In this document: positions 1 through 64,000 of the stretch, one piece after another
Numbering within the stretch: position 1 is the stretch's first letter
Layout: each line of letters starts with the position of its first letter
From: Brevundimonas sp.
GTDB lineage: Bacteria; Pseudomonadota; Alphaproteobacteria; Caulobacterales; Caulobacteraceae
Reading direction: 5' to 3'
Length of the DNA stretch: 64,000 nucleotides
Assembly: GCF_013912065.1 (NCBI RefSeq)
Contig: NZ_JACESA010000009.1
Location: forward strand, 62,001-126,000
The notes under the pieces: generated by a model
The model's database searches: none
Told to the model about the DNA's origin: nothing
Seen by the model: only the letters and a program-made list of their open reading frames with translations
Made by a program: the position numbers and the translations under genes

Positions 1-481
1 CCTGGGCCTGGGTCAGGGCGGCCTGGAAGGGTCGCGGATCGATCTGGGCCAGCACCTGACCCTTGCGGACCATCTGCCCCTCGGTGAAATAGATGTCGGC
101 GATGACGCCCGAGACCTGGGGTCGCACCGTGACCGTCCCCGCCGGAACGACCGTGCCGATCGCGTCCAGGATCACGGGGACGTCCGCGGTCGCCGCCGTG
201 GCCACGCCGACCGTACTGGCCGCCGTACGTGGCCCGCCTGGACCGCCAGGGCCGCCAGGGCCGCCGCCGCCTTCCGCTCCCGGCGTGCTCTCCGTGCCGA
301 GCGAACGCGCCACGACCAGGGCGAGGGCCGCCACGACCAGGGCGGCGACGATCCCGCCGATGATCTTCTGGCGGCGGGAAAGCTGACGCATCCGCGTGTG
401 CGTCGGGCGGGGCTCTGGAGTCATGATCGGGGGCTCTGGGTCTGTATCGATCCGTCGAAGGAAGCTCTGCCTAGCGGCCAT
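1..481 (-). CDS. RND efflux membrane fusion protein (MdtA/AcrA type), N-terminal part only
   Basis: The minus-strand reading frame enters from the window edge, so only about 160 N-terminal residues are visible. A basic start is followed by one hydrophobic anchor (IIGGIVAALVVAALALVVA), a Gly/Pro-rich linker, and then the barrel-lipoyl entry typical of HlyD/AcrA adaptors (VTVRPQVSGVI, EGQMVRKGQVLAQIDPRPF). Such proteins bridge an inner-membrane RND pump to an outer-membrane channel, so pump genes probably lie beyond position 1. Two in-frame ATGs exist, at 481 and 424. I used 481 because a purine-rich AAGGCGGAA lies upstream and 424 has no clear ribosome site; 424 stays possible. It is divergent from the response regulator at 613. 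The substrate cannot be told. Confidence 0.82.
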   Translation of the reverse strand, partial: MAARQSFLRRIDTDPEPPIMTPEPRPTHTRMRQLSRRQKIIGGIVAALVVAALALVVARSLGTESTPGAEGGGGPGGPGGPGGPRTAASTVGVATAATADVPVILDAIGTVVPAGTVTVRPQVSGVIADIYFTEGQMVRKGQVLAQIDPRPFQAALTQAQ

Positions 482-612
482 TTCAGGTTCCGCCTTGTCT
501 CAGTGTGTCGAGCGGCGGAAAACATGTGTCGCAACGTGTCAGACAGCGACCAGAGAAGAAGCGAAACCGAATGAGGCGAGCCCCTCCCCGCCCGGCGGCG
601 CATATTGGGCCG

Positions 613-1326
613 ATGGAGACACCGTCCCGCATCCTGCTGGTCGACGACGACCGCGACATCCGCACCCTGCTGGGCGAACAGCTGACGGCCGCCGGGTTTC
701 AGGTGGAGACCGCCGGCGACGGCGCGCGCATGCGCGAGGTCATGGCCGCCTGGACGCCGGACCTGGTGCTGCTGGACCTGAACCTGCCGCGCGAGGACGG
801 GCTGAAGCTTTGCCGGGACATCCGGGCGACGTCGACGACTCCGATCATCATGCTGACCGCGCGCGGCGAGCCGGTCGACCGCATCCTGGGTCTGGAGATG
901 GGCGCCGATGACTATCTGACCAAGCCGTTCGAGCCGCGCGAACTGATCGCACGCATCCGCAACGTCCTGCGTCGCACCCAGGCCCTGCCCGCCAATCTGG
1001 CGCCCCTGGAGGCGCGGCGCGCCCTGATCAACGACTGGACCCTGGATATCGAGCAGCGCCTGCTGAACGATCCCGGCGGCCGGGTCGTCATGCTGTCCGG
1101 CGCCGAATTCCGCCTGCTGCGGGTGCTGATCGACTACGCCAACCGGGTGCTCAGCCGCGAACAGCTGATCAATCTCGGCGCTGTGCGCCAGGAAGACGCC
1201 CTGGATCGCGCCGTGGACATCCAGGTCAGCCGGCTGCGTCAGAAGTTCGGCGACGATGGCGCCGTCCTGATCCGCACCATCCGCAACGAGGGCTATGTCC
1301 TGGCCGCGACGGTGACCCTGGCATGA
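613..1326 (+). CDS. OmpR-family response regulator
   Basis: This 237-aa protein has an N-terminal receiver and a C-terminal winged-helix DNA-binding domain. The receiver keeps the acidic cluster D11-D12-D13, the phospho-acceptor D55 (LLDLNLPREDG), T82 and K104 (DDYLTKPF). The winged helix covers roughly residues 135-235 (LSGAEFRLLRVLIDY, DRAVDIQVSRLRQKFG). The frame is open further upstream, but ATG 613 gives the usual receiver N-terminus; upstream ATGs at 505 or 571 would add a basic, non-conserved extension. Its last four bases (ATGA) overlap the start of the histidine kinase at 1323, so the two are one transcriptional unit and a probable cognate pair. It probably activates or represses genes in answer to that kinase; the signal is unknown. 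Confidence 0.93.
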   Translation: METPSRILLVDDDRDIRTLLGEQLTAAGFQVETAGDGARMREVMAAWTPDLVLLDLNLPREDGLKLCRDIRATSTTPIIMLTARGEPVDRILGLEMGADDYLTKPFEPRELIARIRNVLRRTQALPANLAPLEARRALINDWTLDIEQRLLNDPGGRVVMLSGAEFRLLRVLIDYANRVLSREQLINLGAVRQEDALDRAVDIQVSRLRQKFGDDGAVLIRTIRNEGYVLAATVTLA

Positions 1327-2714
1327 ACCCCGTTCGCGCCTTCATCGGCTCCCTGACCGGACGCATCTTCTTTCTGTTGCTGATCGGAACCGGCGCGGCG
1401 GCGGTCCTGTCCCTCAGTATCGCCGATCTTCGCCAGCGCGCGGACATCGACGCCTTTCAGCAGGAACGCACCGCCGACCGCATCCAGGCCTATGTCAACC
1501 TGCGCCAGAGGATCGGCGATGCGGAGGCGCACGCCCTGGCCGCGCGTGGCGCCACCAGCGTGCGCCCGGCGCCCGAGAACGCCGTCGTCTCCACCCCGGA
1601 TCGCCTGCTGAACCGGGTGCTGGGGGACGGTCGACTGGGCGCGGTCCAGGCGTTTGCGTCCCGCACCTCGCCCGAGACCTGCGTGCGTCCTGAACCCGGC
1701 TGGCCTGATCGGGACCGACAGGCCAGGGCCGCCGTCGTCAATCAGGCCGCGTCCCTGGGGCTGGGCCCGCCGTCCTGCTGGATCGTGGAACTGCGCGAGG
1801 GGGACGCAAGCGAACGTATCGCCGTCTGGGCGCCGCCTCAGGCTGTCCGCCCTCGTTTGCTCGATCCCGGTTTCCTCCTGGCGCTGGCTCTGGCCGCAGC
1901 CCTGCTGTCCCTCGTGGTCGCCCGCACCGCGACCCGTCCGGTCCGCCATATGGCGGCCGGCGCCCTGGCCCTGGGCGAGTCTCTCGACGTGCCCCCGATG
2001 CCGGAGGCCGGTCCTGTCGAAGTGCGCCGCGCGGCCCAGGCCATGAACAGCCTGCAGAGCCGGCTGAAGGCGTCGATCGCCGCCAAGAGCCAGATTCTCG
2101 CCGCTGTGACCCACGACATCCAGACGCCGATGACTCGAATGCGGCTGAGGCTCGAGAAGGTCGCCGATCCGGAGCTTCGCGAGAGACTGCTGGGCGACCT
2201 CGCGGCCATGCAGGATCTGGCCCGCGAAGGGCTGGAGATCGCCCGCGACACGCCCAGCGCCGAACCTCTGGCCGTGCTGGCGCTCGATTCCCTGATGAAG
2301 TCCCTCGCTGACGACGAGCGCGACGCCGGCCACGACGTCGTCTTCGTCCAGGGCTGCGACTGCGACGTCGAGGTTCGACCGCAAGGCCTGAGGCGCTGCG
2401 TCGCCAACCTGATCGACAACGCCATCCGCTATGCCGGCGGCGCACGGATCAGCACGCTTCAGCGGGGCGAGCGCATCCTGATCCTGATCGACGACGACGG
2501 GCCGGGGATTCCGGAAGCCGATCTGCCCGCCGTCATGGAGCCCTTCGTCCGACTGGAGACCTCGCGCTCGCGCGACACCGGCGGCTCCGGCCTGGGGCTG
2601 GCCATAGCGGCGCGGCTGGCGCGGGACATGAACGCCGAACTGACCCTCGCCAATCGCGTGGAAGGCGGTCTGCGCGCGACCCTGTCGTTGCCGCGGGCCC
2701 GCCCCCGACCCTGA
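1323..2714 (+). CDS. Membrane sensor histidine kinase
   Basis: This 463-aa EnvZ-like kinase is translationally coupled to the regulator upstream. Order: first membrane helix at about residues 12-33, a periplasmic domain of about 140 residues, second helix at about 178-198, HAMP linker, HisKA with the phosphorylated His264 in the box THDIQTPMTRM, then the ATPase domain (N box NLIDNAIRYAGG; DDDGPGIP; GSGLGLAIAARLA). The H box reads HDIQTP where the two neighbouring kinases have HDLRTP, so it is the more divergent of the three. The periplasmic part contains two cysteines (PETCVRPEPGW and PPSCW), which could form a disulphide. It autophosphorylates and most likely signals to the 613-1326 regulator. 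The ligand is unknown. Confidence 0.92.
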   Translation: MNPVRAFIGSLTGRIFFLLLIGTGAAAVLSLSIADLRQRADIDAFQQERTADRIQAYVNLRQRIGDAEAHALAARGATSVRPAPENAVVSTPDRLLNRVLGDGRLGAVQAFASRTSPETCVRPEPGWPDRDRQARAAVVNQAASLGLGPPSCWIVELREGDASERIAVWAPPQAVRPRLLDPGFLLALALAAALLSLVVARTATRPVRHMAAGALALGESLDVPPMPEAGPVEVRRAAQAMNSLQSRLKASIAAKSQILAAVTHDIQTPMTRMRLRLEKVADPELRERLLGDLAAMQDLAREGLEIARDTPSAEPLAVLALDSLMKSLADDERDAGHDVVFVQGCDCDVEVRPQGLRRCVANLIDNAIRYAGGARISTLQRGERILILIDDDGPGIPEADLPAVMEPFVRLETSRSRDTGGSGLGLAIAARLARDMNAELTLANRVEGGLRATLSLPRARPRP

Positions 2715-2907
2715 CGAAGATGCAAGCCCGTTTCGCCTCACGACGGCGCCGCTTCATTTCAGCATCGTATCAAACCCGCCCTAGCGGGGACGCAAGTCGT
2801 TGCTCTCCTGTCATGGTCAGAATGCTCCCTTTCGGGGAGGCGACGATGGGGACGACCTTGAATATCACGGGATTGGAGGCGATCCGCCGGCGCGAGAGGA
2901 TGCGCGC

Positions 2908-5094
2908 ATGATCGGCGGATTCCGTCTTCCTGCCATGCCGATCACCGGCCATGTGATGATTCTGGTGATCGGGGTTCTGATCGTCGCCCAGGGCGCGACC
3001 CTGATCCTCACCCTCGCCTTCCCGCCTCAGCCGCCGCCCCAACACAGCCTGGAGGACATCGCCAGAGCGATGCGCGGTCAGAAGGTCGAGGCGGAAGGAT
3101 CCCGCCCTCTGATACGCAAGGTTCTGGACAGCGCGCCGCGCCCGCAAGGACCGGGCTGGCTGAGCGCCGAGGGTCCGCGCGACCGGCTGGCCACGATGTT
3201 GAACGCGGACCCGTCCGACGTCGTCCTGATGTTCTATGTCCCGCTTCCGGCCGGAGCCCAGCCGATGACGCGACCGTCGCCCCCCCAGACGTCCCAGCAG
3301 CAGACGCCCCAGGATCGTCGTGTCTCCGAGCCCCCGCCCCCTGCCCCGCCGCCGGAGCTTGAGCCGCCTGGCGAAGCGGAGCCGGTGGTGGTGGCTGCGG
3401 CCTTCGTCGGTCAGGAGGCGCCCAACCCGCTGCTGATCCGGGCGCGCTATTCGCCCGCCGATCAGCCCGCCTTCCTCGGCGATCGCTCGTTTCCAGGCCC
3501 TCCGGCCGGCGGCCTCTCGTCAAACGTCTTCAGTCCTTCCCGTAACAGCGCCTGGTCCCGACAGGCCCCGCGCCAGAGCGCCGAACGGCCGGTGAGCGTC
3601 GCACAACAGGGGCGGCCGTGGGCGAACGGCGGCCGCGATTTCGTCCGCACCCCAAACCGGTCGACCTCGCCCAGCTTCAGTCCGCCCACGACCGGAGCCC
3701 ATTCGACAGGACGATCGTTAGGCGCGGCCTGGTCGCGTCCCGCCGGTCAGTCGTCGGGCGACGACGCCTCGCCCAGGCTAGGCGGCGCCGGGTTCGGTCG
3801 AGCATTGGCGGCCGCCCTGGTGGAACGGCGTCGCAAGGCCGCGACGTCGTCCGGCGTCATGATCGGGACTTCGGTCTCGACCACGATCTCGCTCGCTTCC
3901 GCCGCACCGATCCCCAAGTCCTCGGTCGTGGCCTCCCCTCCGTCGGTCGCCGCCGACTTGAGGACGCCCCCGGCCGCAACGCCGCCCGCGCCGGTCACGC
4001 CCGTCGACGTCTCCTCGGCCAACCTTGCGGTCGATGCGCCGACGACGACGGCGGTCCAGACGGCCTCCGAACCGAGGCCCGAACCCGCGGATGTCGTCCT
4101 GACGCCGGCCGAGACGCCGCCGCCTGTTCGCCGCGGTCTCTTCGCGCCCGCCCCGGCCGGTTATATCGAGGGCGACTTCATCGCCGCCCAGCGGGTCGGC
4201 GACCGGTGGATCGTGGTCGAGCCCCGGCCGGAAGGCTTTCCATCCGCCTGGCAGAGCCGCGTGATGTTGTGGTTCCTGCTGTCCTTCGCCCTGGTCGCTC
4301 CGTTCGGCTGGCTGTTCGCCCGGCGCATCACCGCGCCCCTGCGCAGCTTCGCCGACGCGGCCGAACGCCTGGGCCGCGATCCGTCCGCGCCCGCCACTGT
4401 TCAGGGCGGATCCGCCGAGATCAGCCGCGCCGCCGTCGCCTTCAACCTGATGCAGGGGCGGCTGAAACGGTATGTGGATGACCGGACGGCCATGATCGGC
4501 GCCATTTCCCATGACCTGCGCACGCCGCTGACCCGGATGCGGTTCCGGCTGGAGGCCGCGCCCGACAAGCTGAAGCCGGGCTTCGAGACCGACATCGACC
4601 AGATGGAGGCGATGATCAGCTCGGTCCTGACCTTCATGCGCGATCAGGCCGAGGGCGGCGCACGCCAGCGGCTGGACCTGCGCGCCCTGCTGAAGGCCGC
4701 TGTGGACGACGCCGTCGCCGGCGGGGCGAACGTGGCCATAGAACCGGGCGAGGCGGTCGAGGTCGAGGCGGACGCCGTGGCCCTGAACCGGGTTTTCGCC
4801 AATCTGCTGGACAATGCGGTCAAATACGGCGGTCGGGCCGTCGTGCGCCTGGGCCAGGACGGCGGCGACGTGGTCGCCGCCGTGCGGGACTTTGGGCCGG
4901 GCCTTCCGGACAGCGAACTGGAGCGGGTGTTCAAACCCTTCTACCGCGCCCCTCACGCGGTTTCGAGCGACGCGCCCGGCATGGGGTTGGGCCTCGCCAA
5001 CAGCCGTTCCATCGTCCTGGCCCACGGCGGCACGATCCGGCTGAAGTCACAGGACGGCTTGACCGCCGAAGTCCGGCTGCCGCTGGCGGTCTGA
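2908..5094 (+). CDS. Histidine kinase with a ~300-residue low-complexity periplasmic insert
   Basis: The protein is 728 aa, far longer than the usual 450-500. A first helix (VMILVIGVLIVAQGATLIL) precedes a short conserved sensor part, then about residues 114-418 form a Pro/Ala/Ser/Thr-rich stretch with no recognisable fold. A second helix (VMLWFLLSFALVAPFGWLF), HAMP, HisKA with His535 (ISHDLRTPLTRMRFRLE) and an ATPase domain (NRVFANLLDNAVKYGG, DFGPGLP, GMGLGLANS) follow. Start ATG 2908 is chosen because it puts the first helix near the N-terminus. There is no adjacent regulator of its own: the 1323 kinase ends 193 bases upstream and it converges with the 5108-6505 kinase at a 13-base gap. Outside the insert it closely resembles that convergent kinase and may share its regulator (inference). 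Confidence 0.9.
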   Translation: MIGGFRLPAMPITGHVMILVIGVLIVAQGATLILTLAFPPQPPPQHSLEDIARAMRGQKVEAEGSRPLIRKVLDSAPRPQGPGWLSAEGPRDRLATMLNADPSDVVLMFYVPLPAGAQPMTRPSPPQTSQQQTPQDRRVSEPPPPAPPPELEPPGEAEPVVVAAAFVGQEAPNPLLIRARYSPADQPAFLGDRSFPGPPAGGLSSNVFSPSRNSAWSRQAPRQSAERPVSVAQQGRPWANGGRDFVRTPNRSTSPSFSPPTTGAHSTGRSLGAAWSRPAGQSSGDDASPRLGGAGFGRALAAALVERRRKAATSSGVMIGTSVSTTISLASAAPIPKSSVVASPPSVAADLRTPPAATPPAPVTPVDVSSANLAVDAPTTTAVQTASEPRPEPADVVLTPAETPPPVRRGLFAPAPAGYIEGDFIAAQRVGDRWIVVEPRPEGFPSAWQSRVMLWFLLSFALVAPFGWLFARRITAPLRSFADAAERLGRDPSAPATVQGGSAEISRAAVAFNLMQGRLKRYVDDRTAMIGAISHDLRTPLTRMRFRLEAAPDKLKPGFETDIDQMEAMISSVLTFMRDQAEGGARQRLDLRALLKAAVDDAVAGGANVAIEPGEAVEVEADAVALNRVFANLLDNAVKYGGRAVVRLGQDGGDVVAAVRDFGPGLPDSELERVFKPFYRAPHAVSSDAPGMGLGLANSRSIVLAHGGTIRLKSQDGLTAEVRLPLAV

Positions 5095-5107
5095 CCCCGC
5101 TCGAAAC

Positions 5108-6505
5108 CTAGACCGCCTCGGCCTCGACCAAGGGCAGGCACAGGGTGGCGATCAGCCCGCCTTCGGGCGCATTGCTCAGCGTCAGATCGCCGCCGTGGGC
5201 GCGCACGGCGTGACGAGCGATGGACAGGCCCAGGCCCGCGCCCCCCGTCTTGCGGCTTCGGGACGCTTCCAGGCGGAAGAAGGGATCGAACACCCGCTCC
5301 AGCTGGTCATCCGGAATGCCGGGTCCGCGATCCTGAATCCGGGCCACGGCGCGCCCGGCCTCGGCTCCGACCCGCACCGTCACCGCGCCGGCATGTCCGA
5401 TTGCGTTGTCCATCAGGTTGGAAAGTCCGCGCCTCAGCACGCCCGGATCCCCGCGCACCTCCAGTCCCGGCTCGGCGATGACCGTGATCTCGGCGCCGGT
5501 GTCGGCGTAACGGTCGGCCATGTCCTGGACCAGATCGCCGAAATCCAGCGTCTCGGCGTGACCGACGTCGAACTGGCCTTTGACGAACTGCATCGCCTGG
5601 GCGATCAGCGCGTCCATCTCTTCGATGTCCCGGATCGCCTGACTCTGGTGCTCGGGCGGCATCGTCTCGATACGGAACCGCAGCCGCGTCAGGGGCGTGC
5701 GCAGGTCATGCGCGATCGCCGCCACCGTGTGGGTGCGGCGTTCGATATGTTCGCGCAGCTTGGCCTGCATGTCGTTGAAGGCGGCGATCGCCAGACGCAC
5801 CTCATTGGGACCGGTCGGCGTCAGCGGCGCCGCGTCCGGGTCCGCGCCCAGCCGGTCGGCGGCATGGGCGAACCGTCCGATCGGACGGGCCAGCCTCTGC
5901 GCCATCCACCAGATCAGCGGCGACAGCAGCACCAGGCTGAGCAGCATGCTCAACAACAGCGCGACCTGCCAGGGCGCCAGCAATCCTCGCGGAGGGGCGA
6001 TCGTCGACCACCGCCCGTCGTCCGTTCGCGCTGTCGCCAGAAAGGGGGGAAAGGCGATCTGGTCCGACACGACGCCGATCCGAAGCCCGCCCAGCCATTG
6101 GTCCCGCCCAGACGCACGACCCGGCCCGGGCGGTTCGCGGCGCTCCTCGCCTCGAGGGGGCCGGGGTCCCCAGGGGCGGCCTGCCCGATCCATTCGGACA
6201 TGAACCGTCGAAACCTCCTGTCCCAACTCGTCCGCCAGGGACCGCGCCAGTGCGTCGGCGAGCGGATCCCGCTCTTGTTCGAACGGCGCGTCCGAGCCCA
6301 GACGCCGCCGCAACGGCCGACCGTCGACGGTCTTGGCCGGTTGTCCGCGAAGGGCGGCCGACGCCGACGCCAGAGTATAGCCGGCGGGCCTGGGCGCCGG
6401 CGCCAGAACGACGATGGCCAGCGTCACCAGTTGGGTGGCGATGACCGCCATCACGGCGATAAGGGCCACCTGCAACAGGACGGTGGGCGGCCGAATGCTC
6501 TTCAT
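5108..6505 (-). CDS. Membrane sensor histidine kinase (paralogue of the convergent kinase)
   Basis: This 465-aa kinase follows its response regulator by 4 bases on the minus strand, so they form a two-gene operon. It has an N-terminal helix (ALIAVMAVIATQLVTLAIVVL), a periplasmic sensor of about 140 residues, a second helix pair region (VALLLSMLLSLVLLSPLIWW), HAMP, HisKA with His266 (AIAHDLRTPLTRLRFRIE) and an ATPase domain (RGLSNLMDNAIGHAG, DRGPGIP, GAGLGLSIARHAV). HAMP and H-box regions match the kinase at 2908-5094 almost word for word (AADRLG versus AAERLG; HDLRTPLTR in both). It probably phosphorylates the 6510-7223 regulator. The signal is unknown. Confidence 0.93.
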   Translation of the reverse strand: MKSIRPPTVLLQVALIAVMAVIATQLVTLAIVVLAPAPRPAGYTLASASAALRGQPAKTVDGRPLRRRLGSDAPFEQERDPLADALARSLADELGQEVSTVHVRMDRAGRPWGPRPPRGEERREPPGPGRASGRDQWLGGLRIGVVSDQIAFPPFLATARTDDGRWSTIAPPRGLLAPWQVALLLSMLLSLVLLSPLIWWMAQRLARPIGRFAHAADRLGADPDAAPLTPTGPNEVRLAIAAFNDMQAKLREHIERRTHTVAAIAHDLRTPLTRLRFRIETMPPEHQSQAIRDIEEMDALIAQAMQFVKGQFDVGHAETLDFGDLVQDMADRYADTGAEITVIAEPGLEVRGDPGVLRRGLSNLMDNAIGHAGAVTVRVGAEAGRAVARIQDRGPGIPDDQLERVFDPFFRLEASRSRKTGGAGLGLSIARHAVRAHGGDLTLSNAPEGGLIATLCLPLVEAEAV

Positions 6506-6509
6506 CAGT

Positions 6510-7223
6510 TTAGTGTTCGTTTTCGACCACGGCGTCGAAAAGATAGCCCTCGCCCCGCACGGTGACGATCAATTCCTTGCTGTCTTCCTCGTTCAGCTTG
6601 CGACGCAGGCGGCTGATCTGCACGTCCATGGCGCGTTCGTTGACGTCGCGACCGGCCGCGCGCGCATGTTCCAGCAGATGTTCGCGGCGCACGATGCGGC
6701 CGGCGTTCTCGACCAGCATCTCCAGCATGACGAACTCGCTGCGCGATAGCGAGACTTCCTGGCCGTTCGGCGTGGTGATCTCGCGACGCACCCGGTCCAG
6801 ACGCCAGCCCATGAAGGTCACGACGGTGCCCGACATGACCGACTGGGCCGTGTCCTGGCGACGCAGCACGGCGCGGACGCGCGCCAGAAGTTCACGGGGA
6901 TTGCAGGGCTTGCCGATATAGTCGGCGGCGCCGAGTTCCAGACCGACGATACGATCCGTCTCCTCGCTCATCGCGCTCAGCATCAGGATCGGGGCGCCCT
7001 TGCCCGACATGCGCCGACAGACGGACAGGCCGTCCTCGCCCGGCATCATCATGTCCAGCACGATCAGATCGACCGGCGTGCTGGCCAGGACGTCGTCCAT
7101 CTCGCTGGCCGACCCGGCCTGATAGGCGATGAACCCATGCTGCGAGAGATAGTCGCCCAGGACGTCGCGAATGCCCGCGTCGTCGTCCACGACAAGTATC
7201 CGGGAGGCGGTGCTTTCCAACAT
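6510..7223 (-). CDS. OmpR-family response regulator
   Basis: A 237-aa regulator with all receiver residues in place: D13-D14-D15, phospho-acceptor D57 (IVLDMMMPGEDG), S83 and K105 (ADYIGKPCNPREL), then a winged-helix effector (LSRSEFVMLEMLVEN, ERAMDVQISRLRRKL). The ATG at 7223 has a GAGGG ribosome site; a TTG two codons upstream is also in frame. The stop is 4 bases before the partner kinase. An 8-base perfect inverted repeat with AT-rich arms sits 25-46 bases upstream of the start and could be an autoregulatory site (inference). The family usually binds DNA as a phosphorylated dimer. Confidence 0.94.
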   Translation of the reverse strand: MLESTASRILVVDDDAGIRDVLGDYLSQHGFIAYQAGSASEMDDVLASTPVDLIVLDMMMPGEDGLSVCRRMSGKGAPILMLSAMSEETDRIVGLELGAADYIGKPCNPRELLARVRAVLRRQDTAQSVMSGTVVTFMGWRLDRVRREITTPNGQEVSLSRSEFVMLEMLVENAGRIVRREHLLEHARAAGRDVNERAMDVQISRLRRKLNEEDSKELIVTVRGEGYLFDAVVENEH

Positions 7224-7247
7224 CAATGACCCTCGTTTGAACAGGCG

Positions 7248-7269
7248 TTTGTTTCAAACCAGAAACAAA
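7248..7269. promoter_or_regulatory. Inverted repeat upstream of response regulator
   Basis: TTTGTTTC and GAAACAAA are perfect 8-base arms around a 6-base spacer. The site lies just upstream of the regulator that starts at 7223, where an operator or promoter-overlapping site would be expected. No T-run follows on either strand, so a terminator is less likely. Function is inferred from position only. Confidence 0.4.
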
Positions 7270-7360
7270 ACCGCCTCACAAACCTATTTATAGCGGTCAC
7301 TGGGAGCGATTTTATGTTCCGAAACCTGTCAATTGGACACTTTCGTGCAGCTGAGGACAT

Positions 7361-7392
7361 GGAAGGGCGGCGGATCGATCCGCCGCCCTTCC
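7361..7392 (-). terminator. Perfect palindromic terminator of the TonB receptor gene
   Basis: A 16-base arm beginning GGAAGGGCGGCGG is followed directly by its perfect complement, giving a 32-base palindrome 4 bases after the minus-strand stop codon of the receptor. There is no T-run after it, as is common for intrinsic terminators in this high-GC group. Confidence 0.75.
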
Positions 7393-7396
7393 CGGT

Positions 7397-10357
7397 TCAG
7401 AAGGACTTGCTGAGGTTGATGAAGGCCGTTCGGCCGACATAGTCGTAACCGGAATACAGCGGCACATTCCCCACCATATTGACCACGCCGGCCGACACTT
7501 CGTCGCCCGTCTTGTTGGTCAGGTTGCGAACCCCCACCGTCACGGCCCAGTCGTCGGCCTCGTAGCGGACGGACATGTTCTGGGTCAGATACGCGCCGAC
7601 TTCCGCGTCATATCCCAGGCTGGCCAAAGTATATCCGTAGTATTTCCGGTAGTAGGCGTCGTAGCCCATGCCGTCGATCCACTCGAGGCCATAGTGGAGA
7701 CGCCACTGGTTCCATGCATAGGAGAATTCGGCGGTAGCTGTGAACTCGGGCGTGCCGATCGTACCGACTTCGTCATAGACGGGATCGTCGGCGAACAGCG
7801 TGCTGTGGCGCTCCGTCATCTGCGTCACGGTCAGATTGGCGAGCGCCGTGCCCACGCCCACCGGCTTGCGATAGCGCACAGTATAATCGATGCCCTTGAC
7901 CACGTCGGTAGCGACATTGACGTAGCTGTCATAGACCGTCAGCCCGTTCGACGCGGCGTTGCGATCGATCAGCGAGCAGTAGCCGTTGCCCGCGGCGAAG
8001 TCGGCGCTGGCGGAGGCGTAGCAGAGGCTCAGGATGCTGCTGGCGCCGATCCGATCGACGCCGTTGTCGACCTCGATCTCGTAATAGTCGACGGCGAAAG
8101 CCAGTTCGCCCCAGTTGTCCGGCAGCTTGGGCTGCAGGATCAGCCCGACGGTCAGGTTGGTCGAGGTTTCCGCCTCGAGCCCGTTATCCGCGCCGCCCGA
8201 GGTCACGACCTTCACGCTGGACGTCTGCTGGAAGGTTCCGGCCAAGCCTTCGCTGGCGCAGTTGGCCGCAATCCGGGCGTCCGTGCCCTCGTCGCCGTAG
8301 CTGTTGCACGGGTCATAGGACGAACTCAGATAACCCGATGTCGCGCCGACGAACTGTTCGAACAGGGCGGGCGCCCGATAGGAGGTGCCGTAACTGCCGC
8401 GGAAGGTCAGGAAATCGACCGGCTGATAGACCAGACCGACCTTGTAGGTCGTGTCGTCGCCGTAGGAGGCGTAGTCGGTGTAGCGGCCCGAAGCGCTGAG
8501 GGTCAGATTTTGAGCGAAACGCAGGTTCCGCAGCAGGGGAACCTCGACTTCGCCGAACACTTCCCAGACCGAGTCGTCGCCCCGCGTGATCGCGGCCGTC
8601 GAATAATTGTAGATGTTCGACGTCTGCATATCGATGCCGGGAATGTCCTCGATCGACATCTCGCGGTACTCGGCGCCCAGGAAGACGGCGACTTCGCCGG
8701 CCGGGAGGGTGAACAGCGGGCCGTCGATGCTGGCCGACAGGACAGCCTCGTCATAGAAGGTGCGGCCAGTCACGTCGGTCATCACATAACCCAGCCAGTC
8801 GGCGGGCAGTTCACCGGCGAGGGTCTTGCTGTTCAGGGCCGGAGCGGCGACGCAGCCTTCGGCGCCGCTGGCGCAGGAGAAGGAGCCGTCGCTGTTGGCC
8901 ACCACGTCCAGGCTGTTCTGCAGCCGGTCGATCAGGAACTGTTCGCTGGTGTAGACCGAGTCCGACTTGGTGTAGCTGGCGGACAGATCATACCGCCAGC
9001 CTTGAAGCGGCGTGAAGTCGCCCCGGATCCCGCCGACGGTCTTGGTGAAGTCCACCTGCTGGGTGGACGTGGTGTTGCCATAGCCGATGAAGGCGCGGAC
9101 GCCCACCGCCTGACCGAGGTTAAGGCCGAGGTCGGAGGCGCTGAAGACGCTGGTCGACAGGTTATCCGGTATCAGGGGACTGCCGACCGCATAATCCAGC
9201 ACCAGTTGGCGATAGCCCGTCTGCGACGACTTGCGCTGATTATAGAGGAATTCGCCGTAGACCTCGGCGTTGCCGAGCGCATGCAGGTCATAGGAGCCCT
9301 GCAGATAGACGGTCGCCACCTCGACGGGGGAGATCAGCGACTCGTTGAGCATGTCGGCGTCATAGGTGTCGCGCACGCTGGTGTTGGTGCCCGTGCCCCC
9401 GACACCCTCGAAACCGACCAGACCCGTCGTCACGGCCGAATTCGGCCGCCAACGATTGAATCGGGTCGCGGTGGTCCCATCCGCAGCCTCGCCCGTCATA
9501 TAGGAGGTGCCGATGGTGTTGATGGTCACGCCGCCCGCGTTCAGCGACCAGCATTTCGATTTGCCGGTCAGCGGGTCGATATAGTCGGACCCGTCCAGAT
9601 AATTGTCGGTCGGGCAGCGGGTGAAGTCGCGATCGCCCAGGGTCAGTTCGTCGCGCTGGTAATATTCAGCCGAGCCCGACAGGCTCCAGCGGTCGCCGTG
9701 GGTTCCGCCCACGATCGAATAGCGTTTCTGCTGACCAGCGCCGTCGGCGTCCATCGGCGCGTTGAACTGGCCCTCGACGGTGACGCCGTCGACGTCGTTG
9801 CGGGTCACGATATTGACCACCCCGGCGACGGCGTCCGAGCCGTAAAGCGAAGACGCGCCGTCCTTCAGCACTTCGATACGCTCGATCATGGCCGACGGCA
9901 GGACGTTCAGGTCGGCCGAACCGACCGAACCCCGCGAACCCGCCGGTGCGACGCGACGCCCGTTCAACAGGACCAGTGTGCGGGTGGCTCCCAGGCCGCG
10001 CAGCGACAGGGTGTTGGCGCCGGGACCGCCGTTGGTGACATAGCCGCCGTAGGCGTTGTTGATCTGGGAGGTACCCTGGGTGATGGCTGTGCTCTGCAGC
10101 ACCTCGGTCGTCGAGGCGAAGCCGGCCAGGGTGGCGTCCTCGCGGGTCACCACCTGAACCGGCGAGGCCGAGTTGTAGTTGTCGCGCCGCAGCCGCGAAC
10201 CGACGACCACGACCTCTTCGACCGCCGCCGCGTCGGCGGCGGCGTCATCGGCGGAAGCGCCCGCGCTCGACTGCGTCTGCGCCCAGGTCGGCGCGGACAG
10301 GAAAGTCAGACCCACGACGACTGTGGTGCCCAACAGATGCTTTTTGAAATCGATCAT
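7397..10357 (-). CDS. TonB-dependent outer-membrane receptor
   Basis: The protein is 986 aa. A signal peptide (VGLTFLSAPTWAQ, cleavage near residue 27) is followed by a TonB-box-like segment (EEVVVVGSRLRRD), a plug domain (AGFASTTEVLQS, RGLGATRTLVLLNGRR, SADLNVLPSAMIERIEVLKDGASSLYGSDAVAGVVNIVT) seen in pieces, and a 22-strand-type barrel ending in the aromatic INLSKSF. It carries out TonB/ExbBD-powered uptake across the outer membrane. The plug style is that of the large Caulobacterales and Xanthomonas receptors, and the substrate cannot be read from sequence. An extracellular region holds several cysteines (FTRCPTDNYLDG, GKSKCWS). It stands alone, with its own terminator and an AT-rich upstream region. 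Confidence 0.93.
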   Translation of the reverse strand: MIDFKKHLLGTTVVVGLTFLSAPTWAQTQSSAGASADDAAADAAAVEEVVVVGSRLRRDNYNSASPVQVVTREDATLAGFASTTEVLQSTAITQGTSQINNAYGGYVTNGGPGANTLSLRGLGATRTLVLLNGRRVAPAGSRGSVGSADLNVLPSAMIERIEVLKDGASSLYGSDAVAGVVNIVTRNDVDGVTVEGQFNAPMDADGAGQQKRYSIVGGTHGDRWSLSGSAEYYQRDELTLGDRDFTRCPTDNYLDGSDYIDPLTGKSKCWSLNAGGVTINTIGTSYMTGEAADGTTATRFNRWRPNSAVTTGLVGFEGVGGTGTNTSVRDTYDADMLNESLISPVEVATVYLQGSYDLHALGNAEVYGEFLYNQRKSSQTGYRQLVLDYAVGSPLIPDNLSTSVFSASDLGLNLGQAVGVRAFIGYGNTTSTQQVDFTKTVGGIRGDFTPLQGWRYDLSASYTKSDSVYTSEQFLIDRLQNSLDVVANSDGSFSCASGAEGCVAAPALNSKTLAGELPADWLGYVMTDVTGRTFYDEAVLSASIDGPLFTLPAGEVAVFLGAEYREMSIEDIPGIDMQTSNIYNYSTAAITRGDDSVWEVFGEVEVPLLRNLRFAQNLTLSASGRYTDYASYGDDTTYKVGLVYQPVDFLTFRGSYGTSYRAPALFEQFVGATSGYLSSSYDPCNSYGDEGTDARIAANCASEGLAGTFQQTSSVKVVTSGGADNGLEAETSTNLTVGLILQPKLPDNWGELAFAVDYYEIEVDNGVDRIGASSILSLCYASASADFAAGNGYCSLIDRNAASNGLTVYDSYVNVATDVVKGIDYTVRYRKPVGVGTALANLTVTQMTERHSTLFADDPVYDEVGTIGTPEFTATAEFSYAWNQWRLHYGLEWIDGMGYDAYYRKYYGYTLASLGYDAEVGAYLTQNMSVRYEADDWAVTVGVRNLTNKTGDEVSAGVVNMVGNVPLYSGYDYVGRTAFINLSKSF

Positions 10358-10642
10358 GCTCTCGATCGGCCCCTCAAATAATATTAGTCGGCCCGCAAAT
10401 GGATCGACGGCGTATTGAGGCGCAAAACCGGCTTATGTGGAGCGGAATAGCAAATTGAAAACAATTCTTGGACAATGATGCGACTTCACGGTGACGGTTT
10501 TCATCACAACTGAACATAAAGACATACAATATTGCCTCTTTGTTTCCAGTCGGACGCACGGATTAAATCTGAATGTCTGATTGATTTCCATTCTGACACC
10601 TCAATAACTACAATGCCCGTTAGACCGCACACCAACCGTGGC
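10358..10642. other. AT-rich gap upstream of the TonB receptor
   Basis: This 285-base region is clearly richer in A/T than its surroundings and holds no convincing gene. It must contain the receptor promoter (minus strand) and the 3' end region of flgL. A small perfect inverted repeat AATTG-AAAA-CAATT lies at 10453-10466, about 95 bases upstream of the receptor start, and could be an operator; nothing else recognisable was seen. Confidence 0.5.
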
Positions 10643-11509
10643 CTATCGCAGATAGTCCGACAGCTTGATCGAAATCAGGATGTTCAAAGTCGAGTACGAG
10701 GTTTGCAGAAGCGTCTCGTACTGGGTCGCGAGGATCGCCGCCTCGGCGAGGTCGGTCTCCTTCAGCGTGCTGACGACCGTGGTCAGGGTGTCGCTGCGGG
10801 CCGTGGCCTGTTCGGAGATCCGCTCCAGTCGCGACGCGGTCGAGGACAGGGAGGCGCGCAGGACGCCGATGCCGGACGCCGCCGTCTGAACGGCGTCGAG
10901 GGCGTCGGCGCTGGACATCGTCCCGGCCTCCAGTCCCTTCAGGGCGTCGATCAACCCGCTGAGCGCCGGATCGGCTGCGGTCACCGACAGAGCCAGGACC
11001 TGGCCGTCCGCAGTCGTATAGGCGCGGGCCGAGCCGCCGCCGTTGTAATAGGCGTCCGCGTCCGCCGCGTCCCAGGCGTCCAGATCGACCGCCTGGGCGT
11101 CAAGGGCGTCGCCGGCGAACAGGGCCTGATCGCCATAGGTGCTGTTCAGCAGGCTCTCGAGATCGTCCAGCCAGCCGCTGGCGAGCGAGGCCAGGGTGGC
11201 GCTGTCTTCGCCATAGGTGGCGAGCGACGACAGGATGGTTTCGGTCAGGTCCGAGATCGAGCCCAGCGCCGAATAGGCCTGTTCGACCACATTGAGCGCG
11301 CTGGCGGCGCTGGCGGCTTCGGCGTCGGCGGCGGCGATCTGGCCCTCGTGCCGGGTGATGGCGCTGGTCGCCGAACCATAGCCTCCGAAGGTGTCGCTCT
11401 TCAGGCCGGACGCGGTTTGCGCCTGAACGTCGGCGAGGCGCGCCTGGCTGGCCAGGCTGCGGTCCAGCACATAGAGGGTCTGACTGAAGGTGGACACGCG
11501 CCCGATCAT
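10643..11509 (-). CDS. flgL: Flagellar hook-filament junction protein FlgL (HAP3)
   Basis: A 288-aa flagellin-like protein whose N-terminus (MIGRVSTFSQTL) and C-terminus (ETDLAEAAILATQYETLLQTSY) form the coiled-coil D0/D1 parts shared with flagellin. It sits between FlgK and the filament as the last junction protein. The ATG overlaps the flgK stop (ATGA), so it is translationally coupled and is the last gene of the flgD-flgE-orf-flgK-flgL operon. The length fits the family. No terminator is evident after it. Confidence 0.92.
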   Translation of the reverse strand: MIGRVSTFSQTLYVLDRSLASQARLADVQAQTASGLKSDTFGGYGSATSAITRHEGQIAAADAEAASAASALNVVEQAYSALGSISDLTETILSSLATYGEDSATLASLASGWLDDLESLLNSTYGDQALFAGDALDAQAVDLDAWDAADADAYYNGGGSARAYTTADGQVLALSVTAADPALSGLIDALKGLEAGTMSSADALDAVQTAASGIGVLRASLSSTASRLERISEQATARSDTLTTVVSTLKETDLAEAAILATQYETLLQTSYSTLNILISIKLSDYLR

Positions 11510-13200
11510 CAGGACACCATGCTGATCAGGGCGTCGTACATGGCCTGGATGGCGGCCATCAGCTGGGCCGATATTTCGTACTGCTGCTGATACAGGCTGA
11601 CTAGGGCGGTCTGCTCGTCCAGGTTCACGCCGGTGGCGTTGCTCAGGCTGTTGGCGTAGCCGTCGCGCAGGGCCGTGGCGCTGGCCGCCGTGCTGGCGGC
11701 CGTCGATATGGTCGTCGCGGCCCCCGACAGCACATCCGTCGCATAGTCCATCAGGCTGCGGCTCCGCGCCGACAGATTTCCGGACTCGGCGAAGGACCGA
11801 TCCTCGGTCAGGGCCGTCATGAGCGCCACCGCGCCGCCGGCGCCGCCCGAGGCCACGGCGGTCTGGCCGACGGCCGCCGACGTGTCCAGACTGGACGCCG
11901 CCAGAAGACCTGGGTTCGTCGTCAGGGCGGCGACGACCCGGATGGTCGAGGCGTCGTCGCCGGAAAAGACGTCGTTGAATCCCATCCAGTCGGTCAGGGT
12001 TTCCCCGTCTGCGGTCAAGGCGACGGACGAATCCAGGGTCACTCCGCCCGAACTGCTGGAAATCGTCAGCTTGCCGTCCACGATACTGGCCGTGACGCCG
12101 CTGACGCCGTTCAGGGCGTCCATCAGTTCCCCGACCGTGGTCACCGTCGACAGGTCGATCTGGTCGACGGCCGTGGCGACGCCGGCCGTGGTCGATTGCA
12201 CGACGCCCAGGCTTCCCGTCAGCGACAGGGGCGTGGCCGCCGTCACGGCGGCGGTCGAGGTCAGGGTTCCGGGCGGGGACGCCGCGCCCGTGGACGCCGC
12301 CGTATTGACTGCGGAGATCAAGGTCGCCGCCAGACTGTCCAGCGCCGCCTGTTCGGCGGGCAGGGCCTCGTCGCGCAGGTCAATCAGGGCGCCAAGCTCT
12401 CCACCGGTCAGGCTGGAGGTCACGTCCCGCCCGTTGACGCTGACGCCGGACAGACTGGTGGGATAGGCGGAGTCGGACGACACGGCGCCCGAGGCGGTGA
12501 AGGACAGGGTGCTGACGGTCGTCCCGACCAGCATCTGTCCGCCAGCGTAGATGTTCAGCCGTCCCGACGCATCGGTATAGCTGGTGACGCCGACCAGACC
12601 CGACAGAGTCTGCAGGGCCGTGTCGCGCGCATCCGCCAACGTGGTCTGGTCGCCCTGCCCCGCCACGATCTGGTCGTTCAGGGAATCGATCTCGAGCAGA
12701 AGCGCATTGATCTCATCGACCGTGGTGGCGATGGCGGCGTCGGCGTCGGACCGAAGATCCTGAATTCCGGACGACAGGGTGCGCAGCCCGTCGGCCAGTT
12801 CGCTCGCCGCGCTGACCACCGCCGCCGCGTCGGTGTCGCCCGTGCCCGCCGCCAGAGTGGTCAGACTGGTCGCCAGCGCCGACGTCAGGCTGGCGATGTC
12901 GCCGCTGCTTGAGGTGTCGCCGAGCAGGGTGTCGTAACGCGACATATAGCTGTCGATGGTCTCGGCGTAGCCGGCCGAGGCGCTGCTGGAGATCAGCGAC
13001 TTCTGAAGATAGGTGTCGGTGACGCGCGACAGTTCGCCGGTGCTGAGCGCCAGGGTCGCCGTCTGGGATGTCGCCGAATAGGTCTTGGTCGTGTAGCCGT
13101 CGGTGCTGGCGTTGGCGACATTGGTCGTGCTCAGCGCCACCTGATACTGGGACGTCGTCAGTGCGGCGGACGCATTGGCGAGGGCCCCGGACAGGCTCAT
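11509..13200 (-). CDS. flgK: Flagellar hook-associated protein FlgK (HAP1)
   Basis: 563 aa. The N-terminus (LSGALANASAALTTSQYQVALSTTNVANASTDGY, read in pieces) is the rod/hook/HAP family signature with the ANAST motif. The C-terminus (TGVNLDEQTALVSLYQQQYEISAQLM) is the FlgK-type D0 helix. The long, Ser/Thr/Ala-rich middle is the variable surface-exposed part. It caps the hook and forms the first hook-filament junction ring. It overlaps the small gene before it and flgL after it by ATGA. Confidence 0.94.
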   Translation of the reverse strand: MSLSGALANASAALTTSQYQVALSTTNVANASTDGYTTKTYSATSQTATLALSTGELSRVTDTYLQKSLISSSASAGYAETIDSYMSRYDTLLGDTSSSGDIASLTSALATSLTTLAAGTGDTDAAAVVSAASELADGLRTLSSGIQDLRSDADAAIATTVDEINALLLEIDSLNDQIVAGQGDQTTLADARDTALQTLSGLVGVTSYTDASGRLNIYAGGQMLVGTTVSTLSFTASGAVSSDSAYPTSLSGVSVNGRDVTSSLTGGELGALIDLRDEALPAEQAALDSLAATLISAVNTAASTGAASPPGTLTSTAAVTAATPLSLTGSLGVVQSTTAGVATAVDQIDLSTVTTVGELMDALNGVSGVTASIVDGKLTISSSSGGVTLDSSVALTADGETLTDWMGFNDVFSGDDASTIRVVAALTTNPGLLAASSLDTSAAVGQTAVASGGAGGAVALMTALTEDRSFAESGNLSARSRSLMDYATDVLSGAATTISTAASTAASATALRDGYANSLSNATGVNLDEQTALVSLYQQQYEISAQLMAAIQAMYDALISMVS

Positions 13201-13517
13201 TTCCGCCTCCGCGCGCCCAACCGTCCTCCGGCCGCATAGGCGCCCGCCGCGCCGGCGCCGCGGTTCAGCCGCACGATCTCGGCCGAGGTTTCGCTCATCC
13301 CGGCGCGCAGAGTGTCGGCCCGGCGCTTCAAGGCGGCCTCGAGCAACCGAATATCGCTGATCAAGGTCGCTCTATCCGACCAGGGCAGGGCGGCCAGGCG
13401 TTCGGCCAGATCGTGGGCGATGGCCGCCGCCTGTTCGTAGCTTTCGACGATGGGACGGTCGAAGCCGGTGCGCCGCGAGCGGCCGGCCCGGTCGAGGATG
13501 CGGCCGATCTCGTCCAT
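13197..13517 (-). CDS. Small helical protein, candidate FlgN-type export chaperone
   Basis: 106 aa, predicted mainly helical, rich in Arg/Ala/Leu, without signal peptide or membrane segment. It overlaps flgE by ATGA at its start and flgK by ATGA at its end, so it is co-translated with both. Its size and place directly before flgK-flgL match what would be expected of a FlgN-like chaperone for the two junction proteins. The sequence itself shows no motif I can assign, so the function is inference from context. A Gly/Ala/Arg-rich tail (GAGAAGAYAAGGRLGARRRK) ends the protein. Confidence 0.7.
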   Translation of the reverse strand: MDEIGRILDRAGRSRRTGFDRPIVESYEQAAAIAHDLAERLAALPWSDRATLISDIRLLEAALKRRADTLRAGMSETSAEIVRLNRGAGAAGAYAAGGRLGARRRK

Positions 13518-14782
13518 CAGCGCACCACGGAGATCAGGGTGTCGAACATGTCCTTGACGCTGCTGACGACCTGGGACGCGGCCGAATAGGCCTGTTGCGC
13601 CACGATCATCTTGTTGAACTCGGTCGCGGTGTCGGTCGTCGAACCTTCCAGGGCGCTGGCCACGATGCTTCCCGAGGCGCCGACGCCCGACAGGTTTATC
13701 GTCGCCGATCCGCTGAGGTTGGTCGCCTTGAAGGTCGTGCCCGAGATCTGCGTCAGACCTTCGGAGTTGGCGAAGGTGGCGACCGGGACCTGATAGATGA
13801 CCTTCGTCAGCCCGTTGCTGAAGGTCGCCTCAACCTGGCCGCCGTCATTGATGGCGACGCTGGTCAGGGAACCGGCGACGATGCCGTCGTCGGTGATGCT
13901 GGAAATCGTGATGCCGGGCTCGTTGGCGCCGGAATCATACTGGGTGAGACCCGACGACTTGCCGATGTCGCCCAGATCCATGTCCACGGCAGCCGCCGCC
14001 GCGCCGTTGGTGAAGGTGAAGCCCACTTCCGTCGGATCGGGGCTGATGCTGGCCGGCAGACCCGAGGAATCGAAGGTGATGGTGATGGTCGTGCCGTCGG
14101 CCGTGCCGGTCGTTTCGCCAGTCGCGGCCGAATAGGGATCCCCCGTCGACAGGGTCCAGGTGTTGGCGTCGGTCTTGGTCCAGGTCTGATCGACGATATG
14201 GGTCGCGCCAAGACTGTCGACGATTGAGGCCGTCGAGGTGAAGACGTCGCCCACCTCGGCGTCGGCGGGCAGGTTGGCGGCGACGCTGACCGTGGTGGTG
14301 GCTTCCGCCGGGCTGGTCAGGTTGGAGAGGTTGATGGTCTCCAGACCCGAGACCCCGCCGCCGATGACATTGCCGTCCTCATCGGTGGGATAGCCCTGAA
14401 GGTAATAGCCCTCCGAGTTGACCAGATAACCCGAGGCGTCCGTCGAGAAGCTGCCGTTGCGGGTATAGGCGAGGTCCGAAGCCTGGCCCGTGGTGCTGTC
14501 GGCGACGATGAAATAGCCGGAGCCGTTGATCGCCAGATTGGTGCTGGTCGCGCTGGTGGAGATGGTGCCCTGAACCGACATGGCGCGGCTGAGAGAGGTC
14601 GTCACACCGCCGGCGGCGGCGCTGGACTTCATGCTGGCGCTGACCAGGGCCTCGAACGAGGTCTCCTTGGTCTTGTAGCCGGTGGTGGAGGAGTTGGCGA
14701 TGTTCTCGGAGATCGCCGACAGGGCGGCGCTCTGGGCCGTCAGGCCGGAAACGGCCGAGGAAAGGGAGGCGGACAGGCTCAT
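13517..14782 (-). CDS. flgE: Flagellar hook protein FlgE
   Basis: 421 aa. The N-terminus (LSSAVSGLTAQSAALSAI, then ENIANSSTTGYKTKETSFEAL) is the rod/hook signature with the ANSST variant. Next come the FlgE-specific GSGYFIV segment (about residues 86-92) and YTRNGSFSTDASGYLVN. The C-terminus (TEFNKMIVAQQAYSAASQVV) is the D0 helix shared with FlgG. It polymerises into the flexible hook under the FlgD cap. It is the second gene of the operon, 10 bases after flgD. The length is close to that of enterobacterial FlgE. Confidence 0.95.
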   Translation of the reverse strand: MSLSASLSSAVSGLTAQSAALSAISENIANSSTTGYKTKETSFEALVSASMKSSAAAGGVTTSLSRAMSVQGTISTSATSTNLAINGSGYFIVADSTTGQASDLAYTRNGSFSTDASGYLVNSEGYYLQGYPTDEDGNVIGGGVSGLETINLSNLTSPAEATTTVSVAANLPADAEVGDVFTSTASIVDSLGATHIVDQTWTKTDANTWTLSTGDPYSAATGETTGTADGTTITITFDSSGLPASISPDPTEVGFTFTNGAAAAAVDMDLGDIGKSSGLTQYDSGANEPGITISSITDDGIVAGSLTSVAINDGGQVEATFSNGLTKVIYQVPVATFANSEGLTQISGTTFKATNLSGSATINLSGVGASGSIVASALEGSTTDTATEFNKMIVAQQAYSAASQVVSSVKDMFDTLISVVR

Positions 14783-14792
14783 GGGATATTCC

Positions 14793-15449
14793 TCAGGCCT
14801 GGCCGTAGAAGGCGAGGACGGCGGATGGATCGATGACCGCGTCGCCCGCCCGATAGGACGTGACGCCGTCGGCGAGGAGGACGGCGTCCAGGGTGGCGAA
14901 GGCGGTGACGGCGTTGGACGCGGACGTGTCGTCGGCGTTGGTGGAGACCGAGGTCAGGGTCAGGATGTCGCCCTCGGCGACGCCGCTCAGGTCGGACAGA
15001 CTCAGGGACAGGCCGTGCTCGCCGTCGCCGGTCTCGCCGCTTCCGCTCCAGACGACGTCGCCGTCCTGATTGGTGACCACCAGGGCGGTCGAGGCGGCCT
15101 CGCCGTCCAGGGTGTAGGTCCAGCTGGCCGCGCCGTCCTGAACCGGGGCCATGGCGCTGTCGTACTCGACCTTCTGGCCGACATAGCCGGCGCTCTGGGT
15201 CGTCAGGATGGAGGTGAGAGAGGACGACAGGCTTTCCAGCGTCTCGTTGGTGGAGGTCTGCTGGCCCAGCTGGGCGTAACCGACGAGCTGGTTGGTGAAC
15301 TCGGTGACGTCAGTCGGTTCGAGCGGGTTCTGGTTCTGCAGCTGGGTGACCAGGATCTGCAGGAAGTCGTCCATGTCGATGGACAGAGCGGACGACGACG
15401 ACGAGGTGGTCGCCGCCGCCGTTGAGGTCGTCACATTAACCGTGGTCAT
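14793..15449 (-). CDS. flgD: Hook-capping scaffold protein FlgD
   Basis: 218 aa. A low-complexity Thr/Ser/Ala N-terminus leads to the family signature MDDFLQILVTQLQNQNPLEP and TNQLVGYAQLGQQTSTNETL, followed by a beta-rich FlgD tudor/Ig-like region. It forms the temporary cap beneath which FlgE assembles. It is the first gene of the minus-strand operon. Its 192-base upstream region is shared with the divergent flagellin gene; I could not find a convincing sigma-54 site there. Confidence 0.94.
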   Translation of the reverse strand: MTTVNVTTSTAAATTSSSSSALSIDMDDFLQILVTQLQNQNPLEPTDVTEFTNQLVGYAQLGQQTSTNETLESLSSSLTSILTTQSAGYVGQKVEYDSAMAPVQDGAASWTYTLDGEAASTALVVTNQDGDVVWSGSGETGDGEHGLSLSLSDLSGVAEGDILTLTSVSTNADDTSASNAVTAFATLDAVLLADGVTSYRAGDAVIDPSAVLAFYGQA

Positions 15450-15641
15450 GGGTCTTCGCCGAAGCCGGTGGATGTCACGGCTTCAACGGGACGAGGCGCG
15501 CCGATGGGGCGCACAAAATATCAGCGCCCCATTTGGCGGGGTCGCTCCGTTTCTCTGCTGAAGGTCGGGGTCAGAAAGCGCCCTGGCCTTCCCGTCCGGC
15601 GTTCGCCTGACGGTGTTCAGTCTGGAGAGAATGAGGAAAGA

Positions 15642-16466
15642 ATGCCCAGTATCTCAACCAATACCGCCGCCAACACCGCCCTGCGTTATCTGAACGCCAA
15701 CTCCGAAGCCCAGTCCGCCTCCCTGGCGAAACTGTCCAGCGGACAACGCATCCAGAGCGCCAAGGACGATGCGGCCGGCCTCGCCACCTCGACCAATATC
15801 GCCGCTGACGTGGTGGTGCTGGAACAGGCCGCCATCAACGCCCAGCAGGGATCCGCCGTGCTTCAGACGGCCGACGGCGCCCTGTCGCAGATCAGCGACA
15901 TCCTGCAACGCATGAAGTCGCTGACGGCCCAGTCCCAGTCGGGCTCGGTCGACGACGCCGGGCGGGCGAACATCGACGCGGAATATCAGCAACTGATCGA
16001 GGAAATCGACGACATCGCGTCGTCGACCAACTTCAACGGTTCGGCTCTGCTCGATGGCGCAGGCGACTTCTCGACCGGCGTCTCATTCCTCCTGGGGACC
16101 AGCAGCAGCGATACGCTGACGATCACCATCGACGGAGCGACGGCGACGGACCTGGCTGTCGATACGACCGACGTCACCTCCTCGGCCAATGCCGCCACGG
16201 CGATGGACGCGGTCGATGCGGCGATCAACACCATCTCGACGGCTCGGGCGAATGTGGGCGCAAGCCTGTCGCGCTTCGAGTATCGGGCGAGCGTCATCGA
16301 CACTTCGCTCGAGAACCTTGAGGCCGCCAAATCGGCCATCTCGGACGTCGATCTGGCTGCTGAACAGACCAACTACACGAACCTGTCGACCCTGACGCAG
16401 GCCGCCATCGCGGCTCTGGGCCAGGCGAACAGCATGTCGTCGTCGTTGCTCAAGCTGCTGCAGTGA
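15642..16466 (+). CDS. Flagellin (Caulobacter FljK-like, 274 aa)
   Basis: 274 aa, the short length seen in Caulobacterales flagellins. The N-terminal domain (SISTNTAANTALRYLN, LAKLSSGQRIQSAKDDAAG) and C-terminal domain (RFEYRASVIDTSLENLEAAKSAISDVD, read in pieces) form the conserved coiled-coil core, and only a small variable domain lies between. It is the filament subunit, exported by the flagellar type III system. ATG 15642 has a strong GAGGAAAG ribosome site; the frame is open upstream but without a plausible start. A UUCG-loop terminator follows, so it is probably monocistronic and highly expressed. Confidence 0.95.
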   Translation: MPSISTNTAANTALRYLNANSEAQSASLAKLSSGQRIQSAKDDAAGLATSTNIAADVVVLEQAAINAQQGSAVLQTADGALSQISDILQRMKSLTAQSQSGSVDDAGRANIDAEYQQLIEEIDDIASSTNFNGSALLDGAGDFSTGVSFLLGTSSSDTLTITIDGATATDLAVDTTDVTSSANAATAMDAVDAAINTISTARANVGASLSRFEYRASVIDTSLENLEAAKSAISDVDLAAEQTNYTNLSTLTQAAIAALGQANSMSSSLLKLLQ

Positions 16467-16471
16467 CAGCG

Positions 16472-16495
16472 CGGGCGGGGGTTCGCTCCCGCCCG
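16472..16495 (+). terminator. Flagellin terminator with TTCG loop
   Basis: CGGGCGGGGG, loop TTCG, CTCCCGCCCG: a 10-base stem with one G-T pair, starting 6 bases after the flagellin stop and followed by TTCCCTTT. The very stable tetraloop fits a highly expressed gene. Confidence 0.85.
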
Positions 16496-16532
16496 TTCCC
16501 TTTGACCTCCAGAACCGCGCCCCGGATCATTC

Positions 16533-18224
16533 ATGTCCACGACCTCCACAGCCGGCGTCTCGACCAGCAGCGGCGCCAGCTACATCACCTCGACCGCCTC
16601 GGGCCTCGACACCGACGCCCTGATCGAGACCGCCGTGGCGCAGAAGACCGCGCGCGCCGACACGATCGACGCCAAGGTCACCGCCAACGAGGCCAAGATC
16701 GCGGCCTATGAGGAGATCCAGACCTTGGTCGCGGCGGTGTCCGACGCCATCGAGGGGCTGGCGCTGCCGGCCTATTCCAGCCTGGGCTCCGAAAACGCTT
16801 TCGACTCGCGCAGTGCGTCGCTGAGCAGCAGTTCCGGCGAGACCGTCACCGGCCTGGCCGTGGACGTCACCAGCGACGCCATCAACGGCGACTACGAGAT
16901 CGAAGTCCTGCAACTGGCCCAGGCGATGAAAGTCAGCGCCTCCGCCGGTTCCTCGACCGAGGCCATAGGCGCGGCGGGCGTCCTGTCGCTTGGCGTCGAC
17001 GGCGGAGAGACGGTCGAGATCACCGTGACCGCGACCACGACCCTCAGCGATCTCGCCAAGGCGATCAACGCCCAGAGCGACAAGTCCGGTGTCCAGGCCT
17101 CGCTGATCAAACTGGATTCCTCGACCGTGCAGCTGGTTCTGTCGGCGACCGACACCAACCAGACGATCGTCCTCTCGTCGGTGTCCGGCGACGACGTCGC
17201 CCAAGCCATCGGCCTGACCGACGACACGGGCGCCTTCGCCAATGTGCTGCGCGAGGCCCAGCCGTCCATCATCACCGTGGATGGGGCCACGGTGACCCGC
17301 GACACCAACGAACTGACCGACGTCATCGACGGCGTCAGCCTGTCCCTGTCGGGCGTCACGGACGGCGTCACCACCCTGACCATCACCACCGATTCCTCGG
17401 CGGTGAAGACGGCGATCACCGACTTCGTCGACGCCTATAACGCGCTGAAACAATACATCCTGGATCAGTCGGCCGTCTCGTCGGACGGCGGCGCGGACGA
17501 GGATGCGGTGCTGTTCGCGGACTCGGTCATGCGGATGCTGAACTCCACCCTGCAGACCCTGATCAATTCGGGGAGCGAATCCGCCTCCGACGACATCACC
17601 CTGTTCAGCGACATGGGCATCACCTGGACGTCGGAAGGCCTTCTGGAAATCAGCGACGAGACGGCGCTGAACGACGCCATCCTGTCCAACCTGGACGCCT
17701 TAGAGAGCTTCTTCGAGACCGACTTCTCGACCTCGGACAGCAATCTGAAGATGCTGGCCAACAATACGACCAACTCGCTCGCCTTCACCCTGACTATCGT
17801 CACTGACGAGACCGGCGCCATCACCGGGGCCTCGGCGGACGGCGACAGCGGGGCCTTCACCATCTCGGGCTCGCGCCTGGTGGGCGCCGAGGGCTCCATC
17901 TACGAGGGGCTCAGCTTCACCCTGTCGCCGGCGACCAGCGGCGACATCTCCATCTCGATTCAGCAGGGCTTCGCCAATCTGCTGGCCCAGACGTTGAAGC
18001 AGTTCGACGACAGTTCGAGCAGCCTGATCCAGCAGCGGATCGACTCCCTGACCGAAATCAACACCGACCTGTCGGATCGCTCGGACAAGATCCGCGAGGA
18101 CGCCGAGACCTATCGGACCCGGCTTGTAACCAAATACGCCAACATGGAAGCCGAACTGGAGGCCGCCCGTCTGCTGCAGGAGCAGATCGCGGCCATCCTC
18201 GGCGCGAGTGACGATGATGACTAA
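16533..18224 (+). CDS. fliD: Flagellar filament cap protein FliD (HAP2)
   Basis: 563 aa. The N-terminal part (SGLDTDALIETAVAQKTARAD) is the FliD N domain, followed by long Thr/Ser-rich beta regions. The C-terminal part (FANLLAQTLKQFDDSSSSLI, SDKIREDAETYRTRLVTKYANMEAEL, AARLLQEQIAAIL) is the FliD coiled coil. It caps the growing filament and helps flagellin fold. It starts 38 bases after the flagellin terminator and overlaps fliS. Confidence 0.93.
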   Translation: MSTTSTAGVSTSSGASYITSTASGLDTDALIETAVAQKTARADTIDAKVTANEAKIAAYEEIQTLVAAVSDAIEGLALPAYSSLGSENAFDSRSASLSSSSGETVTGLAVDVTSDAINGDYEIEVLQLAQAMKVSASAGSSTEAIGAAGVLSLGVDGGETVEITVTATTTLSDLAKAINAQSDKSGVQASLIKLDSSTVQLVLSATDTNQTIVLSSVSGDDVAQAIGLTDDTGAFANVLREAQPSIITVDGATVTRDTNELTDVIDGVSLSLSGVTDGVTTLTITTDSSAVKTAITDFVDAYNALKQYILDQSAVSSDGGADEDAVLFADSVMRMLNSTLQTLINSGSESASDDITLFSDMGITWTSEGLLEISDETALNDAILSNLDALESFFETDFSTSDSNLKMLANNTTNSLAFTLTIVTDETGAITGASADGDSGAFTISGSRLVGAEGSIYEGLSFTLSPATSGDISISIQQGFANLLAQTLKQFDDSSSSLIQQRIDSLTEINTDLSDRSDKIREDAETYRTRLVTKYANMEAELEAARLLQEQIAAILGASDDDD

Positions 18225-18630
18225 CGCCGCCTATTCCCGCGCCATCGCCGGCTATCGGGCCGTCAGCCAATTGGCCCTGAGCCCCAGCGACATCGCCCTG
18301 GCCGTGCATCAGAAACTCTATGCAGCCGTCAGCGCGGCAAGATCTGCCGATGAGCAGAATCGGCTGGACGAGATGGTTTTTCACCTCGGCGTGGCCAGCC
18401 AGATCATCAGCGCCTTGAAACTCCACATGGATTTCTCGGCGGCCGGCCCGGAGGGGGCCAATCTCAAGCGCTTCTACGCTCGGACCCATCGCGACATACG
18501 CCGCATGGGAATGCTTCAGAAACGTCACAGAGACTGGTCAATCATTACAGATCCAATTCAGAACATGATTAGATCACTAATCAATATATCAAGATCGTCA
18601 CAAAGCTTATCTAATAATACAATGCAGTAA
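18214..18630 (+). CDS. fliS: Flagellin export chaperone FliS (divergent)
   Basis: About 138 aa. The pattern AYSRAIAGYRAVSQLALSPSDIALAVHQKLYAAV resembles FliS (the AYxxxxV...SPxxLVxMLYDG type, strongly drifted), and the position straight after fliD is the usual one. It would bind the flagellin C-terminus in the cytosol and stop early polymerisation. The start is ambiguous: GTG 18208, ATG 18214 and ATG 18217 are all in frame; I chose the first ATG. It overlaps the fliD stop. The last 30 codons are strikingly AT-rich compared with the rest of the window. Confidence 0.8.
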   Translation: MMTNAAYSRAIAGYRAVSQLALSPSDIALAVHQKLYAAVSAARSADEQNRLDEMVFHLGVASQIISALKLHMDFSAAGPEGANLKRFYARTHRDIRRMGMLQKRHRDWSIITDPIQNMIRSLINISRSSQSLSNNTMQ

Positions 18631-18641
18631 TATTATCCGTT

Positions 18642-18657
18642 TGGCACGCACGTTGCT
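18642..18657 (+). promoter_or_regulatory. Sigma-54 (-24/-12) promoter
   Basis: TGGCAC-GCACG-TTGCT is a full match to the RpoN consensus TGGCAC-N5-TTGCW. The invariant GG (18643-18644) and GC (18655-18656) are exactly 10 bases apart. Transcription would start near 18668, 22 bases before the ECF sigma ATG at 18690. In Caulobacterales, late flagellar genes use sigma-54 with FlbD-type activators, so this places the sigma factor in the flagellar hierarchy (inference). Confidence 0.9.
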
Positions 18658-18689
18658 TGGATTTGATCGACCTAACGCAGGTATAGATC

Positions 18690-19346
18690 ATGCATTCGTC
18701 CGCACTTCACGCCTTCCATCATCAAGACATCGCACCGAAGGCCGATCGCGCCATCGCGTCAGACCAGGAGCTCTATGAAGCCATGCGCGGCGGCGACGAT
18801 CTTTCCCTGCGAACCTTGATGGAGCGGCATCGGGGAATGGCGCACGCCGTCTGCCGAAACATCCTCGGCGACGAATGCGAGGCCGACGACGTCGTCCAGG
18901 AGGTCTTCTTCTCCCTGTGGAAGCGGGGCGGCTGGACCCCCGGCGACGTGCGCTTCACCACCTGGTTGCACCGGGTGCTGATCAACCGGTCGATCGACCA
19001 CCGCCGGCGTCGCCGCGACACGCCGACCGAGGCTGACCTGCTCAGCAGCGCGGTCGAGAACTTCGGCGCCGGCGGCGGGCCGGACCCCGAGGAAATGATC
19101 GCACGACAGGAGACCAGCGACCGGCTGCGGTCGGCGCTGCTTCGCCTGCCGACGGCGCAGCAGCAGGTGCTGAGCCTGCACTATTTCGAAGACGCGGACG
19201 TGCCGGAGATCATGGCGCGGCTGGCGGCCACTGAAAACTCGGTGCGCTCCCTGCTCAAAAGAGGCAGAATGGCGCTCCGGGAAGACCTACGGAAACAGAA
19301 GAAGATCTGGACCCATGACCTTGACCGAACTGCACGCCACGCTTGA
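18690..19346 (+). CDS. ECF-family RNA polymerase sigma factor
   Basis: 218 aa with region 2 (LYEAMRGGDDLSLRTLMERH, DECEADDVVQEVFFSLWKR, FTTWLHRVLINRSID) and region 4 (LRLPTAQQQVLSLHYFED, VPEIMARLAATENSVRSLLKRGR). Regions 1.1 and 3 are missing, as expected for group 4 sigma factors. It directs RNA polymerase to a specific set of promoters. A consensus sigma-54 promoter lies directly upstream. A 68-aa protein overlaps its 3' end by 32 bases. No anti-sigma gene with a membrane helix is adjacent, so control may be mainly at transcription. Confidence 0.93.
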   Translation: MHSSALHAFHHQDIAPKADRAIASDQELYEAMRGGDDLSLRTLMERHRGMAHAVCRNILGDECEADDVVQEVFFSLWKRGGWTPGDVRFTTWLHRVLINRSIDHRRRRRDTPTEADLLSSAVENFGAGGGPDPEEMIARQETSDRLRSALLRLPTAQQQVLSLHYFEDADVPEIMARLAATENSVRSLLKRGRMALREDLRKQKKIWTHDLDRTARHA

Positions 19347-19521
19347 CCGACTGGGTCCCGACATCAGCGCCTGGCCGTCGGTCCTGGCCGAGCCGGCGCT
19401 GGACCTGATCTCGATCTCCGACGCCGCCAAGGATCTGTTCGCCGCCGCCACGGAGGCCTCGCTGATCGCCGACGCCCCGGCCGCGCCCCGCTGGCAGGCG
19501 ACCGCGTCGACCGCCCCCTGA
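19315..19521 (+). CDS. Small protein overlapping the ECF sigma gene
   Basis: 68 aa, acidic and mainly helical (TLTELHATLDRLGPDISAWP, SDAAKDLFAAATEASLIAD). The layout 'L..L..LD..G.D...WP......A...L...S..A...' resembles short proteins often found directly after ECF sigma genes in alphaproteobacteria; this is from memory of the family, not a search. It starts inside the sigma gene in another frame, which points to coupled translation. It has no signal peptide, membrane helix or zinc motif, so if it is an anti-sigma or sigma cofactor it acts in the cytosol. Function unknown. Confidence 0.72.
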   Translation: MTLTELHATLDRLGPDISAWPSVLAEPALDLISISDAAKDLFAAATEASLIADAPAAPRWQATASTAP

Positions 19522-19658
19522 CGGGCTGATTTCTACAGGATCGACGCAGAAACGACGGCTGGGCGAAACAATCCAGCCATTACAAGACCGCGGTCCCGGC
19601 CTTCTCTCCTCAGCTCCTCGACAGGCTCGCTTCGTCTGTCGTGAAAGAGAGTAGAGCC

Positions 19659-20372
19659 ATGACGCCCCATACACCCGCCATTCTGATCTTTGAGCGCCAG
19701 ACGACCTTCCCCGACGGCCTGCGTTCGTATCTCTGCCGCGAAGGGTTCGAGATTCTGGACGCGAACACTCCGGACGAAATGGAACAGATCCTATCCGCCC
19801 GCGACATTCGCCTGACCCTGATGGACATCGACGACGCGGACCTGAACGCCCTGTCCCTCTGCCGCGACCTGCGGGGCGCCGGCCGCGCGCCGATCCTCGC
19901 CACGGGGACGCGTAACACCGTATCGGACCGTGTCGCCGCTCTGGACATGGGCGCGGACCGATATCTGGCCCGTCCGTTCAGCCAACGGGAGCTTCTGGCC
20001 CATGTGCGGTCCCTCGCCCGGCCGCTTGCGCACGACGGCGACGTTGGCCAGCCGGGCGACCTGTGTTTCAGGGGATGGCGCCTGCAGCCGACACGGCACA
20101 AGCTGTTCACCCCGACGGGCGACGAGGTCGTGCTGACCCATCGCGAGTTCAGAATCCTGTCGGCCTTCCTGGACCAGCCCAGAACCCTGCTCACACGCGC
20201 CTTCCTTAAGGAGACGGCCCGGATCGACGACACGGGAAAGACCGCACGGATCATCGACCTGATGATCTATCGCCTGAGGCGCAAGCTGAAACAGGGCCTG
20301 CACGGCGCCACCCTGATCCATACGCGGCACGACAAGGGTTATGTCTTCACTGCGGCCGTCGTTCGTCAATAA
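19659..20372 (+). CDS. Atypical OmpR-type regulator with degenerate receiver
   Basis: 237 aa in receiver plus winged-helix layout. The receiver is damaged at key places: the acidic pair is E12-R13 (ILIFERQ where active ones read VVDDD), and the conserved Lys is R105 (ADRYLARPF). The Asp in the phospho-acceptor position, D56 (TLMDID), and T82 remain. The C-terminal domain is normal (LTHREFRILSAFLDQP, IDLMIYRLRRKLKQG, HDKGYVF). No kinase is adjacent. It may work without phosphorylation, through dimerisation or another input (inference). ATG 19659 has AAAGAGAG upstream; GTG 19641 is an in-frame alternative. It lies between the ECF sigma unit and the autotransporter, all on the plus strand. Confidence 0.88.
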   Translation: MTPHTPAILIFERQTTFPDGLRSYLCREGFEILDANTPDEMEQILSARDIRLTLMDIDDADLNALSLCRDLRGAGRAPILATGTRNTVSDRVAALDMGADRYLARPFSQRELLAHVRSLARPLAHDGDVGQPGDLCFRGWRLQPTRHKLFTPTGDEVVLTHREFRILSAFLDQPRTLLTRAFLKETARIDDTGKTARIIDLMIYRLRRKLKQGLHGATLIHTRHDKGYVFTAAVVRQ

Positions 20373-20493
20373 TCTGCAGGCTTAGGACTTCGGACCGGAA
20401 ACAATATCGCATCACTATAGACACTTAGGCTTCACCCGAGAAACAAGTTCACCGTACAACCGCCACCGGGACCGAGAACTGTAGCCACCGACA

Positions 20494-23400
20494 ATGTCGT
20501 CGTCGGGATTTGTGCTCAACATGCTTTCACGGTTCGCCACAGCGGCCGCCATCGCGCCGCTCGTGCTGGCTTCGGCCGCCCATGCCCAGGTCGAAATCTC
20601 CTCAGCCAGGAAGACACCGGTTCTGACCTCAACGGCATCCAACGGCTCGGCGGCCGACATCACTGTTTCGGAAGACGGCTCCGTCGTGCTGACGGGCGGC
20701 GTCGCCATCACCGGTGATTCCGACAATGACATCGTCCTGGAGGAAGGCTCGCTCATCACCATGGACAAAGCCGAGGACGGCGACACCGGCATCCTGCTGG
20801 AGGCCGGCCAGACGGGCGACCTGACGATGGGCGGCGCCATCTCGATCACCGATGATATCGACAGCTATGAGGACGAGGACGACGACGGTGACGCGGACGG
20901 CGAATTCGCCAGCGGCAGCGACCGGTATGGCATTCGCGTCGCCGGCGACGGCGTCCGCACCGGCGACATACTGGTGGAGGACACCGGCAGCATCGCGGTC
21001 CAGGGCAATGACTCCGCCGGCATATCGATCGAGAGCGAGATGGTCGGGAACCTGACCGTGCTCGGCTCCATCTCCGTAACCGGCGACAACGCCGTCGGCG
21101 TCCGGGTGGCGGGAGACCTGGACGGCGACGTGCTGCTGAGCGGCAGTTCGGTGTCGGTGACCGGTGAAAACGCCGTCGGCGTCTCGGTGGAAAGCGCCAT
21201 CTCCGGCGCCCTTCAGATCCAGTCCTCGGTGTCCAGCAACGGCTACCGATACACCTATCAGCCGACCTCGCTCGCCGACCTCGACGAGGACGACGCGGCG
21301 GACGTCGATCTTTCCGACGACAGCCTCTACCTCGAAGATCTCGACGCCGACGACCTGCTGCAGGCGGGTTCGGCGGTTCAGGTCACGGCCAGCGTCGGAG
21401 GCGGCATACTTCTGGGCGCCGCCCCTTCCTACGAGGACTCCGACGGCGAGGACGGCGACGACGACCGCGACGGCGTCACCAACGGCAAGGAGGACGACGA
21501 CGGCGACGGCACGATCAACGCAGACGACGACGATCGCGACGGCGACGGCATCCTGGACGAGAACGAGGGCACATCCTCCCTGACCACCTATGGGGCCGCC
21601 CCTGCCCTGGCGATCGGCGCCGCGAGCGACGACATCGTCATCGGCGTCTACGGGACAGGCGACTTGGCCTATGGGCTGATCAACGAAGGGTCGATCACGG
21701 CCTATGGCGTCTTCGACGACATCGCGGCGACCGCCGTCCTGATCGGCGGCGGGACGGGATCGACCCTGATCGAGGGGGGGATACTGAACGACGGTTCGAT
21801 CACCGCCAGCTCCAGCGAGGCGGACGCCACCGCGTTGCGGCTGTCGTCCGGCGCAACGGTCCCGACCCTGGTCAACAGCGGCTCCATCACGGCCACCGCC
21901 ACGACCGAGGGCGAGGATCTGGCCACGGCCTTGATGATCGACGCCGACGCCTCCCTGCCCGGCATCGTCAACAGCGGGACCATCGCCGCCTATATCTATG
22001 GCGAGGCCGGGGACGCCGTGGCCATTCGCGACGCCAGCGGCACGGTGAGCAGCCTGACCAATACCGGCGGCATCTTCAGCTACATCGTCGCGACCGACAA
22101 CGACGACGACGACGAGACGGACGACGAAGTGATCACGGGCCGGACCATCGCCATCGACTTCTCGGCCAACACGACGGGCGTGACCATCACCCAGGCGGCG
22201 GCGGCGAACGACCCGCTGTCCGACTACGACGGCGACGGACTCTATGACGACGAGGACCCGGACGATGACGACGACGGGATCCTCGACGAGGATGATGACG
22301 ACGATAACGACGATGACAACGACGGCGTCGCCGATGCGTCGGAGCCCTATATCGTCGGCGACATCCTGCTGGGGTCGGGCGCCGACACGGTCGATATCCA
22401 GAACGGCTATGTGATCGGCGACATCGCCTTCGGCGCGGGGGCTGACAGTTTCTCGCTCAGCGGCGGCGCCGTCTATCAGGGGGCGCTTTCGGACGAGGAC
22501 GGCCTGCTCGATATCTCCGTGATCGACGGGGTTCTGCAGGGGCTTCAGGGCGAGACGCTCAATCTGAGCAGTCTGACGGTCGGCGAGAGCGGCGAGATCT
22601 ATTTCACGATCGATCCCGTCACCGGGACCGTGGGCGACTATGTGGTGGCCGGCGCCGCCGTCTTCGCCGACGGGGCGACGATCAGCATCCACCTCGACTC
22701 GCTGGTCGATGACGACGGCCAGACCTTCCAGATCCTGTCGGCCGGCTCGCTGTCCTACGGCGACGTGCTGGGGTCCGACCTGAGCGGCAGTTCGCCCTAT
22801 ATGATCGTTTCGACCCTGTCCGGCGACGAGGCAGCGGGAACGATCGACGTCAACCTGCGCAAGCGGACCACGACGGAAATGGCCCTGTCCGGCGTCGAGA
22901 CAGCGGCGTACGACGCCTTCTACAGCGCCCTGAGCCGCGACGAAGACGTCATGGACGCCTTCCTGAACCAGTCGACGCACGAAGACTTCATGAACCTGTA
23001 CGAGCAGACCCTGCCGGATCATTCCGGCGGCACGCTCATGTCTCTGGCCAGCGGGGTCGAGGCGGTGACCCAGGCCCTGGCCGCGCGCAACAACACCGCC
23101 GCGGTGGGAGAGGTCAGCGGCTGGGTGCAGGAGATCAACTTCTACGAGGACAAGGACAAGACCGACACCTACGGCTATCGCGCGGAAGGCTTCGGCGTCG
23201 CCGGCGGGGTGGAGAAGATGACGAACGCGGGCGCGGTCGGCGTCTCGGTCGCCCTGGCCTCGTCCGACATGGAAGATCCCGAGTCGGAGGCCGAGGAGGA
23301 GTTGTCCGCCAACCTGCTGGAACTGGGCCTGTACTGGCGCGCCCAGGGGCATGGCTGGACCGGATGGGCGCGCGGCGCGGTCGGCTACGCCGCCTTCAAC

Positions 23401-23934
23401 AGCACCCGCACCCTGGTTGGGGACGACATCTATCTGAGCACCGACGCCGACTGGGACGGCTATACCCTCTCGACGGCGGCCGGGTTCGCCTATGAACACC
23501 GGTTCGGCCGTCTGTCCCTGAGGCCAGAAGCCTATGCCGAATATTTCAGCCTGACGGAGGGATCGCGTCGGGAATCGGGCGGCGGCGACGCCTTCGACCT
23601 GGAGATCGACGGCCGCACCGGCCATGTCGCCAGCGCCACCGCCGCCGTGAAGATCGGCTACGGCTTCGGTCAGAACCAGATGTTCCGGCCCGAGCTCAAG
23701 CTGGGGTGGAAGCAAATCCTGTCCGCCGAGTACGACGAGACCACGGCCCGCTACATCAGCGGCGGCGAGAGCTTCTCCCTGACCGGCGAACCGATCAGCG
23801 GCGGCGGCCCGGTCCTCGGCCTGGGCATGACCATGGCCAACGGCCTCAGTTCCCTGACCCTGTCCGGCGACGCGCAGCTGCTGGAGGACTATGTCCGCTA
23901 CAGCTTCCTGCTGCGGGCGACCTTCCTGTTCTGA
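20494..23934 (+). CDS. Large Asp-rich autotransporter (type V secretion)
   Basis: 1146 aa. A signal peptide (AAAIAPLVLASAAHAQ) is followed by a beta-helix-like passenger with repeated 'GSIxVTGDNAVGVxV' and 'NSGSITA' turns. The passenger is interrupted by four Asp-rich blocks, near residues 126-140, 315-356, 533-547 and 577-616 (for example DGDGTINADDDDRDGDGILD). These look like calcium-binding thrombospondin type 3 repeats. The C-terminal barrel spans about 873-1146 (SGWVQEINFYED to LLRATFLF, ending in Phe). It would insert in the outer membrane and display the passenger, which probably needs Ca2+ to fold. Start ATG 20494 or 20521; the second gives a shorter signal peptide. Role probably adhesion or surface structure (inference). 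Confidence 0.88.
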   Translation: MSSSGFVLNMLSRFATAAAIAPLVLASAAHAQVEISSARKTPVLTSTASNGSAADITVSEDGSVVLTGGVAITGDSDNDIVLEEGSLITMDKAEDGDTGILLEAGQTGDLTMGGAISITDDIDSYEDEDDDGDADGEFASGSDRYGIRVAGDGVRTGDILVEDTGSIAVQGNDSAGISIESEMVGNLTVLGSISVTGDNAVGVRVAGDLDGDVLLSGSSVSVTGENAVGVSVESAISGALQIQSSVSSNGYRYTYQPTSLADLDEDDAADVDLSDDSLYLEDLDADDLLQAGSAVQVTASVGGGILLGAAPSYEDSDGEDGDDDRDGVTNGKEDDDGDGTINADDDDRDGDGILDENEGTSSLTTYGAAPALAIGAASDDIVIGVYGTGDLAYGLINEGSITAYGVFDDIAATAVLIGGGTGSTLIEGGILNDGSITASSSEADATALRLSSGATVPTLVNSGSITATATTEGEDLATALMIDADASLPGIVNSGTIAAYIYGEAGDAVAIRDASGTVSSLTNTGGIFSYIVATDNDDDDETDDEVITGRTIAIDFSANTTGVTITQAAAANDPLSDYDGDGLYDDEDPDDDDDGILDEDDDDDNDDDNDGVADASEPYIVGDILLGSGADTVDIQNGYVIGDIAFGAGADSFSLSGGAVYQGALSDEDGLLDISVIDGVLQGLQGETLNLSSLTVGESGEIYFTIDPVTGTVGDYVVAGAAVFADGATISIHLDSLVDDDGQTFQILSAGSLSYGDVLGSDLSGSSPYMIVSTLSGDEAAGTIDVNLRKRTTTEMALSGVETAAYDAFYSALSRDEDVMDAFLNQSTHEDFMNLYEQTLPDHSGGTLMSLASGVEAVTQALAARNNTAAVGEVSGWVQEINFYEDKDKTDTYGYRAEGFGVAGGVEKMTNAGAVGVSVALASSDMEDPESEAEEELSANLLELGLYWRAQGHGWTGWARGAVGYAAFNSTRTLVGDDIYLSTDADWDGYTLSTAAGFAYEHRFGRLSLRPEAYAEYFSLTEGSRRESGGGDAFDLEIDGRTGHVASATAAVKIGYGFGQNQMFRPELKLGWKQILSAEYDETTARYISGGESFSLTGEPISGGGPVLGLGMTMANGLSSLTLSGDAQLLEDYVRYSFLLRATFLF

Positions 23935-23945
23935 TCAGGCGGTGG

Positions 23946-24054
23946 AATTGCACATGAGGAAAAACCAGTGCAATGAAGTGCAATTTACCGTTAGGCGTTG
24001 TTTTAAATAAGGAAATTTTCCGCGCTAAATTGCACTGTGCAACAGAGTGCAATT
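23946..24054. repeat. Cluster of six GTGCAA/TTGCAC hexamers
   Basis: In 109 bases after the autotransporter stop, TTGCAC or its complement occurs six times: within 23946-23953, 23967-23974, 23977-23984, 24027-24036, 24037-24042 and 24046-24054. Both orientations are used. Between copies 3 and 4 is an unusually AT-rich stretch. No gene is visible here. The density suggests a multi-site protein-binding region; the binder is unknown. Confidence 0.6.
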
Positions 24055-24240
24055 GTCAGGGGCGGCCGGATCGCAGATCCGGTCAAACGCGCTGGGTGCG
24101 ATAGACATGTCAAAGACCAAGGCGTGACCATAACACCGATCCCGGGGGCGCCGGTTCGATCGCCGCTTCTATTTTCAACCGACTGAAAAACCGACGATTC
24201 CTGTTCAGAATTAGGAGGGCTGCGGCCTCCACCCTAACCC
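24055..24240. other. Non-coding stretch between two repeat elements
   Basis: No gene, promoter or terminator could be supported here. Together with 24349-24536 it forms the rest of the 650-base gap after the autotransporter. Short reading frames in it have no coding features. Confidence 0.5.
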
Positions 24241-24348
24241 CGTCATCCTCGGGCTTGACCCGAGGATCGGAGGGTCCGCCGCATTGCGTCAGCTCCGGGC
24301 GCACAGCCCGATCCGCGTCTGATCCTCGGGTCAAGCCCGAGGATGACG
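24241..24348. repeat. Intergenic palindromic element with 28-base perfect arms
   Basis: The left arm 24241-24268 begins CGTCATCCTCGGGCTTGACC and the right arm 24321-24348 is its exact reverse complement, separated by 52 bases. Each arm also folds on itself (CCTCGGG-CTTGA-CCCGAGG). This is the form of the REP-like repeats scattered through many alphaproteobacterial genomes. Confidence 0.85.
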
Positions 24349-24583
24349 GAGTGTGGGAGAGGGTCACGAAGAGGCGGGGGCGGCAGCCGCTCCCCCCGGA
24401 GCGAGTGAGCAGAACCCGGATCAGCTATCGGCTTGCCGGGCAACTGAGGGGTGTTTACCGCGCCCCACACTTCCTGGCGGTCGTGACCGAAAGGTCGGCG
24501 ATGTGACGGTGCGGCGATTTCGAGTTTCGACCCATTGCGGACGTTGGGTGGACGCTCCTTTGGGGGCCATGCGAAGCTAAGCT

Positions 24584-25084
24584 ATGACCGCACACACAAT
24601 CACGAACGAGAACTACGGTGAGGCGCTGGATGCCATAAGGGACATCCTCTTGCTCTACGTAGACATGGCCGAGTCGTACTCGGGCTTCGGACATGCGACG
24701 GACGTCAACGTGCGGTTCGACCCTCTCAAGTTTGTAGACGCGGAACTGATCAATCCACCAGGATACGCGCCGCTCGTAGACATAGCCTTCCTACGAACCG
24801 GATCTGCGGTCGCAATCCTCTGCTCTCTGTACGACGAGTGGTGCGAGTTCGAAGCCGTTGTTGGTCAGCAGTTCAAAGACGCGATCCAAGCCGGGCGACT
24901 ACGGTTGGTTCCAGACATTGATCGCGTGGCGAGAGAGGCGCTTGAACGCGGAGATATGCGCCTCGAGGACCCGTGGTTCGATGAGGCTGTGGAGCCGATC
25001 TACCAGCGCCATGTAGTCGGCTACTTCGAAGCGCTGTCCAAGATGCACCGGCGAGAGGGTGGAGACGGACACCTTGCCAAGTAG
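24584..25084 (+). CDS. Hypothetical protein, lower GC than its surroundings
   Basis: 166 aa; I do not recognise the family. It is a soluble-looking acidic protein without signal peptide or membrane segment, rich in Asp, Glu, Ala and aromatic residues (WCEFEAVVGQQFKDAI, EDPWFDEAVEPIYQRHVVGY). Base composition and codon use (many A/T-ending codons such as GTA, CTA, CGA) differ clearly from the neighbouring genes, which suggests transfer. The ribosome site before ATG 24584 is weak. It lies between a REP-like palindrome and a second small gene, framed by GCGGAC elements. Confidence 0.6.
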   Translation: MTAHTITNENYGEALDAIRDILLLYVDMAESYSGFGHATDVNVRFDPLKFVDAELINPPGYAPLVDIAFLRTGSAVAILCSLYDEWCEFEAVVGQQFKDAIQAGRLRLVPDIDRVAREALERGDMRLEDPWFDEAVEPIYQRHVVGYFEALSKMHRREGGDGHLAK

Positions 25085-25221
25085 GGTCCGCTACCCACCC
25101 ATAGCGGACGATCACCACGTCCGCTTTCGGGCGAGCAGGCCAATGTTTCGTTTGCGACCGGGCGCAAATAGCCCTTCCCGACCCGTTGCGGACATTGATC
25201 CGGTATCGCATTGTCCAGCCC

Positions 25222-25497
25222 ATGGCACTGGATGACCTCGAAGGCATCGTCGTCGCGAGCGGCAGTTGGCTCTATGACGGCACAATCTCCAAACGCACGC
25301 TCGTGATCGCCAGAAACTACGATGTGAAATGGGCGACCTATCAAGCCGATGGGCTGCTTGAAGAAGGTGAGCTTCCAGCAGAGACGGGACCAGATGGTCT
25401 CTACTATTACGTCTCAGGGACCGGGCCATTTTCCAACGTCGATGCCGCCAAGGAGTGGACCGAGCAGGCGTGGGGGCCGGTTGTCTGGGACGAATAG
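25222..25497 (+). CDS. Hypothetical protein, 91 aa
   Basis: Family not recognised. The sequence (MALDDLEGIVVASGSWLYDG, YYYVSGTGPFSNVDAAKEW, GPVVWDE) looks like a small folded beta-rich acidic protein without export signal. ATG 25222 is chosen; a TTG at 25186 is also in frame but lies inside the conserved upstream element. Like the gene before it, it has lower GC than the window and is framed by GCGGAC-type elements, so the pair may have the same history. Confidence 0.55.
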   Translation: MALDDLEGIVVASGSWLYDGTISKRTLVIARNYDVKWATYQADGLLEEGELPAETGPDGLYYYVSGTGPFSNVDAAKEWTEQAWGPVVWDE

Positions 25498-25640
25498 ATA
25501 GGTCTGCTAACCACCACTGGGCAGCACGTCGGAATGTCCGCTTCCTGCAGCCGCGACCTAAGGATGACGGGGGCGAGGTGAAGACTAGTCTTCCCTCCGA
25601 GCATGGGCCGTCAAGAGCCCCTCCACGACGCTTCGCCCTC

Positions 25641-25658
25641 CTCCCCGCAAGCGGGGAG
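25641..25658. repeat. Short hairpin CTCCCCGC-AA-GCGGGGAG
   Basis: A perfect 8-base stem with a 2-base loop, with CCCTCCACGACGC nearby. The wording matches, in reverse orientation, the hairpin string between gap and pgk at 61837-61971, so it is likely a partial copy of the same repeat family. Confidence 0.5.
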
Positions 25659-25687
25659 CAACCCTGTCCGTTCTCCATTGGCCTCCC

Positions 25688-25862
25688 GCTTTCGTCATTC
25701 CGGGCGGAGCGCAGCGGAGACCCGGAACCCAGCGGCGCCGAAGGCGAAATGGTTCAGCCGCACGATGCTGGACCACCGAGTCCGCGACAGTTTCGCGCTC
25801 TCGCGCGCCGCTGGGTTCCGGGTCTGCGGGCCAAGCGGCCCTTCGCCCGGAATGACGAAAGC
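25688..25862. repeat. Nested intergenic inverted repeat
   Basis: Two 19-base perfect arm pairs are nested: GCTTTCGTCATTCCGGGCG (25688-25706) with 25844-25862, and ACCCGGAACCCAGCGGCGC (25720-25738) with 25805-25823. A transcript would form one long stem with an internal loop. No gene is visible in the 498-base gap that holds it. Confidence 0.85.
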
Positions 25863-25995
25863 AAACAGGCGTGACCTTCCCGATAGCCGTCTCGGGCGCC
25901 ATTCGATCGGGTGGTGGTCCAGGTTGAAGACGCACAGCAACCACTCGCCGCCGCCCCCTCGCCGACGCGAGAGGACGGGGGAGCGGAGCCGGCGA

Positions 25996-27429
25996 TCAGC
26001 TGTCGGCCTGCCAGCCGCCGGCCAAGGCCTTGAACAGGGCCACCTGATAGGTGGTGACCAGGGCGTCCGACTGGGCCAGGGCGGCGTCGGCCGAGGCCTG
26101 GGTCCGTTCGGCGTCCAGCACCAGCAGGAAGCTGTCGGCGCCGGCGTTGAAACGCTGACGCGACAGGTTGGCGGCGCGGGCGGCCTGGTCGCGCGCCTCG
26201 GTCAGGGCCGCGCGGCGGTCCAGTTCGTTGGCGTAGTTGCTGAGGGCCGTCTCGGTTTCCTGAAGGGCCGTCAGCACCGTCTGGTCGAAGGTGGCCAGGG
26301 CGGCGTCCGAACGGGCGCCGGCCGCCTTGATCTGGGCGCGGGCGGCGAAGACGTTCGGGAACGACCAGCTGATCAGCGGACCAAAGCTGAAGCGGAAGTT
26401 CTGATCGTCGCTCAGTTCGTCCGATTCCAGCGCCGTGGAGCCGACCGAGCCCCCGAGGCTGATCTGCGGGAAGAGGTTGGCGGTAGCCACGTTCACGCGG
26501 GCGGCGGCGGCGGCTAAATCGGCCTCGGCCTGACGCACGTCGGGGCGACGCGCCAACAGGGCCGCGCCGTCGCCGACGGGGATCGGCTGGCTGAGTTGCG
26601 GCGGCCGGACGCAGGCGGCGGCGGCCTGGCTGGCCTCGGCGGGCGTGACGCCCGTCAAGGTGGCCAGGCGGAACAGCGCCTCGTTCCGCGACGCGCGCAG
26701 GGTCGGCAGGGTCGCCGCCGTCTGGGCCAGGGCCGCGCGGGCGCTGGCCACGTCCAGACCGGTGCCCACGCCCTGATCGAGCAGGGTCTGGGTCAGGTTG
26801 GCGGTGTTGCGTTGCAGACCCAGGGTCCGTTCCGCCACGGCGATCTGGGCGTTGGCGGAACAGGCGTCGGCATAGGCCCGGGTCGTCTCGGCGGCCACCG
26901 TCACCTGCACCGAGGCCAGGGCGGCTTCCGCGGCCCGGGCGTCGGCGCGGGCGGCGCGGATCGTCGATTCGACGCGGCCGAACAGATCGACCTCGTAGGA
27001 CGCCTGAAGACCGACGTCATAGGTGTCGATCTCGGGCGCCTTGCCGTCGGCTTCCAGCACGGACGACGTGGCGGCCGAGGCGCGGCTGCGCTGGGCCTGG
27101 GCGCTGGTCGTCGTGGTCGGGAACCGGCCCACGCGGGCCTCCGACAGCGACGCCCGGACCGCGCGCAGATTGGCGAAGGCGGCCTCCAGCTCGTTGTTCT
27201 GGGCGAAGGCCTGCTGGATCAGGCCGTCCAGCACCGGATCATTGTACAGCCGCCACCAGTCGTCCCTGGCCTCGGCCGTCGAGACGGTGGTCGAGGCGGA
27301 GCCGATGAAGGCGCCCGTGCCCGCCGGGGGCAGGTCGGCGGCGGGCGCCCGGGGCCCGACCGCGCAGGCGGCGAGCAAGGCGCTCGCGGCCGCCGCAGTC
27401 AGGAAGTTCAGCGTCTGGGTTCGGGTCAT
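25996..27429 (-). CDS. Outer-membrane efflux lipoprotein (OprM/NodT type)
   Basis: 477 aa. It has a lipoprotein signal with lipobox (ALLAACAVG), so the Cys near residue 22 would be lipidated. Two OEP repeats follow (DDWWRLYNDPVLDGLIQQAF and LLARRPDVRQAEADLAAAAA are typical). It forms the trimeric outer-membrane exit channel of the efflux system. ATG 27429 overlaps the stop of the pump gene by ATGA. It is the third gene of the adaptor-pump-channel operon. The frame continues upstream of 27429 only as a shadow of the pump gene. Confidence 0.93.
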   Translation of the reverse strand: MTRTQTLNFLTAAAASALLAACAVGPRAPAADLPPAGTGAFIGSASTTVSTAEARDDWWRLYNDPVLDGLIQQAFAQNNELEAAFANLRAVRASLSEARVGRFPTTTTSAQAQRSRASAATSSVLEADGKAPEIDTYDVGLQASYEVDLFGRVESTIRAARADARAAEAALASVQVTVAAETTRAYADACSANAQIAVAERTLGLQRNTANLTQTLLDQGVGTGLDVASARAALAQTAATLPTLRASRNEALFRLATLTGVTPAEASQAAAACVRPPQLSQPIPVGDGAALLARRPDVRQAEADLAAAAARVNVATANLFPQISLGGSVGSTALESDELSDDQNFRFSFGPLISWSFPNVFAARAQIKAAGARSDAALATFDQTVLTALQETETALSNYANELDRRAALTEARDQAARAANLSRQRFNAGADSFLLVLDAERTQASADAALAQSDALVTTYQVALFKALAGGWQADS

Positions 27430-30400
27430 CAGAGGTGGCCTCCCTGGCCCGTCGCCGGAGCCGGCGCATCGGGATCGGTCAGGTTGGAAGTTTGATCGTA
27501 GCGGACAGTTTCCGCGCCGGTCGGTTTGGGCTTCGGCGTCTTGCCCTGCGGCAGTTTCGACGACATCCAGCGCGTCACGACATAGAAGACCGGCGTGAAG
27601 ATCAGGCCGAAGAAGGTCACCCCCAGCATGCCGGAGAAGACCGCCGTGCCGAGCGACTGACGCATTTCCGCGCCAGGCCCGGTCGCCAGCATCAGCGGCA
27701 CGACGCCGAGGATGAAGGCGAAGGAGGTCATCAGGATCGGACGCAGGCGGGTCTTGGCCGCAGCCACGGCCGCCTCGAACCGGTCCATGCCCTCGTCTTC
27801 TTCCGCCTGTTTGGCGAACTCGACGATCAGGATGGCGTTCTTGGCCGCCAGGGCGATCAGGACGACCAGGCCGATCTGGACCAGGATGTTGTTGTCCAGA
27901 CCCCGCAGGTTCACGCCGACGATGGCCGCGAGCAGACACATCGGCACGATCAGGATGACCGCCAGCGGAAGCGTGAAGGCTTCATACTGGGCCGCCAGCA
28001 CCAGGAAGACGAAGACCACGGCCATCAGGAAGATCATGGTCGCGCCCGATCCGGCCGCCTTCTGCTGGTAGGCCAGCTCGGTCCACTCGTAGGTGAAGCC
28101 CTGCGGCAGGGTGCTGGTCGCCATCTGCTCCATCACCTGAAGCGCCTGGCCGGAGGACACGCCCATGGCCGGGTTGCCCTGCAGTTCGGACGCCGGGAAC
28201 AGATTGTACCGGACCACCCGCGACGGACCCGAGTCATTGACCAGGTTCGCCACCGAACCGATCGGCACCATGGCCCCGCTGGAAGAGCGGGTCTTCAGGT
28301 TGGCGATGTCGGCGATGTCGTCGCGATACTGCGGCTCGGCCTGGGCCGTCACACGGTAGGTGCGACCCAGCAAGTTGAAGTCGTTGACGTAGGACGAGCC
28401 CAGATAGACCCCCAGGGTGTCGAACACTGCGCTGGGCTGGACGCCCATCATCAGCGCCTTGTCACGATCCACGTCGGCCTCGATGCGCGGCGAGCCGGTG
28501 TTGTAGGTCGAGAAGACCTGGCTGACCTGATCCGGGGCCTGGGCGGCGGCGCCCATCATGGCGAAGGTCGCCCCCTCCAGCGCGCGGTAGCCGGCGCCCG
28601 AGGTGTCCTGGATCATCATCTTGAAGCCGTTGCCGTTGCCCAGACCCTGAACCGCCGGCGGGGCGATGACGAAGATCTGCGCGTCCTCGATCTGACCGGT
28701 GGCCTGGGTGATGGCCCCGGCCAGGGCCGTCGCGGCCTCTTCCTTGGTCCGCTCCTCGAAGGGGCTGAGACGCACGAAGATGGTGGCGGCGTTGGAGCCG
28801 AACGAGAAGCTGGCGCCGTCGAGGCCCGCGAAGGCGACGGTGCCGTCCACGCCCCCGGTGCTCCGGATGATGTCGCTGGCGCGCTGCATCACCGCCTGGG
28901 TGCGGTCCAACGAGGCGCCGGCCGGCAGTTGGATGACGCCGATCAGATAGCCCTGGTCCTGCTCGGGAATGAAGCCCGAGGGGGTGTCGACCAGACGCCA
29001 GGCGGTCAGGCCCAGCAGGCCGGCGTAGATGATCAGCACCAGGCCGACCGTACGCACCAGACGCGCGGTCAGACGACCGTAGCGATCCGACAGCCAATCG
29101 AAGCCTTCGTTGAACTTGCGACCGCCCCAGCCGCCGTAATAGACGACGGCGCCCAGAACGCCCGGCTTGCGGACGTTCTCGTGGTCCTTCTTGTGCGGCT
29201 TCAGCAGCAGGGCGGCCATGGCCGGCGACAGGGTCAGGGACACGAACAGCGAGATCACCGAGGCCGAGGCGATGACCACGGCGAACTGGCGATAGAAGAT
29301 GCCGGGAATGCCGGGGACAAACATGGTCGGCACGAACACCGACACGAGCACCAGGCCGATGGCGATCAGGGCGCCCGACACCTCCTGCATCGATCGATAG
29401 GCGGCCTCCTTGGGCGACAGACCTTCGGAGATGGCCCGTTCCACGTTCTCGACCACGACGATGGCGTCATCGACGACGATGCCGACGGCGAGGACGAGCG
29501 CGAACAGGGACAGGGAGTTGATCGAATAGCCCAGGGCCAGCTGCACCGCGAAGGTGCCGACCAGGGCGACCGGGATGGCCACGATGGGGATGAGGGCCGC
29601 GCGCCAGGTCTGCAGGAAGACCATGACCACGATCACCACCAGAACGATGGCCTCGACCAGGGTGTGCTGAACCGATTCAACCGATGCGGCGACGAATTCG
29701 GTCGGGTTGTAGGGTACGGAGATCTGCATGCCGGCCGGAAGCTCGGCCTTGACGGCCTCGACCTCGGCCAGGACCCGTTCGGCGGTGCCCAGGGCGTTCG
29801 CCCCAGGCTGCTGGACGACCGCCAGACCGACCCCGCGCTCGCCGTCGAAGAAGCCGCGGATGCCATAGTCCTGGGCGCCCAGCTCCACCCGCGCGACGTC
29901 GCGCAGATAGGTGACGCGGCCGTCGGCGTCGGTCTTGAGGACCACGTCCGAGAACTGTTCCGGATCGGTCAGACGTCCCTGGACCTGGACAGGCAGCTGG
30001 AAGGCGGAGGCGTTGTTCGGGAAGGGCGGCTGGCCGATGGAGCCCGCCGCAGCCTGGACGTTCTGAGCCTGCAGGGCGGCGACGATGTCGGGGCCGGTCA
30101 GGCCACGCTCGGCCGCCTTGGCCGGATCGATCCAGATCCGCATCGAATAGTTGCCGCCGCCGAAGACCTGGACGGCGCCCACGCCCTCGAGACGAAGCAG
30201 ACGGTCCCGCAGATTCGAGTTGCCGTAGTTGCCGACATAGTCGTTGCTGAGCGAACCGTCGGGCGAGGTCAGGCCCAGGACCATCAGGAAGCCGCTCTCG
30301 GCCTTGTTGACCACGACGCCCGTCTGACGGACCGCGTCGGGAAGACGAGGTTCGGCCAGGGAGACGCGGTTCTGGACCAGGACCTGGGCGGCGTCGAGAT

Positions 30401-30701
30401 CGGTGCCCGGCTGGAAGGTCACGGTGATGGCCACCGCGCCGTCCGAGGTGGACGACGAGGTGATGTAAAGCATGTTCTCGACGCCGTTCACCTCCTGCTC
30501 GATCGGGGCGGCGACGGTTTCGGCCAGGGTCTCGGCGGAGGCGCCTGGATAGGTGGCGTTGATGGTGATCGTCGGCGGCGCGATCTCCGGATACTGCGAC
30601 AGGGGCAGCAGCGGATAGGCGAAGACGCCGACGATGGTGATCACCACCGAGATCACGGCCGCGAAGATCGGCCGGTCGATGAAGAAACGGGATATGTTCA
30701 T
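27429..30701 (-). CDS. RND multidrug efflux pump, AcrB/MexB (HAE1) type
   Basis: 1090 aa, slightly longer than AcrB because of a hydrophilic C-terminal tail of about 40 residues. Twelve membrane helices and two large periplasmic loops are evident. The proton-relay residues are present: the Asp pair in helix 4 (VGIVVDDAIVVVENVERAI) and Lys in helix 10 (AAKNAILIVEFAKQ). The N-terminus (MNISRFFIDRPIFAAVISVV) is typical. It exports hydrophobic drugs or toxic compounds using the proton gradient. It lies 3 bases after the adaptor gene and is coupled to the channel gene. Confidence 0.96.
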   Translation of the reverse strand: MNISRFFIDRPIFAAVISVVITIVGVFAYPLLPLSQYPEIAPPTITINATYPGASAETLAETVAAPIEQEVNGVENMLYITSSSTSDGAVAITVTFQPGTDLDAAQVLVQNRVSLAEPRLPDAVRQTGVVVNKAESGFLMVLGLTSPDGSLSNDYVGNYGNSNLRDRLLRLEGVGAVQVFGGGNYSMRIWIDPAKAAERGLTGPDIVAALQAQNVQAAAGSIGQPPFPNNASAFQLPVQVQGRLTDPEQFSDVVLKTDADGRVTYLRDVARVELGAQDYGIRGFFDGERGVGLAVVQQPGANALGTAERVLAEVEAVKAELPAGMQISVPYNPTEFVAASVESVQHTLVEAIVLVVIVVMVFLQTWRAALIPIVAIPVALVGTFAVQLALGYSINSLSLFALVLAVGIVVDDAIVVVENVERAISEGLSPKEAAYRSMQEVSGALIAIGLVLVSVFVPTMFVPGIPGIFYRQFAVVIASASVISLFVSLTLSPAMAALLLKPHKKDHENVRKPGVLGAVVYYGGWGGRKFNEGFDWLSDRYGRLTARLVRTVGLVLIIYAGLLGLTAWRLVDTPSGFIPEQDQGYLIGVIQLPAGASLDRTQAVMQRASDIIRSTGGVDGTVAFAGLDGASFSFGSNAATIFVRLSPFEERTKEEAATALAGAITQATGQIEDAQIFVIAPPAVQGLGNGNGFKMMIQDTSGAGYRALEGATFAMMGAAAQAPDQVSQVFSTYNTGSPRIEADVDRDKALMMGVQPSAVFDTLGVYLGSSYVNDFNLLGRTYRVTAQAEPQYRDDIADIANLKTRSSSGAMVPIGSVANLVNDSGPSRVVRYNLFPASELQGNPAMGVSSGQALQVMEQMATSTLPQGFTYEWTELAYQQKAAGSGATMIFLMAVVFVFLVLAAQYEAFTLPLAVILIVPMCLLAAIVGVNLRGLDNNILVQIGLVVLIALAAKNAILIVEFAKQAEEDEGMDRFEAAVAAAKTRLRPILMTSFAFILGVVPLMLATGPGAEMRQSLGTAVFSGMLGVTFFGLIFTPVFYVVTRWMSSKLPQGKTPKPKPTGAETVRYDQTSNLTDPDAPAPATGQGGHL

Positions 30702-30704
30702 GGC

Positions 30705-31910
30705 TTAGTCGCCGGTGGAAAGGCTGTTGGCGAACGAGGCGCTCGAGGCCGGGGCCGCCTGGGTGACCGGAACGTCGGACGCCTGTTCGGCGACGGGCGC
30801 GATGCGGCCGTTCTTGGCCGTGACCTTGGAGCCCGGCTGAGCCGCGCGCTGGAGGCCGGCGATGATCACGCGGTCGTTCGGAGCGAGGCCCGACTTGATC
30901 ACGCGCAGACCCTGGACGATCGGACCCAGTTGCACGACCTTGGCCGTCACGGAGCCGTCGGCGTTGACGACCGAGACGACGCGACGCGACTGGTCGGTGC
31001 CGATGGCCGTATCGGGCACCAGCAGGGCGTCGTAGGAGCCGGCGCCCGCGACCTGGGCGCGGCCGAACAGGCCGGGACGCAGGAAGCCGTCGCCGTTCGG
31101 CACGATGGCGCGCATGCGGATGACGCCCGAAGAGGTGTCCAGCGCATTGTCCGAGAAGTCCAGCCGGCCGGTGCGGGTGAAGCCGCTCTCGTCCTGCAGG
31201 CGGATGCGGACCGGGGCGCCGTTGCTGGCGCCGCCGTCACGCAGATACTTCAGCAGGACCGCTTCCGAACCGTCGAAGACGAAATGGATCGGACCGCCCG
31301 AGATGATGGTGGTCAGGACGTCGCCGGCCGACGAGCCGCCCGCGACCAGATTGCCCGGATCGACGCGGCGGTCCGAGACCCGACCCGAGGTCGGCGCCGT
31401 GACCCGCGTATATTCCAGGTTCAGCTGCGCCGTGCGCGCCGCCGCGTTGGCCGCCGCGAGGTTGGCGACGGCGGCGTCGACGGCCGCCTTGTTGGAATCG
31501 TATTCAGCCTTGGACACCGCCTGCGAAGCCAGCAGGCTTTCGCTGCGCGCCAGATTGGCGCGGGCCAGCGTCAGTTGCGACTGCATCTGTGCGACCTGGG
31601 CCTGAGCCTGCGCCAGCGCGGCCTGGGCCGGGCGGGGGTCGAGGGTGAACAGCAGTTGGCCGCGCTGGACCATCTGGCCGTCGCGGAAATGCACAGCCTG
31701 GACGTAACCGCCGACGCGCGCGCGCACCTCGACGCTTTCGACCGCCTCGAACCGGCCCGTGAATTCGTCCCAGTCCACCACCTTCTGCTGCAGCGGCGTG
31801 GCCACTGTCACGGGAGGCGCGCCTTGCGCCTGCCCTTCAGCTTTTGGGGAACATCCATAAAGCGCACCCGTCACCATGACGGATACGGCAGCAATCTTCA
31901 GCCCGCGCAT
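30705..31910 (-). CDS. RND efflux periplasmic adaptor (AcrA/MexA type lipoprotein)
   Basis: 401 aa. It has a lipoprotein signal (VMVTGALYGCSPKAEG, Cys near residue 20), a lipoyl and alpha-hairpin region (VEVRARVGGYVQAVHFRDGQ, TLDPRPAQAALAQAQAQVAQ) and a beta-barrel/proximal domain (RVTAPTSGRVSDRRVDPGNL). It joins the pump to the OprM-like channel. ATG 31910 has an AGGGAGA ribosome site; the frame extends to 31955 without a better start. It is the first gene of the operon, with two palindromic operators at 31977 and 32017 upstream, so it is probably repressed by the divergent TetR protein. Confidence 0.95.
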   Translation of the reverse strand: MRGLKIAAVSVMVTGALYGCSPKAEGQAQGAPPVTVATPLQQKVVDWDEFTGRFEAVESVEVRARVGGYVQAVHFRDGQMVQRGQLLFTLDPRPAQAALAQAQAQVAQMQSQLTLARANLARSESLLASQAVSKAEYDSNKAAVDAAVANLAAANAAARTAQLNLEYTRVTAPTSGRVSDRRVDPGNLVAGGSSAGDVLTTIISGGPIHFVFDGSEAVLLKYLRDGGASNGAPVRIRLQDESGFTRTGRLDFSDNALDTSSGVIRMRAIVPNGDGFLRPGLFGRAQVAGAGSYDALLVPDTAIGTDQSRRVVSVVNADGSVTAKVVQLGPIVQGLRVIKSGLAPNDRVIIAGLQRAAQPGSKVTAKNGRIAPVAEQASDVPVTQAAPASSASFANSLSTGD

Positions 31911-31976
31911 CTGCGCAATCTCCCTATCGGAGTAAAATCCCACCCGTGCGGACACAGACCGATGGGGAGTCGGCCC

Positions 31977-31996
31977 TTGTCAACGCGTGGTGACTT
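31977..31996. promoter_or_regulatory. Candidate TetR operator 1 (imperfect)
   Basis: TTGTCAAC-GCGT-GGTGACTT: the left half is identical to the second site, the right half matches 5 of 8 bases. It lies 67 bases upstream of the adaptor start, exactly 40 bases (about four helix turns) from operator 2. Confidence 0.65.
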
Positions 31997-32016
31997 AATG
32001 GGGATGCTCGTAACGC

Positions 32017-32036
32017 TTGTCAACAGGCGTTGACAA
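32017..32036. promoter_or_regulatory. Candidate TetR operator 2 (perfect)
   Basis: TTGTCAAC-AGGC-GTTGACAA is a perfect 8+8 inverted repeat in the middle of the 171-base region between the efflux operon and the TetR gene. Its right half contains TTGACA, a good -35 box for the regulator gene, so binding would also give autorepression. Confidence 0.78.
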
Positions 32037-32081
32037 AGCCATATGTGATCTACGGTTATTCATCTGTGGAGTGTCATCCCC

Positions 32082-32651
32082 TTGTTATGTCCCGGCCCAC
32101 GCCCGAGAAACGCTGCGGCGACCCGCACTGCCATTCTCGATGCAGCGCGCGATCGATTCGCGGCCGAGAGCTATGACGACGTGGGCATGCGCGATATCGC
32201 CCGCGACGTCGGCGTCGATGCGGCGCTGATCAGCCGCTATTTCGGATCAAAGGACGACCTGTTCCTGGCTGCTCTGGACAGTTGCAGCGACGGCAGCACC
32301 CTGATGTCGGGCGAGAAGTCCGAGTTCGGCCGACGGGTCGCGCACGAGATCGTCTTCGAACCCAAGAAGGCTGAAAAGCTGAAGGGCATGTCGATCATGC
32401 TGCGGTCGATCGGCTCGGCCAAGGCGTCGGAAATGGTGCAGACCACCTGCACCCAGCGCTTCTTCGGCCCGCTGGAGGAATGGCTCAGCGGACCGAGCGC
32501 CACGGTGCGCGCGCGACTGCTGGCGGGCTTCATCATGGGCATGTCGGTCAGCCGCGAGCTGGGGGGCGGCAGCTTCAATATCGAGCAGGCCGAATGCGAA
32601 GAGATGCGCGACCGCCTGGCGCCCATACTCCAGTCCCTTATCGACGGCTGA
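32082..32651 (+). CDS. TetR/AcrR-family transcriptional regulator
   Basis: 189 aa with a TetR helix-turn-helix at the N-terminus (RTAILDAARDRFAAESYDDV, MRDIARDVGVDAALISRYFGSKDDLFLAAL) and a variable ligand-binding C-terminal domain. No ATG fits the frame: TTG 32082, with GGAG at 32068-32071, is the best start; the ATG at 32087 is out of frame. It diverges from the efflux operon, and the gap holds two copies of TTGTCAAC-type operators. It most likely represses the pump and itself until a pump substrate binds. Confidence 0.92.
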   Translation: MLCPGPRPRNAAATRTAILDAARDRFAAESYDDVGMRDIARDVGVDAALISRYFGSKDDLFLAALDSCSDGSTLMSGEKSEFGRRVAHEIVFEPKKAEKLKGMSIMLRSIGSAKASEMVQTTCTQRFFGPLEEWLSGPSATVRARLLAGFIMGMSVSRELGGGSFNIEQAECEEMRDRLAPILQSLIDG

Positions 32652-32669
32652 CACAGCGGCGGACATGAA

Positions 32670-32700
32670 GAAGGGCGCGGAGGCCAGCCCCGCGCCCTTC
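32670..32700. terminator. Bidirectional terminator
   Basis: GAAGGGCGCGG and CCGCGCCCTTC form a perfect 11-base stem around a 9-base loop, in the 69-base gap where the TetR gene (plus) and the sugar transporter (minus) converge. Confidence 0.8.
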
Positions 32701-32720
32701 GTCTTGTCCAGTCCTGGACC

Positions 32721-33995
32721 TCAGTGCGACGCGGTCGTGGTCACTTCCGCTGTCGCCTTGGTGCGGGCGCAGGCGATGGCGAAGACGGTCAGGCCGATAT
32801 AGCCCGCCATCGGCACCAGGAAGGCCGGCTGAAGCGCGCCGGCGGCGTCGGCGATCCGCGCCGCCACCTGAGGCAGCAGAGCGCCGCCGATGATGCCGAA
32901 GACCAGCAGACCCGAGGTGGCCGAGGTCGGAGCGGTCGACCGCTCCAGCGTCAGGGTGAAGATGGTCGGGAACATGATCGAGTTGAACAGACCGATGGAC
33001 AGGACGGCATAGGCCGCCGTCGGGCCGCCGATCTGGCTGACCAGCAGGCACAAGGCCGCAGCGGCGACGGTGCAGAAGGTCAGCACCACGCCGGGCGAAA
33101 CACGAGACAGAACCCAGGAACCGATGAACCGGCCGACCATGGCGCCGCCCCAGTAGAGGGCGACCATCTTGCCCGCCGTCTCGATCGGGGCGTTCAGGAT
33201 GTCGGGGCTTTCGAGGAAGTTGGTCAGCATGCCGCCGATCGCCACCTCGGCGCCGACATAGAGGAAGATGGCCAGGGCGCCGAAGATCGCCCAGGGCGAA
33301 GACAGGGCCTTCAGCGGCGAAACCGCCTCGGTCGCGGCCGGAGCCGCCGCATTGATCTTCTTGCGGGCGGTGAAGATGAAGAAGGCCACGACCGCGAAGA
33401 AGGCCCCCATGCTCAGGAAGGCCATGTCGATGCTGCGCAGCGACTGGCTGCGTGTCGCAACTGTGACCACGGCGCCGGCGGCGAAGACGCCCCCCGTCAG
33501 CAGGACGTGTGAGCCCAGCCACGGACCGACCGTGGTCCCCAGGGAGTTGAAGGCCTGGGACAGGTTCAATCGGCTGGACGCGCCCTTGCGGCTGCCCAGT
33601 TCGGCGACCAGCGGATTGGCCGCGACCTGCAGCAGGGTGACGCCCGAGGCGATCACGAACAGGGCGATCAGCACGCCCGGATACCAGTCGGCGGCCGTGG
33701 CGGCCGGCACGATCAGGCAGCCCGCCACCATGACGATCAAGGCGCCGATGATCGAACGGCTATAGCCCAGCCGGCCCAGAACCGCCGCCGCAGGCAGTGA
33801 CATCAGCCCGTAGGCGATGAACCAGGCGAAGGTGGTCAGAAACGCCTCGGCGTTGTTCAGGTCGAACACCCGCTTCACCGCCGCGATCAGCGGATCGATC
33901 AGCGAGGTGGCGAAGCCCCAGGCGAAGAACAAAGTGGTGATATAGGCGAAGGCCAAGCCTGTGCCCTGGCGCTTTGCGCCCTCTGATGCGGACAT
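32721..33995 (-). CDS. FucP/GluP-type sugar:H+ symporter (MFS, FHS family)
   Basis: 424 aa with 12 membrane helices. Family-specific sequences include FFAWGFATSLIDPLIAAVK, VTLLQVAANPLVAELG and NLSQAFNSLGTTVGPWLG, as in the fucose-glucose-galactose branch of MFS. It imports monosaccharides across the inner membrane with protons, here most likely glucose released from maltodextrins (inference from the locus). The ATG has AGGGGGA upstream. It lies on the same strand as the TonB receptor and directly after that receptor's strong terminator, so it probably has its own promoter. Confidence 0.92.
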   Translation of the reverse strand: MSASEGAKRQGTGLAFAYITTLFFAWGFATSLIDPLIAAVKRVFDLNNAEAFLTTFAWFIAYGLMSLPAAAVLGRLGYSRSIIGALIVMVAGCLIVPAATAADWYPGVLIALFVIASGVTLLQVAANPLVAELGSRKGASSRLNLSQAFNSLGTTVGPWLGSHVLLTGGVFAAGAVVTVATRSQSLRSIDMAFLSMGAFFAVVAFFIFTARKKINAAAPAATEAVSPLKALSSPWAIFGALAIFLYVGAEVAIGGMLTNFLESPDILNAPIETAGKMVALYWGGAMVGRFIGSWVLSRVSPGVVLTFCTVAAAALCLLVSQIGGPTAAYAVLSIGLFNSIMFPTIFTLTLERSTAPTSATSGLLVFGIIGGALLPQVAARIADAAGALQPAFLVPMAGYIGLTVFAIACARTKATAEVTTTASH

Positions 33996-34139
33996 GAATT
34001 CCCCCTGCTCGATAAGATCAAAGAAGCGCCGCGCTTCCCGCGCGGTTCTAGCCGTCTTGGTTCGGGCATCCGGCGAGCCCCGTCCAGCCGAAAAATCGCT
34101 TCTGTAACCAAACTTTGGCGCGTTCTCGGGGAACGAACC

Positions 34140-34173
34140 AAAAAAAAGGGCCGCCTCGTTTCCGAAGCGGCCC
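34140..34173 (-). terminator. Intrinsic terminator of the maltodextrin TonB receptor
   Basis: On the minus strand GGGCCGCTTCG and CGAGGCGGCCC (one mismatch) form a hairpin at 34173-34148, followed by eight T residues. It begins 19 bases after the receptor stop codon. Confidence 0.9.
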
Positions 34174-34192
34174 AGTCTGCTCAGGGAAGAAA

Positions 34193-36985
34193 TCAGAAGC
34201 GGTAGTTCATGCCCACCGCGAAGGTCCGGCCGTAGCTCTGATAATCGATGGTCCGGCGCTCATCGCCGTTCTCGAAGGTCTTGAACGGTTCGTCGGTCAG
34301 GTTGTTGACCTGGGCCAGGATGGACAGGCCCTCCAGCGGACCCGACTGGAACTCGTAACCGACCTGGGCGTCCACGACGGTTTCGGCGGCGACCGAACGC
34401 AAGGTGCGGCCGTTGCCGAAGCCGGCGACTTCACCGAGGTAGTCGGAGCGATAACGGGCAGAGACGCGCGACTGGAAGCCGTAGCGCTCATAATAGACGG
34501 TGCCGTTCATGACGGTTTCCGACAGGCCCGGCATGGTGGTCGGAGCCTCGTTCGGATCCGGCTGGACTTCGCTGTCCGTAGCCGAGGCGCTGAACAGGGC
34601 GCCGAAGCCCTCCAGAGCGGGGTGGAGGATGTCGAACGGCGCGGAGACCGAGAACTCGACGCCCTTGATCCAGCCGCCATCACCATTGTCAGGGCGCGAG
34701 GACAGGCCCTGGTTGATCACAGGGGTCACGCCGCCGGTCGGATAGCCAGTGAAGTCGACGATCTGGTTGCGGGTGTAAACATAGCTTTCGAGGTTCTTGT
34801 AATAGGCCGCCACCGAGACATAGCCCTTGCGGTTGGCGAAATACTTCTCGAGCGAGATGTCCGCCACATCGGCGATATAGGGGCGCAGTTCGGGATTGCC
34901 GCCGCTGGCGCTCCAGGGCGACTGGTTGTCGGGCTGGGCGCTGGGGATGTTGTTCGCCACGTTGAAGGAATAGTTCTGCGAGGCGCGCATGTCGTCCATC
35001 CGAGGACGCGCCAGGGTGCGGGCCACGGCGAAGCGGGCGAACAGGTCGTCGCCGACTTCCAGGATGAAGTTCGAGCTGGGCAAGATTTCCAGATATTCCA
35101 CGCCGCCGTCGACGGCGACGGTTTCCGACACGCCGGGGCCCACTTGGCGGGCCGAGAAGCCGGTGGAGCTCTGGTCGGTATAGACGAACTGCATGCCGAC
35201 GTTGCCGGTCAGCGGCCGACCGAACAGTTCATGGTCGATGTTGGCGCGGACATAGGCCGTAGAGACCTTTTCGGTCACTTCCCAGTTGCCGGCGGCGACG
35301 TCGGCGTTCGGGTTGCGGACCAGGTCCAGCAGACCGCTGTTGACCAGGCCCAGGGCGTCATAGCTGAGCACCTGCGAGATGCCGAGATAGCCCAGGTCGG
35401 TCGGCTCCAGCAGATATTCCGACGGGACGAACAGATCGCCGCCGCCGGGGACGCCGATGTAATACTGGTCGTTGACGAAGCTCTTGTTGCGCTCCGAATA
35501 GTTGACGCCGAAGTCGATCGACTTGAACGGGCTCTGGTGCAGGGCGCGGTTCGCCGTCAGGCGGACAGCCTTGATCTCGTCCTCGATGGAGGGGGTGTTC
35601 ATATAGCCGACCTGACCGCCGGGGATGACGTCTGCGCCCCAGCCCTGGGCCGAGGTGATGCGGATCAGGGCCGGGTCGGCGTAGTCCAGCTGGCTGGTGA
35701 ACCGGGTCACGCCGTCGTCGGTCAGTTCGAAGCCCAGGGTGTCCAGCGCGCCGTTGATGTTGCGGCCGGTGCCGGCGTTGGTTTCAAGAATGATGTCGTC
35801 GCGCTCGACCTTGGAGTAGCTGAGGTCCAGACCCAGGGTCCAGTCGTCGGTGGCGACGAACTCGGTGTTCCAGCCCAGGGCCGTGATGTTGCTGTCGCGC
35901 TTGTTCAGGTCGTTGCGGACGACGCCCTTGATGTTGTCCCAGGTGCCGGCGACGATCAGGCCGTCCTCGACCGTGTAGCCCGAACGAAGCGACGGCGCCG
36001 GGCGGCAAAGGGACGACGGCACGTTCACGGTGCAGTCGCCCGCCGAACCGCCCCAGGCCAGCGGGAACTCGATGCCGCGCAGGACCTGGGTATTCTTGAA
36101 CTCGGAATAGAAGGCGTCGATGGTCGAGTGGATGCGGTCGTTCGGACGCCATTCCAGCACGCCCATATAGCCGTCGCGCTCCAGCTCCGACGACATGACA
36201 TAGGGTTTGACGCCGCCGGTCAGCAGATTGCCGTCGCTGTAGGTCGGATAGCCCCAGGCGTTGAACCGTTCGGACTGGTACGGCGAGCTCATGTGGGCGT
36301 AGCCCAGGGCGACGCCCAGCGTGCCGTCCATGAACTGGTCGATGTAGGAGATGGTGTAGCGGTCGCCGCTGTCGGTCGTGCCCGAGTTCAGGGCGCCGAT
36401 GTCGTTCCACTCGTGGCGATAGTTCACCGCAATGGCCTGACGACCATAGGCCAGCGGACGCACGGTGCGCAGATCGACGGTGCCGGCCAGGCCCTGGCCG
36501 ACCAGGGCCGAGTCCGGGGTCTTGTAGACGACGACGCTGCCCAGCAGTTCCGACGGGAACTGGTCGAACTCGACGCCGCGGTTGTCGCCGGTCGTGACCA
36601 GCTCGCGGCCGTTCAGCAGGGCGGTGGTGAAGTCGGGGCCGAGGCCGCGGATCGAGATGGCCTGGCTGCGGCCGTCGAGGCGCTGCGAGGTCACGCCCGG
36701 CAGGCGGGCCAGGGATTCGGCGATGGAGACGTCCGGCAGCTTGCCGATGTCTTCCGCGGAAATGACCTCGACGATCGAGGTGTTGTTGGCCTTGGCCGAG
36801 ATCGAGGCTTCGATCGAGCGGCGGATGCCGGTGACGACGATCTCGCCGACCTCGGCGGCCTGATCGTCGGCCTGGGCCGTCGTATCACTGGTTTGAGCCT
36901 GAGCGCCGCTGACGGCCATGAGCGCGGCTGCGCCGAATGCGACACCCGACAGCAGGCGCACGCGCCGATTGAGACCTTGAGACAT
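34193..36985 (-). CDS. TonB-dependent receptor, probable maltodextrin uptake (MalA-like)
   Basis: 930 aa. A signal peptide (AAALMAVSGAQAQ) is followed by a TonB-box region (VGEIVVTGIRRSIE), then the plug signature of carbohydrate receptors in Caulobacter and Xanthomonas (EDIGKLPDVSIAESLARLPG, RGLGPDFTTALLNGREL). The barrel ends RTFAVGMNYRF. ATG 36985 has AGGGAGG at the right spacing; the ATG six bases upstream lies too close to it. The gene diverges from an exported alpha-amylase in a locus of alpha-glucan enzymes, so maltose/maltodextrin uptake is the likely role. A GCAAAAATATGCAAA site lies about 52-67 bases upstream of the start. Confidence 0.92.
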   Translation of the reverse strand: MSQGLNRRVRLLSGVAFGAAALMAVSGAQAQTSDTTAQADDQAAEVGEIVVTGIRRSIEASISAKANNTSIVEVISAEDIGKLPDVSIAESLARLPGVTSQRLDGRSQAISIRGLGPDFTTALLNGRELVTTGDNRGVEFDQFPSELLGSVVVYKTPDSALVGQGLAGTVDLRTVRPLAYGRQAIAVNYRHEWNDIGALNSGTTDSGDRYTISYIDQFMDGTLGVALGYAHMSSPYQSERFNAWGYPTYSDGNLLTGGVKPYVMSSELERDGYMGVLEWRPNDRIHSTIDAFYSEFKNTQVLRGIEFPLAWGGSAGDCTVNVPSSLCRPAPSLRSGYTVEDGLIVAGTWDNIKGVVRNDLNKRDSNITALGWNTEFVATDDWTLGLDLSYSKVERDDIILETNAGTGRNINGALDTLGFELTDDGVTRFTSQLDYADPALIRITSAQGWGADVIPGGQVGYMNTPSIEDEIKAVRLTANRALHQSPFKSIDFGVNYSERNKSFVNDQYYIGVPGGGDLFVPSEYLLEPTDLGYLGISQVLSYDALGLVNSGLLDLVRNPNADVAAGNWEVTEKVSTAYVRANIDHELFGRPLTGNVGMQFVYTDQSSTGFSARQVGPGVSETVAVDGGVEYLEILPSSNFILEVGDDLFARFAVARTLARPRMDDMRASQNYSFNVANNIPSAQPDNQSPWSASGGNPELRPYIADVADISLEKYFANRKGYVSVAAYYKNLESYVYTRNQIVDFTGYPTGGVTPVINQGLSSRPDNGDGGWIKGVEFSVSAPFDILHPALEGFGALFSASATDSEVQPDPNEAPTTMPGLSETVMNGTVYYERYGFQSRVSARYRSDYLGEVAGFGNGRTLRSVAAETVVDAQVGYEFQSGPLEGLSILAQVNNLTDEPFKTFENGDERRTIDYQSYGRTFAVGMNYRF

Positions 36986-37036
36986 TGTCATCCTCCCTGG
37001 GGCTGTCGCGATTCTGAATGTCGCAACCGAAGCCGT

Positions 37037-37052
37037 CGCAAAAATATGCAAA
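37037..37052. promoter_or_regulatory. Candidate LacI-family operator before the TonB receptor
   Basis: CGCAAAAATATGCAAA resembles the site at 37209-37225 (CTGCAAAATCTTGCAAA). Shared core is yGCAAAA-nn-TGCAAA. It lies in the receptor's promoter region, and the LacI-type regulator of the locus is the natural candidate binder. Confidence 0.5.
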
Positions 37053-37162
37053 CCTTAGGCATCATTGCAAGCTGTTAATCTCGGCGGCCCAATTTCGCCG
37101 CACCGCTGCCGCGTCAACAACCGCGTACTACTAAGCTTTTGAGGCTGATATTGCCCCTCTAT

Positions 37163-37177
37163 TGCTGCGATGCAGCA
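37163..37177. promoter_or_regulatory. TGCTGC-GAT-GCAGCA palindrome
   Basis: A perfect 6+6 inverted repeat with a 3-base spacer in the receptor/amylase divergent region, 13 bases upstream of a TTGACA box. It could be a second regulator's site. Nothing else supports it. Confidence 0.35.
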
Positions 37178-37189
37178 TTCTAATCCGCG

Positions 37190-37225
37190 TTGACAGGCAG
37201 CATCAGGACTGCAAAATCTTGCAAA
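37190..37225 (+). promoter_or_regulatory. Amylase promoter with overlapping candidate operator
   Basis: TTGACA (37190-37195) is a perfect -35 box; CAAAAT (37212-37217) at 16 bases is a weak -10. The palindrome TGCAA-AATC-TTGCA (37210-37223) covers the -10, so a bound repressor would block the promoter. Confidence 0.6.
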
Positions 37226-37270
37226 TCGATCTGGAAGGCTTTGCACTTTCCGGACGGGGAGGACGACAGG

Positions 37271-39118
37271 ATGATCATCGCTCGACAATGGAAGAGCCGG
37301 ACGCGCGCCGTATTGACTGCGGCGACCCTGCTCGCCGGCGCCTCCCCCCTGCCCGTCCTGGCCCAGACCTCGGTGCAAACGATCGCCCCGACGACCACAA
37401 CGCCGGACGCGCTGAACGCCCTGCGTCAGCGCCCGCCGCAGGACGAGGTGATCTATTTCCTGCTGCCCGACCGGTTCGCCAACGGCGATCCGTCCAATGA
37501 CAACGGCGGCTATGCCCCCGAGCGGCTGAAGAGCGGCTTCGACCCGTCGGATACCGACTTCTATCACGGCGGGGATTTAGCCGGGGTCACGCAGCGACTG
37601 GACTATATCCAGGGCCTGGGCGCGACCGCCGTCTGGCTGGCGCCCGTGTTCAAGAACAAGCCGGTGCAGTCGCACGGAAACTATACCGGCGCGGCGCACC
37701 ACGGATACTGGATCACCGACTTCACGGCGGTGGACCCTCACTTCGGCGACGAGGCGGCGATGCGCGCCCTGGTCGAGGCCGCCCATGCGCGCGGCATGAA
37801 GGTCTATCTAGACATCGTCGCCAACCATACGGCCGACGTGATCCGTTATCGCGAATGCCCGGACCGGCTCTGCGAATACCGCGGCCGCGCCGACTATCCC
37901 TATACGCGCCGAGGCGGCGTCGACGGAGCGCCGATCAACGAGGGCTTCGACGGCCGGGACTTCTCGCGCCTGACGCGGCCCGACTACGCCTATACGCCCT
38001 ATGTTCCGGCGGGCGAGGAGAACGCCAAGACGCCCGCCTGGCTGAACGATCCGATCCACTATCATAACCGGGGCGAGAGCACGTTCGCCGGCGAAAGCGG
38101 ACTGGACGGCGACTTCGCCGGGCTGGACGATCTGCTGACCGAGGACCCGGTCGTGGTCCAGGGCATGATCGACATCTTCGGCGGCTGGATCGAGAAATAC
38201 GGCATCGACGGCTTCCGCATCGACACCGCCCGCCACGTGAACCCCGAGTTCTGGCAGGCCTTCATCCCCGCCATGCTGGAGCGGGCGCGGGCCAAGGGCA
38301 TCCCGAACTTCCACATCTTCGGCGAGGTCTATGACCATGATCCGGCGGTCACGGCGCGGTTCACCAAGGTCGACGACTATCCCGCCGTGCTGGACTTCCC
38401 CTTCCAGAAAACCGCTGTCGACGTCGCCTCGGGCAAGGCCGGGACCGACGCCCTGGCCAAGCTGTTCGCCGCCGACGCCCTCTATGCCGAAGGCGCGGAC
38501 ACCGCCGCTATCCTGCCGACCTTCCTGGGCAACCACGACATGGGCCGCGTCGGCTTCTTCGTGAAACAGGCCAACCCCGACGCCGATGACGCCGAACTGC
38601 TGGCGCGCGTGAAACTGGCCCACGCCCTGATGATGTTCAGCCGCGGCGTTCCGACCCTCTATTACGGCGACGAACAGGGCTTCGCCGGCGCCGGGGGCTA
38701 TGGAAACTCGCGCCAGGACATGTGGGCCAGCCGGACGCCGGTCTATGCCTCCGAGGTCCCGCTGGGCGGCCGTCATGACGCCTATTCGACCGAGGCGCCG
38801 CTGTACCGCGCCATCGCCGAAATGGCCCGTATCCGCGCGGCCGAGCCGGCCCTGCGTCACGGCCGTCAGGAGGTCCGCGCCGCCGGCGACGCACCCGGCC
38901 TGTTCGCCGTCTCCCGCCTGGACGAGACGGGCGGCGAGACCCTGGTCCTGTTCAATTCCTCGACCGCCCCTGTCACGGCTCAGGTTGAGGTGGAGCCCGC
39001 CTCGCTGCGGTGGCAGTCTGTTCGCGGCGACTGCGCGGCCCAGGCTTCGGCGCCGGCCAGCTACGCCGTACGCATCGCCCCTCTCGACTATCTGATCTGC
39101 AAGAGCACGCCACAGTGA
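37271..39118 (+). CDS. Exported alpha-amylase (GH13)
   Basis: 615 aa with a signal peptide (LLAGASPLPVLAQ). It has the GH13 regions in order: QGLGATAVWLAPVF, DIVANHTAD, GIDGFRIDTARHV (nucleophile Asp), FHIFGEVYD (acid Glu) and FLGNHDMGR (second Asp), with a small beta-sandwich C-terminal domain. It hydrolyses alpha-1,4-glucans such as starch or maltodextrin in the periplasm or outside. ATG 37271 has GGGGAGG upstream; the frame starts earlier, but that part runs through the promoter. The stop overlaps the GTG of the next glucosidase (GTGA), giving a two-gene operon. Confidence 0.93.
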   Translation: MIIARQWKSRTRAVLTAATLLAGASPLPVLAQTSVQTIAPTTTTPDALNALRQRPPQDEVIYFLLPDRFANGDPSNDNGGYAPERLKSGFDPSDTDFYHGGDLAGVTQRLDYIQGLGATAVWLAPVFKNKPVQSHGNYTGAAHHGYWITDFTAVDPHFGDEAAMRALVEAAHARGMKVYLDIVANHTADVIRYRECPDRLCEYRGRADYPYTRRGGVDGAPINEGFDGRDFSRLTRPDYAYTPYVPAGEENAKTPAWLNDPIHYHNRGESTFAGESGLDGDFAGLDDLLTEDPVVVQGMIDIFGGWIEKYGIDGFRIDTARHVNPEFWQAFIPAMLERARAKGIPNFHIFGEVYDHDPAVTARFTKVDDYPAVLDFPFQKTAVDVASGKAGTDALAKLFAADALYAEGADTAAILPTFLGNHDMGRVGFFVKQANPDADDAELLARVKLAHALMMFSRGVPTLYYGDEQGFAGAGGYGNSRQDMWASRTPVYASEVPLGGRHDAYSTEAPLYRAIAEMARIRAAEPALRHGRQEVRAAGDAPGLFAVSRLDETGGETLVLFNSSTAPVTAQVEVEPASLRWQSVRGDCAAQASAPASYAVRIAPLDYLICKSTPQ

Positions 39119-40755
39119 ACGCCCACACCCTCGACCTCGCGACCGCCGCCCAGCCGGCGACCGCCCATCACGAATGGTGGCGGGGCGCGGTGCTGTACCA
39201 GATCTATCCGCGCAGCTTCGCCGACGCGAATAACGACGGCGTCGGCGACCTGAAGGGGATCACCGACCATCTGGACCACGTCGCCTCTCTGGGCGTGGAC
39301 GGGATCTGGCTGTCGCCGTTCTTCACTTCGCCGATGAAGGACTTCGGCTACGACGTCGCCGACTATTGCGACGTCGATCCGATCTTCGGGACCCTGGCCG
39401 ACTTCGACGCCCTGGTCGCGCGCGCTCATGCGCTGGGGCTGAAGGTCGTCATCGACCAGGTCTTCTCCCACACTTCGGACGAACACGCATGGTTCCTGGA
39501 CAGCCGCGCATCGCGGACCGGGCCGCACGCCGACTGGTACGTCTGGGCCGACGCCAAGCCCGACGGCTCGCCGCCGTCGAACTGGCAGTCAGTGTTCGGC
39601 GGGCCCGCCTGGACCTGGGACGCGCGTCGCGGCCAGTATTACATGCACAATTTCCTGGCCTCCCAGCCCCAGCTGAACGTCAGGAACCTCGAGGTCCAGG
39701 ACGCCCTGATCGCGGCGGCGCGGTTCTGGCTGGACCGGGGGGTGGACGGCTTCCGCCTGGACGCCATCAACTTCGCCATCCACGACCTGAAGCTGACCGA
39801 CAATCCGCCGATCAACGACGGCAAGAAGCGCACCCGGCCGTTCGACTTCCAGGACAAGATCAACAATCAGAGCCAACCGGAGATCATCGGCTTCCTGAAC
39901 CGTATCCGCGCCCTGACCGACAGCTATGAGGGCCGGTTCACCGTCGCCGAGGTCGGGGGCGACCACGCCGACCGGGAGATGAAGGAATATACGGCCGGGG
40001 ACGACCGGCTGCATTCGGCCTATGGCTTCCTCTACCTGTACGCCGATACGTTGAAGAGCGAACTGGTCGCCCAGGGCGAGACCATGTGGCCGGACCAGCA
40101 GGGCGAGGGCTGGCCGTCCTGGACCTTCTCGAACCACGACGCCCCGCGCGCCGTATCGCGCTGGTCACAGGGCCGCGACCCCAAGGCCTTCGCCGAGATG
40201 GCCCTGCTGCTGCTGGTCTGCCTGCGCGGCAATGTCTTCGTCTATCAGGGCGAGGAACTGGGCCTTCCCCAGGCCGAGGTGCCGTTCGAACGGCTGGTCG
40301 ATCCCGAGGCCATCTCCAACTGGCCCCAGACCCTGGGCCGCGACGGCGCCCGCACCCCCATGCCCTGGCATGCGGCCCAGACCAACGCCGGCTTCTCAAC
40401 CGTCGAGCCCTGGTTGCCCGTCGATCCCCGACACCTGGCCCTGGCCGTGGACGCCCAGGAGGCCGATCCGGCCTCGACGCTTCAGGTCGCCCGTCGCCTG
40501 ATCGGCCTGCGCCGCGAGCATCCGGCGCTGCGCCACGGCGGCATGGCGCCGATCGAGACCCACGGCCTGCTGGTCTTCGAGCGTCAGGAGCGGGGCGGAT
40601 CGCAACAGCGGCTGCTGTGCGTCTTCAACCTGAGCCACGAGACCGCCGACTGGAGCCCGCCCGCCGGAGCGACCCGGATCGAGGCGATCAACTGGACCGA
40701 GGCGGACGGGCAGGCCCTGCCTCCGCTCGCCGGCCTGGTCTTCAGCCTGGCATGA
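39115..40755 (+). CDS. Alpha-glucosidase (GH13)
   Basis: 546 aa without signal peptide, so cytoplasmic. Typical regions: WWRGAVLYQIYPRSFADANN, GVDGIWLSPFF, DQVFSHTSDEHAWF, GVDGFRLDAINFAI (nucleophile Asp), VAEVGGDHADRE (acid Glu), FSNHDAPRAVSRW. It removes glucose from maltose and short maltodextrins after import. The start is GTG 39115, which overlaps the amylase stop as GTGA; no ATG fits as well. It converges with the LacI-type regulator, 5 bases apart. Family resemblance suggests alpha-1,4 activity, but alpha-1,6 activity cannot be excluded. Confidence 0.93.
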   Translation: MNAHTLDLATAAQPATAHHEWWRGAVLYQIYPRSFADANNDGVGDLKGITDHLDHVASLGVDGIWLSPFFTSPMKDFGYDVADYCDVDPIFGTLADFDALVARAHALGLKVVIDQVFSHTSDEHAWFLDSRASRTGPHADWYVWADAKPDGSPPSNWQSVFGGPAWTWDARRGQYYMHNFLASQPQLNVRNLEVQDALIAAARFWLDRGVDGFRLDAINFAIHDLKLTDNPPINDGKKRTRPFDFQDKINNQSQPEIIGFLNRIRALTDSYEGRFTVAEVGGDHADREMKEYTAGDDRLHSAYGFLYLYADTLKSELVAQGETMWPDQQGEGWPSWTFSNHDAPRAVSRWSQGRDPKAFAEMALLLLVCLRGNVFVYQGEELGLPQAEVPFERLVDPEAISNWPQTLGRDGARTPMPWHAAQTNAGFSTVEPWLPVDPRHLALAVDAQEADPASTLQVARRLIGLRREHPALRHGGMAPIETHGLLVFERQERGGSQQRLLCVFNLSHETADWSPPAGATRIEAINWTEADGQALPPLAGLVFSLA

Positions 40756-40760
40756 GGCCG

Positions 40761-41774
40761 TCAGCCGCCACAGGTCTCGCGCACGATCAGATCGGTCGGA
40801 ACCCGTTCCGACCGGCCGGCGGTCGCGCCCCCGTGGTCGAGCAGTTTGGACACCATCAGCCGTCCGGCCTTCATCGTGTCCTGGGCGATGGTGGACAGGG
40901 CCGGACGCGAGTAGCGGCTGAACGGCACATTGTCGAAGCCGATGACCGAGACGTCGCCGGGCACGGTCAGTCCGGCGTGCTCCAGCGCCCGCACCGCGCC
41001 CAGCGCGATCTGGTCCGACGCCGCCACCACCCCGTCGAAGGCGACGCCGCGACGGACCAGGGCGTCGACAGCCGCCTCGGCGGATTCGACCTCGAAATGG
41101 GCGGGGACGATCAGGTCCGCATCCACCGCAATGCCCGCCGTCTCCAGGGCCTCCAGATAGCCGCGGTGCCGTTGCATGGCCTCGGGCGGGTCCAGGTCGC
41201 CCAGGAAGACGATACGTTGTCGGCCCAGCCGGGCCAGGTGCGAGGTCGCGCGTCGGCCGCCCGAAAAATTGTCCGAGCCGATGGAGCAGTAGTCCTGCTC
41301 CGCCAGGTCCGCGCCCCAGACGACGAAGCGATGGTCGCCCGCCGCCAGACGGTTGAAGGCGCCGTGCAGGCTGGACTGGCCCAGGAAGATGACGCCGTCG
41401 GCGCGGCTGGTGTTCATCGCCGCCGCCAGTTCGTCATAGGTGGCCGGCGAGATATGGCTCATCAGCAGGTCGCAGTCGCGCTCTCGCGCCGCCTCCCCCA
41501 CCCCGGCCAGAAGCTCCAGGAAGAAGGGATCGGAAATCCGGCCCTCGCGCCCCTGCGGACGCGGCGTCACCAGGGCGATGGTGCCCTGGGCCCCGATGGG
41601 GCCGGCCGGCATGTAGCGGCGGAACGGATAGTCGTGCTCCTTCGCCAGCTTCCAGATCAGCTGTTTGGTGCGGTCGTTGACGGCGGGGCTGTCGTTCAGC
41701 GCCCGCGAGGTCGTGGCGACCGAGACGCCGGCCAGGCGCGCAATGTCTTCAAGTCGGGTGGTCTTGCGGCTCAA
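40761..41774 (-). CDS. LacI-family regulator of the maltodextrin locus
   Basis: 337 aa with an N-terminal helix-turn-helix and hinge (TRLEDIARLAGVSVATTSRA, LNDSPAVNDRTKQLI) and a periplasmic-binding-protein-like sugar domain ending in VIGFDNVPFSRYSRPALSTI. It probably represses the receptor, amylase and GH97 units until maltose or a derivative binds. The start is TTG 41774 with GAGGA ten bases upstream; no in-frame ATG is present. Its own promoter region, shared with GH97, carries two TGCAAA words. Confidence 0.92.
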   Translation of the reverse strand: MSRKTTRLEDIARLAGVSVATTSRALNDSPAVNDRTKQLIWKLAKEHDYPFRRYMPAGPIGAQGTIALVTPRPQGREGRISDPFFLELLAGVGEAARERDCDLLMSHISPATYDELAAAMNTSRADGVIFLGQSSLHGAFNRLAAGDHRFVVWGADLAEQDYCSIGSDNFSGGRRATSHLARLGRQRIVFLGDLDPPEAMQRHRGYLEALETAGIAVDADLIVPAHFEVESAEAAVDALVRRGVAFDGVVAASDQIALGAVRALEHAGLTVPGDVSVIGFDNVPFSRYSRPALSTIAQDTMKAGRLMVSKLLDHGGATAGRSERVPTDLIVRETCGG

Positions 41775-41806
41775 GGTCGCGGGTCCTCGAAGCAGTCTGT
41801 CGTGAC

Positions 41807-41825
41807 TGCAAATTTTTCTGCAAAC
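41807..41825. promoter_or_regulatory. Candidate LacI-family operator between regulator and GH97 gene
   Basis: TGCAAATTTTTCTGCAAAC holds two TGCAAA words. The half sequence ACTGCAAA is also found at the amylase operator (37208-37215). It lies between the divergent regulator and the GH97 gene. Spacing between words differs from the other sites by two bases. Confidence 0.5.
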
Positions 41826-41877
41826 ATTTCAGCCACCGTTCGCGGCGGTTGGCAAGAGGCGGCGTAACGGAGTTCAC

Positions 41878-43941
41878 ATGATGAAGCGCAGATCCTTCCT
41901 GGCCCTCGGCGGCGCCTCGATCCTGGCCTTCGGCGCCACCGGCGTCCGGGCCCAGACCAGCCCGGTCCACGCCCGCGCCAGCTCGCCCGGCGGGGTGCTG
42001 ACAGTCGAGGCCTTCACCGACAACGACGGCCGACCGATGTATTCGGTCATGCGTCAGGGGCGGGTCGTCGTGGCCCCGTCCAAGCTGGGCTTCCTGCTGA
42101 CCGACGCCCCGGCGCTGGAGCGGGGTCTGGCCGTCGCCGCCGGTCAGCCGATCACGTTCGACGAGACCTGGGAGCAGCCGTGGGGCGAGCGCCGCTTCAT
42201 CCGCAACCACTACAACGAGTGGCGGGTCGGCTATGTCGAGACCGGCGCCCTGGGCCGCCGCGTGGACGTGGTCTTCCGCCTGTATGACGACGGCCTGGGC
42301 TTCCGCTACGAGGTCCCGGACCAGCCGGGTCTGAAGACGGTCCGCATCGGCTCCGAGATCACCGAGTTCAACCTGGCCGAGGACGGCGAGGCCCTGTGGT
42401 GCCCGGCCTGGGAATGGAACCGCGAGGAATATCTGTACAGCCGCACGCCGATCAGCGCGGTCGGCAGCGCCCAGACGCCGATGACGGTCAAGGGCCAGTC
42501 CGGTCTGCACGTCTCGATCCACGAAGCCGCCTGCATCGACTACGCCGGCATGAACCTGCGCCGGTCGGAGGGCACGAAGTTCCGCGCCCAGCTGACGCCC
42601 GGCCTGACCAACGCCGCCGTGGTGCGACAGGCGCCGTTCAACAGCCCGTGGCGGACGCTGCAGGTGTCGGACAGCGCCGCCGGCCTGATCGACTCCAGCC
42701 TGATCCTGAACCTGAACGAGCCCAACAAGCTGGGCGACGTCAGCTGGTTCAAGCCCATGAAATATGTCGGCGTCTGGTGGGAGATGCACCTGGAGCTGAA
42801 GAGCTGGAACTCGGGTCCGAAGCACGGCGCCACGACCGAGAACACGATCAAACATATCGATTTCGCGGCCAAACACGGCTTCGGCGGGGTTCTGGTCGAG
42901 GGCTGGAACAAGGGCTGGGACGGCCAGTGGTTCGCCAACGGCTCGGACTTCAGCTTCACCGAATCCTATCCCGACTTCGACATCGAGGCGGTCTGCGCCC
43001 ATGCCCGGTCCAAGGGCGTGCAGCTGATCGGCCACCACGAGACGGGCGGCAACGCCTTCCACTACGAGCAGCAGCTCGAACCGGCCATGGCCCTGTACGA
43101 GCGGCTGGGCGTCCATTCGGTCAAGACCGGCTATGTGGCCGATGCGCAAGGCGCGCGCGTCGCCGGACCGGACGGCCAGATGGTCATGGCCTGGCACGAG
43201 AGCCAGGCGATGGCTCAGCACCACATGAAGGTCGTCGAAGCCGGCGCCCGGCACAAGGTGGCGATCAACGCCCACGAGCCGTTCAAGGATACCGGCCTGC
43301 GCCGCACCTATCCGAACATCATCAGCCGCGAAGGTCAGCGGGGCATGGAATATTCGGCCTGGGGGAACCCCGGCAATCCGCCCGAGCACGAGCCGAACCT
43401 GGTCTTCACCCGCCTGCTGGCCGGGCCGATGGACTATACGCCAGGCATCTTCGGCATGGAGACGCGCAGCCCCGGCGGCGTGCAGACGACCTGGGCCAAG
43501 CAGCTGGCCCTCTATGTCGTCATCTACAGCCCGATCCAGATGGCGGCGGATCTGCTGGTCAATTACGAGGCCAATCCCGCGCCGTTCCAGTTCATCAAGG
43601 ACGTGCCATGCGACTGGGCCGAGACCCGGGTGCTGGCGGCCGAGATGGGCGACTACGTCGCCATCGCGAGGAAGGACCGGGCGTCGGACGTCTGGGCCCT
43701 GGGCGCCATCACCGACGAACATCCGCGCGTCCTGACCGCGCATCTGGACTTCCTGGACGACGGCCGTCGCTACCGGGCCGAAATCTATCGCGACGGTCCC
43801 GAGGCCGACTATCGCGGCAAGCGCGAGGACATAATCATCGAACAGCGTGAAGTGACCTCGGCCGACGTACTGACCCTGGCCCTGGCGCCCGGCGGCGGCC
43901 AGGCCATCCGCTTCGTGCCGATTGGACGCGCGCGTCGATGA
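41878..43941 (+). CDS. GH97 alpha-glucosidase (SusB-like), Tat-exported
   Basis: 687 aa. The N-terminus MMKRRSFLALGG is a twin-arginine export signal, with cleavage after VRAQ. It then has the GH97 N-terminal beta-sandwich, a TIM barrel (YVGVWWEMHLELKSWN, GFGGVLVEGWNKGWDG) and a C-terminal domain. Glu in AINAHEPFKDTGLRR and in ISREGQRGMEYSA correspond to the pair described for inverting GH97 alpha-glucosidases, so alpha-glucoside hydrolysis in the periplasm is likely (family knowledge plus inference). An ACGGAG ribosome site precedes the start. The stop overlaps the MFS start (ATGA); it is the first of four coupled genes. Confidence 0.93.
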   Translation: MMKRRSFLALGGASILAFGATGVRAQTSPVHARASSPGGVLTVEAFTDNDGRPMYSVMRQGRVVVAPSKLGFLLTDAPALERGLAVAAGQPITFDETWEQPWGERRFIRNHYNEWRVGYVETGALGRRVDVVFRLYDDGLGFRYEVPDQPGLKTVRIGSEITEFNLAEDGEALWCPAWEWNREEYLYSRTPISAVGSAQTPMTVKGQSGLHVSIHEAACIDYAGMNLRRSEGTKFRAQLTPGLTNAAVVRQAPFNSPWRTLQVSDSAAGLIDSSLILNLNEPNKLGDVSWFKPMKYVGVWWEMHLELKSWNSGPKHGATTENTIKHIDFAAKHGFGGVLVEGWNKGWDGQWFANGSDFSFTESYPDFDIEAVCAHARSKGVQLIGHHETGGNAFHYEQQLEPAMALYERLGVHSVKTGYVADAQGARVAGPDGQMVMAWHESQAMAQHHMKVVEAGARHKVAINAHEPFKDTGLRRTYPNIISREGQRGMEYSAWGNPGNPPEHEPNLVFTRLLAGPMDYTPGIFGMETRSPGGVQTTWAKQLALYVVIYSPIQMAADLLVNYEANPAPFQFIKDVPCDWAETRVLAAEMGDYVAIARKDRASDVWALGAITDEHPRVLTAHLDFLDDGRRYRAEIYRDGPEADYRGKREDIIIEQREVTSADVLTLALAPGGGQAIRFVPIGRARR

Positions 43942-45476
43942 GCAGCGCGACGCCCGAACCCCTCCACGCCCACCGCCCGCGCCTGTCCGGCCTGGCGATC
44001 TGGAACATGTGCGTCGGCTTCTTCGGCATCCAGATCGGCTTCGGCCTGCAAAACGCCAACACCAGCCGAATCTTCCAGACCCTGGGCGCCGAGGTGGATT
44101 CGCTGGCCATCCTGTGGATCGCCGCGCCGCTGACGGGCCTGCTGGTCCAGCCGATCATCGGCCATTTCAGCGACAAGACCTGGACCCGGTTCGGGCGTCG
44201 CCGCCCCTATTTCCTGGTCGGGGCCATACTGACGACCCTGGCCCTGATCGCCATGCCCAACAGCCCCAGCCTGTGGTTCGCCGCAGCCATGCTGTGGATC
44301 ATGGACGCCTCGATCAACATCACCATGGAGCCGTTCCGCGCCTTCGTCGGCGACAATCTGCCCGAGGAACAGCGCACCGCCGGCTATGCGATGCAGAGCT
44401 TCTTCATCGGGGCGGGGGCGGTGTTCGCCTCGGTCCTGCCCTGGCTGCTGTCGAACGTGTTCGGCGTGGTCTCGACGGCGGCCGAGGGGGTCGTGCCCCT
44501 GTCGGTCAAGATCGCCTTCTATGTCGGGGCCATCGGCCTGTTCTCGGCCGTGCTGTGGACCGTGCTGTCGACCAGGGAATACAGCCCCGAACAGATCGCC
44601 GCCTTTGAACGCGCCAAACTGGCGGCCCTGGGCGCTCCCGCTCCCGAAGAGGGGCCTGAAGCGCCGGCCCGCAGCGTCCAGGCCTGGATGGCCTCGGGTC
44701 TGGTCTGCGCCGTTTTGGGCGGTCTGGGCTTCGTGTTGATCTCGGTGCTGAACCTGGAGAAGGAACTGCTGGTCCTGGCCGGCTTCTTCGCCGGGTTCGG
44801 CCTGCTGCAGATCGCCGTGGGGATGATGCAACGCCGCCGCATCGTCAACGCCGCCACCGAAATCCTGAACGACATCTTCCGCATGCCCGAGACGATGCGC
44901 GGCCTAGCGGTGGTGCAGTTCTTCAGCTGGTTCGCCCTGTTCGCCATGTGGATCTACACCACGGCCGCCGTGACCAGCGTCCATTACGGGACCACCGACA
45001 CGACCTCGACCGCCTATGCCGCTGGCGCCGACTGGGTCGGCGTGCTGTTCGGGGTCTATAACGGCGTGGCGGCCCTGGCGGCCTTCCTGCTGCCCCAGCT
45101 GGCCCGTCGCATCGGGCGAAAGGGCGCCCACGCCGTCATGCTGATGTTCGGGGCGGCGGGCCTGTTCGGCGTCTTCGCCATCCGCGATCCGGCCCTGCTG
45201 TGGCTGCCGATGATCGGCGTCGGCTTCGCCTGGGCCTCGATCGTCTCCATGCCCTATGCCATCCTGTCGGCGGCGGTGCCGGACCGGAAGATGGGCGTCT
45301 ATATGGGCGTCTTCAACATCTTCATCGTGGTGCCCCAGCTGCTGGCCGCCACGGTCCTGGGCCTGATCCTGAAGACCCTGTTCGACGGCCAGGCCATCTG
45401 GGCCTTGGTCCTGGGCGCCGCCGCCTTCGTGCTGGCGGCGATCAGCGCCCTGCTGGTCCGGGAGCACCGCGCATGA
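43938..45476 (+). CDS. MFS maltose/maltodextrin transporter (MalY-like)
   Basis: 512 aa with 12 membrane helices. Typical of the sucrose/maltose branch of MFS (SLC45-like): GFFGIQIGFGLQNANTSRIF, LAILWIAAPLTGLLVQPIIG, SDKTWTRFGRRRPYFLVG. It carries maltose or short maltodextrins across the inner membrane with protons. It is coupled to GH97 upstream and to the esterase downstream by ATGA overlaps. Caulobacter uses a TonB receptor with this kind of MFS in place of a maltose ABC system (family knowledge). Confidence 0.92.
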   Translation: MSSATPEPLHAHRPRLSGLAIWNMCVGFFGIQIGFGLQNANTSRIFQTLGAEVDSLAILWIAAPLTGLLVQPIIGHFSDKTWTRFGRRRPYFLVGAILTTLALIAMPNSPSLWFAAAMLWIMDASINITMEPFRAFVGDNLPEEQRTAGYAMQSFFIGAGAVFASVLPWLLSNVFGVVSTAAEGVVPLSVKIAFYVGAIGLFSAVLWTVLSTREYSPEQIAAFERAKLAALGAPAPEEGPEAPARSVQAWMASGLVCAVLGGLGFVLISVLNLEKELLVLAGFFAGFGLLQIAVGMMQRRRIVNAATEILNDIFRMPETMRGLAVVQFFSWFALFAMWIYTTAAVTSVHYGTTDTTSTAYAAGADWVGVLFGVYNGVAALAAFLLPQLARRIGRKGAHAVMLMFGAAGLFGVFAIRDPALLWLPMIGVGFAWASIVSMPYAILSAAVPDRKMGVYMGVFNIFIVVPQLLAATVLGLILKTLFDGQAIWALVLGAAAFVLAAISALLVREHRA

Positions 45477-46417
45477 ACCGGCGCGGTCTGCTGGCCCTGA
45501 TGGCCGCCCTACCCTTCGCGAACGCCGCGCAGGCCCAGATCGCGGGCGGGCGTCTGGTCGTTCACGACGACCTGACCCTGGTCCACGCCGCGCCGCGCAA
45601 GATCTCAGTCTGGCTGCCGCCCGGTTATGAGGCGTCGGACCAGGCCTATCCGGTCCTCTACATGCACGACGGCCAGAACCTGTTCGACGCCGCCACGGCC
45701 AACTTCGGCGAATGGGGCGTGGACGAGCATCTGCAGCGACTAATCGCCAATGGCCAGGTCCGGGCGCCCATAGTGGTGGGGGTCTGGAACACCGACCTGC
45801 GCCTGAGGGAATATGTCCCCGCCGATCTGATCGCCGCCCTGCCCGACGACATGCGGGCGGATGTCCAGGCCATCTATGGCGGCGCGCCCCTGTCGGACGG
45901 CTATGTCCGTTTCCTGGCCGAGGAGCTGAAGCCCTTCATCGACCGGACCTATCGCACCCTGCCGGGTCGCGACGACACGACGGTCAGCGGCTCCAGCATG
46001 GGCGGGCTGATCTCGATGTATGCGGTGATGAAACGGCCGGACGTGTTTTCCGCCGCCGCCTGCCTGTCGACCCACTGGCCGTTGAAGGTCGAGGGGCTAC
46101 AGGCCGGCCCCCAGCTGGACGCCTGGCGCGAGCGGCTGGTCGCCGCCTGGACCGGCGTGATCGAACGCGGCCTGCCGGCGCCGGGTTCGCATCGCTTCTA
46201 TTTCGACCGGGGCGACGAGACGCTGGATCAGTTCTACGCCGCCTTCCAGGGCCAGGTGGATCAGACCTTCCGTCGTCGCGGCTACGGCCCCGGCGATTTC
46301 CGAAGCCTGGTCTTCCCCGGCGCCCAGCACAACGAGGCCTCCTGGAACAGCCGCCTCGACGTGCCCCTGACCTTCCTGCTTTCCCCCGTCCCCCAAGAGG
46401 AGGCGCGTCATGCGTAA
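45473..46417 (+). CDS. Exported alpha/beta-hydrolase esterase (Fes/EstA type)
   Basis: 314 aa with a signal peptide (LLALMAALPFANAAQAQ). The fold resembles the enterochelin-esterase/esterase D group: VLYMHDGQNLFD, nucleophile elbow TVSGSSMGGLISMY (Ser), and catalytic His in FPGAQHNEASWN. It lies inside the maltodextrin operon, overlapping the transporter (ATGA) and the GH15 gene (8 bases), so it is under the same control. The substrate is unknown; removal of acyl groups from alpha-glucans would fit the context but is only inference. Confidence 0.88.
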   Translation: MNRRGLLALMAALPFANAAQAQIAGGRLVVHDDLTLVHAAPRKISVWLPPGYEASDQAYPVLYMHDGQNLFDAATANFGEWGVDEHLQRLIANGQVRAPIVVGVWNTDLRLREYVPADLIAALPDDMRADVQAIYGGAPLSDGYVRFLAEELKPFIDRTYRTLPGRDDTTVSGSSMGGLISMYAVMKRPDVFSAAACLSTHWPLKVEGLQAGPQLDAWRERLVAAWTGVIERGLPAPGSHRFYFDRGDETLDQFYAAFQGQVDQTFRRRGYGPGDFRSLVFPGAQHNEASWNSRLDVPLTFLLSPVPQEEARHA

Positions 46418-48779
46418 CCTGAAATCCCTCTGCCTCGCCGGCGCCGCCGGCCTGGCCTTCGCCTCGGCCGCGACGGCGCAATCGGTCGCCCCCGGCGCGC
46501 CCGGCGACGTGCCGACCTGGTCCAGCGCGGCCAAGACCGGCGCGGGCGCATCCTATGAAGCCTATGTCGACGGCCAGTACCGCGACGGCGGCCCGACCGG
46601 CGCGGTGTCCAAGGTGTGGTTCTCCATCGCCGACGGCGTTCTGACCGAGACCATGTACGGCCTGATCCACGAGGCCCAGATCAAGGCCCTGCGCTTCGCC
46701 GTGGTCACGCCTGAGGGTCTGGCCCTGGAAGGGACCGACACCACCGAACGGACCGAATACCTGCACACGGACGCCGAGGGCCGCCCGCTGTCGCCGGCCT
46801 ACAGGGTCACGACGCGCGACAAGGCGGGCCGGTTCGAGATCCAGAAGCTGATCTTCACCGATCCCGACCACAACGCCCTGGTGCTGCGCGTCACCATCAC
46901 GGCCCTGAGCGGCGAGGTGACCCCGTATCTGCTGCTGGAGCCGCACATCGCCAACACCGGCGTCGACGACCACGGCGCGGTGACGACCCAGGCCTTCCAC
47001 GCCTGGGAGGGCGACACCCATCTGGTGCTGAGGCCCAGCGAGGCCTTCACGGCGGCCAGCGTCGGCTTCGTCGGCGCATCGGACGGCCTGACCGACCTGA
47101 AGGACGGCAAGCTGGACTGGACCTACGCCTCGACCGGCGAAACCGCCGGCAACACGATGATGACCGGCGCCCTGCCGAGCCTGCGCATGGGCCAGAGCGT
47201 CAAGCGCGACTTCGTCATCGGCTTCGGCGACAGCGAGGCGTCGGCTGAAGGCGCGGCGGACGGCGCCTTCGCCACCGGCCTGGACGAGGTCCTGGCCCGT
47301 TTCAACGGCGAGGGCGATCGCATGGGCTGGGAGGACTATGTCGCCTCGCTGAGCGAACTGCCGCGCATCGCGCAGCAGGCGACCGACGGCGGCAAGCTGG
47401 CCTATGCCTCGGCCCTGATGCTGAAGGTGCAGGAGGATCGCACCCACGCCGGCGCCCTGATCGCCTCGCTGTCCAATCCGTGGGGCGACACGGTGGACGC
47501 CTCCAAGTCCTCGACCGGCTACAAGGCCGTCTGGCCGCGCGACTTCTATCAGGTGGCCATGGCCCTGGCGGCCCTGGGCGACAAGGCGACGCCGATGGCG
47601 GCCTTCAACTATCTGCCCCAGGTCCAGGTCGGGCCGAACACGCCGGGCAACACCGGCGTCGGCGGCTGGTTCCTGCAGAAGACTCATGTCGACGGCGAGC
47701 TGGAATGGGTCGCGGTCCAGCTGGACCAGACGGCCATGCCGATCATGCTGGGCTATCGCCTGTGGAAGATGGGCTGGCTGTCCGACGCGCAGATGACCGA
47801 ACGCTACAACGCCATGCTGAAGCCGGCGGCCGACTTCCTGGTCGACGGGGGCAAGGTCGGGCTGTTGTGGAACGACGCCGAGATCAAGCCACCCTTCACC
47901 CAGCAGGAACGCTGGGAAGAACAGCAGGGCTATTCGCCGTCCACCACAGCGGCCGTCGTCACCGGTCTGACGGTGGCGGCCGAGATGGCCCGCGCCTCAG
48001 GCGATACGGCCGGGGCGATGCGCTACCAGGCCGCCGCCGACCGCTACGCCTCCAAGATCGAAGACCGGATGTTCACCACCAACGGCGACTTCGGCGATGG
48101 TCGCTACTACATCCGCATCACCCAGAACGAGACCCCCAACGACAAGGCGCCGATCGGGGGCGCCAACGGTCAGATCGCGCCGGCCGAGGATCGGGTCGTG
48201 GACGGCGGCTTCCTGGAACTGGTGCGCTATGGCGTGCGCAAGGCCGACGATCCGCACATCCTCGCCACCCTGCCGGTCTATGACGACCAGTCGCTGGAGG
48301 ACCTGTACCGGGTCCGCTACGACTTCGGTCCAGAGGGGGACAAGACGCCGGGCTGGCGCCGTTATGGCGTCGACGGCTATGGCGAGGATCACGTCACCGG
48401 CGCCAACTACGGCGTCGGCGGCGAGATGAGCCCGGGCCAGCGCGGCCGGGTCTGGCCCTTCTTCACCGGCGAGCGCGGCCATTATGAACTGGCCCGCGTG
48501 AGCGTGAACGGGACGCCCTCGGCTGCCGACATCGCCGCCATCCGCCAGACCTATGTGCGCGGCATGGAGCGGTTCGCCAACGACGGGCTGATGCTGGCCG
48601 AACAGGTCTGGGACGGGGTCGGCGACCCGACCGCCCACGACTACGCCCTGGGCCAGAACACCGACTCGGCCACGCCCCTGGCCTGGACCCACGCTGAATA
48701 TCTGAAGCTGCTGCGGTCGCTGGCTGACGGCAAGGTCTGGGACCGTTACGATCCGGTCGAAAGCCGATACGCCCGCTAA
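46410..48779 (+). CDS. Glucoamylase (glucan 1,4-alpha-glucosidase, GH15), exported
   Basis: 789 aa with a signal peptide (LCLAGAAGLAFASAATAQS). An N-terminal bacterial GH15 beta-sandwich domain (about residues 30-290) precedes the (alpha/alpha)6 barrel. Catalytic Glu residues are in RWEEQQGYSPST and MLAEQVWDG. KAVWPRDFYQVAMAL is typical of the family. It releases glucose from chain ends in the periplasm or outside. It is the last gene of the operon GH97-MFS-esterase-GH15, overlaps the esterase by 8 bases, and is followed by a strong terminator. Confidence 0.95.
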   Translation: MRNLKSLCLAGAAGLAFASAATAQSVAPGAPGDVPTWSSAAKTGAGASYEAYVDGQYRDGGPTGAVSKVWFSIADGVLTETMYGLIHEAQIKALRFAVVTPEGLALEGTDTTERTEYLHTDAEGRPLSPAYRVTTRDKAGRFEIQKLIFTDPDHNALVLRVTITALSGEVTPYLLLEPHIANTGVDDHGAVTTQAFHAWEGDTHLVLRPSEAFTAASVGFVGASDGLTDLKDGKLDWTYASTGETAGNTMMTGALPSLRMGQSVKRDFVIGFGDSEASAEGAADGAFATGLDEVLARFNGEGDRMGWEDYVASLSELPRIAQQATDGGKLAYASALMLKVQEDRTHAGALIASLSNPWGDTVDASKSSTGYKAVWPRDFYQVAMALAALGDKATPMAAFNYLPQVQVGPNTPGNTGVGGWFLQKTHVDGELEWVAVQLDQTAMPIMLGYRLWKMGWLSDAQMTERYNAMLKPAADFLVDGGKVGLLWNDAEIKPPFTQQERWEEQQGYSPSTTAAVVTGLTVAAEMARASGDTAGAMRYQAAADRYASKIEDRMFTTNGDFGDGRYYIRITQNETPNDKAPIGGANGQIAPAEDRVVDGGFLELVRYGVRKADDPHILATLPVYDDQSLEDLYRVRYDFGPEGDKTPGWRRYGVDGYGEDHVTGANYGVGGEMSPGQRGRVWPFFTGERGHYELARVSVNGTPSAADIAAIRQTYVRGMERFANDGLMLAEQVWDGVGDPTAHDYALGQNTDSATPLAWTHAEYLKLLRSLADGKVWDRYDPVESRYAR

Positions 48780-48782
48780 TGC

Positions 48783-48812
48783 AAAAAAGCCCCGGAGATC
48801 GCTCTCCGGGGC
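48783..48812. terminator. Bidirectional intrinsic terminator
   Basis: GCCCCGGAGA, loop TCGC, TCTCCGGGGC: a perfect 10-base stem between convergent genes. On the minus strand it is followed by six T, so it is a canonical terminator for the porin gene; it also ends the maltodextrin operon on the plus strand. Confidence 0.9.
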
Positions 48813-48837
48813 CTTCTTCATTCAGGGAAGGAAGCGA

Positions 48838-49533
48838 TCAGAACGCCAGTTTCAGGGCGCCGACCACGCGGCCCTCGGCGATGGTGACATCGTCCACGTC
48901 GGTGTCGTGATAGCGCACGTCGAGCGCCAGATTTTCGGTCAGGGCGTAGGCGACGCCGACGTTCCAGGTCACATAGTCGTCGCTGACGTCCAGCCATTGC
49001 TGGCCCACGGCGCCCGAGATCGTCCACCGTTCAGCGGGGGCGAAGGCGGCGTTGACCTCAGCATAGGTCGCCGCCTCGTCCGCGCCGAAGAAGTCGGGCG
49101 AATAGAAGACGGCGCCCCCGATGGTGGCGGGTCCGACGGCGCGGGACGCCGCAGCCTTGAACTCCACATAATTGTAGTCCGCCTCGTCCGGCTCGCCGGG
49201 ATAGAGGTAGCCGACCACGCCGACGTCCAGCGCGAAGCCGCCGGCTTCGGTGCGGTAGCCGCCGTAGAGATCGACCTCTGCGTCGGTGTCATCACCGAAA
49301 TCGACGTTCGAGGCCCAGGCGCCGACATAGAAGCTGCCTGCGGTTATATCGACGCCGCCCTGGATGGCGGGATCTTCGTCGGTCTGGCTGAAGCCGCGGA
49401 AGACATAGTCGCTGAACACGCCGGCGTTGAAGGCGACTTCGACGTCGGACTGAGCCGAGGCAGGGGCCGCCAGACCGACCAGACCCAGGGTCAGGGCCGC
49501 GGCGGCGGCGGTACCGAGTAGTTTCACGCTCAT
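48838..49533 (-). CDS. TorF-family putative porin
   Basis: 231 aa. A signal peptide (GLVGLAAPASAQ) is followed by an alternating beta-barrel pattern starting VAFNAGVFSDYVFRGFSQTD, the typical start of this family (conserved 'SDYxFRGxSQT'), and ending in GALKLAF with terminal Phe. It is an outer-membrane barrel, and the family is often found next to ammonium transporters. Here it lies 89 bases after amtB on the same strand, with a hairpin terminator between them. The substrate is unknown. Confidence 0.85.
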   Translation of the reverse strand: MSVKLLGTAAAAALTLGLVGLAAPASAQSDVEVAFNAGVFSDYVFRGFSQTDEDPAIQGGVDITAGSFYVGAWASNVDFGDDTDAEVDLYGGYRTEAGGFALDVGVVGYLYPGEPDEADYNYVEFKAAASRAVGPATIGGAVFYSPDFFGADEAATYAEVNAAFAPAERWTISGAVGQQWLDVSDDYVTWNVGVAYALTENLALDVRYHDTDVDDVTIAEGRVVGALKLAF

Positions 49534-49592
49534 ACTGTATCCCCTTGTTTTGTTTGTTTGTTATGCCTCACCGGCACGAGCGCCGGAAAGTC

Positions 49593-49616
49593 GGGCGCGG
49601 CCGGCGGGCCGCGCCC
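49593..49616 (-). terminator. amtB terminator
   Basis: GGGCGCGGCC and GGCCGCGCCC form a perfect 10-base stem with a 4-base loop, starting 6 bases after the minus-strand amtB stop. It separates amtB from the porin gene. Confidence 0.8.
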
Positions 49617-49622
49617 TTTCCT

Positions 49623-50972
49623 TCAGTGTTCCAACGCCTCGCCGTGCAGCGACGTGTCCAGCCCGGCGGTTTCCTCCGCCTCGCTCACCCGCAGGCCCGT
49701 GGTGAACTTGCAGACGATGAGGATGATGAAGGTGCCGACCGCGCTGTAGGCGATGGTCCAGGCCAGGCCGATGGCCTGGGCGCCGACCGTGGCGTCCGCC
49801 GACAGGCTGTTGATCGCGGTGGTCGCGAACACGCCGGTCAGCAGGGCGCCGATCAGACCGCCGGCGCCATGGATGCCGAAGGCGTCCAGGGAGTCGTCGT
49901 AGCGCAGCAGCTTCTTGATCCAGACCGACGAGATATAGCAGACCGGTCCGGCGATCAGGCCGATGATCACGGCGCCCTTCGGATCGACGAAGCCGGCGGC
50001 CGGGGTGATGGCCACCAGACCGGCGACCACGCCCGACAGCATGCCGATCAGCGAGACCTTCTTCTTCTCGATCAGTTCGATCAGCTTCCAGGTCAGGGCG
50101 GCCGCGGCGGCGGCCAGGACGGTGTTCAGCAGGGCCACGCCCATCAGCTCGTTGGCGGCGCCCGCCGAGCCGGCGTTGAAGCCGATCCAGCCGACCAGCA
50201 GCAGCGAGGCGCCGATCATGGTCAGGACCGGATTGTGCGCCAGGATCGGCTCGGACCCATAGCCCTTGCGACGCCCCAGGAAGATGGCGCAGACCAGACC
50301 CGCGACGCCCGAGTTGACGTGGACGACCGCGCCGCCAGCGAAGTCCAGCACGCCCGCCGCGCCCAGGAAACCGCCGCCCCACACCCAGTGACAGATGGGC
50401 GCATAGATCAGCAGCGACCACAGGGCCGTGAACAGCAGCAGGCCGGAATATTTCATCCGCTCGGCGAAGGCGCCGGTGACCAGGGCCGGGGTGATGATGG
50501 CGAAGGTCATCTGGAAGGAGATGAACAGATATTCGGGGATGCCCGTCAGCAGGCTGTTGGCCGTGCCCAGGGTCACGCCGTTCAGGAACAGCATGTCCAG
50601 GCTGCCGACATAGGGTTGAAGCATCGGGTCGGCGTTGGCGCCGAAGGCGATGCTGTAGCCGGCGATGAACCAGACCAGCGAAACGACCGCGAAGACGCCG
50701 ACCGACTGGGTGATGGTGGCGATGACGTTCTTGCGGCGGACCATGCCGCCGTAGAACAGGGCCAGACCCGGCAGGGTCATCAGCAGGACCAGGGCGGTCG
50801 AAGTGCCCAGCCAGGCCGTGCCCGCCCCATCCAGTTCCAGCGCGGACTGGTGGGCCAGAAGCGCGGGCGCGGCCTCCGCCGTCTGGGCGAAGGCGCCGCC
50901 CGCATAAAAGAGACCGATGGTCAGAAGCAGGAGCGCGGCGGCTCCCGGAAGTCGATTCCAGACACGCGACAT
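49623..50972 (-). CDS. amtB: Ammonium transporter AmtB
   Basis: 449 aa with a cleavable signal peptide (LTIGLFYAGGAFAQ) and eleven membrane helices. Typical segments: ALVLLMTLPGLALFYGGMVR, AFAERMKYSGLL, CHWVWGGGFLG (first pore His) and AFGIHGAGGLIGALLTG (second pore His). It conducts ammonium under nitrogen limitation. The start is ATG 50972 with AAGGGGGA; a TTG two codons upstream is also in frame. No glnK/PII gene is next to it, unlike the usual glnK-amtB pair. Confidence 0.95.
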   Translation of the reverse strand: MSRVWNRLPGAAALLLLTIGLFYAGGAFAQTAEAAPALLAHQSALELDGAGTAWLGTSTALVLLMTLPGLALFYGGMVRRKNVIATITQSVGVFAVVSLVWFIAGYSIAFGANADPMLQPYVGSLDMLFLNGVTLGTANSLLTGIPEYLFISFQMTFAIITPALVTGAFAERMKYSGLLLFTALWSLLIYAPICHWVWGGGFLGAAGVLDFAGGAVVHVNSGVAGLVCAIFLGRRKGYGSEPILAHNPVLTMIGASLLLVGWIGFNAGSAGAANELMGVALLNTVLAAAAAALTWKLIELIEKKKVSLIGMLSGVVAGLVAITPAAGFVDPKGAVIIGLIAGPVCYISSVWIKKLLRYDDSLDAFGIHGAGGLIGALLTGVFATTAINSLSADATVGAQAIGLAWTIAYSAVGTFIILIVCKFTTGLRVSEAEETAGLDTSLHGEALEH

Positions 50973-51173
50973 AAGCAATTCCCCCTTGGCAATCTCGCAA
51001 GTGCGAAGGTTTTACTGCAATCGCATTTCGCGCAAGGGGCTTGGCCGTAAACGGTGCAACTTTCTTGCAACGGTTATTGATAAAAAGTTAAGCTCGGCAT
51101 GATCGTTGCGCTTAAACGCCCAAAACCATCTCGCCTTTGCAAGAACGAACAGTGTTCGGAGCATGAAATTCAA

Positions 51174-51190
51174 GAGGCCGATTAGGCCTC
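51174..51190 (-). terminator. Terminator after the branched-chain operon
   Basis: GAGGCC-TAATC-GGCCTC on the minus strand, 8 bases after the leuB stop, followed by TTGAATTT. The stem is short (6 base pairs), so it may be only partly efficient. Confidence 0.6.
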
Positions 51191-51197
51191 GACCGGC

Positions 51198-52304
51198 TCA
51201 GGCCCAGTGCATCTGCACTCGATGCGCCGCCGCCCAGTGAATCGCCCGGATGGCGTCGACGACGGCTTCGGTCGCCGCGCGCGTGCCCAGAGCCCCGCCC
51301 AGGTCGGCGGTCACGGCGCCCGCAGCCAGAACGGCGGCGACGGCGGCCTCGATCGAATCGGCCTCGTCCTCCAGCTTCAGGCTGTGACGCAGCAGCAGGG
51401 CGGCCGACAATATGGTCCCGACCGGATTGGCCAGGTCCTGGCCGGCGATGTCGGGAGCCGAACCGTGGATCGGCTCGAACAGGCCCGGCCCTCCCGCGCC
51501 CAGCGAGGCCGACGGCAACAGGCCGATCGAACCGCCCAGCACCGAGATCTCGTCCGACAGGATGTCGCCGAACATGTTCTCGGTCAGGATGACGTCGTAT
51601 TCGCGCGGCTTCCTGATCAGGTGCATGGCCATGGAGTCGACCAGGGCGTGCTCCAGCTCGATCTCGGGGAATTCCTCAGCGTGGATGCGGGTCACGACCT
51701 CGCGCCACAGACGGCTGGTCTCCATCACATTGGCCTTGTCGACCGAGGTCACCTTGCCGCGCCGTTGGCGGGCGGTCTGGAAGGCGGCGCGGGCGACCCG
51801 CTCGATCTCGACCACCGTATATTCGCACAGGTCGGTCGCGCCCTTGGCGTCCCGCGTCTTCTTGCCGAAATAGACGCCGCCGGTCAGTTCGCGGAAGACG
51901 ATCAGATCGACGCCCTCGACGATCTCCTTCTTCAGCGGCGAGCGGTGGGCCAGAACCGGCGACACCTGCAACGGCCGCAGATTGGCGAACAGACCCATGG
52001 CCTTGCGGATGGCCAGCAGACCTTCTTCCGGCCGACGCTTACCGCCGTCCCACTTGGGCCCGCCGACCGCGCCCAGCAGGACGGCGTCGGCGGCAACGCA
52101 GGCCGCGCGCGTCGCTTCCGGCAGGGGCTCGCCGGTCGCGTCGATGGCCGCCCCGCCGATCAGATGCTCGGTGAACTGGAAATGGTGGCCGTAGAAGTCG
52201 CCGATGACGGCCAGCACGTCGCGCGCGGCCCGAGTCACTTCGGGCCCGACGCCGTCGCCGGGCAGCAGGACGATATTATAGGTCTGGGGGGCGGCTTGGG
52301 TCAT
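51198..52304 (-). CDS. leuB: 3-isopropylmalate dehydrogenase
   Basis: 368 aa. Typical regions: [32 protein letters not shown], the Arg-rich substrate site ([21 protein letters not shown]), and [10 protein letters not shown] (metal ligands) with [13 protein letters not shown] for NAD. It oxidises and decarboxylates 3-isopropylmalate to the keto acid of leucine in the cytoplasm. It is the last gene of the operon and overlaps leuD by ATGA. Confidence 0.97.
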
Positions 52305-52888
52305 CGGACGGTCTCTTTCGAACGCTCGTAGGCTTCGATCTCTGGCAGGTTTGATTGCAGCCAGCCCAGGGTGTCCACCCCGTTAAGCAGGCACTCGCGC
52401 GCGAAGGATTCGACCTCGAACGGCACGGGCTGGGCATTGCCGCGCCGGATCTGGCCGGCCTGGAGGTCGATCGTGACCGGCTGATCCGGCTGCGACGCCA
52501 GATCGTCCCACACCGCCTGGCTGACGACGATGGGCAAAAGACCGTTTTTCAACGCGTTAGATGTAAAAATGTCAGCGATCTCGGTCGAGATAACCGCCCG
52601 GAACCCATAGTCGTACAGCGCCCAGGGCGCGTGTTCGCGCGACGATCCGCAGGCGAAATTCCGGCCCGCCAGCAGGATCCGGTGCTCGGCCGGATCGATC
52701 CGGTTCAGGATGGCCTCGGGCTTTTCCGAACCGTCGGCCTCGTAGCGCCAGTCATGGAAGGCGGCCCTGCCCAGCCCCTCGCGCGTCGTCGTGGTCAGGA
52801 AGCGGGCGGGAATGATCTGGTCGGTGTCGATATTGGCCTGGCTGAGCGTGACCGTCTTGGACGTCAGGACCTGGAAGGGCTCAGACAT
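52301..52888 (-). CDS. leuD: 3-isopropylmalate dehydratase small subunit
   Basis: 195 aa, usual length for the proteobacterial type. Signatures: [14 protein letters not shown] near the N-terminus and [16 protein letters not shown]. With LeuC it isomerises 2- to 3-isopropylmalate. It overlaps leuC by 8 bases and leuB by 4 bases, so subunit amounts are coupled. Confidence 0.97.
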
Positions 52889-54314
52889 TTTGCACCCCTA
52901 CGGTCTCGCGCACGGTCTCGTTCAAAAAGACGCGCGGATCGGTCAGCACCCCGGCCACCGCCGTCGCCGCCGCCGTCGCCGGACTGGCCAGGATGGTGCG
53001 GGCGTCCTTGCCCTGGCGGCCTTCGAAATTGCGGTTGGAGGTCGAGACGGCCAGCTGGCCCGGCCCGACGAAGTCCCCGTTCATGGCGATGCACATCGAA
53101 CAGCCGGGAATGCGCCATTCGGCCCCGGCGGCGATGAAGACCTGGTCCAGACCTTCCGCCTCGGCGTCGCGACGCACGGCTTCCGAGCCCGGCACCACCA
53201 GCATCCGCAGGCCCGGCTTGACCTTGCGCCCGCGCAGCACCTCAGCGGCGGCGCGCAGGTCCGGCAGGCGGCCATTGGTGCAGGAGCCGATGAAGACCAC
53301 GTCCACCGGCTGGCTGGTCGTCGCCTCGCCTGCGGTGAAGCCCATATAGGCGATGGCCTTGCGGTCGCTGTCCGACTGGGGCTGGGGCACGGGCGCGCCG
53401 ATCGGCGCCCCGGCGTCCGGGGTCGTGCCCCAGGTGGCCATCGGGCGGATGGCGGCGCCGTCGATGACCACTTCCTTGTCGAAGATCGCGCCCGGATCGC
53501 TGGACAGCTTCAACCATTCAGCCGTCGCCGTCTCATAGTCGGCGGGGACGTGCTTGCGGCCGCGCAGCCAGTCGATGGTGGTCTGGTCCGGGGCGATCAT
53601 GCCCGCGCGGGCGCCCGCCTCGATGGACATGTTGCACAGGGTCATCCGCCCTTCCATGTCCAGCGACCGCACCGCCTCGCCGGCGTATTCGATGACATAG
53701 CCGGTGCCGCCGCCAAAGCCGATGGCGGCGATCACCGCCAGGGCGACATCCTTGCCCGACACGCCGGGCTGCAGCCGTCCGGTCACCGTCACCCGCATGG
53801 CCTTGGCCTTACGCTGCAACAGGCATTGGGTCGCCAGCACATGGCCGACCTCGGACGTGCCGATGCCGAAGGCCAGGGCCCCGAAGGCGCCGTGGGTCGC
53901 CGTATGGCTGTCGCCGCAGACCACCGTCATGCCCGGCTGGGTCAGGCCCAGCTCCGGCCCCATCACATGGACGACTCCCCGATCCTCGGACCCCCATCCG
54001 GCCAACGGCACGCCGTGGGCGGCGCAGTTCTTCTCCAACCGATGCACCTGGGCCTCGGCCTGGGCGGTGACATAGGGTTTCAGCCCGTTCAAGCCCGCCG
54101 GCAGGGTCGGAGTCGAATGGTCCAGGGTCGCATAGGTCCGGTCGGGACGGCGCACCTTCAGCCCGCGCGCCTCGATCTCGCTGAAGGCCTGGGGGCTGGT
54201 GACCTCGTGGACCAGATGCAGGTCGATATAAAGAACGCCCGGCGTATCGGCCGTCTCCGACCGCACCACATGGGCGTCCCAGACCTTGTCAAACAGGGTT
54301 TTGGGATCAGGCAT
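52881..54314 (-). CDS. leuC: 3-isopropylmalate dehydratase large subunit
   Basis: 477 aa aconitase-family protein. The [4Fe-4S] Cys ligands are visible in [13 protein letters not shown] and in [10 protein letters not shown]. It binds the cluster and substrate together with LeuD. ATG 54314 ([15 protein letters not shown]) is chosen; the longer frame to 54335 adds a basic, unlikely extension. Its start overlaps the leuA end by 8 bases. Confidence 0.97.
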
Positions 54315-55554
54315 ATTGGGCGACCGTCTCCTCAACCCCGTCGACCCGGTCGATGATGGCGATCAGTTCGGCGTCGCTGATCTCGCCGATCTGGTCGGCG
54401 CGCTGCTTGAAGCCGACGACAACGGCGGCCAGACGCTCGCCCTCGATGGGCCGGCCGATGGTCTCGGCCCGCTTGGCGATGGCGTGGCGGCCCGAGTGTT
54501 TGCCCAGGACAAACCAGCTGCCCTCGAAACCCACGTCCTGGGGACGCATGATCTCATAGGTGCGGCTGTCGGCCAGCATGCCGTGCTGGTGGATGCCGGC
54601 CTCGTGGGCGAAGGCGTTGATGCCGACCACCGACTTGTTGCGGGCGATGACCGTCTCGGTGATCTCGCACAGGATCTTGGAGGCGCGCACCAGGTGGCGG
54701 CTGTCGGCGCCGGTGGTGACGCCGTACCGGTCCTCGCGAACCTTCAGGGCCATGATGACTTCTTCGATCGAGGCGTTGCCGGCCCGTTCGCCGATGCCGT
54801 TGATCGCACCCTCGACCTGACGCGCCCCGCCCTCGACGGCGGCCAGTGAGTTGGCGACCGCCATGCCCAGGTCGTCGTGGCAGTGGGCCGAGAAGATCAC
54901 GTGCGGATGCCGCTTATGGATCCGGGCCGCCAGGGCGCGAAAGGTCTCGCGCACTTCTTCCGGGGTCGCATAGCCGACGGTGTCGGGCACGTTCAGGGTC
55001 CGGGCGCCGGCGTCGGCGGCGGCCTCCAGCACATCGGCCAGGAACTCCGGCTCGGTGCGGAAGGCGTCCTCGGCCGAGAACTCGACGTCGTCGAACAGGC
55101 TGACCGCATATTCGACCGAGCGCACCGCCGTGGCCAGGACCTCGTTGGTCGACATCTTCAACTTGGCGGTGCGATGGATCGGGCTGGTGCCGATGAAGGT
55201 GTGGCAGCGACGATGGGACTTCGGCGCGGGCGCCAGGGCGCGGAAGCTGGCGTCGATGTCCTTTTCGTTGGCGCGGGACAGGGAGCAGAAGATCGGCCCC
55301 TCGACCTCGCCGGCCACGCGGCGGATGCAGTCTTCGTCGCCCGGCGAGGCGGCGGCGAAGCCGGCCTCGATAACATCGACGCCCAGGTCCTTCAGGACCT
55401 GGGCCATCTTCACCTTGGCTTGGGCGCTCATGGAGAAGCCGGGCGCCTGTTCCCCGTCCCGCATCGTCGTGTCGAAGACGATGACGCGGTTGGGGTCGGC
55501 GGCGATCTCCTCGGTTCGGGATACGCCGGATACTCGTACTTTTTCGGCGGTCAT
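54307..55554 (-). CDS. leuA: 2-isopropylmalate synthase lacking the C-terminal regulatory domain
   Basis: 415 aa, against about 510-525 for standard LeuA. The catalytic TIM barrel is complete: [42 protein letters not shown], the metal motif [19 protein letters not shown], and [13 protein letters not shown]. The linker subdomain follows ([26 protein letters not shown]). The protein then stops where the leucine-binding domain should begin. The overlap with leuC shows this is the natural end and not a frameshift. It condenses 2-ketoisovalerate with acetyl-CoA; feedback by leucine is expected to be reduced or absent. ATG 55554 shares a base with the stop of the gene before (TGATG). Confidence 0.93.
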
Positions 55555-55805
55555 CACGCGGCCTCGGATTGAATAATGTCGTTGCCGATGCGGCGCACGC
55601 CGAACAGCCGGTCGATCTGACGGCCCAGATTGTCCATGCAGCGACCGGCGTCGCGACCGCGCACGGTCAGGGCGATGCGGCGGAAGGGGCCTTCGTCGGC
55701 CATGTTGATGCCGTCGATGTGGAAGCCCCGGCGCTCCACAAGTCCGATGAGACGCTGAAGCGAACCGTCGGCACGGTCGATCTGGATGTGGATCGTGTTG
55801 CTCAT
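55554..55805 (-). CDS. ilvM: Short acetolactate synthase small subunit (IlvM-like ACT domain)
   Basis: 83 aa with one ACT-type regulatory fold (RLIGLVERRGFHIDGINMAD, FRRIALTVRGRDAGRCMDNL). The length matches enterobacterial IlvM (about 87 aa); IlvH of most alphaproteobacteria is near 170-190 aa. It starts 1 base after the ilvB stop and its stop touches the leuA start, so it is translated with both. It would bind and activate the large subunit. Feedback by valine may be weak, as in the IlvGM enzyme (family knowledge plus inference). Confidence 0.88.
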   Translation of the reverse strand: MSNTIHIQIDRADGSLQRLIGLVERRGFHIDGINMADEGPFRRIALTVRGRDAGRCMDNLGRQIDRLFGVRRIGNDIIQSEAA

Positions 55806-55806
55806 C

Positions 55807-57519
55807 TCAGGAGCCCTCCATCATTTCAGCATTGCTCTTGCCCGGCGGAACCAGCGGCCAGACATTGTCTCGGGAATCGATGACCACATGGGCCAGGCAG
55901 GGACCGTCGGCGGCCAGCAGGCGCTGGATGCCGTCGGACACCTGATCGCGACGATCGATGCGGAAGGCCTCGATGCCGAAGGCTTCGGCCACCTTCACGA
56001 AGTCCGGATTGTCGGACAGGTCGATCTCGGAATAGTTCTCGGCGAAGAACAGCTCCTGCCACTGGCGCACCAGACCCAGGGAGGAGTTGTCGATCAGCAC
56101 GATCTTCAGCGGGATGCCGTAACGCTTCAGCGTCGCCAGCTCCTGGATGTTCATCATGAAGCCGCCGTCGCCGGCGATGGTGACGACCGTCGCGGAGGGG
56201 TCGGCCAGCTTGGCGCCGATCCCGGCGGGCAGACCGAAGCCCATGGCGCCCAGGCCGCCCGAGGTGATGTGGGCTTCGGGCCGCGAAAAGCGGCAGTGCA
56301 TGGCCGCCCACATCTGATGCTGGCCCACATCGCAGGCGGCGACGAAATCATCGCCCGCCGCTTCGGACACCGCCTTCAGCAAGGCCGGGGCATAGACGCC
56401 CTCGCCCGGCGCGTCATAGCGATAGGCGCCGGCCGCCGCAGCCTGGGCGCACTCGCTCGCCCACTGCTGGATGTCCAGGGCCGGCCCGCCCGCCATCCGC
56501 GCCGTCAGGGCCTCGATCCCGTCCTTCAGCTCGCCGACGACGGCGACATTGGCCGCCCGCAGCTTGCCGACTTCCGAGGCGTCGATATCGAAATGGACGA
56601 TGCGGGCGTTCGGCGCGAACTCCGCCAGCTTGCCGGTGGCGCGGTCGTCGAACCGGGCGCCGACGACGACCAGCAGGTCGCTGTCCTGCACCGCGTGGTT
56701 GGCCGCACGGGCGCCGTGCATGCCCAGCATGCCCAGCATGCCGGCTGCGTCGGTCGGGATGGTGCCCAGGGCGTTCAGTGTCGAGACCTGGGGGATGCCG
56801 GTCGCGGCGACGAAGGCGCGCAGGGCCTCGGTCGCGCCGCCGATCTTCACTCCGCCGCCGATATAGACCAGGGGCTTCCGCGCCGCCCGGATCGCGACCT
56901 CGGCGGCGGCGATGGCGTCGTGGTTGATGCGCGGCGTCTCATTGGGAATGTGAAAGCCGTAGTCTTCGCTGGTCGTGGCGAACTGCACGTCCTTGGGCAG
57001 ATCGACCAGGACCGGACCGGGGCGGCCCGAGGCAGCGATGTAGAAGGCCTCCTCGATGGCCGCCGGAACCTCGGCGGCGTCGCGGACCAGGATCGAGTGT
57101 TTCACGATCGGCAGGGTGACGCCCAGGATGTCGATCTCCTGGAAGGCGTCGGTGCCCATCAAGCCTTGCGCGACATTGCCGGTGATGCAGACCATCGGCA
57201 CGGAGTCCATCAGCGCATTAGCGATGCCGGTGATCAGATTGGTGGCGCCGGGGCCGGAGGTGGCGATGCAGACCCCGACCTTGCCGCTCTTCCTGGCATA
57301 GGCGTCGGCGGCGAAGGCCGCGCCCTGCTCGTGACGGACCAGGATATGCTTCAGCTTGGATCCGGCCAGGGCGTCATAGACCGGCATGATGGCGCCGCCC
57401 GGATAACCGAACACCACCTCCACGCCCAGCCGCTCCAGGGTGGAGACCAGCAGGCGCGCGCCCGATTGCGGGGCGGCCTCGGCTGAGGATTTGAAGGCGG
57501 CGGCGGTCATCAGGGTCAT
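55807..57519 (-). CDS. ilvB: Acetolactate synthase large subunit
   Basis: 570 aa. It has the TPP enzyme layout: N-terminal domain with the catalytic Glu in LVRHEQGAAFAADAYAR and GYPGGAIMPVYD, FAD/central domain, and C-terminal TPP domain (TIAGDGGFMMNIQELATLKR, VLIDNSSLGLVRQWQ). It makes acetolactate or acetohydroxybutyrate, the first common step to Val, Leu and Ile. Starts at ATG 57519 and 57510 are both possible. It lies 18 bases after ilvC and 1 base before its small subunit. Confidence 0.96.
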   Translation of the reverse strand: MTLMTAAAFKSSAEAAPQSGARLLVSTLERLGVEVVFGYPGGAIMPVYDALAGSKLKHILVRHEQGAAFAADAYARKSGKVGVCIATSGPGATNLITGIANALMDSVPMVCITGNVAQGLMGTDAFQEIDILGVTLPIVKHSILVRDAAEVPAAIEEAFYIAASGRPGPVLVDLPKDVQFATTSEDYGFHIPNETPRINHDAIAAAEVAIRAARKPLVYIGGGVKIGGATEALRAFVAATGIPQVSTLNALGTIPTDAAGMLGMLGMHGARAANHAVQDSDLLVVVGARFDDRATGKLAEFAPNARIVHFDIDASEVGKLRAANVAVVGELKDGIEALTARMAGGPALDIQQWASECAQAAAAGAYRYDAPGEGVYAPALLKAVSEAAGDDFVAACDVGQHQMWAAMHCRFSRPEAHITSGGLGAMGFGLPAGIGAKLADPSATVVTIAGDGGFMMNIQELATLKRYGIPLKIVLIDNSSLGLVRQWQELFFAENYSEIDLSDNPDFVKVAEAFGIEAFRIDRRDQVSDGIQRLLAADGPCLAHVVIDSRDNVWPLVPPGKSNAEMMEGS

Positions 57520-57537
57520 CCGGTCTTTCGCTCAGGC

Positions 57538-58551
57538 TCAGGCCGCTTCAGATTTGGGCGTGTTCAGCCAGGCCATCCGCTCGCGCAGACGGGCGCCGAC
57601 CTGTTCGATCTGGCTTTCGCGGTCCGCCTTCAGCCAGGCTTCGTACTGCGGCTTGCCGGCCTCGTTCTCGGCGATCCAGTTGCGCGCGAAGGTGCCGTCC
57701 TGGATCTCGTCCAGAATGGTCTTCATGCGGGCCTTGGTCTCTTCGTTGACCACGCGCGGACCGCTGGCCACGGCGCCGTATTTGGCGGTTTCCGAAATGA
57801 AGTGGTGCATCTTCGAGATGCCGCCCTCGTAGAACAGGTCCACGATCAGCTTCAGCTCGTGCAGGCATTCGAAATAGGCGATCTCGGGCTGGTAGCCGGC
57901 CTCGACCAGGGTGTTGAACCCCTGCATGACCAGTTCCTTGGCGCCGCCGCACAGAACGGCCTGTTCGCCGAACAGATCGGTCTCGGTCTCTTCGCGGAAG
58001 GTGGTTTCCAGCAGGCCGCCCGTCGCGCCGCCATTGCCCTTGGCGTAGCCCATGGCCCGGTCGCGGGCCTTGCCGGTCACGTCCTTCTCGATGGCGAACA
58101 GCGAGGGCACGCCGCGACCGCGCTGGAACTCGCGACGCACCAGATCGCCCGGCCCCTTGGGTGCGACCAGGATGACGTCCATGTCGGGGCGCGGGGTGAT
58201 GCGCTCGTAGATGATCGAGAAGCCGTGGGCGAACAGCAGGGCCGAGCCCTCCTTGGCGTTCGGCTCGATGATGTCGCGATAGACCTCGCCCTGGACCATG
58301 TCGGGGGTCAGGATGGCGATGATGTCGGCGCCCTTGACGGCCTCGGCCGGCTCGGCGGTCGGCACGCCGTCGGCCGTGGCGTGTTTCCAGCCCGTGCCGC
58401 CGTGACGGACGCCGGCGACCACATCATGGCCGCTGTCCTTCAGGTTCTGCGCATGGGCGCGGCCTTGCGAGCCATAGCCGATGATGGCGATGCGCTGGCC
58501 GGCGATGGCGCCCGGCTTGATGTCTTCATTGGTGTAGATGGTGATGGCCAT
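57538..58551 (-). CDS. ilvC: Ketol-acid reductoisomerase (class I)
   Basis: 337 aa, the short class I form. The NADP-binding loop reads [19 protein letters not shown]. The knotted C-terminal domain has [18 protein letters not shown] and [18 protein letters not shown] with the Mg2+-binding acidic residues. It converts acetolactate to dihydroxyisovalerate. It starts 6 bases after ilvD. Confidence 0.97.
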
Positions 58552-58557
58552 GAGAAT

Positions 58558-60321
58558 TCAGGCGTCCTGAGCAGCAGTGGATTTGTGAGACGACTGGCCA
58601 AAATCGGGGATTTGAGCCGGCGGCGGGTTGGGGATGGTGACGGCGCCCTGGGCGGCCGAGGCGACCGAGGCGCGGTATTTGGCGAAGACACCTCGCGCCG
58701 GGCGGACCACGTGGGGCGTGAAGCCCGCCCGGCGCGTCGCCAGATCGACGTTGACGTCGATCCGGCGGTTGGTGACGTCGATGGTGATGCGGTCACCATC
58801 GCGAATGAGAGCGATCGGGCCGCCGACGGCGGCTTCCGGCGAGACGTGGCCGGCGACGAAGCCGTAGCTGGCGCCCGAGAACCGGCCGTCGGTCAGCAGG
58901 GCGACATTGTCGATCTTGCGGCCCTTCAGGGCGGCGGTGACTTGCAGCATCTCGCGCATGCCGGGGCCGCCCTTGGGCCCTTCGTAGCGGATGATGATGA
59001 CGTCGCCTTCGCCGACCGAGCCGTCCTGGACGGCGTGGAAGGCGTCTTCCTCGCTGTCGAAGACGCAGGCAGGGCCTTCGAACTTATCGACCTTGTGGCC
59101 GGTCAGCTTGATGACCGCGCCTTCCGGGGCGACGTCGCCATAGATGACGGCGTAGCTGCCGCGCGCCATGACCGGGGCGTCGAAGCGGGTCACCACCACC
59201 TGGCCGGGGGTTTCCTCGGCCTCGGCCGCCTCGGCGAACAGGCTGCGGCCGCTGACGGTGGGGGTGTTCACGATCTTGCCGGCCTCGGCCATGCGTTGCG
59301 TCACCAGACGGGTGCCGCCGGCGGCGAACAGGTGCGAGGCCAGGAAACGGCCGCCCGGCTTCAGGTCGCAGATGACCGGCGCCTCGACGCAGGCTTGGTG
59401 ACAGTCCTCGACGCCGAAATCGACGCCGGCCTCAGCCGCGATGGCCGTCAGGTGCATGACCGCGTTGGTCGATCCGCCCGAGGCCGAGACCGCGACGGCG
59501 GCGTTCTTCAGGCTGGCGCGGGTGATGTATTTGCGGGCCGTGTCGCCGGCGAAGACCCGTTCGACGATCAGCCGGCCGCAGCGCTCGCCCTCGGCCGCCT
59601 TGTTCGGATCGACCGCCGGCACGTCATTGGCGCCCATGGGCGAGATGCCCATGACCGACAGGGCCATGGCCATGGTGTTGGCCGTGAACTGACCGCCGCA
59701 GGCGCCGGCGCCGGGGCAGACCGCCTGTTCGACCGCCTTCAGGCCCGCGTCGTCCAGCGCGCCGGCCGAATGGGCGCCGATAGCCTCGAACACCTCCTGG
59801 ACCGAGACCTCCTTGGTCCCCCCAGGCGTGGGCATGACGCCGGGCATGATGGTGCCGCCGTAATAGACCAGGCCCGGGATATCCATCCGCGCCAGGGCCA
59901 TGGCCGCCGCCGGGATCGTCTTGTCGCAGCCGACGATGCAGACGACGCCGTCCAGTTGGTGGCCTTCGATGGCCAGTTCGATCGAGTCGGCGACGACCTC
60001 GCGGCTGATCAGCGAAGCCTTCATCCCCGCCGTGCCCATCGAGATGCCGTCGGTGACGACGATGGTGTTGAAGTCGACCGGATAGCCGCCCGCCGCGATG
60101 ATGCCGGCGCGCACGTCCTTGGCCAGCCGGTCCAGGTGCATGTTGCACGGGGTGACCGTCGACCAGGTGTTGACGATGCCGATCATCGGCTTGTCGAAGT
60201 CGGCGTCCTGCATGCCGGCCGCGCGCAGATAGGACCGCGCCGCCGCCCGGTTCGGGCCATGCGTCACCGCCGCGCTGCGCGCATTGGGCTTTCTGGGCTC
60301 TGAGGTAGAATCTTGCGTCAT
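58558..60321 (-). CDS. ilvD: Dihydroxy-acid dehydratase
   Basis: 587 aa. Fe-S cluster Cys residues lie in TVTPCNMHLDRL, VGCDKTIPAAAM and CPGAGACGGQFTANTM. The C-terminal part has GPKGGPGMREMLQVT and SGASYGFVAGHVSPEA. It dehydrates the dihydroxy acids of the Val/Leu and Ile branches. ATG 60321 (MTQDSTSEP) fits the family; the frame to 60351 runs into the attenuator. It is the first structural gene after the leader. Confidence 0.97.
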   Translation of the reverse strand: MTQDSTSEPRKPNARSAAVTHGPNRAAARSYLRAAGMQDADFDKPMIGIVNTWSTVTPCNMHLDRLAKDVRAGIIAAGGYPVDFNTIVVTDGISMGTAGMKASLISREVVADSIELAIEGHQLDGVVCIVGCDKTIPAAAMALARMDIPGLVYYGGTIMPGVMPTPGGTKEVSVQEVFEAIGAHSAGALDDAGLKAVEQAVCPGAGACGGQFTANTMAMALSVMGISPMGANDVPAVDPNKAAEGERCGRLIVERVFAGDTARKYITRASLKNAAVAVSASGGSTNAVMHLTAIAAEAGVDFGVEDCHQACVEAPVICDLKPGGRFLASHLFAAGGTRLVTQRMAEAGKIVNTPTVSGRSLFAEAAEAEETPGQVVVTRFDAPVMARGSYAVIYGDVAPEGAVIKLTGHKVDKFEGPACVFDSEEDAFHAVQDGSVGEGDVIIIRYEGPKGGPGMREMLQVTAALKGRKIDNVALLTDGRFSGASYGFVAGHVSPEAAVGGPIALIRDGDRITIDVTNRRIDVNVDLATRRAGFTPHVVRPARGVFAKYRASVASAAQGAVTIPNPPPAQIPDFGQSSHKSTAAQDA

Positions 60322-60352
60322 CGGTCCGGTTCGTTTCGAACCGCCAAGCACG

Positions 60353-60381
60353 AAAAACCCCGCTTCCTTTCGGGAGCGGGG
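60353..60381 (-). terminator. ilv attenuator terminator
   Basis: On the minus strand CCCCGCTCCC, loop GAAA, GGAAGCGGGG, then TTTTT: an intrinsic terminator located after the leader peptide and 32 bases before ilvD. The word CCACCCCGC at its 5' side (60376-60384) can pair instead with GCGGCGTGG in the leader codons (60427-60435) at 8 of 9 positions, giving an antiterminator. This is a classic attenuation layout. Confidence 0.9.
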
Positions 60382-60411
60382 TGGTGCGAGGCGATCCTGA
60401 GTGTGTTTAGG

Positions 60412-60558
60412 TCAGGTCGCGTGCATCCACGCCGCTTGCGTAAGCAGGCCGAGGAGTACGAGGAGAATGAGGAATACAGGGCTTTCCAGGCCGGTCGGCG
60501 CGCGAACGGCCGCGACCGCCTTTGCGGTGCATCCCTTCATCATATCGCGCGTCATCAT
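60412..60558 (-). CDS. ilvL: ilv leader peptide (attenuation)
   Basis: About 48 aa starting at ATG 60558 (MMTRDMMKGCTAK; ATG 60555 is also possible). The diagnostic run PVFLILLVLLGLLTQ holds seven Leu, two Val and one Ile in 12 residues, encoded just before RNA segments that can form either an antiterminator or the terminator at 60381-60353. A small hairpin GCTT-ACGC-AAGC (60445-60434) right after the Leu run can act as the pause/protector stem. If charged Leu, Val or Ile tRNA is scarce, the ribosome stalls there and transcription continues into ilvD. The upstream 30 residues are unusually long for a leader, so the real start might be one of the internal Met codons. Confidence 0.88.
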   Translation of the reverse strand: MMTRDMMKGCTAKAVAAVRAPTGLESPVFLILLVLLGLLTQAAWMHAT

Positions 60559-60815
60559 GGCCACGGGGGCTCCCTGTTCTGACGCCAAGAAACCATACCG
60601 GCCGGAGTCGCACAACCCCTGTCGCAAAAATTTTGCTCAATGCGCCCAAAACAACCTCCGAAGAGGTGTTTCTTGCCTGACATGGACGCAACCCGGTCAA
60701 ACCGTAACGCTTGGTCGCACCATGTTAGGGCTAACGCGCCGCGACGGGGTTGAAACCGGGCCGCGACAGTTCCATTGAGACGCCAACAACATAATCGTTC
60801 AGAGGAGCCTCCCCC
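60559..60815. promoter_or_regulatory. Divergent ilv/gap promoter region with GTTAG-GG-CTAAC palindrome
   Basis: This region must hold the minus-strand ilv promoter and the plus-strand gap promoter. A perfect 5+5 palindrome, GTTAG-GG-CTAAC, lies at 60724-60735, about 80 bases before gap, and could be an operator. I could not assign clear -35/-10 boxes on either strand. Confidence 0.4.
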
Positions 60816-61823
<1,008 letters not shown>

Positions 61824-61836
61824 GCCGCAAACATCT

Positions 61837-61971
61837 CCTCCCCACAACGTGGGGAGGGGGACCACGACGTGGTGGAGGGGCTCTTTCCGCCGCACCGAAC
61901 CTGGGGTGATAACCCCTCCGTCACGGCGCAAGGGCGCCGCGCCACCTCCCCATCGCTGCGCGACAGGGAGG
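61837..61971. repeat. String of four hairpins between gap and pgk
   Basis: In order: CCTCCCCAC-AAC-GTGGGGAGG (61837-61857), ACCAC-GAC-GTGGT (61861-61873), CGGCGC-AAGG-GCGCCG (61924-61939), and CCTCCC...GGGAGG (61945-61971). All stems are perfect. The wording returns in reverse orientation near 25620-25660, so this is a dispersed mosaic repeat. It reaches to within 17 bases of the pgk start and may modulate gap/pgk expression. Confidence 0.8.
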
Positions 61972-61987
61972 AGACAGGGAAACGACC

Positions 61988-63196
61988 ATGACCTTCCGCA
62001 CCCTCGACGACGCCCCCAACGACCTGGGCTCCCTCGCCGGCAAGACGGCCTTGGTCCGGGTGGACTTCAACGTCCCGATGGAGGGCGGCAAGGTCACTGA
62101 CGACACTCGGCTGCGGGTCGCCCTGCCGACGATCCAACGTCTGCGCGACGCCGGCGCCAAGGTCGCGTTGCTGGCCCACTTCGACCGTCCCAAGGGCCAG
62201 CGCGTCCCGTCGATGAGCCTTCAGCCGGTCGTCGATGATCTGGAAAATCTGCTCGGCGCCCCCGTTCGCTTCGCCGACGACTGCATCGGCCCGGACGCCG
62301 TGGACGCCATCCGCGACCTGGACGCCGGCGGCGTGGTCCTGCTCGAGAACGTCCGCTTCCACGCGGCGGAAGAGGCCAATGATCCGGTCTTCGCCCAGAA
62401 GCTGGCCGATCTGGCCGACCTCTACGTCAACGACGCCTTCTCGGCAGCCCACCGCGCCCACGCCTCGACCGAAGGCGTCGCCCGTCACATCCCCGCCTAC
62501 GCCGGCGAATCGATGCGGCGCGAGCTGGACGCGCTGGACGCCGCCCTGGGCAATCCGCAGAAGCCGGTGCTGGGCATCGTCGGCGGGGCCAAGGTCTCGA
62601 CCAAGCTGGACCTGCTAAAGAACCTGGTCGGCAAGCTGGACCGGCTCGCCATCGGCGGCGGCATGGCCAACACCTTCCTCTATGCCCAGGGCGTCGATAT
62701 CGGCGGTTCCCTGGCCGAGAAGGACATGGCCGACACGGCGCGCGAGATCCTGACCGAGGCCGAGGCCAAGGGTTGCGAAATCCTTCTGCCGCTCGACGTC
62801 GTGGTGGCGACCGAGGTCAAGCCGGGCGTCGAAACCCGCACCGTCCTGGCCCGCGAAGACATCGGCGACGACGAAAAGATTCTCGACGCCGGTCCGCTGA
62901 CGGTCGAGAAACTGATCAAGGCCATGGCCCTGTCCAAGACGCTGATCTGGAACGGCCCGCTCGGCGTGTTCGAGGTTCCGCCCTTCGACGCCGCCACGGT
63001 CAAGGCCGCTAAGGCCGCCGCCGACCTGGCCAAGTCCGGCGCCCTGGTCGCGGTCGCGGGCGGCGGCGACACCGTCTCGGCCCTGAACCACGCGGGCGTG
63101 TCGGACGACATGACCTTCGTCTCCACCGCCGGCGGCGCCTTCCTGGAATGGATGGAAGGCAAGCCCCTGCCGGGCGTCGAAGCGCTCAGGGCCTAG
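61988..63196 (+). CDS. pgk: Phosphoglycerate kinase
   Basis: 402 aa. Signatures: [28 protein letters not shown], the hinge region [29 protein letters not shown], and the nucleotide loop [13 protein letters not shown]. It transfers the phosphate of 1,3-bisphosphoglycerate to ADP. It probably shares the gap transcript or has a promoter within the repeat region. Confidence 0.97.
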
Positions 63197-63300
63197 TCCG
63201 ACGCATACAAGAATCGGGCTGTTACACGGCGTGACTTTGTTGCGTCGCAGCGCTAATCTCCCGCCCAATCATAAAAGACCTCGGCTCAGGAGATTTCATC

Positions 63301-64000
63301 ATGGCGCGCATCACGCTGCGACAGCTGCTCGACCACGCGGCAGAGAACGACTACGGCCTGCCGGCCTACAACATCAACAATATGGAACAGGGTCTGGCGA
63401 TCATGGAGGCGGCCCATGAGGTCAACGCCCCCGTCATCATCCAGGCCTCGCGCGGCGCGCGGAACTACGCCAACGACATCGTCCTGGCCAAGTTGATCGA
63501 CGCCCTGGCCGAACTCTATCCCGACATCCCGGTCTGCATGCACCAGGATCACGGCAACGGCCCTGCGACCTGCGCCACCGCCATCCAGTACGGCTTCACC
63601 TCGGTGATGATGGACGGCTCGCTGGAGGAAGACGCCAAGACCCCCGCCTCCTACGAATACAATGTCGAAGTCACCCGCCGCGTCACCGAAATGGCCCATA
63701 GCTGCGGCGTCTCGGTCGAGGGCGAACTGGGCGTTCTGGGTTCGCTGGAGACCGGCATGGGCGAGGCCGAGGACGGCCACGGCTTCGAGGGCAAGCTGGA
63801 CCATTCGCAGCTGCTGACCGACCCGGACCAGGCCGTCGATTTCGTCGCCGCCACCAAGGTCGACGCCCTGGCCATCGCCATGGGCACCAGCCACGGCGCC
63901 TACAAGTTCAGCAAGAAGCCGGACGGCGACATCCTGGCCATGAATGTGATCGAGGAAATCCACCGCCGCCTGCCCAACACCCACCTGGTGATGCACGGCT
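63301..64000 (+). CDS. fba: Class II fructose-bisphosphate aldolase, 5' part
   Basis: The first 233 codons are visible and the frame runs off the window end. The start [20 protein letters not shown], the Zn-binding [24 protein letters not shown], the catalytic Glu region [13 protein letters not shown] and [13 protein letters not shown] mark the class IIB (Calvin-subtype) aldolase. It cleaves or forms fructose-1,6-bisphosphate. ATG 63301 has AGGAGA upstream. The order gap-pgk-fba matches many alphaproteobacteria. The end lies outside the window. Confidence 0.95.

Follow-up and report, generated by a model that had tools for sequence, protein, structure and literature searches.

A conserved sigma-54 promoter motif precedes an RpoE6-like ECF sigma factor gene within a second hook-filament cluster of Brevundimonas

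The stretch of Brevundimonas DNA analysed here (64,000 nucleotides; hereafter the window) features two divergently oriented series of genes for the distal parts of a flagellum. The series on the reverse strand begins with flgD for the hook cap (14793..15449, Pfam FlgD) and continues with flgE for the hook protein (13517..14782), a gene for a 106-aa protein (13197..13517) which is kept in all six Brevundimonas genomes with this cluster and has no clear Azospirillum match, and the hook-filament junction genes flgK (11509..13200, NCBIfam flgK_ends) and flgL (10643..11509, Pfam Flagellin_C). The forward series comprises fliC, encoding a small flagellin of 274 aa (15642..16466, Pfam Flagellin_N and Flagellin_C), fliD for the filament cap (16533..18224, Pfam FliD_N and FliD_C), fliS for the filament chaperone (18208..18630, Pfam FliS at 28 bits with a cut-off of 26.7), an ECF sigma factor gene (18690..19346, 218 aa) and a gene for a protein of 68 aa (19315..19521). 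Between fliC and fliD lies a G+C-rich hairpin (16471-16496, forward strand) which is kept in the six genomes and has no T run. It might lower read-through from fliC toward the ECF gene, although its folding is not more stable than that of shuffled sequences (z -0.99).

The hook protein encoded in the window is of a non-Caulobacter type, matching NCBIfam model PRK05682.2-1 with 481.6 bits (cut-off 365) and scoring below the cut-off of the flgE_Caulobact model, whereas a Caulobacter-type FlgE (841.9 bits, cut-off 750) is encoded on contig C3 of the same genome. Three of the four flagellin matches of this genome are also located on C3, and FlhA is encoded only once. Because of the other FlgE, the three additional flagellins and the single FlhA, the window cluster is best seen as a second set of distal parts. 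No basal-body genes were seen in those parts of the window and of the neighbouring 20 kb that were looked at, for which annotation is partial, and the occurrence of hook and filament genes on their own in these stretches points to the possibility of alternative filaments on one motor. The related genome G023 encodes, at C11:478972-480906, a further FlhA-type protein of more divergent sequence (740.5 bits) which the genome under study does not have.

The ECF protein matches Pfam families Sigma70_r2, Sigma70_r4 and Sigma70_r4_2 and nothing else at E 0.001; with matches to regions 2 and 4 only, it shows no match to sigma region 3, which FliA/sigma-28 has besides these two. The gene for the 68-aa protein shares 32 nt with the end of the ECF gene in all six genomes. 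Its product is a putative soluble anti-sigma factor similar to Asf6 of Azospirillum brasilense (38% identity over 39 aa, E 2e-6 in a single comparison), and a search for a long hydrophobic stretch found none in it. At another locus of the same genome (L072, 8510-9902, reverse strand), a further ECF gene (35% identical) is followed by genes for a GADLRRWP protein of 138 aa that contains a hydrophobic stretch and for a Spy-like protein. The 68-aa protein resembles the start of this 138-aa protein, which is probably a membrane-bound form of it (maximal hydrophobicity 1.76 in the longer protein vs 1.06 in the shorter one). This likeness is in line with the report that soluble anti-sigma factors can arise by truncation, as described in passages of PMC8103513.

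Within the genus, the ECF gene was detected in 6 of 131 genomes (ECF protein as query, E 1e-30; 110 of the genomes are at least 90% complete), namely in the genome under study, in G023, G045 and G096 (89% identity) and in G019 and G048 (62%). The cluster is present in B. intermedia VKM B-1499, whose ECF protein is 89% identical. The fliD gene occurs in exactly the same six genomes, all of which share the gene order flgL-flgK-x-flgE-flgD / fliC-fliD-fliS-ECF-small gene.

Comparison of the ECF protein with plasmid sequences (tblastn, E 1e-15) yielded 14 records, the three best of which are p3 plasmids of A. brasilense, and the best plasmid matches of FliD likewise lie on Azospirillum p3. The A. 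brasilense record carries WP_035682069, the accession given for RpoE6 in PMC12826043. Identity of the window ECF protein to RpoE6 amounts to 39% over 182 aa, that is, below the more than 50% reported for RpoE6 orthologs in the sections of that work concerned with them (PMC12826043), so that the window protein is to be read from its sequence as RpoE6-like by gene content, with the same neighbours, and by promoter type, and not as a strict ortholog. The neighbouring proteins show 58% (FliC, the A. brasilense FliC2, over 274 aa), 44% (FlgE), 39% (FliD), 35% (FlgK) and 25% (FlgL, E 4e-20) identity to their Azospirillum counterparts, with FliS at 24% and an E value of 0.007 only. According to the portions of the A. 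brasilense report dealing with this system, RpoE6 drives fliC2 from a start mapped by 5' RACE and promoter deletion, the sequence CGCCAG-N16-CGTGAG being essential. Binding of Asf6 to RpoE6 was observed there by two-hybrid assay, and Asf6 lowers FliC2, with support from mutants as well (PMC12826043). The cluster is a second, alternative set with a published relative in Azospirillum, and neither point was part of the initial annotation.

The site in front of the ECF gene, TGGCACGCACGTTGC (18642..18656, forward strand), is a perfect match to the sigma-54 (-24/-12) consensus TGGCAC-N5-TTGC, with the GG (18643-18644) and the GC (18655-18656) ten bases apart. Counting from the -12 C at 18656, transcription is predicted to start at 18668, and the ECF gene begins 22 nt further with its ATG at 18690. 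No other perfect match occurs in the window. When up to two mismatches are allowed, 30 sites are obtained, below the mean of 59 for shuffled sequences, so that such weak matches in the window are uninformative. The 3.54 Mb assembly contains two perfect matches, the other one preceding a flgF-like gene, compared to four for a reversed control pattern. Since this is not above chance, the genome-wide count is no proof, and it is the place and conservation of the site that count instead. By chance, TGGCAY-N5-TTGC would occur within 150 bp before the start of the ECF gene with a probability between 0.00015 and 0.0015 per genome (20,000 draws per genome from a first-order Markov model).

Conservation provides the strongest evidence for the sigma-54 site. 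It is kept in all six Brevundimonas genomes with the ECF gene, including the lineage with only 62% identity, with TGGCAC as the -24 element in five and TGGCAT in G019, and with TTGCT in all six; these genomes represent two lineages, and hence not six independent trials. The -12 C is located 34 nt ahead of the ATG in four genomes and 35 nt ahead in two, while the gap between fliS and the site ranges from 11 to 47 bases, and the surrounding sequence is hard to align between the two lineages. When the four close genomes are aligned, no variation is seen in any of the 12 motif columns, whereas only 7 of 22 neighbouring columns are without change (Fisher test, p = 9e-5, for a motif chosen beforehand and genomes that are related and therefore not independent). 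The initial annotation had placed a sigma-54 promoter with exact GG-N10-GC spacing directly after fliS, with a start 22 bases before an ECF gene of the flagellar cluster, the whole spanning 18642-19346. Position, spacing, start distance and interval all agree with what was found here, from the end of fliS at 18630 to the end of the ECF gene, and absence of the site from relatives that keep the ECF gene, named beforehand as an outcome that would refute the reading, was not observed, as six of six genomes have it. The four close genomes differ very little in the 22-nt leader that precedes the ECF gene (18669-18689, forward strand; CGACCTAACGCAGGTA..GATC), which could fold into a small ACCT/AGGT hairpin over its AGG.

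The genome encodes rpoN (one Sigma54_DBD match) and seven proteins with Sigma54_activat matches, four of them strong: FlbD (799 bits, cut-off 750), NtrX (752.8 bits, cut-off 600) and two NtrC-like proteins, for which none over a cut-off was found among the matches listed. A scan of eight stretches, which were picked for flagellar genes, detected 17 sigma-54 sites with up to two mismatches before reading frames of at least 90 aa. Seven of these have at most one mismatch. Five precede primary flagellar genes (the flgF-, fliK- and flgK-like genes and two flagellin genes, 0-1 mismatch), one precedes the ECF gene, and one a 112-aa frame without identified function. The flagellar association of sigma-54 sites asserted in the initial annotation is therefore supported in part, by five of the seven best sites, and qualified by the way in which the stretches were selected.

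These primary sites, the presence of FlbD in the genome, and the position of the ECF gene inside a flagellar cluster make membership of the FlbD-controlled late flagellar class a real possibility for the site, in which case the ECF factor would follow completion of the hook of the primary flagellum. Of the five primary promoters, four have words of the type GGCAAAA, which we take to be the FlbD site, in their vicinity (the fliK and flgK promoters lie in a common region). Against the FlbD reading, a matrix built in this analysis from six instances of the motif in four regions gave, at a strict threshold and over 1.5 kb around the ECF site, nothing in five of the six genomes and a single unconserved match in the remaining one (G045), and the matches obtained near the ECF promoter at a loose threshold in G023, G045, G019 and G048 are not conserved either. 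The ECF promoter may thus not be of the FlbD class, and an FlbD-type promoter, as implied by the flagellar-class reading of the initial annotation, is not supported by this motif, which most primary promoters have nearby. The alternative that a TacA-like, NtrX or NtrC-like activator drives the ECF gene, so that the second filament would follow the swarmer-to-stalk transition or nitrogen status, is about equally probable. NtrX and two NtrC-like proteins are present besides FlbD, and RpoN motifs in Caulobacter serve both flagellar genes and genes of the swarmer-to-stalk transition such as spmX, according to parts of PMC4287350.

A different view would give sigma-54 little or no part: the fliC promoter, perhaps with a contribution of sigma-70, would transcribe the ECF gene as in an ordinary feedback system of the RpoE6 type, and the sigma-54 site would be weak or unused. 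In A. brasilense, sections of the report on RpoE6 describe no RpoE6-dependent promoter before rpoE6, and a single operon starting from fliC2 was inferred (PMC12826043). In Brevundimonas, no terminator-like site was found at 18400-18800, and a sigma-70-like match (9 of 12 positions) at 18595-18623 in the AT-rich gap, where the scan returned two such sites compared to 0.4 expected, is a possible second promoter of the ECF gene. Nevertheless, the fixed distance of the sigma-54 site from the ATG in six of six genomes, amid neighbouring columns that vary, argues against this view, and the Azospirillum assay addressed RpoE6-dependent activity, not sigma-54. We consider this view unlikely.

Related loci were sought among 385 genomes of the class, 74 of which yielded an ECF match at E 1e-38, and 30 loci from these were examined. 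Seven of the 29 loci other than that of the window have FliC, FliD or FliS adjoining the ECF gene, and these seven together with two Azospirillum records served as nine comparison loci. A sigma-54 site with at most one mismatch was found before the ECF gene in none of the nine, compared to all six Brevundimonas genomes. The only sites of this quality in the nine loci lie kilobases from the ECF gene (G167 at +14126 and G170 at +1734), and a site with two mismatches was noted 300 nt before the ECF match of L162, near or in fliS. As far as seen, sigma-54 input thus appears from these sequences to be a feature of Brevundimonas. The divergent layout is shared by four of the nine loci (G340, G392, G167 and G468).

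Clues on the targets of the ECF factor come from the gap between flgD and fliC, which contains two outward-facing copies of GCGCCCCA-N15-YCGTT, kept on both sides in all six genomes. One of these candidate ECF promoters, GCGCCCCA-N15-CCGTT at 15524..15551 on the forward strand, lies 118 nt before the ATG of fliC, and the box is found at this distance in the six genomes (119 nt in two of them); the other, of the same form, lies at 15485..15512 on the reverse strand, 63 nt before the ATG of flgD. The fliC box resembles the mapped fliC2 promoter of A. brasilense, GCGCCAGCTTTCGCGGCGCAGGCCGTGAG, which has the same form with a spacing shorter by one base. With the pattern [GC]CGCC-N18/19-CGT[GT], scanned over 180 bp upstream with 0.028 matches expected per 180 bp, 13 of the 15 loci have a box ahead of fliC, and 9 of the 10 with the divergent layout have one toward flgD. 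G340 has no box on either side, and G173 has none before the fliC gene that was tested but one before a second fliC. The pattern was fixed after most loci had been inspected, so the fair part of this test is small, being confined to three boxes that were new, two before fliC (in G167 and G468) and one before flgD (in G468). The -35 part of the box is without the AAC that is usual in ECF promoters, as stated in parts of PMC8103513.

Single matches to the box are common, at least one perfect GCGCCCCA-N15-YCGTT being present in 43 of the 131 genomes of the genus, and boxes with one mismatch number 28 in the genome under study, compared to 12 for the control, and are scattered. A close divergent pair occurs only in the six genomes with the ECF gene; since only these genomes have the cluster, this co-occurrence by itself does not link box and ECF factor. 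Perfect boxes outside the cluster were found in the genomes with the ECF gene on C42 of the genome under study, once in G019 and twice in G045. The C42 box (L035, 1363-1529, reverse strand) lies shortly before a tRNA gene called by ARAGORN with an unclear anticodon, and a similar box is present on C131 of G045; this is possibly a further target, or a chance match. A palindromic operator between flgD and fliC (ATGGGGCGC facing GCGCCCCAT) was also considered, and set aside because its halves lie about 11 bases apart in one lineage and about 45 in the other, each half keeping its own CGTT at constant spacing. Overall, the divergent GCGCC-N18/19-CGT promoters before fliC and flgD which resemble the mapped A. 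brasilense fliC2 promoter, are likely targets of the ECF factor, and the hook-filament cluster itself is its likely regulon. The occurrence of this box before fliC in several alphaproteobacterial families means that the regulon would be readable from sequence.

Downstream of the small gene, an OmpR-type response regulator gene (19659-20372, forward strand), present at this place in the genome under study only and absent here from three close relatives, precedes a gene (20494-23934, forward strand) for a 1146-aa protein with acidic repeats. The initial annotation had called the latter an autotransporter, a name that could not be sustained for a protein without a credible Pfam family (only HolB_lid, E 0.21, with the limit set at 10). 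The sequence GAAACAAT occurs with a similar tail on the forward strand at 19565, before the response regulator gene, and at 20398, before the autotransporter-like gene; it is perhaps part of the insertion, and was rejected as an ECF motif on account of its absence from the corresponding regions of five relatives. It is very improbable that the ECF regulon consists of surface or adhesion genes, chiefly this autotransporter-like gene, as had been proposed from its place: it follows the small gene in four of the six genomes (in the genome under study with the response regulator gene in between), a TonB-receptor-like gene takes its place in G019 and G048, and no GCGCC-N-CGT box is seen in the alignment of its upstream regions.

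Taken together, these observations make it likely that the site before the ECF gene is a sigma-54 promoter which starts an RpoE6-type sigma circuit for a second distal flagellar set. In such a circuit, sigma-54 RNA polymerase with some enhancer-binding protein would transcribe the ECF gene and the overlapping gene for the small anti-sigma-like protein, which would bind the ECF factor. Once free, the ECF factor would act at the two divergent GCGCC-N18/19-CGT promoters. The promoter on the fliC side would serve fliC-fliD-fliS, with transcription probably running on into the ECF gene and providing positive feedback as in Azospirillum, and the one on the flgD side would serve flgD-flgE-x-flgK-flgL. 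The products, namely hook, junction, small flagellin, cap and chaperone, would constitute the second distal set, and would probably use the basal body and the export gate that serve the primary flagellum, as the single FlhA of this genome leads us to infer. It is tempting to speculate further that a sigma-54 programme tied to a flagellar checkpoint or to the swarmer-to-stalk transition sets off an RpoE6-type loop which amplifies itself and has a shortened, soluble anti-sigma factor, and so exchanges the distal hook and filament on a single basal body, yielding two kinds of flagellum with one motor, although in this full form the idea is doubtful. The conserved sigma-54 promoter before a relative of RpoE6 nevertheless offers a concrete entry point, with four candidate activators.

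Several known systems invite comparison. FliA, with its anti-sigma factor FlgM, is a late sigma factor for filament genes which in several species is itself under another sigma factor, and the proposed Brevundimonas circuit would resemble it as a dedicated filament sigma factor set under another one. It differs from it in that the window ECF factor has regions 2 and 4 only, no FlgM-like protein was found, and the predicted targets are those of an accessory filament set only. The ECF promoter is of the same -24/-12 type as promoters of the Caulobacter sigma-54/FlbD late class, as presented in parts of PMC4287350, and as the sites before the flgF-, fliK- and flgK-like and flagellin genes of the same genome; unlike most of these, it has no conserved GGCAAAA-type motif nearby, and it would drive a sigma factor gene. 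The likeness to the RpoN-HrpR/HrpS-HrpL cascade of Pseudomonas syringae is one of working only, without any claim of membership. There, hrpL is transcribed with HrpR, HrpS and RpoN (PMC7691447), so that sigma-54 and enhancer-binding proteins lead to an ECF gene, and this in turn to an export apparatus and its products, as outlined in sections of PMC7691447 and PMC8103513. HrpL serves type III secretion and represses its own gene, whereas the Brevundimonas circuit would serve genes of a flagellar filament, probably with an anti-sigma factor and with feedback that is positive.

The closest relative remains RpoE6/Asf6 of A. brasilense, with which the Brevundimonas cluster shares the core genes, a 274-aa small flagellin, a GCGCC/CGT promoter before fliC, the lack of a FliA-like domain structure and, directly downstream of the ECF gene, a small gene whose product is predicted to be anti-sigma-like. 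In contrast to Azospirillum, fliC-fliD-fliS-ECF and flgD-flgE-x-flgK-flgL are divergent in Brevundimonas, with a box on each side and a spacing longer by one base, the small protein has 68 aa instead of 98, and a sigma-54 site precedes the ECF gene, where no site with up to one mismatch was found in the Azospirillum loci. In the relevant section of their report, the authors describe the activating signal of RpoE6 as unknown (PMC12826043), and if the proposed circuit is correct, the sigma-54 promoter would solve the problem of how a feedback loop without a known trigger in Azospirillum is started. Sigma-54 input to an RpoE6-type factor in a flagellar cassette was not found in the open-access literature searched. 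Control of an ECF gene by sigma-54, as for hrpL, and control of filament genes by an ECF factor, as for RpoE6, are each already known; what appears to be new here is the combination of both in a flagellar cassette.
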